Positions 1-37,592 of a stretch of 37,592 nucleotides of DNA are shown in pieces (within the stretch, counting starts at the first letter, position 1; each line of letters starts with the position of its first letter). Origin of the DNA: Nitrospirae bacterium JdFR-81 (GTDB lineage: Bacteria; Nitrospirota; Thermodesulfovibrionia; UBA6902); contig MTOQ01000078.1 in NCBI GenBank assembly GCA_002011735.1, forward strand, positions 1-37,592, read 5' to 3'. Below the pieces are notes generated by a model, which was not told the origin of the DNA, did no database searches, and saw only the letters and a list, made by a program, of their open reading frames with translations. Both the position numbers and the translations under genes were made by a program.

Positions 1-90
1 AGAGGCTTCTTCTTTATCCCTGGGGACGAAGGGTCTGATATTCCTCCTCTTCCATGGTTTATTATTCGCAGGGTGGATACTATGTCCTAA
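1..90 (+). CDS. C-terminal fragment of an unidentified CDS upstream of rplI (reads ...RGFFFIPGDEGSDIPPLPWFIIRRVDTMS*)
   Basis: Frame 1 is open from the window edge to a TAA at 88-90; too short to identify. Confidence 0.3.
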   Translation, partial: RGFFFIPGDEGSDIPPLPWFIIRRVDTMS

Positions 91-185
91 CCGGAAAGAG
101 CCCTGTCGTTGACAATCGAGGTGATAAGGTATAAATTAGATAGTGGAAACACCACCGAACTCTTGGATGAGGAGGATTTAGTGAT

Positions 186-632
186 ATGAGGGTCATATTG
201 AAGGAGGATGTAGAGGGCCTCGGTTCGATAGGCCAGATGGTTAATGTCTCAGACGGATATGCAAGGAACTACCTGATACCCAAGGATCTTGCTGTAGAGG
301 CAAATCCAAGGAACCTGAAGAGGTTTGAGCACGAAAAACGGCAGATAATGGCAAAGGCTGAGAAGGTGAAGAAGGCTGCAGAGGATGTGGCACAGAGGCT
401 TTCAGGGCTCAAGCTTGAGATAATGGCCAAGGCTGGTGAAGGGGGGAAGCTCTTTGGTTCCATCACAACGATGGACATTGCCGATGCCCTGTCAAGACAG
501 GGCATTGATATAGACCGTCGAAGGATATCTGTTGAGGAGCAGATAAAGAGACTCGGCACATATGATGTCTCTATAAGGCTCCATCCAGATGTGAATGTAA
601 AACTCTCGGTCGAGGTCAAACCAGAGGCATAG
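186..632 (+). CDS. rplI: 50S ribosomal protein L9
   Basis: N-terminus MRVILKEDVEGLGSIGQMVNVSDGYARNYLIPKDLAVEA is the classic L9 signature; GGAGGA ribosome-binding site upstream; followed by dnaB. Confidence 0.97.
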   Translation: MRVILKEDVEGLGSIGQMVNVSDGYARNYLIPKDLAVEANPRNLKRFEHEKRQIMAKAEKVKKAAEDVAQRLSGLKLEIMAKAGEGGKLFGSITTMDIADALSRQGIDIDRRRISVEEQIKRLGTYDVSIRLHPDVNVKLSVEVKPEA

Positions 633-639
633 AGATCAG

Positions 640-2016
640 ATGCTTGAGAGGATCCAGAGGGAGAGTGACACAGGCTTCGCCCTTGACAGGGTGCCACCAC
701 AGAATATAGAGGCAGAACAGTCTGTCCTGGGGGCGATCCTGCTGGAGAATGAGGTCCTCCCTTCTGTTATGGAATACCTGAGTCCTGATGACTTCTACAG
801 GGATGCGCATAAGAGGATCTATTCAGCGATGCTTGAGCTTTATAACAAAAACGAACCGATCGACCTTATAACCCTCACGGACCAGATGAGGAGGAGGGAG
901 GAGTTAGAGGCGGTGGGAGGGGCATCATACCTGAGCTCCATCGTCAGTCAGGTGCCTACCTCTGCCAATGTCAGATATCATGCAAAGATAGTCAAGGAAA
1001 AGGCCATCCTCAGAAACCTCATATCCACGGCAACAGAGATTATAAAGATGGGGTATGAACCAGAGGCCTCAGGCCTTGACATAGATCAGATACTGGATGA
1101 GGCAGAGACAAAGATATTCAGCATATCAGAGAAGAGGGTGAAGTCATCCTGTGTCCATATAAAGGATGTGCTGAAGGATACCATAGAGCTTGTTGATAAG
1201 CTTTATGACAAGAAAGAGCTCATTACAGGTCTACCATCTGGCTTCATAGACCTCGATATAGCCACCACTGGTTTCCATCCGGGTGATCTGATAGTGGTTG
1301 GTGCGAGACCCGGGATGGGGAAGACTGCCTTCTGCCTCAATATAGCTGCACATGTGGGCATAAATGTAAAGGTGCCTGTAGCCATCTTCAGCCTCGAGAT
1401 GACAAAGGAACAGATAGTCTTGAGGATGGTCTGTTCAGAGGCCGAGGTTGACTCAAAGGCCGTACGATCAGGATATCACAGCAAGGAGGACTACAGAAAG
1501 CTCGTTAATGCAGCAGGCAGGCTTGCCGATGCCCCGATATTTATTGATGATTCATTCAATTCAGTCCTTGATATAAAGGCAAAGGCGAGGCGGCTCAAGG
1601 CCGAGCATGGTCTCGGCCTTATAATAGTGGACTATCTGCAGCTTATGAGCGGGGTGGGCAATTATTCACACAGGGAACAGGTGATATCAGACATCTCCCG
1701 TTCACTCAAGGCCCTCGCAAAGGACCTTTCGGTCCCTGTAATAGTAATAAGTCAGTTAAACAGGAGCTGCGAGCTGAGGGGTGAGAATAAACGGCCAATA
1801 ATCGCTGACCTGAGGGAATCAGGCGCAATAGAGCAGGATGCAGATGTGATACTCTTCCTCTACAGGGGAGATTACTACAAGGCGAAGGATGCCATACCAG
1901 GAGTCGCTGAGGTCAATATCGCCAAACAGAGGAACGGCCCCACAAAGGTGATAAATCTCACCTTTATAGACAAATACACCAAGTTCAAGGACTACACCGA
2001 TAGAGAGGTATTTTAG
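640..2016 (+). CDS. dnaB: Replicative DNA helicase DnaB
   Basis: PPQNIEAEQSVLGAIL N-domain; Walker A GARPGMGKTAF; SLEMTKEQ; DYLQLM; QLNRSCELR...DLRESGAIEQDAD. Confidence 0.97.
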   Translation: MLERIQRESDTGFALDRVPPQNIEAEQSVLGAILLENEVLPSVMEYLSPDDFYRDAHKRIYSAMLELYNKNEPIDLITLTDQMRRREELEAVGGASYLSSIVSQVPTSANVRYHAKIVKEKAILRNLISTATEIIKMGYEPEASGLDIDQILDEAETKIFSISEKRVKSSCVHIKDVLKDTIELVDKLYDKKELITGLPSGFIDLDIATTGFHPGDLIVVGARPGMGKTAFCLNIAAHVGINVKVPVAIFSLEMTKEQIVLRMVCSEAEVDSKAVRSGYHSKEDYRKLVNAAGRLADAPIFIDDSFNSVLDIKAKARRLKAEHGLGLIIVDYLQLMSGVGNYSHREQVISDISRSLKALAKDLSVPVIVISQLNRSCELRGENKRPIIADLRESGAIEQDADVILFLYRGDYYKAKDAIPGVAEVNIAKQRNGPTKVINLTFIDKYTKFKDYTDREVF

Positions 2017-2024
2017 GACAGAAG

Positions 2025-2828
2025 ATGATACGCAGGCCGGCAGTGGCAGGACAGTTCTATTCATCCAGTCCATCTGCGCTATCAAGAGAGGTTGATAGAT
2101 ACACGGATGCCGATGCGAGGAGGGAGAGGGCGATCGGTGTGCTTTCACCACATGCAGGGTTGATGTATTCAGGTCGTGTGGCAGGGGCGGTTTATTCAAG
2201 GATCGAGCCACCCCATACCTTTGTGCTCCTTGGACCGAATCACACGGGTGTTGGTAAGCCTGTCTCCATAATGTCATCCGGAAGATGGCAGATACCAACA
2301 GGGGAGGTGGAGATCGATAGAGACCTTTCAGAGAGGCTCCTTGAACAGTCAAAAGACCTCTCTGAAGACACCCTGGCACATTCCATGGAACACTCCCTTG
2401 AGGTCCAACTCCCTTTTATACTCCACTTTGCAACGGACATAAAGATAGTGCCGATTGTGTTTATGGTGGATTCACTCGAGGTCTGCAGATCTGTTGGGGT
2501 GGTCATTGCCGAGGTGATAAAGGGGGTCGGATATCCAGTGACCATTGTGGCCAGCTCGGATATGACCCACTATGAGAACGACTCGGTGGCAAGAAAGAAG
2601 GATCAGAAGGCCATAGACATGATCCTGTCGCTCGATCCAGAGGGCCTCTACAGGACGGTCAAACACAACAGTATAAGTATGTGTGGATATATACCTGCGG
2701 TTACCATGCTCTATGCCGTAAACGAGCTTGGTGCGAGAGAGGCGGTGCTTGTGAAGTATATGACCTCTGGTGAGGTGAGTGGCGACTATGGCTATGTGGT
2801 TGGTTATGCAGGGGTGATAATAAAATAA
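2025..2828 (+). CDS. amrB: MEMO-family / AmmeMemoRadiSam system protein B
   Basis: IRRPAVAGQFYSSSP...SPHAGLMYSGRVAGAVYS...LLGPNHTGVG...SSDMTHYE are MEMO1-family motifs. Confidence 0.88.
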   Translation: MIRRPAVAGQFYSSSPSALSREVDRYTDADARRERAIGVLSPHAGLMYSGRVAGAVYSRIEPPHTFVLLGPNHTGVGKPVSIMSSGRWQIPTGEVEIDRDLSERLLEQSKDLSEDTLAHSMEHSLEVQLPFILHFATDIKIVPIVFMVDSLEVCRSVGVVIAEVIKGVGYPVTIVASSDMTHYENDSVARKKDQKAIDMILSLDPEGLYRTVKHNSISMCGYIPAVTMLYAVNELGAREAVLVKYMTSGEVSGDYGYVVGYAGVIIK

Positions 2829-2838
2829 GGAGGCGGAT

Positions 2839-3633
2839 ATGCCAAACATCGATGCAGTGGTGCCGGAGAAGCTTTCACTCAATACAAGGTTCAGGTTCAG
2901 GTGTCATAAGGGGATCAAGTGTTTCACGAAGTGTTGTAGCAATATAGATATACTCCTTACCCCTTACGACATCATCAGGATGAAGAACAGGCTTGGTATG
3001 ACCTCGGGTGAGTTCCTCCTGACATATACCTATGTCAAGATCGACGAAAAGTCCTCTCATCCCCATATATTCCTGAAGATGTCAGATGATAAGAGCAGGA
3101 GGTGTCCCTTCGTTACCCCAGAGGGTTGCACCATCTACTCAGACAGGCCTGCAAACTGCCGTTATTATCCGATTGGGCAGGGTACCTTAAAGAGGCAGGG
3201 TAAGGATGGGCCTGAAGAGGAGGAGTTCTACTTCTTTGTAAAAGAGCCACACTGTCTTGGTTACAAGGAGGATAAGGAGTGGACTATAGAGTCCTGGCGG
3301 ATTGATCAGGGCGTTGACCTTTATGACAGGATGAACAGTGAGTGGAAGGGTATACATCTCAGGAGAAACCTTCCTGGCCAGACAGGTCTGGATGATAGAA
3401 AACAGGCGATGTTCTACATAGCGAGTTATGATATCGATAACTTCAGGAGGTTTGTCTTTGATGGTGGTCTGCTCGACCTCTTTGTGATCGATGATGAGAC
3501 CATAGGGAAGATGAGAGAGGATGAGGTTGAGTTGATGAGGTTTGGGTTCAGGTATCTCAGATACATCATGATGATCGATGAGACACTGAAGATAAAGGAC
3601 GAGGTCCTGAAGGCACGGAGGAAGAAGTCTTAA
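2839..3633 (+). CDS. YkgJ-type cysteine-cluster protein (putative zinc/iron-chelating domain)
   Basis: FRCHKGIKCFTKCCSNIDILLTPYDIIRMKNRLG...CPFVTPEGCTIYSDRPANCRYYP. Confidence 0.85.
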   Translation: MPNIDAVVPEKLSLNTRFRFRCHKGIKCFTKCCSNIDILLTPYDIIRMKNRLGMTSGEFLLTYTYVKIDEKSSHPHIFLKMSDDKSRRCPFVTPEGCTIYSDRPANCRYYPIGQGTLKRQGKDGPEEEEFYFFVKEPHCLGYKEDKEWTIESWRIDQGVDLYDRMNSEWKGIHLRRNLPGQTGLDDRKQAMFYIASYDIDNFRRFVFDGGLLDLFVIDDETIGKMREDEVELMRFGFRYLRYIMMIDETLKIKDEVLKARRKKS

Positions 3634-3637
3634 TCCC

Positions 3638-4390
3638 GTGAGCCCCCATCCTTCAAGGATACTCCTCAATGAAAGAGAGATATTGGTCTTCAATGATATC
3701 GAGGAGATATCAGAGTTTTTCCTGGATGAGTGGCAGAGGATATCAGGGTATGCCATAAGACACCACGGGGAATTTACCGTTGCGCTTTCAGGTGGGAAGA
3801 CACCTGTAAGGGTGTATGAGAGACTCTCTGAACTCAGCGATCATCCGCACTGGCAGAATACACATATATTCCTTGTGGATGAGAGGTATGTCCCCTTTGA
3901 TCATCCTGACAGCAACTACCATATGATAAGGCAGACCCTGCTTGACCACATAGAGATCCCCGAGGAGAATATCCATCCTATTCCTGTGGATGATTCCTCC
4001 CCGGATGAGTCAGCAGTGAGATACGAGACAGAGCTCCGCCTTTATTTCAAGGGAGAGGACATCCCCGTGTTTAACCTCATACTCCTTGGCATCGGTGTGG
4101 ATGGACATACAGCCTCACTGTTTCCAGAGTCCTCTTCGGTCAGGGAGAGCAGGCTCGTCATAGATATTACACCACAGGGCCGATTCGGGCATGAGAGGGT
4201 CACCATCACCCTGCCTGTAATCAACAATGCAGAGAATATATTCTTTATTGTCACAGGCAGGGACAAGGCAGATGTGCTGAAGAGGGTGGTTGTCGATAAT
4301 GACAGGGGACTCCCTGCCTCACTGGTCCAGCCTGTGAGTGGACAGATCATCTTCCTGATTGATAGGCCTGCCGCAAGGCTTATCTCGTAG
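3638..4390 (+). CDS. pgl: 6-phosphogluconolactonase (DevB type)
   Basis: FTVALSGGKTP; HIFLVDERYVPFDHPDSNYHMIR; LLGIGVDGHTASLFP. Confidence 0.92.
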   Translation: MSPHPSRILLNEREILVFNDIEEISEFFLDEWQRISGYAIRHHGEFTVALSGGKTPVRVYERLSELSDHPHWQNTHIFLVDERYVPFDHPDSNYHMIRQTLLDHIEIPEENIHPIPVDDSSPDESAVRYETELRLYFKGEDIPVFNLILLGIGVDGHTASLFPESSSVRESRLVIDITPQGRFGHERVTITLPVINNAENIFFIVTGRDKADVLKRVVVDNDRGLPASLVQPVSGQIIFLIDRPAARLIS

Positions 4391-4442
4391 CTTATTTAAT
4401 ATTCACGTCTACACCATTCTGTTTGTGCTTTTATCATAACCT

Positions 4443-4463
4443 ATGCTATCATATTGATAGCAT
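4443..4463. promoter_or_regulatory. Perfect inverted repeat ATGCTATCA-TAT-TGATAGCAT, candidate RHH antitoxin operator
   Basis: 9-bp arms, 3-nt centre, ending 14 nt before the antitoxin ATG. Confidence 0.65.
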
Positions 4464-4477
4464 GGGGAGGGATTTGT

Positions 4478-4720
4478 ATGCCTGATATACTTATACGAGA
4501 TGTTTCTGAAGAGACATTGAGACAGATTAAGGCACTGGCAAAGAGACACAGGAGGTCTCTACAGCAGGAGGTCAGGCATCTTCTTGAGTCCGTCTCAAGA
4601 TATGCCCACCATGATGTGTATAAGAGGGCATTGAGAATAAGGAAGAGATTGATGAAGAGCGGGGTGGATTTTACAGACAGTGCAAGACTCATAAGAAAGG
4701 ACAGAGGTCGTTGGATTTAG
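4478..4720 (+). CDS. Ribbon-helix-helix antitoxin (FitA/VapB-like)
   Basis: MPDILIRDVSEETLRQIKALAKRHRRSLQQEVRHLLE; the ATG at 4478 follows GGGGAGGG; the ORF track extends upstream to 4454. Confidence 0.85.
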   Translation: MPDILIRDVSEETLRQIKALAKRHRRSLQQEVRHLLESVSRYAHHDVYKRALRIRKRLMKSGVDFTDSARLIRKDRGRWI

Positions 4721-5151
4721 TAGTTGACGCAAATGTCTTGATCAAGGTATATATCCCCGAGAAATTGTCAGATAGAGCAGGCCTCCTTTTAAGCAGGATA
4801 GAGAAGGGCGAGGTCTCTTTAGTTGCCCCTGATCTTATTTATTCTGAGATAGGCAACACCCTCTGGAGGAAACACATACTGAAGGAATTGACAGCCTCGG
4901 ATGTAAAAGAGATAATGGACGAAGTGGTCTTGTTTCCATTGAAGGTGGAGCCTTCGAGGTCGCTTGTGCAGCTGGCAATCGATTTAGGCATCCTATGCAA
5001 TATCCCGGTTTATGACGCTATGTATCTGGCCCTTGCCATGGTCCTGGAGACCAGGCTCATAACAGCTGATAAGAAACTTGTTGATGTAATCAGGCGGACC
5101 TTGTTCAGGGAGTACATTACATGGCTTGGAGAGATTAATCGTGAAGTTTGA
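4711..5151 (+). CDS. vapC: PIN-domain ribonuclease toxin (VapC/FitB-like)
   Basis: [39 protein letters not shown] acidic PIN motifs; overlaps the antitoxin gene; TTG start. Confidence 0.88.
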
Positions 5152-6214
5152 GCCAAGATGGATTGCCTGGGAGATAACCAGGAGATGTAATCTGCGTTGT
5201 ATACACTGTCGTTCCTCTTCTGAGGCCGAGGTAAAGGGACATCCTGACTTCCCCACCGAAGAGGCCCTGAGGATCATAGACGATATCTCAAGCTATGCAA
5301 AGCCTGTGCTGGTCCTGTCAGGAGGAGAGCCCCTCCTCAGAGAGGATGTCTTTGATATTGCAGAGTATGGGACTGACAGGGGTCTGCGGATGTGTCTTGC
5401 CACGAATGGAACATTAGTGGATGACAGAGTATGTGAGAGAATAAAGGAATCGGGAATACGCATAGTCTCTCTCAGTCTCGATGGATCCACAGAGTCTGTC
5501 CATGACGACTTTCGAAAGCAGAAGGGTGCCTTCGCGGGTACCATAAGGGCTGCTCAACTCTTCAGGAAACATGGTATAGAGTTCATAATAAACTCCTCAT
5601 TTACAAAGAGGAACCAGCAGGAGATTCCCAAGGTCTATAAACTCGCAAAGGAGCTCGGTGCAACTGCGTGGTATATGTTCATGATAGTCCCAACCGGCAG
5701 GGGCGAGGAGGTAATGAACGAACTAATATCCAAAGAGGACTACGACGAGATACTGAACTGGCATTATGAGATGGAGAGACAGGAGAAGGATATCCTCGTA
5801 AGGCCAACCTGCGCCCCTCATTACTACAGGGTGGTGTTACAGAAAAAGAAAGAGCGGGGTGATAGGTTTAAACGGAGGAGTCTCAAGTTCTCAACAGGTG
5901 GGGCAAAGGGCTGCATTGCAGGACAGCTTATTGCCCTCATAGATGTAGATGGTAATGTCCTGCCATGTAGCTACTTTCCCAAGCCAGCAGGTAATATCAG
6001 AAGGCAGTCCTTCAAGGAGATATGGGAAAACTCTGAACTCTTCAAGGAACTCAGAGACTTCAAGAGATACAAGGGAAGGTGCGGGGCCTGTGAGTTTATA
6101 GGTGTGTGTGGAGGATGCAGGGCAAGGGCCTATGCAGTCTATGGGGATTACCTCGAGGAGGAGCCCTTCTGTGGCTATATCCCGCGTAGATTTAAAAAAG
6201 GGGATCAGGGATAA
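5126..6214 (+). CDS. Radical SAM/SPASM protein of the AhbD/NirJ heme-synthesis type
   Basis: CNLRCIHC radical SAM cluster; [31 protein letters not shown]-terminal [36 protein letters not shown]-type cysteines. The true start may be GTG 5141. Confidence 0.85.
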
Positions 6215-6306
6215 AAAGATATATAGGGGAAATTACTTAGCAGGCTGATGGCCTCTTTGAGCACCTAACTACAGACTACAAGCTACTAAATTATCAGGGA
6301 GGTTAT

Positions 6307-7338
6307 ATGAACGACACATTCCTGAAGGCCTGTCGTGGAGAGTCTGTACCTTATACCCCTGTCTGGCTCATGCGACAGGCAGGCAGGTATCTGAGACAGT
6401 ATCAGAAGATAAGGAAGAAGGTCGATTTCCTCACCCTGTGTAAGACCCCTGAACTGGCTGCCGAGGTCACCATTCAGCCTATAGAGGCCCTGGGTGTGGA
6501 CGCAGCCATCCTCTTCTCGGATATACTCATCCCTGTAGAGGCAATGGGGATGGCACTAAGGTTCTATGAGAAGAGGGGGCCTGTCTTTAAAAATCCCGTG
6601 CGGAGAAGACAGGATGTGGAACGCCTCCTTATCCCGGAGCCAGAGGAGGCCCTCTCCTTTGTGATGGACACTATAAGACTCCTGAGAAGAGAACTAAAGG
6701 TGCCGCTTATAGGATTCTCAGGGGCGCCTTTTACGCTGGCCACCTATATGATAGAGGGTGGGACCTCTAAAAACTTTCTGCTCACAAAGAGGATGATCTT
6801 TGAGTCTCCAGAGGTGTATAGATCCCTTATGGAGAAGATTACAGAGACCGTTACCAGGTATCTGAAGGCCCAGATCTCTGCTGGTGCACAGGCTGTACAG
6901 CTCTTTGACACATGGGCAGGTGTGCTCTCGCCACATGACTACAGGGAATACGCCCTGCCATATGTAAAGTCTGTTATAGGGGCAATAAAATCCATTGCCT
7001 CTGGTGTGCCTGTCATATATTTCGTTGGACAGTGTGCAGGTCTGCTCGAAGAGATCAGGGGATGTGGGGCCGATGTTATAGGGGTTGACTGGAGAATCAA
7101 CCTCGATGATGCGATAAAAAGACTTGGGAGGAGGTTTGCAGTCCAGGGAAACCTTGATCCCTGCGCCCTCTTCCTGCCACCAGCGGAGATAGAAGGGCGG
7201 ATCAGGGACATCTTAAGGAGGGCCTCTTCTTCGAGGGGGCATATATTCAATCTGGGACACGGCGTACTGCCAGAGACACCTGTGGAGAATGTGGTTGCAA
7301 TGGTGGAGATGGTCCACAGACTGAGCAGCAGGACCTGA
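6307..7338 (+). CDS. hemE: Uroporphyrinogen decarboxylase
   Basis: PVWLMRQAGRYLRQYQKIR; ILFSDILIPVEAMG; GFSGAPFTLATYMIEG; VQGNLDP; FNLGHGVLPETP. Confidence 0.97.
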   Translation: MNDTFLKACRGESVPYTPVWLMRQAGRYLRQYQKIRKKVDFLTLCKTPELAAEVTIQPIEALGVDAAILFSDILIPVEAMGMALRFYEKRGPVFKNPVRRRQDVERLLIPEPEEALSFVMDTIRLLRRELKVPLIGFSGAPFTLATYMIEGGTSKNFLLTKRMIFESPEVYRSLMEKITETVTRYLKAQISAGAQAVQLFDTWAGVLSPHDYREYALPYVKSVIGAIKSIASGVPVIYFVGQCAGLLEEIRGCGADVIGVDWRINLDDAIKRLGRRFAVQGNLDPCALFLPPAEIEGRIRDILRRASSSRGHIFNLGHGVLPETPVENVVAMVEMVHRLSSRT

Positions 7339-7386
7339 GCCTTTCTGGTTTTTCTCGTCAAGATAGTATACAATAAAAAAGTAACA

Positions 7387-8303
7387 ATGGATAAAGATTT
7401 GCACTTCTACAGGGAGATCGTTGATAGCATAGTTGATTATGTCCTTGTTATAGATAGGGACTACAGGATAGTCTATGCAAACAGGTCGTTGCTTGAGAGG
7501 TGTGGCAGGACAGAGGGGGAGGTTATTGGAAAGAGGTGTCATGAGTTTTCCCATCATTGTCCTGTCCCCTGCAGGAGGGAGAATGCCACTGTAAGGTGTG
7601 CGCATGAAGAGGTCTTTGATACAGGCAGATCCACTTCCGTGACCCAACCCATAAATTACCTGACGGCACAGAGTTAATCTTTGATATAACAGCCTCACCC
7701 CTCAGGGATAGAGAGGGCAGGGTCGTTTATATGATAGAGGTGATGCGTGATGTGACAAAGATCAAGAGAGAGATGGATGAACTCATGGGGGCACAGGAGA
7801 TGTTCCGGACGATTGCAAAGACCGCTGCTGATGCCATTGTGGTTATAGATGACAGGGGCATGATCACCTTCTGGAACCCCTCAGCAGAAAGGATGTTCGG
7901 TTATAGTGAGGATGAGGCACTTGGCAAGGAGCTTCATATAATATTCGCACCAGAGAAGTATCACAAGGCGTACAGGGATGGTATCAGGATATTCGGAGAG
8001 ACGGGTAAGGGTAATGTGATAGGTAAGACCCTGGAATTTACAGCGGTAAGGAAGGATGGGACAGAGTTTCCGATAGAGGTCTCGACCTCTGCTATCAGGG
8101 TAAAGGGGAGGTGGCATGCAGTTGGCATTATAAGGGATATAACAGAGAAGGTGAGGCTCAATGAAGACCTGAGGAAGAGGATCAGGGAGCTTGAGGAGTT
8201 TTATGATATAGCGGTTACGAGAGAGTTGAGGATGATAGAGCTTAAAGAGGAGATAGACAGACTGAAGGAGGAAGTTGAGAGGCTGAGAAGGGTAGGGAGT
8301 TGA
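7387..8303 (+). pseudogene. PAS-PAS sensor-like protein split by a frameshift (ORF 7387-7677 in frame 1, continuing in frame 3 to 8303)
   Basis: The first ORF stops inside its PAS domain. The other frame, open from 7620, reads YRQIHFRDPTHKLPDGTELIFDITASPLRDREGRVVYMIEVMRDVTKIK, the missing end of the PAS domain; the second PAS follows. Confidence 0.75.
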
Positions 8304-8307
8304 GAAG

Positions 8308-9612
8308 TTGAGGATGTGGAGTTCAAAGACTGCAACAGGTGTGTGCCTGTTTGGCTGGCTTATATTCATATCATATATCCTCTATGATTATCTCCATTAC
8401 AGGGGCACGATAATAGGACACTTCCTGAAGCCTGATATCCCATATGAATACTTCTTTCACTTTGTCATCGTTAGTTCACTCATAGGCTCCCAGATAACCG
8501 CCTATCTGATAGAACAGCGGAGGAGGCTTCTTCAGAGGACGATCCTGTCCGAGAGAAGACTCAATGAGGTATTAAGAGAATGGAGGATAACGCTTGATGC
8601 AATGCCATATGGCATAATGCTTATTGACAGGGAATTCAACATCATAAGGGCGAACAGGTACATATCTGACATAACGGGTATACCCCTGAATGAGCTTACA
8701 GGTAAGAAGTGTTATAAGGTTCTGCACAGTCTCAATGACTCAATAGATGAGTGTCCATTGAGGAGGCTATTGATGAGCAGTACCTCTGAAAGGATTGAGA
8801 TATTTGATAAAGACAGGGGCAGATATTTTATAAGCAGTGTCACCCCTGTGTTTAATGACGAGGGTGAGATAATAGCCTTTGCACATCCACTTATTGATAT
8901 AACCGAATTGAAATTGAAGGAGAATGACCTCCGCAGGAGCAGGGACGCCTTCTTCAATATACTCAAGGATATCAACAGGGCACACAAGGAACTCCAGGAC
9001 ATATATTATGAGCTTCTGCTCGCATTCTCAACAGCCATAGATGCAAAGTCCCCATGGACAAGGGGACATTCAGAGAGGGTCACTCACTACGCTATAATGA
9101 TAGCAAGAGAGATGGGGCTGGATCGTAGAGATCTGGAGGACCTGAGGATAGCAGGCCTGCTCCATGATATAGGGAAGATAGGAACACATGATGTGATACT
9201 TGACAAGCCCTCCAGGCTTACGGAGGACGAACTCTCTATAGTCAGGATGCATCCTGTCAATGGAGAGAAGATACTCAGGCCCATAAAGGGGCTAAGGAGG
9301 ATACTCCCCATCGTGAGGTCACATCACGAGAGATGGGATGGGAGGGGGTATCCTGATGGCCTTAAAGGGGAGGAGATACCACTGCTTGCAAGGATACTCT
9401 TTGTTGCCGACTCTTATGACTCCATGACATCCGACAGGCCATACAGGCCTTCCCCAGGCAGGGGATATGCGGTCAGGGAGCTGAAGAGGTGTGCAGGGAC
9501 ACAGTTCGATCCAAGGGTGGTTGAGGCCTTTCTTAAGATTATTGACAGGGAGTTGATTGATGAAAAGGGAGCAACTGATAGAGAGCTGGGAAAGGATATT
9601 CGACTCAATTGA
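8308..9612 (+). CDS. Membrane-anchored PAS + HD-GYP protein (putative c-di-GMP phosphodiesterase)
   Basis: N-terminal hydrophobic segments; PAS; HSERVTHYA...LLHDIGKIG...HHERWDGRGYPDGLKGEEIPL. Confidence 0.9.
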   Translation: MRMWSSKTATGVCLFGWLIFISYILYDYLHYRGTIIGHFLKPDIPYEYFFHFVIVSSLIGSQITAYLIEQRRRLLQRTILSERRLNEVLREWRITLDAMPYGIMLIDREFNIIRANRYISDITGIPLNELTGKKCYKVLHSLNDSIDECPLRRLLMSSTSERIEIFDKDRGRYFISSVTPVFNDEGEIIAFAHPLIDITELKLKENDLRRSRDAFFNILKDINRAHKELQDIYYELLLAFSTAIDAKSPWTRGHSERVTHYAIMIAREMGLDRRDLEDLRIAGLLHDIGKIGTHDVILDKPSRLTEDELSIVRMHPVNGEKILRPIKGLRRILPIVRSHHERWDGRGYPDGLKGEEIPLLARILFVADSYDSMTSDRPYRPSPGRGYAVRELKRCAGTQFDPRVVEAFLKIIDRELIDEKGATDRELGKDIRLN

Positions 9613-11293
9613 TGAACCCATCTCGATACACGACAGGGACTTCAGGATAATCAAGGTGAACAGGGCATTCTGTGACCTTCTAAAGAAGTCCCAGGGAGAT
9701 ATCATCGGTAAGCACTGCTATAGACTGTTCCATGGTTCTGATGCCCCTCCGGATACCTGTCCTGCTGTAAGGGTGCAGCGCACAAAGTCGAGTGAGACAG
9801 GAGAGGTGACGTGTATCTGCACAGGTTCTCCGCTTGAGGTGAATGTATCACCCATCTTTGATGAGGAGATGGAGATTATAGGTGCGGTCCATATCATAAG
9901 GGATATCTCGGTCAGGAAGAGGAAGGAGCAGGCCCTCAGGGAGTCTGAGGAGAGGCACCGTCTCCTCCTGAAACACCTTGATGAGGCAGTGGTTGTCCAT
10001 CACATGGGAGAGATCGTGTATGTAAACGAGGCAGGCTTGAGGCTTGTTGGTGCAGGCTCACCTGGTGAGCTCATCGGCAGGGACATCATGGATTTTGTCC
10101 ATCCTGATAGCAGGGAGATTGTGGCACAGAGGATGAGGAAGGTCATCCACGAGCGGGTGAGTCAGCCAACCATTGAAGAGAGGCTGTTGAGGCTTGATGG
10201 GAGCCTGTTCTATGCAGAGGTCTCTGCATCACCCATCATTTATTACGGCAAGCCATGTGTCCAGGTGATCGTGAGGGATATTACAGAGAGGAAGAAGGCC
10301 GAGGAGGAACTGATAAGGAGAAACAAAGAATTATCAGCACTGTACACACTCTCATCAACCATAAATCAGACGATAGAGATAGACAGGGTCTTCAGGGCAG
10401 TGCTTGAGACCGTGACGAATCTTGACATATTGAATGTCCAGAGAAAGGGAGGGATAATCCTGGTTGAAGGTGACAGGATGAGGCTTGCAAGTCATCTCGG
10501 ACATTCAGAAGAGTTTATCGATCTACACAATGGTATGAGGATGGGGGAATGTCTCTGTGGTATTTGTGCAGAGACAGGGGAGGTTATCATATCAAAGGAT
10601 TCAAATACCGATCCCCGTCACACGATAAGATATTCTGACATGGAACCACATGGCCATATCATAGTGCCTCTCAAGTTCAAGGGGAGGGTTACAGGTGTCC
10701 TGTATCTCTACCTACCAGCAGGGTTTGAGATAGACGATGATAAGATAAGGCTCCTCTCAATCATAGGAGACCAGATAGCCATTGCCATTGAGAATTCACG
10801 CCTATATGAGGAGACGAAGAGGTTTTCCCTCCATGACCCGCTCACAGGGCTTGCTAACAGGAGGCTGATGAATGTGATACTCAACCGGTTATTTGCAGAG
10901 GCAAAACGGTTTAGGAAGACGTTTTCCCTTTTAATGACGGACATCGACCATTTCAAGGAGTTCAATGACCTCCGTGGCCATCTTGAAGGAGACAGACTAT
11001 TGAAGGAGATCGCAAAGGAGTTACAGAAGGATACAAGGGCGATCGATCTTGTGGTAAGGTATGGTGGTGAGGAGTTTATAATACTTCTGACAGATACAGA
11101 TTCTGAAGAGGCCTACAGGATTGCAGAGACTAAGAGGCGACGGATTGAATCATCCCTCCCTGTGACATTGAGTATCGGGGTTGCAACATATAATGATGAC
11201 ACGGATAGCCCGGAGGAGCTTATAAGGAGGGCTGATAAGGCCCTCTATATGGCAAAACAGAGAGGGAGAAACAGGGTCGAGGTGGGTGGATGA
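9557..11293 (+). CDS. PAS-PAS-GAF-GGDEF diguanylate cyclase
   Basis: Two PAS domains, a GAF-like region, then DPLTGLANRR...DIDHFKEFND...RYGGEEFIILL; RxxD five residues before GGEEF (RAID-LVVRY-GGEEF). Confidence 0.9.
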   Translation: MMKREQLIESWERIFDSIDEPISIHDRDFRIIKVNRAFCDLLKKSQGDIIGKHCYRLFHGSDAPPDTCPAVRVQRTKSSETGEVTCICTGSPLEVNVSPIFDEEMEIIGAVHIIRDISVRKRKEQALRESEERHRLLLKHLDEAVVVHHMGEIVYVNEAGLRLVGAGSPGELIGRDIMDFVHPDSREIVAQRMRKVIHERVSQPTIEERLLRLDGSLFYAEVSASPIIYYGKPCVQVIVRDITERKKAEEELIRRNKELSALYTLSSTINQTIEIDRVFRAVLETVTNLDILNVQRKGGIILVEGDRMRLASHLGHSEEFIDLHNGMRMGECLCGICAETGEVIISKDSNTDPRHTIRYSDMEPHGHIIVPLKFKGRVTGVLYLYLPAGFEIDDDKIRLLSIIGDQIAIAIENSRLYEETKRFSLHDPLTGLANRRLMNVILNRLFAEAKRFRKTFSLLMTDIDHFKEFNDLRGHLEGDRLLKEIAKELQKDTRAIDLVVRYGGEEFIILLTDTDSEEAYRIAETKRRRIESSLPVTLSIGVATYNDDTDSPEELIRRADKALYMAKQRGRNRVEVGG

Positions 11294-11334
11294 GGGTATA
11301 GGTAGAGTTTTATTTAGTATGTTATAATTTTATC

Positions 11335-12294
11335 ATGATTGACACCCTGCAGATATATGAAGACCTGAAGGACGATATAAGCCCTTCTGCGGCAAAGAAG
11401 ATAGCAGAGTCTATAGGAAGGGTTTATAACGAGCTTCTCAATACCGTTACAAAGGAAGAGTTCAGGGAGCTTAAGGAGGTCGTGGCAGAACTTGCCGAGG
11501 CACAGAGGAGGACGGAGCAGAGGGTGAATGAGCTTGCCGAGGCACAGAGGAGGACGGAGCAGAGGGTGAATGAACTTGCCGAGGCGCAGAGGAGGACGGA
11601 GCAGAGGGTGAATGAGCTTGCCGAGGCGCAGAGGAGGACGGAGCAGAGGGTGAATGAACTTGCCGAGGCGCAGAGGAGGACAGAGCAGAGGGTGAATGAA
11701 CTTGCCGAGGCACAGAGGAGGACGGAGCAGAGGGTGAATGAACTTGCCGAGGCACAGAGGAGGACGGAACAGAGGGTAAATGAACTTGCCGAGGCACAGA
11801 GGAGGACAGAACAGAGGGTGAATGAACTTGCCGAGGCGCAGAGGAGGACGGAACAGGAGCTAAAAAAGCTTGTTGGAGAACACAGGAAGACCCGTGAACA
11901 GCTCGGGGGTCTCTCCCATTCAGTTGGTTATATCCTTGAGGACAGGGCATACAGGGGTCTGCCTGAACTCCTGAAAAGGGATTTCGGGATCCGTATAACC
12001 TCTCCTCTTAAAAGGGACTACATAGAGATCTCCCCAGGGGAGTATAAAGAGGCGAATATCATTGGAAAGGGCAGACACAACGGTCAAGAGGTTCTTATAC
12101 TTGGAGAGTGTAAGACCCAATTGAAGAAGACAGACATAGACTCATTTATAAAATTTGTAAAGAAGGCAGGGAAGATCCTGCAGGGCGAGAAGCTCCTGCT
12201 CACTGTAACCTATCAGGCATCACCACCGGTAAGGAGATATGCAGAACAAAAGGGTGTTAAGCTATATTTTTCTTACGAAATGCCACTGCTATAA
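11335..12294 (+). CDS. Coiled-coil tandem-repeat protein with a C-terminal PD-(D/E)XK-like domain (DUF3782-like)
   Basis: Nine near-identical 14-aa NELAEAQRRTEQRV repeats; C-terminal IIGKGRHNGQEVLILGECKTQLKKTDIDSFIKFVKKA resembles a degenerate PD-(D/E)XK core (ExK). Confidence 0.7.
   Translation: MIDTLQIYEDLKDDISPSAAKKIAESIGRVYNELLNTVTKEEFRELKEVVAELAEAQRRTEQRVNELAEAQRRTEQRVNELAEAQRRTEQRVNELAEAQRRTEQRVNELAEAQRRTEQRVNELAEAQRRTEQRVNELAEAQRRTEQRVNELAEAQRRTEQRVNELAEAQRRTEQELKKLVGEHRKTREQLGGLSHSVGYILEDRAYRGLPELLKRDFGIRITSPLKRDYIEISPGEYKEANIIGKGRHNGQEVLILGECKTQLKKTDIDSFIKFVKKAGKILQGEKLLLTVTYQASPPVRRYAEQKGVKLYFSYEMPLL
11488..11856 (+). repeat. Tandem 42-bp repeat: eight full units plus a final 33 bp
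   Basis: Unit gaacttgccgaggcacagaggaggacggagcagagggtgaat; 8 x 42 + 33 = 369 bp. Confidence 0.95.
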
Positions 12295-12440
12295 ATCTTG
12301 TGATCTATAAGGCTCTCCGGAAGGAGTCGGTGAAGCTTGTGATTCATCTTCAAGGAGTTGATCAGGACTATAAGGATTCAAGGGGTCAAGGATTTCAGCG
12401 AACCCTCTCTACCAAAGTTTAGGAGAAGAGACATTAATAT

Positions 12441-13454
12441 TTGAAGAGAGAAGAGGCTATAGGCGTCCTGCTCCTGAATCTTGGTGGCCCTGATTCCCCC
12501 AGGGCGGTGAGGCCCTTCTTGTTTAATCTCTTTTCAGACAGGGAGATCATAAGGCTTGGCCCCTCACCCCTGCAAAGGCCTGTTGCATGGTTGATATCAG
12601 CCGTAAGGGCGGGAAAGAGCAGGCAGATGTATAGTTTTATAGGGGGTAGATCGCCGATTAATGAGATAACCATGGCCCAGGCAGAGGCACTCGAGAGGGT
12701 CCTTAACTCATCGCGCATCGCGCATCACGCATCAAGGGCTTTCAGGGTTTATGTCGGCATGCGATACTGGCATCCTTTTATCAGTGAGGCAATAGACAGG
12801 ATCACACAGGATGGGATAAGTGAACTTGTTGTCCTGTCCCTGTATCCACACTATTCAAAGACAACGACAGGCTCAGCCATCTCAGAGTTCAAGAGATCTC
12901 TCGATAAAATCCACAATCTACAAGGAATCCGCATTCACTATATAACCGAGTGGTATGACTTCCCCCCCTATATCGATGCCCTTGCAAAGAGGATCCACGA
13001 GGCCATGTCAGAGTTTGGAGACCAGAGGCCCGTCCTCCTTTACAGTGCCCATAGCCTTCCCCTCTCTTTCGTGAGAGAAGGCGATCCCTATCCTGAGCAC
13101 ATAAAGACGACCGTTGAGCTCTTGAATAAGAGACTCTCTGAAGAACCCTATAATACCGGTGATTTCAAATGGTATATCTCTTACCAGAGCAGGGTGGGGA
13201 GGAGGGACTGGCTCGGCCCTTCAACAGAGGAGACACTCCTGAGACTGTCAAAGGAGGGCCACAGGGGTGTACTTATTGTCCCTGTGAGCTTTGTATCTGA
13301 CAACATCGAGACGCTTTACGAGATAGGGATCTATTACAGGGATATAGCCATTAAGCACGGTATAAACCTCAGGAGGTGTCCTTCACTCAACACATCAGAT
13401 GAATTTATAGGGGCGATCAAGGAGCTCGTGATCCAGAAGGTGGGCAATAATTAA
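12441..13454 (+). CDS. hemH: Ferrochelatase (protoporphyrin or coproporphyrin type)
   Basis: GVLLLNLGGPDSPRAVRPFLFNLFSDREII; YVGMRYWHPFI; LYPHYSKTTTGSAI; YSAHSLPLSF; TTG start. Confidence 0.95.
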   Translation: MKREEAIGVLLLNLGGPDSPRAVRPFLFNLFSDREIIRLGPSPLQRPVAWLISAVRAGKSRQMYSFIGGRSPINEITMAQAEALERVLNSSRIAHHASRAFRVYVGMRYWHPFISEAIDRITQDGISELVVLSLYPHYSKTTTGSAISEFKRSLDKIHNLQGIRIHYITEWYDFPPYIDALAKRIHEAMSEFGDQRPVLLYSAHSLPLSFVREGDPYPEHIKTTVELLNKRLSEEPYNTGDFKWYISYQSRVGRRDWLGPSTEETLLRLSKEGHRGVLIVPVSFVSDNIETLYEIGIYYRDIAIKHGINLRRCPSLNTSDEFIGAIKELVIQKVGNN

Positions 13455-13505
13455 GTAGATGGACAAGGCCCGCTCCTGACCACATTAAAGATCCGGAGGG
13501 TCAAG

Positions 13506-14858
13506 GTGAAGAGGGTTGTAGTCGTTGGTGGTGGTATATCAGGTCTCACGGTTGCACATGCATTGATGAATAAACCAGCATTAGAGGTGATGGTCCTTGA
13601 GGCTGATTCAAGGCCAGGGGGAAAGATATGGAGTGAAAGGGTTAATGGGTTTCTCTGCGAGAAGGGGCCGAATGGTTTCCTTGACAACAGGCCAAAGACA
13701 CTTGAGTTATGCAGTAAACTGAAGATTGAACCCCTGAGGGCAAACGAGAGGGCAAAGAAGCGGTATATACTCACCAATGGCACCCTCAAGCCCATTCCCG
13801 AATCTCCTCCTGCCTTTTTCAGATCCAATGTCCTCTCTATCGCTGGAAGGCTGAGGGTCCTGTATGAACCCTTTGCACCAAAGGGGCCAGAGGATGAGAC
13901 CGTTGCAGAGTTTATAAAGAGGAGGCTTGGTAAAGAGGCCCTTGAGATGCTTATTGATCCAATGGTCTCTGGCATATTTGCTGGCGATCCCTACAGACTC
14001 AGTATAAAGAGCTGTTTCCCGAGGATTAAAGCACTGGAACATGAGTACGGGAGTCTCATCAGGGCACTCATCAAGATCAGGAGGCAAAGAACAGGAGGGG
14101 TCTCTGTTGCCCCTAAGGGCACCTTGACATCCTTTCCTGCAGGTATCCAGACCATCACCGATGCCCTTGCACATGTGCTTCGTGACCACCTGAGGACAGG
14201 GATAAGGGTTGATGGGGTGGAGAGGTTGAACAGGAGATACCATCTCCATACCTCAACAGGTCCAATCGAGGCAGATATAGTGGTTCTTGCCTGTCCTGCC
14301 CATGAATCTGCACGGATACTGACAGGATTTGATGACCCACTATCAAAGGAGCTCTCTGCCATCCCGTACCCACCCATCGTCGTGGTGTGTTTTGGCTTGA
14401 GGAGGGAGATGGTCGAACATTCACTCGATGGTTTTGGCTTCCTCATACCCCATAAGGACAAGAGGAGGATACTCGGTACACTGTGGGACTCAAGTATATT
14501 CCCTGGGAGGGCACCGGAGGGTTATGTCCTCCTGAGGACGATGGCCGGTGGATCAAGACTGCCTGAGATCGCCATGCTCGATGACGAGGGGATAGTAAAG
14601 ACGGTATTTGATGAGATCCGTCAGGTTCTTGGCCTCAGGGGGGAGCCCGAGATGATCAGACTCTACAGGTGGGAGAAGGCAATCCCGCAGTATGAGATGG
14701 GGCATCAGGAGAGACTGCGCAGGATAGAGGAGAGGCTCAGGGCGCACCCAGGGCTCTATCTCACAGGCAATGCATACAGGGGTATAGGGATGAATGATTG
14801 TATAGAGAACGGTATCGGAGTTGCTGGAGAGATACTGGATGAGACAGGGCATCATTGA
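13506..14858 (+). CDS. hemG: HemY-type FAD-dependent protoporphyrinogen/coproporphyrinogen oxidase
   Basis: VVVVGGGISGLTVAHAL dinucleotide fold; LEADSRPGGKIWSERVNGFLCEKGPNGFLDN; C-terminal GLYLTGNAYRGIGMNDCIENG. Confidence 0.92.
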   Translation: MKRVVVVGGGISGLTVAHALMNKPALEVMVLEADSRPGGKIWSERVNGFLCEKGPNGFLDNRPKTLELCSKLKIEPLRANERAKKRYILTNGTLKPIPESPPAFFRSNVLSIAGRLRVLYEPFAPKGPEDETVAEFIKRRLGKEALEMLIDPMVSGIFAGDPYRLSIKSCFPRIKALEHEYGSLIRALIKIRRQRTGGVSVAPKGTLTSFPAGIQTITDALAHVLRDHLRTGIRVDGVERLNRRYHLHTSTGPIEADIVVLACPAHESARILTGFDDPLSKELSAIPYPPIVVVCFGLRREMVEHSLDGFGFLIPHKDKRRILGTLWDSSIFPGRAPEGYVLLRTMAGGSRLPEIAMLDDEGIVKTVFDEIRQVLGLRGEPEMIRLYRWEKAIPQYEMGHQERLRRIEERLRAHPGLYLTGNAYRGIGMNDCIENGIGVAGEILDETGHH

Positions 14859-14908
14859 CAAATACCGCTGATAGTGGTAGAAAAGGAGAAACCCTTTAAA
14901 AAAGAGAG

Positions 14909-16501
14909 GTGGGTATGGAAGAGAGAGCAGCAAAGACACACAGGCCGCTTCTTGGAGAGATACTCCTGGAGCACGGCCTGATCACCGCAGGTCAGTTGAA
15001 GAAGGCCCTCAAGAGTCAGCTTCAGGCATTTGACCGTCTCGGTTCGGTGCTTGTAGAGCTTGGCTATATAGATAATGAAACCCTGCTCGATATCCTGAGC
15101 AAGCAACATGCTGTCCCTGCCGTTGACCTGTTCAAGCTTGAAATACCCGAGGATGTGCTTAATATCGTGCCCTTTGAGAAGGTCAGGTCATTAAAGGTCC
15201 TTCCGATCAATAGAGAGGAGAGTGTGCTCCATCTGGCAATGGTCGATCCCAATGACATCTCAGCGGTTCAGGAGATAGAATTCTCCTTTGGAGGCAGGGT
15301 GAAACCATATGTTGCGCCTGCGTATCAGATGGAGGCTGCCATTAAGATGTTCGAGGCCCGTGGCTATGGCAGGGAGGCATTCAGGGGTGAGGGGCTGCAG
15401 AAGGCAGGGCCCGTGATTGAAAAGACGGAGATGAGTATATTCAGCCTGCTGAGGCTCATGGTTAAAGAGGGAGGGACAGACCTCCATCTCACCGCAGGTG
15501 TTCAGCCGAGCATAAGGGTGGATGGGGAGATGAGGAGGCTTTCAAATATGCATTCTGTAACGCCTGAACAGATGGAGTCCTTTGCCTCGGAGATACTAAC
15601 AGATGAACAGATGGAGAGGTTTAAGAAGGAACACGAGATAGACTTTGCCATCTCCATTAAGGACTTTGCCCGTTTCAAGTTAAACATTTACAGGCAGAGG
15701 AACTCCATCTCTATAGTGGCAAGGCATATTATAGAGGATATCCCCTCATTAGAGGAATTGAATCTCCCCCTGTGGCTCAGGGACTTTGCCCTGACACAGC
15801 AGGGCCTCATCCTGATCACAGGGCCTTCTGGTCATGGCAAGACGACGACACTCGCTGCACTCGTTGATGTGATAAACTCGAACAGGAGATGTAATATCAT
15901 AACCCTTGAAGATCCGATAGAGTACCTCCATACACACAAAAAGAGCAATGTCAATCAGAGGGAGATAGGCGTTGATACGGCCTCCTTTGCAGAGGGCCTG
16001 AGGCATATATTCAGGCAGGACCCTGATGTGATAGTGATAGGGGAGATGAGGGACCCTGAGACCATTGCCATCGCCCTGACCGCCGCAGAGACAGGGCACC
16101 TCGTCCTGAGCACACTCCATACCCTGAACGCAACATCCGCGGTGGACAGGATAGTTGATATCTTTCCGCCTCATCAACAGCATCAGGTAAGGACACAGTT
16201 TGCCGATGCCTTCCTGCTGATCTTCTCCCAGAGGCTCGTCCCGAGGAAGGATGGCAGGGGCAGGATACCTGCCTATGAGAAGATCACAAATACATTCAGG
16301 ATAAGGAATATGATAAGGGATGGAAAGGCGTTCACTATAAGGTCACTCATGCAGACCGCCTCCGAGGATATGTCCACTATAGACCAGAGCCTTGCGGAGT
16401 TATGCCTCAGCGGGAAGATAAAGATGGAGGATGGGCTGAAGTATGCAGACAATCCAACCTATTATAAAGACCTTGTTGATATGGGTGGGAGGAAGGGCTG
16501 A
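14909..16501 (+). CDS. pilT: PilT-like type IV pilus ATPase with N-terminal MshEN (c-di-GMP-binding type) domain
   Basis: N-terminal LLGEILLEHGLITAGQLKKAL...DRLGSVLVELGYIDNETLLDILSKQHAVPAVDL; ATPase GPSGHGKTTTLAALVD, IITLEDPIEYLH, REIGVDTASFAEGLRHIFRQDPDVIVIGEMRD, TGHLVLSTLHT. Confidence 0.9.
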   Translation: MGMEERAAKTHRPLLGEILLEHGLITAGQLKKALKSQLQAFDRLGSVLVELGYIDNETLLDILSKQHAVPAVDLFKLEIPEDVLNIVPFEKVRSLKVLPINREESVLHLAMVDPNDISAVQEIEFSFGGRVKPYVAPAYQMEAAIKMFEARGYGREAFRGEGLQKAGPVIEKTEMSIFSLLRLMVKEGGTDLHLTAGVQPSIRVDGEMRRLSNMHSVTPEQMESFASEILTDEQMERFKKEHEIDFAISIKDFARFKLNIYRQRNSISIVARHIIEDIPSLEELNLPLWLRDFALTQQGLILITGPSGHGKTTTLAALVDVINSNRRCNIITLEDPIEYLHTHKKSNVNQREIGVDTASFAEGLRHIFRQDPDVIVIGEMRDPETIAIALTAAETGHLVLSTLHTLNATSAVDRIVDIFPPHQQHQVRTQFADAFLLIFSQRLVPRKDGRGRIPAYEKITNTFRIRNMIRDGKAFTIRSLMQTASEDMSTIDQSLAELCLSGKIKMEDGLKYADNPTYYKDLVDMGGRKG

Positions 16502-16512
16502 GTATTCCTGTT

Positions 16513-17970
16513 ATGAAGACCGCCAGGGAGATCGTTAAGGCCATAGTCAGGGAGATCGAGGAGAGGGTTTATTCAAGCCCTGATAATGAGATACTCAGGG
16601 CGTTCGAGGAGAGGCACAGGGAGATAGAGAAGAGGGTCCTGCAGGATTTCACAAACGGGGTCACAAGAAAGCACGTCACAAGAATAAGGAAGATTATGGG
16701 TAACGAATTCATGGAGGTCCTGAATCAGGGGAGGATCGGCCCTATCATATGGAAGGGCAAGGACAGGCTCCAGAGGACATATCAGAGGCTTGCCCTGCTT
16801 ATTGAGCTCTACCTGCACTATCAGAAAGAGGCACAGGGCAGGGCTATCGAGGCAGAACAGCTGAGGAGGATAAGGGATGAGCTGATAGAGTCCCAGGTCT
16901 CCCATGTCCACGAGATAGAGGTGCTTGAGGATACAATAGATAGATACCGCATGCTCCTTGAGATTGTCCTCGCCCCCTTTGAGGAGGCAATGAAGAGGGT
17001 GATGTCATTCCTCAAGGTGAAGCATCTTGAGGTCTTTCTGTTTGATGACGACAGGTTTCTTGCCACGGAGATGAAGACAGATGGCCAGAGCTTCCTATAT
17101 AATCAGGAAGAGGAGGACGACTATCATATACCCGAGGCAGTGAGTGAGGTAAAGCTTCACGAGGTGAAGGAGATATCCCTGGAGGTCCCGCTTATTATCG
17201 AGGGCCAGCAGATAGGACACTACAGGATCTGGCGACAGGCATCCGGAGACCTCGACAGGGAAGAGTGGAAGAAGGATGTCGAATGGATAACCCCTGTGCT
17301 TGCACGGATCATCGAGGCCAACCGCAACAGACTGCTTGCACGAAGGGTCTATATTGATGACCTGACCCAGCTGTATAACAAACGGAAGCTGAATGAGCAG
17401 ATGGGCAAGCTCTTCAAACAATTCAAGCGTGGAGATAAGGAACTGCATGTGGCCATGATCGATATAGACAGGTTCAAACACTTCAATGACACATATGGCC
17501 ATCCTGTAGGAGATGAGATACTGAAGCGTACGGCCGCGATCATAAAGGAGGAGATACCCTATGCCTATAGGTATGGGGGCGAGGAGTTTGCAGGTGTCTT
17601 CTATGGATACGACAGGAAGGAGACGATGGAGATCATGGAGAGGGTGAGGAGGAAGGTAGAGAAGACACCCTTTGTTATAAAGGGGCAGGAATACAGGATA
17701 ACCATCTCGGCAGGCATAGCAAGGTTTGAGACATATATGAACTCGGTGATGGACGCATTTGACAGGGCGGATCAGGCGCTGTATGCAAGCAAGGAGGATG
17801 GGAGGAACAGGTGCACCTATTACGATGATATAAAGGACCGCCTGATAACCGATGTCAAGAGCCTCCGTCAGGAGATCCTGAAGCTCAAGGAGCAGATGGA
17901 GCTGGTCACAAGGGAGAACAGGCGGTTAGTGGAGCAATTGAAAAGGGACAGGTCGAAAAAAGGCTCATGA
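16513..17970 (+). CDS. GGDEF diguanylate cyclase with an N-terminal helical region
   Basis: DDLTQLYNKRKL; IDIDRFKHFNDTYGHPVGDEIL; YRYGGEEFAGVFYG; ITISAGIA; ADQALYASKEDGRNR. Confidence 0.92.
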   Translation: MKTAREIVKAIVREIEERVYSSPDNEILRAFEERHREIEKRVLQDFTNGVTRKHVTRIRKIMGNEFMEVLNQGRIGPIIWKGKDRLQRTYQRLALLIELYLHYQKEAQGRAIEAEQLRRIRDELIESQVSHVHEIEVLEDTIDRYRMLLEIVLAPFEEAMKRVMSFLKVKHLEVFLFDDDRFLATEMKTDGQSFLYNQEEEDDYHIPEAVSEVKLHEVKEISLEVPLIIEGQQIGHYRIWRQASGDLDREEWKKDVEWITPVLARIIEANRNRLLARRVYIDDLTQLYNKRKLNEQMGKLFKQFKRGDKELHVAMIDIDRFKHFNDTYGHPVGDEILKRTAAIIKEEIPYAYRYGGEEFAGVFYGYDRKETMEIMERVRRKVEKTPFVIKGQEYRITISAGIARFETYMNSVMDAFDRADQALYASKEDGRNRCTYYDDIKDRLITDVKSLRQEILKLKEQMELVTRENRRLVEQLKRDRSKKGS

Positions 17971-18987
17971 TCTTCTTTTACCCTCCTGATGCATCTTGAC
18001 CTCATATGCCCTGCGGGCCAGATTGAGGAGCTCTTCAAAGCCCCATCTCCCATTGTCAGTCAACCGATGGGCTAAATGTTCAGGGATTGCCTGGATCCCA
18101 TTGTATGCCCCGCTGATCGCCCCTGCCATGGCTGCGGTTGTGTCAACGTCTCCACCAGGGTAAATGGCCGTGCAGATCGTCTCCCAATAATCATCAGGAC
18201 TCCTCAGGAACGAATATACACTCCAGAGGACACTGCATATGACAAATGGGGAGATACCATCCCATCTGACATACTGCTTATTGTTTATTATACCTGCTGC
18301 TGAGATGGACCTCACTGCATCATCAGGTGTAAGCCTCAGCCATTCCTCCAACCGCAGGATATGCGATGCAAACCCCCTGTCGATTAGACCGACCCATTCG
18401 CTGAGGCATGTGATGAATCTATGTGTATCGATACGATCCTCCCTGATGGCCAGGGCCACCGAGCCTGCAATAGCCACCGCACCTGCTGAACACCTCCTGT
18501 CCTGGTGTGTGATACGACCCTGATCATGTGCTGCACTGATAAGCGCCTCGGGGTTGTCATGGAAGATCAGACCTATCGGTGCTGCCCGCATGGCGCTTCC
18601 ATTGCCTGCTGATGGCGGAGGGGTGCCTGCCTTATACCATGGTGTGCCATTTATAAGGCGCAATGCCGCCTCCTCGGTGGCCCTTCCCCTGCCAACAATG
18701 AGCCCATCTTTAAAGATAACCGCAATGCGCCCTGCATAGTCTTCAGGGTTGAACCCCCCACAGGAGACATAGCTTAACAATAACTCACGGGCAAGCTGGG
18801 AGTCATCGGTGTACTGGCCAAAAGGGTAGGGTGGTCGCGATATCTCCCCGGCACGACCCCTCTTCAATATCCCCTCAACATACCTCTTACACTCTGTGGA
18901 TGGATGGCCCTCTAAGGGAAAGCCCAGGGCATCACCCAGGCACTGTCCTATAATACAGCCGCTGAACCGATCCCTGATATACTTCAT
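17965..18987 (-). CDS. ADP-ribosylglycohydrolase family protein (DraG-like)
   Basis: IIGQCLGDALGFPLEG; YTDDSQLARELL; GNGSAMRAAPIGL; YPGGDVDTTAAMAGAISGAYNG metal-binding motifs. Confidence 0.9.
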   Translation of the reverse strand: MKYIRDRFSGCIIGQCLGDALGFPLEGHPSTECKRYVEGILKRGRAGEISRPPYPFGQYTDDSQLARELLLSYVSCGGFNPEDYAGRIAVIFKDGLIVGRGRATEEAALRLINGTPWYKAGTPPPSAGNGSAMRAAPIGLIFHDNPEALISAAHDQGRITHQDRRCSAGAVAIAGSVALAIREDRIDTHRFITCLSEWVGLIDRGFASHILRLEEWLRLTPDDAVRSISAAGIINNKQYVRWDGISPFVICSVLWSVYSFLRSPDDYWETICTAIYPGGDVDTTAAMAGAISGAYNGIQAIPEHLAHRLTDNGRWGFEELLNLARRAYEVKMHQEGKRRS

Positions 18988-19044
18988 ATAGCAAATACTT
19001 CGTTATTATTCTAAAATATAAGATAATGATTTTCAGGAGGAAGG

Positions 19045-19365
19045 ATGATACCTGATCTTAAATACAAGGACGGAGGGCTCATCCCTGCAATAATACAGGA
19101 CGTGAATAATAACGAGGTGCTGATGCTTGCATATATGGACAGGACGGCATTACAGAAGACCATAGAGACACGCAGGACGCACTTCTGGAGCAGGTCAAGA
19201 CAGAGATACTGGATGAAGGGTGAGACATCCGGCAATGTCCAGATAGTAAAGGAGATACTGTATGATTGTGATGAGGATGCACTCCTGATAAAGGTTGAGC
19301 AGGTTGGTAAGGGGGCATGCCACACGGGCAACAGGACATGCTTTTACAGGAGGATAGACCTATAG
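19045..19365 (+). CDS. hisI: Phosphoribosyl-AMP cyclohydrolase
   Basis: [70 protein letters not shown]. Confidence 0.95.
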
Positions 19366-19369
19366 AGGC

Positions 19370-19726
19370 ATGAGGGGTCGGGCAGGGCTTGGAGAAGAGG
19401 GAGAGGAGCTTGCGATAAAGTTTCTCAAGAAGAATGGCTACAGGATTATCCAGAGGAATTACAGGACACCGATAGGAGAGATAGACATCATAGCAAGGGA
19501 TGGAGAGACCATGGTGTTTGTTGAGGTGAAGACGAGAGAGAGCATGAGATACGGTCTACCGTTTGAATCAATAGGCCTCAGGAAGAGGCAGAGGATCTCA
19601 AATGTTGCAGCCCTGTTTCTCAGAAGATTTAAAGAGATTCCACCATGCAGGTTTGACGTGGTCAGTATATGTTATGAAGATGGCAGGCCAAGGGTCGATC
19701 TGATAAAAGGGGCTTTTGATATATAG
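19370..19726 (+). CDS. UPF0102 / YraN-family protein (endonuclease-like)
   Basis: GLGEEGEELAIKFLKKNGYRIIQRNYRTPIGEIDIIARDGETMVFVEVKTRES. Confidence 0.93.
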   Translation: MRGRAGLGEEGEELAIKFLKKNGYRIIQRNYRTPIGEIDIIARDGETMVFVEVKTRESMRYGLPFESIGLRKRQRISNVAALFLRRFKEIPPCRFDVVSICYEDGRPRVDLIKGAFDI

Positions 19727-19732
19727 GGGATC

Positions 19733-20173
19733 ATGCAACTGAAACATCATGCAGCCATGTCTACAGTCATATCAGCAGGTGTATATTATTTATCAGGCTC
19801 ATGGGGCCTTGCCACCGTCTCCTTCCTTTCGGGTATCCTGATGGATCTTGATCATGTTATTGATTATGTGCTCCACCATGGGACGAGATTCAATATAAAA
19901 GACTTCTTCAGATTCTTCATGGAGGAGAGATACACCCGTCTTACACTCATATTCCATGGCTGGGAGTGGCTGATAATCCTCTTTATCCTCTCATGGCTTA
20001 CGGGGTGGGACATACTTGTTACAGGGGTATTTATCGGCTTTTCGCAGCATCTCATACTGGATAAGCTCTACAACATCTCGAGATTCAGCAGTTACTCATT
20101 CTTTTATCGGTTGAGCGTGGGGTTTGACCCTGAATTCATATATCTCAAAAACAGGAAGAGAGATGTCCTATGA
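19733..20173 (+). CDS. Small integral membrane protein (DUF457/YdjM-like?)
   Basis: Several hydrophobic segments; MDLDHVIDY and SQHLILDKLYN resemble His/Asp motifs of membrane-embedded hydrolase-like proteins. Confidence 0.5.
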   Translation: MQLKHHAAMSTVISAGVYYLSGSWGLATVSFLSGILMDLDHVIDYVLHHGTRFNIKDFFRFFMEERYTRLTLIFHGWEWLIILFILSWLTGWDILVTGVFIGFSQHLILDKLYNISRFSSYSFFYRLSVGFDPEFIYLKNRKRDVL

Positions 20174-20576
20174 ATATCCTGACATAGCTGTAAAGAACCT
20201 GCTCTTCGGGCAATACCTCCGCAGGAAGGGCCTTGTTACAACAGAGGACATCATCAATGCACGATTAATGCAGATAAGGAACAACCGCAGGCTGGGAGAG
20301 CTTGCCATGGCAAGGGGCTGGATCACGCAGGAGCAGATAGACAGGGTCCTCATAATACAGGAGGAGACCATGGAGAAGTTCGGTGAGATAGCGATCAAAG
20401 AGGGCTATCTCACAAGGGGACAGGTTGAGGAGCTGTTGAAGGAGCAGCAGGACAATTACCTCTTCTTCGGAGAGGCGCTGGTGAAACTCGGCGTCATCTC
20501 GCAGGATACTCTGATAAGGGAATTGAAGCTGTATAATCAGCTCAAATTGAAGGGCAGTGGTAGAGATGGCAATTAG
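20163..20576 (+). CDS. Small protein of four tandem 29-aa MshEN-like repeats
   Basis: LLFGQYLRRKGLVTTEDIINARLMQIRNN / RRLGELAMARGWITQEQIDRVLIIQEETM / EKFGEIAIKEGYLTRGQVEELLKEQQDNY / LFFGEALVKLGVISQDTLIRELKLYNQL; internal ATG at 20163 preferred over 20124. Confidence 0.75.
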   Translation: MSYEYPDIAVKNLLFGQYLRRKGLVTTEDIINARLMQIRNNRRLGELAMARGWITQEQIDRVLIIQEETMEKFGEIAIKEGYLTRGQVEELLKEQQDNYLFFGEALVKLGVISQDTLIRELKLYNQLKLKGSGRDGN

Positions 20577-20611
20577 TCAGGGAAGGTCTTTCGTTTAAGT
20601 TATTGAAAAAA

Positions 20612-20688
20612 TGGCGCCCCCTGCACGACTCGAACGTGCGACACCAGGTTTAGGAAACCTGTGCTCTATCCAACTGAGCTAAGGGGGC
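20612..20688 (-). tRNA. tRNA-Arg (anticodon CCT)
   Basis: GCCCCCTTAGCTCAGTTGGATAGAGCACAGGTTTCCTAAACCTGGTGTCGCACGTTCGAGTCGTGCAGGGGGCGCCA; 7-nt loop TTCCTAA; CCA encoded. Confidence 0.95.
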
Positions 20689-20689
20689 G

Positions 20690-20768
20690 TGGTCGGGATG
20701 GGCGGATTTGAACCGCCGACCTCTTCGTCCCGAACGAAGCGCGCTGAGCCAGACTGCGCTACATCCCG
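20690..20768 (-). tRNA. tRNA-Pro (anticodon CGG)
   Basis: CGGGATGTAGCGCAGTCTGGCTCAGCGCGCTTCGTTCGGGACGAAGAGGTCGGCGGTTCAAATCCGCCCATCCCGACCA; loop TTCGGGA; CCA encoded; 1 nt from tRNA-Arg. Confidence 0.95.
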
Positions 20769-20796
20769 GTCTCATAATAATATATTATATATTATT

Positions 20797-22101
20797 TTAT
20801 GATGCCTTCTTCAGATTTTTAAAGACCCTCCAGCTCTTCAGGATATCGATCGCCCTCTGGAGCTGTGCATCCTCCTCCTCACTGACCTCAACGGCCATCT
20901 CCACCGATTCCTTGGTGCTCTCCTTCTTGTCTGTCTCGTTCTCGATGTGATTCTCAAGATCCTTCTCCCTGAACACAGGGTGTCCCTTTGCCCCCTCCTT
21001 TCTCTTGAGCTCCACTATTATGTCTGGCACTATACCCGTTGCCTGGATGGATCTTCCTTTTGGTGTGTAGTAGAGGGCTGTTGTGAGCCTTATGGCCGAG
21101 CCATCACTCAGTGGGATGACGGTCTGAACAGAACCCTTGCCGAATGTCTTTGTGCCCATGATCAATGCCCTGTCCCAGTCCTGCAGTGCCCCTGCAACGA
21201 TCTCCGAGGCGCTGGCACTGCCCTCATTCACAAGGACAACCATGGGATAGTCAAGGTAGTGTTCGCTGCCTGTTGTGTAGAATTCGTTCTTCTCATCCTT
21301 TCTGCCCTTTATATAAACCACAAGCTTCTTGGGAGGCAGGAAGTAACTTGCCACCTCAACAGAGCTGTTCAGTAACCCGCCTGGATTGTTCCTGAGGTCA
21401 AGGATCAGGGAATTTATTCCCTCCTTAGTCAGTTTTAATAGTGCGTCCTCAAGCTCAGCAGGCGTCTTTTGCTGAAACTGGAGGAGTTTTATGTATCCGA
21501 TCCCATCATCGATCACCCTGCTCTTCACACTCTTTATCCTTATTATGTCCCTGACGATCTTTATATCCCTGGGCTCCTTAAGCCCCTCTCTTATAATGGT
21601 GATGGTCACAGATGTCCCTTTCGGTCCCCTCAGTCTCTTGACCGCATCGTAAAGGCTCATCCCCTTTGTTGACTTCCCGTCTATCTTTATAATGCGGTCT
21701 CCTGCCTTAACGCCTGCCCTGAATGCTGGGGTATCCTCAATCGGGGCGATAACGGTCAGGATGTTATCCTTTATACTGATCTGAATGCCGAGCCCTCCGA
21801 ACTCGCCCTTGGTATCGACCTGCATCTCCTTGTATGCATCAGGTGTCAGGAAGGAGGAGTGGGGGTCAAGAGAGCTCAACATCCCCTTTATGGCGCCGTA
21901 TATCAGATCCTTGTCATCCACCTCCTTCACATAATTCTCTTTTAAAAGGGTGATTGCCTCGGCAAAGACCTTCAGCCTCTTGTAGTGCTCCCCTTCTGCA
22001 GCACCGACACTTCCAAGCAGGCTCCACCTGGTAAGCATGAAGGCCGTAAAGGCAAAGACCAGTATCAGTGTCCAGAGTATAATGTTCTTATATCTAAACA
22101 T
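20797..22101 (-). CDS. ctpA: S41-family C-terminal processing peptidase with PDZ domain
   Basis: SSLDPHSSFLTPD; GLGIQI; PDZ region; LILDLRNNPGGLL; VVLVNEGSASASEIVAGALQD; TFGKGSVQT. Confidence 0.95.
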   Translation of the reverse strand: MFRYKNIILWTLILVFAFTAFMLTRWSLLGSVGAAEGEHYKRLKVFAEAITLLKENYVKEVDDKDLIYGAIKGMLSSLDPHSSFLTPDAYKEMQVDTKGEFGGLGIQISIKDNILTVIAPIEDTPAFRAGVKAGDRIIKIDGKSTKGMSLYDAVKRLRGPKGTSVTITIIREGLKEPRDIKIVRDIIRIKSVKSRVIDDGIGYIKLLQFQQKTPAELEDALLKLTKEGINSLILDLRNNPGGLLNSSVEVASYFLPPKKLVVYIKGRKDEKNEFYTTGSEHYLDYPMVVLVNEGSASASEIVAGALQDWDRALIMGTKTFGKGSVQTVIPLSDGSAIRLTTALYYTPKGRSIQATGIVPDIIVELKRKEGAKGHPVFREKDLENHIENETDKKESTKESVEMAVEVSEEEDAQLQRAIDILKSWRVFKNLKKAS

Positions 22102-22110
22102 ATATCCTCC

Positions 22111-23298
22111 TCAAGCCTTCTTTTCTGGCACCCTCTTCTTGAGCCATCTTGTGGGATCAATGGGCTTACCCTTGTATCTGATCTCAAAGTAGAGGGTTGG
22201 TGTATCAGACAGTCCTGACTGCCCAACCCTACCAACAGGGGTTCCCCTTTTAATTATATCACCTGTCTTATAAAAAATCTCTGATAGATTGCCATAGAGG
22301 CTGTGATAACCGCCCCCGTGGCTTATTATGATAAGCTGGCCATACCCCTTAAACCAGTCTGCATAAACGACCTTACCATCATGTATGGCCCTTACATATT
22401 CTCCCCTCTTTGCCTCTATCTCTATCCCATTCTTGAACACGAGGATGTTGAATTTTGGATCCCTGTATTTCCCGAATGGCACAACCACCTTACCATTGAC
22501 AGGCCATGGGAGGCGGCCCTTTAGTGCCTTGAAGGTCTTACCCGCCTCCTTGAGCTCGCGCCTCCTCTTCTCCATCTGTTTTATCATCTCTTTCAGCCTG
22601 TTTGATGACTCTTCCAGTTCCCTGATCATCCTCTTATAATGGGACTTCTTGCTCCTGATCAATGCAAGGAGATTGTCCTTTTTCCTCCTCTCCTGTTTAA
22701 GTTCCCTGAGCTTCCCCCTTATCGCCTCTCTGTTTGAATGGAGCTCCTTCTTGAGCCTCTCCATCTCCCTCTTTTTGAGGTCGAGCCTCTTTATCTCTTC
22801 ACTGTATTTGTCGATCAATCTGCTGTCATGATAGGCGATGAGGCTTATGTATCTGCTCCTCTTGAGGAGGTCCTGGTAGTCCCTTGCCGAGATGAGTATG
22901 ATGGCTATGTCCCCCCTGATCTGTTGTTTATAGAGCGCCTTGAGGCGTTCTTTGAGATACTCATCCCTCTTTGTCAGTCTGTCCTTGAGGCTGGCTATCT
23001 CCCTGTCGAGCGCCCTGACCCTGTTCCTGGTCCTTGAGAGCTCCCTGTTGAGCCGTTTTAACTCCTTCTCCTTCTCCTTGATGACCCTCTCCATGTCTTC
23101 CAGTTCCGAGAGTATGGACCTTTCCTTCTTTATCGCCTCCTTGATCTTCCTCTTCTCTTCCTCTAACTTCCTTTTTACCCTTGACAGCTCCTTTTTTGGA
23201 TTTGTGGCATGAGATGGCATGGATGGGTTGAGGATCAGGAGGTTGAGTATGCAGACTATGATGACAACAATGCCTGCCCTGTGCATGGTCGCCTGCAT
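22111..23298 (-). CDS. envC: EnvC-like murein hydrolase activator / M23 peptidase-fold protein with coiled coil
   Basis: Long charged coiled coil; C-terminal LPWPVNGKVVVPFGKYRD...GIEIEAKRGEYVRAIHDGKVVYADWFKGYGQLIIISHGGGYHSLYGNLSEI. Confidence 0.9.
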   Translation of the reverse strand: MQATMHRAGIVVIIVCILNLLILNPSMPSHATNPKKELSRVKRKLEEEKRKIKEAIKKERSILSELEDMERVIKEKEKELKRLNRELSRTRNRVRALDREIASLKDRLTKRDEYLKERLKALYKQQIRGDIAIILISARDYQDLLKRSRYISLIAYHDSRLIDKYSEEIKRLDLKKREMERLKKELHSNREAIRGKLRELKQERRKKDNLLALIRSKKSHYKRMIRELEESSNRLKEMIKQMEKRRRELKEAGKTFKALKGRLPWPVNGKVVVPFGKYRDPKFNILVFKNGIEIEAKRGEYVRAIHDGKVVYADWFKGYGQLIIISHGGGYHSLYGNLSEIFYKTGDIIKRGTPVGRVGQSGLSDTPTLYFEIRYKGKPIDPTRWLKKRVPEKKA

Positions 23299-24183
23299 TC
23301 AGTATCTGATCCTTCCTGTGGCAAAGATGCTTCCGATAAAGCTCATCACAGCGCCTGTTGCAGGGATCAGCGTATACGCCCTCAGGGGTATGTCCATTAT
23401 AATGCCCCTGATTGATGGTATGAATTCGATGAGTTTAACGGTGAAGAAATACTCTATGCCAAAAAGGATCAACGAGCTTACAATACCACCCGAGAGGCCT
23501 ATGAAGAGACCCTCGATCAGATAGGGTAGCCTTATAAATGTCCTGGTTGCCCCAAGGAGCTTCAGGGTCTCCACCTCATCGATACGCCTGTAGAAGAGTA
23601 TCTTTATCGTGCTGTATGTTATGAATATTATCGCAACAAATATCGCACTCCCAAGAAATATGGCTATGACCTTCATCCCCTGGGATATCGTGTTCAGTGA
23701 AGAGAGCCATTTTTCACCATACTCTACATCCTCTACACCAGGTATCTGCCTTATCTCAGAGGCCTTCTTCTCTACAAAGGATGGGTCCGGGATGTCCTCC
23801 TTGAGCCTCAGCTCAAAGGAGGCAGGTAATGGGTTCTCATTCAACTGCGCAAGTATAGGGGCGTCTTGTCCAAGCGTCTCTTCAAGCTCCTTCAAGGCCT
23901 CCTCCTTTGACACATACCTGATCTTCAGGATATCAGGGTCATCCTGCAATATCCCCCTCAGGGTCTCAATCTCTGCATCGCTCAGGTCTTCGTTCAGATA
24001 GACGACGATCCCGAATCCCCTTGACCACTTCTTCAGGATGGAGTCTATATTGAGGGTGACGATGAGATATGCGCTCAGAAGGAGCAGGCTTACACTGATG
24101 GAGAGGAGGGTGAGTAGATTTATCCATTTCTCCTGCCAGAGGTTCTTGAAAGCGGTCTGGAGGGAGTATATGAAGGTCCTCAA
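23299..24183 (-). CDS. ftsX: Cell division protein FtsX
   Basis: Four-TM permease layout; adjacent to ftsE; extracytoplasmic domain between TM1 and TM2. Confidence 0.92.
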   Translation of the reverse strand: MRTFIYSLQTAFKNLWQEKWINLLTLLSISVSLLLLSAYLIVTLNIDSILKKWSRGFGIVVYLNEDLSDAEIETLRGILQDDPDILKIRYVSKEEALKELEETLGQDAPILAQLNENPLPASFELRLKEDIPDPSFVEKKASEIRQIPGVEDVEYGEKWLSSLNTISQGMKVIAIFLGSAIFVAIIFITYSTIKILFYRRIDEVETLKLLGATRTFIRLPYLIEGLFIGLSGGIVSSLILFGIEYFFTVKLIEFIPSIRGIIMDIPLRAYTLIPATGAVMSFIGSIFATGRIRY

Positions 24184-24842
24184 CCAGTATCCTCCTTCTC
24201 GATCCTCGTATCCTTCAGGTGTATCACCCTTCTGCCGGTGCCAAGGAACAGATCCCTGTGGTGGGTTGCTATAAGGACGGTCGTCCCGCGTGCATTTATC
24301 TCTTTAAAGAGTTTCATGACCGTGCGGGTATTCTCAGGGTCAAGGTTTCCTGTGGGCTCATCAGCCAGCAGGACCGAAGGCTTTGACACTATTGCCCTTG
24401 CAAGCACGATCCTCTGCTGTTCTCCTCCTGAGAGGTGAGGGGGGTAATTGTGTGCCTTGTCCCTCAGGCCAACATCATCAAGCACCTCCATAACATGCTC
24501 CCTGATCTCCTGTGGATGCATACCATGGATCCTCAGGGCAAGGGCTATGTTGTCAAATACCGTCTTATTGGGCAGGAGCCTGAAGTCCTGGAAGACTATC
24601 CCAAGGTTACGCCTCAGGAACGGGATGGTCCTCTGCTTCAACTTCTCCACGTCCCAGCCTGCCACAAATATATGGCCCTTGTCAGGCCTTTCAGCCCTGT
24701 AGATAAGCCTCAGGAGGGTCGTCTTTCCGGCACCACTGGGGCCTGTTATGAATGCGAGCTCTCCCTTCTCGATAGTAAATGATATATCCCTGAGGACGAC
24801 CTGGTCATCGTAGGATTTCGTGACATTTGAGAGCTGTATCAT
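24180..24842 (-). CDS. ftsE: Cell division ATP-binding protein FtsE
   Basis: GPSGAGKTTLLRLIYRAERPDKG; FQDFRLLPNKTVFDNIA; LSGGEQQRIVLARAIV; LLADEPTGNLD. Confidence 0.95.
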   Translation of the reverse strand: MIQLSNVTKSYDDQVVLRDISFTIEKGELAFITGPSGAGKTTLLRLIYRAERPDKGHIFVAGWDVEKLKQRTIPFLRRNLGIVFQDFRLLPNKTVFDNIALALRIHGMHPQEIREHVMEVLDDVGLRDKAHNYPPHLSGGEQQRIVLARAIVSKPSVLLADEPTGNLDPENTRTVMKLFKEINARGTTVLIATHHRDLFLGTGRRVIHLKDTRIEKEDTG

Positions 24843-25774
24843 GATTTGATCATCCCTTTTACAGTCTCGACCATGCTCTCCACCGTGAGGCCGTGGAACC
24901 TGAGCAGTTCCTCAGCAGGGCCTGAGCATCCAAAGGAGTCCTGTATGCCCATCCGTCTGATAGGCACGGGGTGTCTCTCTGAGAGGAATTCACACACCGC
25001 ACTGCCAAGACCACCTATTACCGAGTGCTCCTCTGCAGTAACTATCGCCTTTGCACTCCTTGCAGCAGTCAGCAGGACCTCTTCATCAAGGGGTTTTATG
25101 GTAGACATATTGATGAGACCGACATCAAGGCCATCTGCTGAGAGTATCTCGATGGCCCTTTTGGCGATCTCCACCATGATGCCCGTAGCGATGATGTTTA
25201 CATCACTACCCATGTGGAAGACAAATGCCCTGCCTATACTGAATTTATAGTCATCGGGCATGACGGTGGGCACCTTTGCCCTGCCAAGCCTCACATACAC
25301 CGGCCCCTTGTGGTCCACGATCGTCCTTATTACGGCCTTTGTCTCAATTGCATCAGCAGGCACTATCACGGTCATATTGGGCAGTGCCCTCATTAATGCA
25401 ATATCCTCGAGTGCCTGGTGTGATGCACCATCAGGCCCCACGGTTATGCCTCCATGAGAGGCCACGATCTTTACATTTGTGTGTGAATAGCAGACGGTCT
25501 GTCTTATCTGATCCCAGGCCCTTCCTGTTGCGAATACAGCAAAGGTTGAGGCGAACGGTATCTTGCCTGTAAGTGCGAGGCCTGCCGCGGTGCCTATCAT
25601 GTCCTGTTCAGCCACACCCATATTGAAAAACCTGTCAGGAAACTCTTTTGCAAACATGTTTGTCTTTGTGGATGCAGAGAGGTCTGCATCAAGCACCACT
25701 ATCTCAGGCCTCTCCCTGCCAAGCTCAACGAGCACCTCACCATACGCCTGCCTTGTCGCCTTATTCATCACCAA
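24839..25774 (-). CDS. Transketolase, C-terminal subunit
   Basis: ATRQAYGEVLVELG...VLDADLSASTKT...FNMGVAEQDMIGTAAGLAL...GGITVGPDGASHQALEDIALMRALPNMTV. Confidence 0.93.
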   Translation of the reverse strand: MVMNKATRQAYGEVLVELGRERPEIVVLDADLSASTKTNMFAKEFPDRFFNMGVAEQDMIGTAAGLALTGKIPFASTFAVFATGRAWDQIRQTVCYSHTNVKIVASHGGITVGPDGASHQALEDIALMRALPNMTVIVPADAIETKAVIRTIVDHKGPVYVRLGRAKVPTVMPDDYKFSIGRAFVFHMGSDVNIIATGIMVEIAKRAIEILSADGLDVGLINMSTIKPLDEEVLLTAARSAKAIVTAEEHSVIGGLGSAVCEFLSERHPVPIRRMGIQDSFGCSGPAEELLRFHGLTVESMVETVKGMIKS

Positions 25775-26615
25775 GCTCCTTTAACGCCCTCTCCAGTTCC
25801 TCTGGTTTTGGTGAGACCCCATGGTATTCGACCCTGTCTTCGAATATAGACACTCCCTTACCCTTTGTGGTACGGGCGATTATAACCGTTGGTTTGCCCT
25901 TTGTCCTCTCCGCCTCATCAAGGGCATCCAGTATCTCCTGCATATTGTGTCCGTCTATCCCTATCACATGCCATCCAAAGGATAGCCATTTATCCATTAC
26001 AGGCTCTATATTCATCACATCCTTTACACGCCCGTCTATCTGGAGGCCATTGTTGTCCACAACCGCACAGAGGTTGTCCAGCCTATAGTGTGACGCCGTC
26101 ATTGCCGCCTCCCAGACCTGACCCTCCTGTATCTCTCCATCTCCAAGGATGCAATAGACCCTTGCAGGGTTCTTATCGAGCCTCAGCCCAAGCGCCATAC
26201 CATTTGCCACCGAGAGGCCCTGACCGAGAGAGCCTGTTGAGACCTCAACCCCTGGAAGGCTCTTACAACATGGGTGACCCTGGAGTGGTGATTCGATCTG
26301 CCTGAGATTATCAAGCACATCAGGCGGGAAGTATCCTGCCTCGGCCATTATCGCATACAGCAGGGGGGCAGCGTGTCCCTTTGAGAGTATGAACCTGTCC
26401 CTTCCCTCCCAGGAGGGGTCCTCTGGCTTATAATCCATCTTTGAGAAGTATATGGCCACCGCCACGTCCGTGGCAGACAGGGAGCCACCTGTATGGCCAG
26501 AGCCTGCCTTTGTAAGCATCTTGAGGATCTTTACCCTCACCCTCCTTGCGATCTCCTCAAGTATCCTTACATCCCTGATCTTCTTCTTTTCACCTGTCGC
26601 GATGTCCATATCCAT
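25761..26615 (-). CDS. Transketolase, N-terminal subunit (TPP-binding)
   Basis: AGSGHTGGSLSATDVAVAIYF; DRFILSKGHAAPLLYA; STGSLGQGLSVANGMAL; CILGDGEIQEGQVWEAAM. Confidence 0.94.
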   Translation of the reverse strand: MDMDIATGEKKKIRDVRILEEIARRVRVKILKMLTKAGSGHTGGSLSATDVAVAIYFSKMDYKPEDPSWEGRDRFILSKGHAAPLLYAIMAEAGYFPPDVLDNLRQIESPLQGHPCCKSLPGVEVSTGSLGQGLSVANGMALGLRLDKNPARVYCILGDGEIQEGQVWEAAMTASHYRLDNLCAVVDNNGLQIDGRVKDVMNIEPVMDKWLSFGWHVIGIDGHNMQEILDALDEAERTKGKPTVIIARTTKGKGVSIFEDRVEYHGVSPKPEELERALKELGDE

Positions 26616-26763
26616 GGTGGTTATGAAAAAAGATGTGTCTAAAGATTATAAAAAGATAGGGGGGTTATAATCAATGGCTGTATGGATAAAAGTATCCATC
26701 TGAGAGATGCCCTCATCCCTGACAGTGCCCAGGACGAGGCCCTTCTATATTCAAACCCCTGCT

Positions 26764-27954
26764 TTATGGCAGGTTGGTCATGCCCCTGCTTATCTTCCAG
26801 AGGTAATATTTCTCAAACAACTGCTTTGCCCACTTGTATCTTTTGCCTGCCTTTATCTCTGCCTTTTTGCGTGGTGGTATGACTGGGAAGGCCTCCATCA
26901 GCGCCGCTGTATCACCCATGTCCATTATACATATCGCACCTACAGGCTCGGTCTCAGGGATGGGTCTGCCGTTTATCTCAGAGGCTATGACCCTGGCCGC
27001 ATCCTTTGCCATCCTCTCCGTCATATACCCCGTCTTCGGGACACCCGTGGGGATGGGTGTGGGCTCAGGTGGTGCCATGGCTATGGCAACCCCCACTGAG
27101 AAGATGTTCTTATATTCCTTGTGTCTGTAGTGCTGGTCAACAGGGATAAAGCCCTTGGGATTGCTGATGTCCGAGACGGCCTTGACCCCGCTCATGGGAG
27201 GTGCAAACATGGCGAGTTTGAACGGCAGTCTGGTTCCATCCTTCAGCCTCACCTCATCAGGTGCGAATTCCTCAACCGCCTGGTTGGCCATAACCTTTAT
27301 CTCCCTGTCTGCAAACTCGTCCTCCATCATCCTCCTTGATGTCCTGAGCCCACCGATTCCAAAATGCCCTATATATGGCTCTGATGTAACGAATGTTATC
27401 TGGACCTTGTGACGGATGCCGTGTCTTCTCAATTCAGTATCAATCTCAAACACATACTCATACGCAGGGCCAAAGCAACTCACACCCTGGACCGCACCAA
27501 CCACCACGGGCCCTGGCTCCTTGAGGAACCTCAACCACGCATCCCTCGCCCTTAATGCAAGGTCAAGCTCGAATATGCATTCAGTGTACCCGTTTATCGG
27601 GCCGAGTCCAGGGACAGCCGAGAATACCAGCGAGGGGCCTGTTGCCACCACAAGGTAGTCATAGGGTATCTGCTGTGATGCTGTTATAACCTTTGATGAA
27701 CCAGCATCCACGCCCTTTGCCTCTTCATGGATGAATCTTATATCCTTTGGCCTGAGTATCTTTTCAAGCGGAAGGGTGATATCCTCGGGCCTCCTCCATC
27801 CCATTGACAACCATGGAAGCGATGGGATAAAGACAAACTTATCCTGATTACATATGAGGGTGATATCTGCCTTGTTACCCAGGAGCCTCTTCAGTTCAAA
27901 GGCAGATGTCAGACCCCCAAAGGAGCCACCTATGATAACGATCCTTGTCATCAT
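26764..27954 (-). CDS. FAD-dependent sulfide:quinone oxidoreductase-like protein
   Basis: RIVIIGGSFGGLTSAFEL; PYDYLVVATGP; VSCFGPAYEYVFEID; IFSVGVAIAMAPPEPTPIPTGVPKTGYMTE. Confidence 0.82.
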   Translation of the reverse strand: MMTRIVIIGGSFGGLTSAFELKRLLGNKADITLICNQDKFVFIPSLPWLSMGWRRPEDITLPLEKILRPKDIRFIHEEAKGVDAGSSKVITASQQIPYDYLVVATGPSLVFSAVPGLGPINGYTECIFELDLALRARDAWLRFLKEPGPVVVGAVQGVSCFGPAYEYVFEIDTELRRHGIRHKVQITFVTSEPYIGHFGIGGLRTSRRMMEDEFADREIKVMANQAVEEFAPDEVRLKDGTRLPFKLAMFAPPMSGVKAVSDISNPKGFIPVDQHYRHKEYKNIFSVGVAIAMAPPEPTPIPTGVPKTGYMTERMAKDAARVIASEINGRPIPETEPVGAICIMDMGDTAALMEAFPVIPPRKKAEIKAGKRYKWAKQLFEKYYLWKISRGMTNLP

Positions 27955-27961
27955 GCCCCCC

Positions 27962-28225
27962 TTAAAATATGCCTATTACCTTGTCAGCCCCGACCATGAG
28001 GTCTATAAGCTGGTCATAGTCAACGGGTCTTCCCCTGATCTCTGATTCGCTGATCCCCCGCAGTTTCATGTCATCAACCATTACATAGATGTTCTCATTC
28101 TTGAGATCCCTTGAGGCATACACCGCATCCTGCAGGAGACACACATCCGCCCCCATATCCATGGCGAGCCTGTATGATGTCCTGAATTCCTTTGTATCAG
28201 GTGCACTTGATATGAGGAATAACAT
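27962..28225 (-). CDS. Small DsrE-fold protein, DsrH/TusB-like
   Basis: MLFLISSAPDTKEFRTSYRLAMDMGADVCLLQDAVYASR...GRPVDYDQLIDLMVGADKVIGIF; position in the operon. Confidence 0.7.
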   Translation of the reverse strand: MLFLISSAPDTKEFRTSYRLAMDMGADVCLLQDAVYASRDLKNENIYVMVDDMKLRGISESEIRGRPVDYDQLIDLMVGADKVIGIF

Positions 28226-28238
28226 ACTACCACCTCCC

Positions 28239-28589
28239 TTAAAATATCATTACCGCCTGGGCCTCCTTTACTGCCTGTCTGAGCCTCTCTCCGTCATCTA
28301 TCCTGACGCCTTCAACAAGGTCGTCCTCGGTGAGATTGTATTCTTCAAGTGACTGTCTGTGTGCATAGATCTCCATCTCCTCGGACAGGAGTTCAAGGCT
28401 CTCGGCAAGTCCTGTAAAACCCGTATCACCCGCGTCCTGCCCCTTCTTTGCGGTGAATACCCCGCTGTCGATCAGATAGAGCGTTGCCCTATAATCAGAG
28501 CCAGAGGCCCCACCGGCGTGTCTTACCGCCTCTGCGGCGTTGATTACTCCATAAGGTGGTCTTCTCAATATGACAAGGAGATTATCCAT
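28239..28589 (-). CDS. DsrE-fold protein, DsrF/TusC-like
   Basis: LLVILRRPPYGVINAAEAVRHAGGASGSDYRATLYLIDSGVFTAKKGQ...AVKEAQAVMIF. Confidence 0.72.
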   Translation of the reverse strand: MDNLLVILRRPPYGVINAAEAVRHAGGASGSDYRATLYLIDSGVFTAKKGQDAGDTGFTGLAESLELLSEEMEIYAHRQSLEEYNLTEDDLVEGVRIDDGERLRQAVKEAQAVMIF

Positions 28590-28633
28590 AACACCCTCCT
28601 GTTATAAAGGTCATTACTCATGAGCCAGTCCCC

Positions 28634-28990
28634 TTACATCCCTAAATTGATGAAGATGTCAGACTGCTTCATGAGTGCGAAGAGCCCTTTCAGTGTGCCT
28701 TTCTGTGGCCCGTCAATATAACTGTCTTCCGTTATACAACGGAAGTTCACACAGCCCCCTCAGAGGTCAACCTTCAGGCCCTTCTCCATGAGGGAGGTGA
28801 ATCCATCAGCAGCATGAGGCAGGCCCTTTCCCTTCTGGCCCTTGAGGAAGTTATACACGCCATCGGCCGAAGCAACGAGGTGGGTCTCAAGGCCCTTCCT
28901 GAGTGCAGCCTCGGCAATCCTCATGGCGGTATAGGTGTTCTCAAAAGAGTAGGGCGAGGTGTTGAGGAAGAGGGTCAGTCTTTTACTCAT
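28634..28990 (-). CDS. DsrE-family protein with in-frame UGA at 28760-28762, predicted selenoprotein
   Basis: MSKRLTLFLNTSPYSFENTYTAMRIAEAALRKGLETHLVASADGVYNFLKGQKGKGLPHAADGFTSLMEKGLKVDL-[UGA]-GGCVNFRCITEDSYIDGPQKGTLKGLFALMKQSDIFINLGM*. The same frame continues 41 sense codons to TAA. GGAGG ribosome-binding site before ATG 28990/28993. Confidence 0.82.
28722..28754 (-). promoter_or_regulatory. Candidate bacterial SECIS element downstream of the UGA
   Basis: CUGU-gugaa-CUUCCGUU-GUAU-AACGGAAG-ACAG: perfect 8-bp apical stem, tetraloop starting with G, 22 nt between UGA and loop, and a 4-bp lower stem. Confidence 0.75.
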
Positions 28991-29331
28991 CATCTCCTCC
29001 TTTCTCCAGGGTATGTGCCCTTCTTTGTTACAGGGCAGCATTCAGGCCCTGGTAGTTCTCTGTCATACTCCTTCCTGAGTATCTCAAGGAGGTCAAGGAC
29101 AAAGGGGTTTTTGAGAAAGTAGCACCTGAGCCGTCCATCAATGAAGTAGTCTATAATACCGGCCCTCCTCAGGAGTCCAAGATGCTGGGAGATGTTTGGC
29201 TGACTTATCTCAAGGAAGTCCTCAAGATCACTGACACACTTGACCCCCTTTGAAAGCTCATCAAGGATGGCGACCCTTACAGGATGGGCAACTATCCTGA
29301 GTATCTCGACCTTACCCTTTAATTCATTCAT
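28990..29331 (-). CDS. ArsR-family winged-helix regulator
   Basis: MNELKGKVEILRIVAHPVRVAILDELSKGVKCVSDLEDFLEISQPNISQHLGLLRRAGIIDYFIDGRLRCYFL; the track extends it to a TTG at 29361; ATGA overlap with the DsrE gene. Confidence 0.9.
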   Translation of the reverse strand: MNELKGKVEILRIVAHPVRVAILDELSKGVKCVSDLEDFLEISQPNISQHLGLLRRAGIIDYFIDGRLRCYFLKNPFVLDLLEILRKEYDRELPGPECCPVTKKGTYPGERRR

Positions 29332-29339
29332 ATATTCAA

Positions 29340-29368
29340 ATATTATTATATTTTTATCCAATTGTCAA
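29340..29368 (-). promoter_or_regulatory. Putative sigma70-type promoter of the arsR-dsr operon
   Basis: Minus strand TTGACA - 17 nt - TAATAT, just upstream of the arsR ATG. Confidence 0.5.
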
Positions 29369-29449
29369 GGAGGATAATCTGTGGTCTTCCCTGAAGCCCT
29401 GGGGATCTCTTCCCTTGATCCTCTTGTAAGGACTGTGTTACTTTTATCC

Positions 29450-32400
29450 ATGTCAAACTTCATCACAAATAGCCACACCAGGAGTCTTAAAAAGAGGCTT
29501 CAGGAACTCCTTTTAAAGAGCAGGGAGCTGAAGTTTCTGGTTGGATTCTTTTACTTCTCCGGCATCAGGGAGCTGTATAACGCCCTCAGAGAGAATCCTG
29601 CTGTTACACTGAAGGTACTCGTTGGCCTGAATGTGGACAGAACCATGCATGGGCTCATAGAGTACGGAGGGGATCGGCATTATCTATCAGACGACGAGAG
29701 GGTCTATAACTTTTTCAGGTCAATAAGAAATTCGATCAATACCGAACACTTCGACAACAGGGAGTTCTATGAACAGGTCAGGTTCTTTCTCCAGCTTATT
29801 AGAGACGGCAGACTGATTATCAGAAAGACCTATGAGCCAAACCATGCAAAACTCTACATATTCAAATTAGAACAGACCCAGGTCGGCAGGAATGCGCTCT
29901 TCATTACAGGCAGCAGCAATCTCACCCATGCAGGCCTGACAAAACAGCAGGAGTTCAATGTTGAGATCAGCGACTATGGCCTTGAAGAGGCCGAGGAGTA
30001 TTTTGACTCTCTGTGGAAAGAGGCTGTTTATATTACAGAGGTTGATGAGACCAGAAAAAGGCTCATAGAGCTTATTGAGAGAGAGACCCTCATAAAGGAG
30101 ATCACCCCCTTTGAAGCATACTGTCTTGTCCTTAAGACCTATCTTGATACCTTTGCCGGTATGGAACTCAGTCAGAGAGTGGAACAGGTTCTGTTGGAAA
30201 ACAACTACAGGGTCTATAACTATCAGCTTGATGCCATAAGACAGGCACGCTCCATAATAGAGCAGTGTGGTGGTGTTATCATTGCCGATGTGGTCGGGCT
30301 CGGAAAGACGGTCATTGCCTGTGCAGTGGCCTTTGAGCTTAAAAAGAGGGGGATCGTCATTGCACCCCCTGGGCTTATCGGCGATAAGACAGCCTCAGAG
30401 GGCTGGAAGAAGTATCTTGAAGAGTTCTATCTCTCGAAATTTGGCTGGGAGGCATTCTCACTTGGTGACCTTGAGAAGGTTGCAGACTATGTCTCAAGAG
30501 CAAGGGATATCGAGGTGGTCATTGTTGATGAGGCCCACAGGTTCAGAAATCAGGACACCAGGGATTATGAGCTCCTCAAAAACATCTGCAGGGGCAGAAA
30601 CGTTATGCTCCTCACGGCCACACCCTTTAACAACAGACCGGCCGATATATTTTCTCTTTTGAAGCTATTCATTACCCCCAAGAAATCAACCATAACCCTT
30701 ACCGATAACCTTGAGGCAAAGTTCGTTGAGTTCAGGGGCACCTTTGACAGGCTTTCTTATATAAGGAGATATGCAAACTCGTCAGATCCGAAGAAGCGAC
30801 AGAGGGCGCTTGCCTACTATAATGCACTCTTTGGTGAAGGGACAATAGACCTCAGAAAGGTAAAGGCCCGTGCCCACTACCTTGCAGGACAGATAAAGCA
30901 CGTGATCGAGCCTGTTACCATCAGGCGCAACAGGCTCGATCTCCAGAAGAACCCCCTTTATAAGGATGAAGTAAGGGAACTCTCAAAGGTGGAAGACCCC
31001 ATGGAATGGTTCTATGAGCTCACCGAGGAGCAGTCAGGGTTCTATGACAGGATAATAAACGAGTACTTTGCCATGCCAGAAGAGGGGGGCAGATTTAAAG
31101 GAGCCATATACATGCCATTTGCCTATGAGGTGGGCAGGGTGGATGACCTTGGAGAGGATGAGCAGTTTCAGTATATCTCACAGTTTAACCTCTACGACTT
31201 CATGAGGAGACTCCTTGTAAAGCGGTTCGAGAGCTCCTTTGGTGCATTCAGACAGAGCCTCAAGAACTTCAGGAAGATTACACAGGATGTCCTCACCTTC
31301 ATAGAGAAGACCGGCAGATACATCCTTGATAGGGACCTCCTGGAGAAGATATACGACAAAGACCCCGAGGTAATAGAACAAGAGCTTGCTGGATATGCTG
31401 AAAAAATCAGAAAGAACGAGTATCCCAAGAATCACAAGATCTATGAAATAAAAAAGTTTAAAAGACAGAAGGAATTCATAGAGGACATAAACTCTGATTT
31501 AGAGCTCTTTGAAGACATCCTTAAGGAACTGGAAGGATTGAATCTTGTTGATGATGATCCAAAGGTTGAATCCCTGATTAAAAATCTCAAAACAGATATC
31601 CTCAATAAATCGAAAGATAACGAACCAAAGAGAAAGGCCGTTATCTTTTCTGAATATATAGACACGGTAGAGTATCTTGAACCAATACTACAGAAGGCGT
31701 TCAACAACAGGGTCCTTGTTGTAAGGGGAGACCTCACAAAGAGAAAGACCGATGATATCTACGCAAACTTCGATGCCTCCCATCCTGAAGAAAGGCAACG
31801 GGACGATTATGATATCCTTCTTACCACCGACAAGATATCCGAAGGATTCAACCTTAATCGTGCAGGAGTAGTGGTTAACTATGACATCCCCTGGAACCCC
31901 GTGCGTGTCATCCAGAGGGTGGGAAGGATCAACCGTATCAGCAAGAAGGTATTTGATAGCCTCTATATAGTAAACTTCTTCCCCACAGAGAAGGGTGCCG
32001 ATCTTGTGAGGTCTCGTGAGATAGCCTCAAACAAGATGTTTCTCATACACAATGCCCTGGGAGAGGACTCAAAGATCTTTGACATAGATGAAGAGCCGAC
32101 TCCATCAGGTTTATACCAGAGGATTCAGCAGAATCCGGACTACCTGGAGTCAGAGAGCTTTTATACAAGGGTGCTGAAGGAGTTCGAAGAGATAAAGGCA
32201 TCCCATCCCTCATTGATAGAATCCCTTGAGAATTTCCCACCACGGGTCAAGGTTGCAAAACCATCTGGCAGGGATGAACTCTTTGTGGTTATCAAGAAGG
32301 GCAGGCTGTTTGTCCATCATAAAGACTATTCCGAGAACGATATAGACACAGTGTCACTTGAAGATGTGTATGAAAGGATCAGGGCAGACGCCGAAACAGA

Positions 32401-32788
32401 GGCACTCCCTCTCAGCAACAGATTCTGGGACGAATATGAGGCTGTAAAAAACTTCAGAGAGAGGCACACCTCTCACAGGGTTGAGCACAGCATAGAGCAG
32501 AAGGCTGTCAACAATCTGAAGACAATACTGAAGATAAGTGATATGGATGCACTCACCCCTTATAAACCATTTATCAGGATCCTCCTTGAGGACATCCTTG
32601 ACTACGGAACCCTATCCAACTATACCCTCCGGAGGCTTGCCAATCTTAATATACAGGATCAGGACAGATTGGTCGGCGAAATAAATACCCTCAGGAGACA
32701 GCTTGGGGAAGACTATCTGGAGAGGGAAAGAGGGAGAATGAAGGAGATTGCAAAAGAGATAATTATTGCCATAGAGAACAGAAAGTGA
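29450..32788 (+). CDS. PLD-like nuclease domain fused to SNF2/DEAH helicase
   Basis: MSNFITNSHTRSLKKRLQELL; PLD motif NHAKLYIF...GSSNLTHAGL; Walker A DVVGLGKTV; VDEAHRF; LLTATPFNN; TDKISEGFNLNRA...IPWNPVRVIQRVGRINR; the track start is 29381. Confidence 0.9.
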   Translation: MSNFITNSHTRSLKKRLQELLLKSRELKFLVGFFYFSGIRELYNALRENPAVTLKVLVGLNVDRTMHGLIEYGGDRHYLSDDERVYNFFRSIRNSINTEHFDNREFYEQVRFFLQLIRDGRLIIRKTYEPNHAKLYIFKLEQTQVGRNALFITGSSNLTHAGLTKQQEFNVEISDYGLEEAEEYFDSLWKEAVYITEVDETRKRLIELIERETLIKEITPFEAYCLVLKTYLDTFAGMELSQRVEQVLLENNYRVYNYQLDAIRQARSIIEQCGGVIIADVVGLGKTVIACAVAFELKKRGIVIAPPGLIGDKTASEGWKKYLEEFYLSKFGWEAFSLGDLEKVADYVSRARDIEVVIVDEAHRFRNQDTRDYELLKNICRGRNVMLLTATPFNNRPADIFSLLKLFITPKKSTITLTDNLEAKFVEFRGTFDRLSYIRRYANSSDPKKRQRALAYYNALFGEGTIDLRKVKARAHYLAGQIKHVIEPVTIRRNRLDLQKNPLYKDEVRELSKVEDPMEWFYELTEEQSGFYDRIINEYFAMPEEGGRFKGAIYMPFAYEVGRVDDLGEDEQFQYISQFNLYDFMRRLLVKRFESSFGAFRQSLKNFRKITQDVLTFIEKTGRYILDRDLLEKIYDKDPEVIEQELAGYAEKIRKNEYPKNHKIYEIKKFKRQKEFIEDINSDLELFEDILKELEGLNLVDDDPKVESLIKNLKTDILNKSKDNEPKRKAVIFSEYIDTVEYLEPILQKAFNNRVLVVRGDLTKRKTDDIYANFDASHPEERQRDDYDILLTTDKISEGFNLNRAGVVVNYDIPWNPVRVIQRVGRINRISKKVFDSLYIVNFFPTEKGADLVRSREIASNKMFLIHNALGEDSKIFDIDEEPTPSGLYQRIQQNPDYLESESFYTRVLKEFEEIKASHPSLIESLENFPPRVKVAKPSGRDELFVVIKKGRLFVHHKDYSENDIDTVSLEDVYERIRADAETEALPLSNRFWDEYEAVKNFRERHTSHRVEHSIEQKAVNNLKTILKISDMDALTPYKPFIRILLEDILDYGTLSNYTLRRLANLNIQDQDRLVGEINTLRRQLGEDYLERERGRMKEIAKEIIIAIENRK

Positions 32789-32857
32789 GTTTATCAAGTT
32801 GTGATATAATCTATAAAAAGTTTTCAAATCTATTGTGTTGGTTGAGAAAATGAAGAT

Positions 32858-32941
32858 ATGAAGACTCTTAAAGGAATAAGGGAAACTTTAGAAAGACGCA
32901 GTGATTATATAAAAGAGAGACTCGGCCTCAAAGAGATATGA
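32858..32941 (+). CDS. 27-aa peptide resembling the N-terminal helix of an MNT nucleotidyltransferase
   Basis: MKTLKGIRETLERRSDYIKERLGLKEI*; its TGA overlaps the mntA ATG (ATGA). Confidence 0.4.
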   Translation: MKTLKGIRETLERRSDYIKERLGLKEI

Positions 32942-33342
32942 AGATTGATTTCAGCAGGATAACATTAAACCACGAAAAGCTCCGCCGTTCAGGTGTAGGG
33001 GCATTGATTGTTTTTGGCTCATATGTGGAAGGCACCGCTCACCCTGGCAGTGATATAGATGTGGGGGTGGTATTTGAAGACCAGAACCCACTTAAGACTG
33101 ATCCTGTAGAAGTTTATGGTCTTCTTCATGAAGAACTTTCTGAGAAGATAAGCGAGAATATTGATATTGTATATCTACACGAAACACCCCTGAGCCTTCA
33201 ATTTAACGCTGTAACAGAGGGAGTTCCTATATTTTATACCTCAGAAGAATTTTATTATGATTATAAAGAGCGGATAATTAAGTTGTATTTAGACTTCAGG
33301 TTTTTTGAGAATATATTTGATGAGGCAGTGCTTGAAGGATGA
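32938..33342 (+). CDS. mntA: MNT-domain nucleotidyltransferase antitoxin (MntA-like)
   Basis: GSYVEGTAHPGSDID matches GSX10DXD; paired with a HEPN gene. Confidence 0.9.
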   Translation: MKIDFSRITLNHEKLRRSGVGALIVFGSYVEGTAHPGSDIDVGVVFEDQNPLKTDPVEVYGLLHEELSEKISENIDIVYLHETPLSLQFNAVTEGVPIFYTSEEFYYDYKERIIKLYLDFRFFENIFDEAVLEG

Positions 33343-33794
33343 CTGACAGAAAACCTATTAACCTCCAGAAGATCAGAAATATTCTTGCGGATATAGAGAG
33401 TAGCGTAGAAGAACTTAAAGCCATTACATCCTGTAGCCTTGATGATTTCAAGAAAGATAAAAGAAACTATGGCCTGGCAGAACACTATTTAAGAAGGGCA
33501 CTTGAGGGAGTTCTTACCATAGGAAGCCATATTCTGTCGCGCCTGCCCGTAAAGACAAAGGATTATAGACAGATTATCCTGAGTCTTGGTGAACATGGGA
33601 TAGTACCAGTGGATTTTGCCGAGAAAAACAAAAAACTTGCCAGTTACAGAAACAGGCTTGTCCATCTTTACTGGGAGGTCTCTGTAGAAGAACTATATCA
33701 GGTAATCAAACAGCATATAGATGATCTTTCCCTGTTCTGTTTTTATTATAAAGAAGTCATTAAAAATCCTCAGAAATTTGGGCTTGATGTTTAG
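33339..33794 (+). CDS. hepT: HEPN-domain toxin (HepT-like, DUF86)
   Basis: RNRLVHLYWEV matches RX4HXY; ATGA overlap with mntA. Confidence 0.9.
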   Translation: MTDRKPINLQKIRNILADIESSVEELKAITSCSLDDFKKDKRNYGLAEHYLRRALEGVLTIGSHILSRLPVKTKDYRQIILSLGEHGIVPVDFAEKNKKLASYRNRLVHLYWEVSVEELYQVIKQHIDDLSLFCFYYKEVIKNPQKFGLDV

Positions 33795-33799
33795 CAGGC

Positions 33800-36700
33800 A
33801 TGGCAAAGGAGACACTACAGGATATAATCCACAACTTCTCACCTGAAAAATTCATCCACTTCTTCAGACTGAAGAGCCGCTCCTTCCGCCCCTATTCCGA
33901 GCCAGCCCCTGAGTACAACGACGACCACTTTACCAATGCCCTTTTCCTTGGCAAGATTCCATTTAATGAAACAGAGAGACTGGTTATATACTCTTTCAGG
34001 ACAAATAAGGACATTAAAGAACGCTCTGGCAAAAAGGCACAGTATGAAAAGGGCAAGAGGATCCTGAAAGACACCTTCACCGATGCAGGGATATTTATTT
34101 TTTATGATCAAAATAGTAATTTCAGATTCTCCCTGATTACAGCAATATACAGCGGTCCCAAACGCCAGTTCAGCCACTTCAAGCGCTACACCTACTTTGT
34201 AAGCCCTGATCTCACAAACAAGACCTTTCTTCAGCAGATAGGCGAGGGTGATTTTTCATCCATAGAGAAGATTAAAGAGGCTTTCTCCGTTGAAAAAGTA
34301 ACAAAGGAATTTTATCAGGAAATTGCAAACTGGTATTTCTGGGCCCTTAAGCATGTCAGATTCCCGCCTCAGGCAGAGGCGGAACCAAACGGCAGAAACA
34401 TTGCCGTCATCAGGCTTATCACCCGAATTATCTTCATATGGTTTATGAAGCAGAAGGGCATAGTGCCTGATTATCTCTTTGACAGAGATAAGGCACTGCG
34501 TGAAATTCTTAAAGACCTCTCTAATAACGAGAGCACCTATTATAAGGCAATTCTTCAGAACCTGTTTTTTGCAACTCTGAACACCCCACAAAAAGAACGA
34601 GGATTCAGACGACCAGAGAGATACTCCAGAGGCTATAACCCTGATTTCACAAACCAGTATGTCTATCGCTACCAGAGCATGTTCAAAGAACCGGACAGAC
34701 TGAAAGAGTACTTTGGTAAAATCCCCTTCTTAAATGGTGGTCTCTTTGAATGTCTTGATGATGGCAGGAAAGATATCTATATAGATGGATTCACTGAAAG
34801 GTCTAAAAAGTATCAACCAGTTGTGCCAAACTTTTTGTTCTTTTCAGATGAGACAACCGTTGACCTGAGTAAGGACTATGGTGAAGCAAAATATAGAAAG
34901 GCCGGAGTTAGAGGACTTATAAATATCCTCAAATCCTACAACTTCACCATTGACGAGAACACCCCTGTAGATGAAGAGGTTGCCCTTGACCCTGAACTCC
35001 TTGGTAAGGTCTTTGAGAATCTCCTTGCCAGTTATAACCCTGAGACCGCTACCACAGCAAGAAAGGCAACCGGCAGTTACTACACTCCCAGAGAAGTGGT
35101 TGACTACATGGTTGAAGAGTCCCTGAAGGAATATTTTGTAACAACTGTCCCGGGGATTGACAGGAAAAGACTGGATATCCTTTTTTCCTATGAAAGTGAT
35201 GAGAATCCATTCAATGATAAAGAGACTGATAAACTTATCACTGCCATACATCAGCTCAAGATAATTGACCCTGCTGTTGGCTCTGGTGCATTCCCCATGG
35301 GAATCTTACACAGACTTGTTCATATTCTGCACAAACTCGATCCCCATAATCTGAAATGGAAGGAAGAACAGATAAAGGCAGTTGAGCAGAATGTGAAAGA
35401 CCCCTCTCTCAGGCATGAGTTAATACAGAAGATCGAGGAAAGTTTTGCCTTAAATGAACTTGATTATGGAAGAAAGCTATACCTTATTCAGAATTGTCTT
35501 TATGGAGTGGACATCCAGCCCATTGCCATACAGATTGCAAAATTGAGATTTTTCATTTCTCTTCTGGTTGATGTAACAGTGGATAGAACCAAGAAAAACT
35601 TTGGCATAGAACCTCTTCCGAATCTTGAGACAAAGTTCGTTGCCGGGAATACATTGATTGGGCTAAATAACATGATAAGTATGTTGCCTCGGAAACTGGA
35701 AAGAATAAACCAGTTTAGAGACTCTTTATTTAGTCTCAGGCAAGAATACTTTTCTACATGGGACAATGAAAAGAAAAAAGAGATAAAGGAACAAGACAAA
35801 GAACTCCGTGAAACTATGCAAGAAATTATTAAGGATTACATTGAAAAGATTAATAGAAAAATAATTCCCCTGAAAGAAGAATTAGAGGCTGTTCCCAAAG
35901 AAAGAGAAATAGTTACAAGACAGGAAAAAGCCCTTTTTGAAACAATAACCGTCATGGTTGACCTCAATGAATTGAAAAGACAGGGAATCCAGAACAAGAT
36001 AGACAAAATAAGAGCAGAAGTTTCATCGTATGAAAGATTGCTTGAAAGTTTTCAGAAAATCATTGAGTGGGATCCTTATGACACCGAACACCATGCCAAC
36101 TGGTTCGATCCTGAGTGGATGTTTGGGGTGAGAGAAGGTTTTGACATCGTAATAGGAAATCCGCCGTATGTGAGGCAGGAGAAGATAAAATCCCTCAAAC
36201 CAATGCTCAGGGCATCAGGTTACAAGACATTCACCTCCACCGCCGACCTCTACACATACTTTTACGAACAGGGTTACAGGTTGCTGAAAGAGGGAGGCAT
36301 CCTCTGCTTTATCTCAAGCAACAAGTGGATGAGGGCAAAGTATGGTGAGACACTTAGGGAATTCCTTAAGAAAAATACAAGGGTTATTACTATTATAGAC
36401 TTTGGTGGTTACTCTGTTTTTGAACAGACAGTGGACACGAATATTATCCTTTTTCAGAAGACAAAACCACAAAAAATCCACAGGGTGGGTTTTGTTAACA
36501 TAAGGAACAACACAGACGACCCTATAACACAAATAAAAGAGAACATCTCCTCAATACCCCAGCAGAAACTATCTATCAGTGCCTGGACACTTGCTGACGA
36601 AAGGGTCTTAAGACTCAAAGAGAAGATAGAGCGCACTGGCAGGCCGTTGAAGGAGTGGGATGTAAAGATATATTTTGGAATTAAGACGGGCTTTAACAGA

Positions 36701-37483
36701 GCCTTTATCATAGATACGCAAAAAAGGGAAGAAATACTGAGAAATTGCAAAAGTGAGAAGGAACGGAGACTCACAGAGCAGTTAATCAGACCAATTCTCA
36801 GAGGAAGAGACATAGGAAGATATTATTACAGATGGGCTGACCTCTGGCTGATAAAGATTGAGTCAGGCTGGACGGATAGGCATAGAAATGGTAAAAAACC
36901 AGAAGATTTTTTTAAATCCACTTTACCCTCAATCTATGAACACTTGATTTCTTTTGCTAATAAGAAGAGTAAAGGCAAAGGTTTGTTAAACCGAGACGAT
37001 CAGGGAGATTACTGGTGGGAGTTGAGAGATTGTGATTACTATAGTGAATTTGAGAAAGAAAAAATTATTTACCCTGACATTTCTGAGCGATTGACCTTTG
37101 CTTTTGATAGTAACAGATATTTTCTCAATAACACCTGCTATTTTATAACTTCAGGAAGTAAATATTTACTTGGAGTTTTAAATTCCTCATTAATGGACTT
37201 TTACTATAAACAGATTTCCTCTCAACTTGGAAATGAAGCTATACGAGCCTTTACTGTTTTTCTTGAACAACTCCCTATCCCACCCATCACCCCACAAAAC
37301 AAACCTATTGCTAAAAAGATAGAAGCCCTGGTTGAGGAGATTCTCTCAATCACTCAGGACAGCGGTTATCCCCAGAGTTCAGAAAAACAGACAATAGTAA
37401 AAGACCTTGAAAGAGAGATAGACAGGATGGTATATAAACTTTACGAACTTACGCCAGAGGAGATAGAGATTGTGGAAAAGTGA
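33800..37483 (+). CDS. Eco57I-class (type IIG-like) N6-adenine methylase/restriction protein
   Basis: ATGSYYTPREVVDYMVEE; IIDPAVGSGAFPMGILH (motif I); IVIGNPPYVRQEK (motif IV); C-terminal TaqI/Eco57I-like specificity region. Confidence 0.88.
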   Translation: MAKETLQDIIHNFSPEKFIHFFRLKSRSFRPYSEPAPEYNDDHFTNALFLGKIPFNETERLVIYSFRTNKDIKERSGKKAQYEKGKRILKDTFTDAGIFIFYDQNSNFRFSLITAIYSGPKRQFSHFKRYTYFVSPDLTNKTFLQQIGEGDFSSIEKIKEAFSVEKVTKEFYQEIANWYFWALKHVRFPPQAEAEPNGRNIAVIRLITRIIFIWFMKQKGIVPDYLFDRDKALREILKDLSNNESTYYKAILQNLFFATLNTPQKERGFRRPERYSRGYNPDFTNQYVYRYQSMFKEPDRLKEYFGKIPFLNGGLFECLDDGRKDIYIDGFTERSKKYQPVVPNFLFFSDETTVDLSKDYGEAKYRKAGVRGLINILKSYNFTIDENTPVDEEVALDPELLGKVFENLLASYNPETATTARKATGSYYTPREVVDYMVEESLKEYFVTTVPGIDRKRLDILFSYESDENPFNDKETDKLITAIHQLKIIDPAVGSGAFPMGILHRLVHILHKLDPHNLKWKEEQIKAVEQNVKDPSLRHELIQKIEESFALNELDYGRKLYLIQNCLYGVDIQPIAIQIAKLRFFISLLVDVTVDRTKKNFGIEPLPNLETKFVAGNTLIGLNNMISMLPRKLERINQFRDSLFSLRQEYFSTWDNEKKKEIKEQDKELRETMQEIIKDYIEKINRKIIPLKEELEAVPKEREIVTRQEKALFETITVMVDLNELKRQGIQNKIDKIRAEVSSYERLLESFQKIIEWDPYDTEHHANWFDPEWMFGVREGFDIVIGNPPYVRQEKIKSLKPMLRASGYKTFTSTADLYTYFYEQGYRLLKEGGILCFISSNKWMRAKYGETLREFLKKNTRVITIIDFGGYSVFEQTVDTNIILFQKTKPQKIHRVGFVNIRNNTDDPITQIKENISSIPQQKLSISAWTLADERVLRLKEKIERTGRPLKEWDVKIYFGIKTGFNRAFIIDTQKREEILRNCKSEKERRLTEQLIRPILRGRDIGRYYYRWADLWLIKIESGWTDRHRNGKKPEDFFKSTLPSIYEHLISFANKKSKGKGLLNRDDQGDYWWELRDCDYYSEFEKEKIIYPDISERLTFAFDSNRYFLNNTCYFITSGSKYLLGVLNSSLMDFYYKQISSQLGNEAIRAFTVFLEQLPIPPITPQNKPIAKKIEALVEEILSITQDSGYPQSSEKQTIVKDLEREIDRMVYKLYELTPEEIEIVEK

Positions 37484-37592
37484 ACCTATTTGGTCATTGG
37501 TTGAGACATAGTATCCACCCTTATTAAGACTTTTTGGGAAGAAAATCTGGAAGATATCTATCATCCTGTCAAGATCCATCACTGGAAACAAG

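Follow-up and report, generated by a model that had tools for sequence, protein, structure and literature searches.

An in-frame UGA that almost certainly encodes selenocysteine in a dsrE-like gene of a conserved Nitrospirota operon

The operon and its interrupted dsrE-like gene

The window analysed here is the whole 37,592-nt stretch of DNA from Nitrospirae bacterium JdFR-81. It contains an operon in which genes for an ArsR-type regulator, DsrE-like, DsrF-like and DsrH-like proteins and a sulfide:quinone oxidoreductase (SQR) follow one another in that order (Table 1). The dsrE-like gene lies on the minus strand, which the preliminary description had not stated, and begins at ATG 28993 or at the next ATG, with GGAGGAG upstream and an overlap with the arsR stop. 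A mechanical search for open reading frames ends it at position 28760, as had been described, and gene callers likewise stop at this UGA, so that routine annotation does truncate the gene in the manner foreseen. Translated over its full length with TGA as U, the gene reads MMSKRLTLFLNTSPYSFENTYTAMRIAEAALRKGLETHLVASADGVYNFLKGQKGKGLPHAADGFTSLMEKGLKVDL-U-GGC-VNFRCITEDSYIDGPQKGTLKGLFALMKQSDIFINLGM up to a TAA, and the 41 open codons reported beyond the TGA are indeed there. In the 119-residue readthrough product, U78 sits within VDL-UGGC-VNFRC. The proposed U-x-x-C motif stands; its cysteine had been placed two residues from the UGA and is in fact three residues away, U78 and C81 forming UGGC.

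Table 1. Operon features in the window, by position in the whole stretch
Feature	Position	Strand	Basis or details
ArsR/SmtB-family regulator, first operon gene	28990..29361	minus	Cys42, Cys80, Cys108, Cys109
Putative dsrE-like selenoprotein gene, 119 codons	28993..28637	minus	stop TAA 28636-28634
In-frame TGA, predicted Sec78 of UGGC motif	28762-28760	minus	comparison of homologous loci; alignment with YchN Cys
Bacterial SECIS-type hairpin	28726..28745	minus	fold energy, covariation
DsrF/TusC-like subunit	28239..28589	minus	Pfam PF02635
DsrH/TusB-like subunit	27962..28225	minus	Pfam PF04077, 1.9e-7
SQR	26764..27954	minus	Cys126, Cys160, Cys342

The readthrough product matches Pfam family PF02635 (DsrE) over profile positions 1-115 of 116 (E=1e-17; 64.8 bits against a cut-off of 22.7). 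The extension had been read as the DsrE C-terminus and this is borne out, since it completes the domain and is conserved across the phylum. The open frame past the TGA was itself rejected as evidence for readthrough: at 30 TGAs of the window the frame is open for 50 codons or more on the 5' side and for 30 or more on the 3' side, so openness is too frequent by chance, and the case rests on comparison instead. One other frame joined across a TGA, at 7336, combines two unrelated domains (URO-D and PAS) and was set aside as an ordinary gene boundary.

In the ArsR/SmtB-family regulator, comparison of 46 loci (five contigs being counted twice) finds each of Cys42, Cys80, Cys108 and Cys109, numbered from a TTG start, conserved in 45 or all 46. 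The DsrF/TusC-like protein, which is without cysteine in this copy, matches the NCBIfam model sulf_tusC_dsrF (3.3e-10) at 39.9 bits, below the equivalog cut-off of 94.15, and Allochromatium vinosum DsrF (2hy5_B) at 3.9e-9. The DsrH/TusB-like protein matches sulf_tusB_dsrH (5.2e-10) at 39.3 bits, again below the equivalog cut-off (49.2), and DsrH 2hy5_C weakly. Homologs of DsrE, DsrF and DsrH thus stand side by side, in a gene arrangement of the DsrEFH/TusBCD type. The last gene product aligns over nearly its full length with the SQR of Aquifex aeolicus (3hyv; E=2e-100), the alignment including GVSCFGPAYE and the C-terminal cysteine; Cys160 and Cys342 match residues in the SQRs of A. aeolicus and Acidithiobacillus ferrooxidans, and Cys126 and Cys160 are conserved in relatives. 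The best NCBIfam match of this enzyme is the type III selenoprotein SQR family (NF049943), which raised the possibility of a second selenoprotein. This was rejected, as the gene in this window has no in-frame TGA and its product scores far below the cut-off of that family (103.7 against 525 bits). The order arsR-dsrE-dsrF-dsrH-flavoprotein is retained in most relatives; in some close ones the downstream flavoprotein is divergent (24-35% identity) or none was found nearby.

Elsewhere in the window, the operon is adjoined on the plus strand (29381-37483) by a likely defence island with a PLD-type SNF2-like helicase (1135 aa), an MNT/HEPT toxin-antitoxin-like pair and a type IIG (Eco57I-like) restriction-methyltransferase of 1227 aa. 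On the minus strand, at 24839-26615, the N- and C-terminal parts of a transketolase are encoded by separate genes that overlap slightly.

The UGA codon, the SECIS hairpin and the selenocysteine machinery

In 68 of 296 sampled Nitrospirota genomes, a search detected close homologs that contain a single internal TGA (E <= about 1e-19); four close homologs contain none. One of the 68, L024, also shows a TAA; it was considered as a locus with a second stop and the idea was dropped, as this TAA only marks the natural gene end. Among the loci read base by base, UGA occupies the same codon in 58/62 and Cys in 4/62, with Cys81 present in all 62. Removal of five contigs that had been fetched twice leaves 57 distinct loci, 53 with TGA and four with Cys, and Cys81 is again found in every one. 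On a tree of these 57, Sec and Cys copies are separated with full support. Three of the four Cys copies read CGTC in the alignment, as does the fourth, which was read separately. The expectation that the UGA would align with a conserved cysteine is therefore confirmed by four natural homologs and by Escherichia coli YchN, and a genuine stop followed by a degraded frame, the pattern named beforehand as telling against readthrough, was found in none of the relatives compared.

The homologs include a second subgroup, at about 43-47% identity, in which the motif is UTGC and the middle segment is shortened; UGA and hairpin are present here too. Its members (L071-L081) lie in the same operon arrangement, and some genomes, such as G270, hold both subgroups. 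In another genome (G140), the gene L022 combines UTGC with an insertion of ~25 codons (GGCVNGQCSMEKDAEESTGGGSMEK) after the SECIS region, which adds a CxxxxC. Where the carrier organisms are named, they are Nitrospirae, Nitrospiraceae or Thermodesulfovibrionia, mostly as metagenome-assembled genomes, and all 57 distinct loci apparently come from Nitrospirota.

A search for a SECIS element had been proposed, and a covarying hairpin of this type lies directly downstream of the UGA. It consists of an 8-bp stem (CUUCCGUU/AACGGAAG) closed by the loop GUAU, with 22 nt between UGA and loop. The 45-nt stretch folds at -14.4 kcal/mol, a value equalled by none of 200 shuffles. The published bacterial model describes a loop of 3-9 nt on a stem of 4-16 bp, with G in the first two loop positions, a distance of 16-37 nt from the UGA and an MFE <= -7.5 kcal/mol (PMC13188914); the hairpin lies within all four constraints. 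Across 21 relatives, 96.6% of stem cells are paired, as against 48-60% for slid versions, and two stem pairs show compensatory changes from C-G to U-A. In one of these pairs, the third position of a codon, where the change is synonymous (CGC/CGT), covaries with the first position of the facing codon, and the protein sequence by itself does not account for this. The GU of the loop is invariant in the hairpin alignment. When the hairpin was looked for in the Cys homologs, it did not form.

The genome (2.05 Mb in 95 contigs, 96% complete) contains all four of the genes named in the preliminary description, selA, selB, selC (tRNA-Sec) and selD. The first two lie together with the tRNA-Sec (anticodon UCA) on a single contig, C16. 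The selD gene (L017, contig C61:7913-8827) has an in-frame TGA of its own and probably codes for a selenoprotein itself. Among the 67 other genomes that carry the UGA gene, selB scores above cut-off in 63; two of the four in which it does not are only 74-77% complete. UGA also terminates ordinary genes in the window, for example one transketolase half and FtsX, so the codon is not simply reassigned.

These observations bear directly on two other readings of the codon. If the UGA were a genuine stop, the gene would specify a truncated DsrE, be a pseudogene or reflect a sequencing or assembly error. Gene callers do terminate there, and open frames on both sides of a TGA often arise by chance in this window. 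Against this, the same codon is TGA in nearly all of the distinct loci, which come from many families, and it is followed both by a conserved frame and by the covarying hairpin. A genuine stop is accordingly highly improbable; pseudogene, assembly error and UGA reassignment in particular are ruled out by this conservation together with the use of UGA to end ordinary genes. It is also very improbable that Cys or Trp, as a standard amino acid, is inserted in place of selenocysteine through near-cognate or suppressor reading, since the Sec machinery is complete, the hairpin is confined to UGA copies while the exceptions carry Cys, and other genes of the window end at UGA in the usual way. From sequence comparison, we conclude that the dsrE-like gene almost certainly codes for a selenoprotein with Sec at UGA codon 78.

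Fold, active site and proposed function

The conserved operon and its likely role in persulfide transfer go beyond the preliminary description. The best match of the Sec-DsrE sequence among solved proteins is E. coli YchN (1jx7; E=1.1e-7), which carries CxxC at the UxxC position, its first Cys aligned with Sec78. In a structure model of modest confidence (pLDDT 72.6, lowest just after Sec), Sec78 lies at the end of the strand that precedes the active-site helix, and the top Foldseek matches of the model are DsrE/DsrF-like proteins, including chains of 2hy5 and 2d1p. Of A. vinosum DsrE, the sequence profile aligns only the N-terminal half and stops before the active site; by fold family and position, Sec78 plausibly corresponds to Cys78, the residue that carries sulfur in DsrE/TusD. 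In the A. vinosum DsrEFH complex, DsrE-Cys78 is the sole residue that binds sulfur, which is passed to DsrC, and TusD-Cys78 is likewise essential (PMC3397948).

Further sulfur genes are found in the same genome. The genes dsrA and dsrB are directly followed by a DsrD-like ORF that falls just below its cut-off (23.7 against 24.2 bits), and the dsrAB locus is, from its sequence, likely of the reductive type. A dissimilatory DsrC ends in GLPKPTGCV, with both C-terminal cysteines. YedE-type genes occur on contigs C13 and C4, the C4 copy adjoining a tusA-like ORF. A second DsrH-DsrE-DsrF-like set (L015, contig C19, 307-1386) includes a Cys-type CxxC DsrE (VCTCEACTLARG), and Sec and Cys versions of the protein thus coexist in one genome.

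Taken as a whole, these features are probably best explained by Sec-DsrE acting as the catalytic subunit of an SQR-fed, DsrEFH-like persulfide carrier. A role in sulfur transfer is suggested by the conserved arsR-dsrE-dsrF-dsrH-sqr order, by the identity of the SQR and by the part played by Cys78 in DsrE/TusD, and also by the presence of dsrA, dsrB, the DsrD-like ORF and dissimilatory DsrC in the genome. In such a scheme, SelB and tRNA-Sec would read UGA codon 78 as selenocysteine under the direction of the downstream SECIS hairpin. As the conserved operon implies, Sec-DsrE would then form a complex with the products of the next two genes, serving as its catalytic subunit, and would be co-expressed with SQR under the control of an ArsR-type thiol or persulfide sensor. 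SQR, the presumed donor, would oxidise sulfide to sulfane sulfur, which the selenolate of Sec78 could accept. Cys81 might resolve the intermediate as an Se-S bond or keep the sulfur mobile, and the sulfur may finally be handed to DsrC, TusA or another acceptor, or be released as sulfide.

The main rival to this sulfur-carrier reading is that the protein is a Sec-dependent thiol oxidoreductase or persulfide reductase, used in detoxification or signalling and not in delivery to DsrC or TusA. U78 and C81 would then cycle between the selenol-thiol and selenenylsulfide states, reducing persulfides. The invariant second cysteine favours such chemistry: UxxC with Cys81 is a classic redox pair, whereas a single Cys suffices in canonical DsrE/TusD, and the nearest solved relative, YchN, is itself a CxxC protein. 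The four invariant cysteines of ArsR, which suggest a response to sulfide or persulfide, would also suit a reductase. The conserved DsrF- and DsrH-like partner genes, however, point to a transferase complex of the DsrEFH/TusBCD type, and we consider a reductase rather unlikely.

Relation to known systems and significance

The dsrE(Sec) gene belongs to a selenoprotein family known since 2005. DsrE-like UxxC selenoproteins (PF02635) were reported from the Sargasso Sea in that year (PMC1088965), from Desulfovibrio vulgaris in 2006 (PMC1794560) and from the GOS data in 2008 (PMC2398784), and the earlier statement that such proteins appear in metagenomic surveys is correct. The protein described here shares with them the Pfam family, Sec in UxxC (UGGC here, UTGC in the second subgroup) and a bacterial SECIS just downstream, a likeness drawn from published descriptions that give domain and motif. 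A 2026 review lists the family within a group whose functions it describes as largely uncharacterised (PMC13188914). Our literature search for selenocysteine in a DsrEFH operon found no paper that links the two in this way.

As in DsrEFH type I of A. vinosum and TusBCD of E. coli, three small genes of the DsrE, DsrF/TusC and DsrH/TusB kinds are adjacent. Here, by contrast, Sec would replace Cys, a second Cys stands three residues on, DsrF is devoid of cysteine, the partner proteins fall below the NCBIfam equivalog cut-offs and the genes are linked to arsR and sqr. Another parallel is offered by DsrEFH type II of the YTD cluster, whose subtype 1 is mostly from Nitrospirota (PMC13293266, PMC13047784) and which is likewise a DsrEFH-like transferase in organisms with reductive-type dsrAB; its active residue, a single conserved Cys (Cys67), stands at the equivalent position. 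Type II is, however, defined on Cys proteins in synteny with yeeE and tusA; here the active residue would be Sec, and neither yeeE/yedE nor tusA was found next to the present operon.

Whether the whole picture holds seems to us evenly balanced. In it, Nitrospirota that have a dsrABD-like locus would possess a DsrEFH dependent on selenium, in which Sec transfers sulfur, fed by SQR in a thiol-sensor operon. This DsrEFH would operate beside the Cys version on contig C19 of the same genome and be overlooked by protein surveys since gene callers cut at the UGA. This last point has practical consequences. A 2026 survey of protein sequences, made with HMMs at a bit score > 80, takes DsrEFH to mark a capacity for sulfur oxidation in sulfate reducers and reports that 99.3% of type II sequences possess the active Cys (PMC13293266). 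Since standard annotation ends Sec-DsrE immediately ahead of the active residue, the gene of these Nitrospirota probably escapes surveys that search proteins for DsrEFH. If the proposed role is true, selenium chemistry would take part in a sulfane-sulfur relay, and the operon gives a functionally blank family of DsrE-like selenoproteins a context in which its function can be tested.
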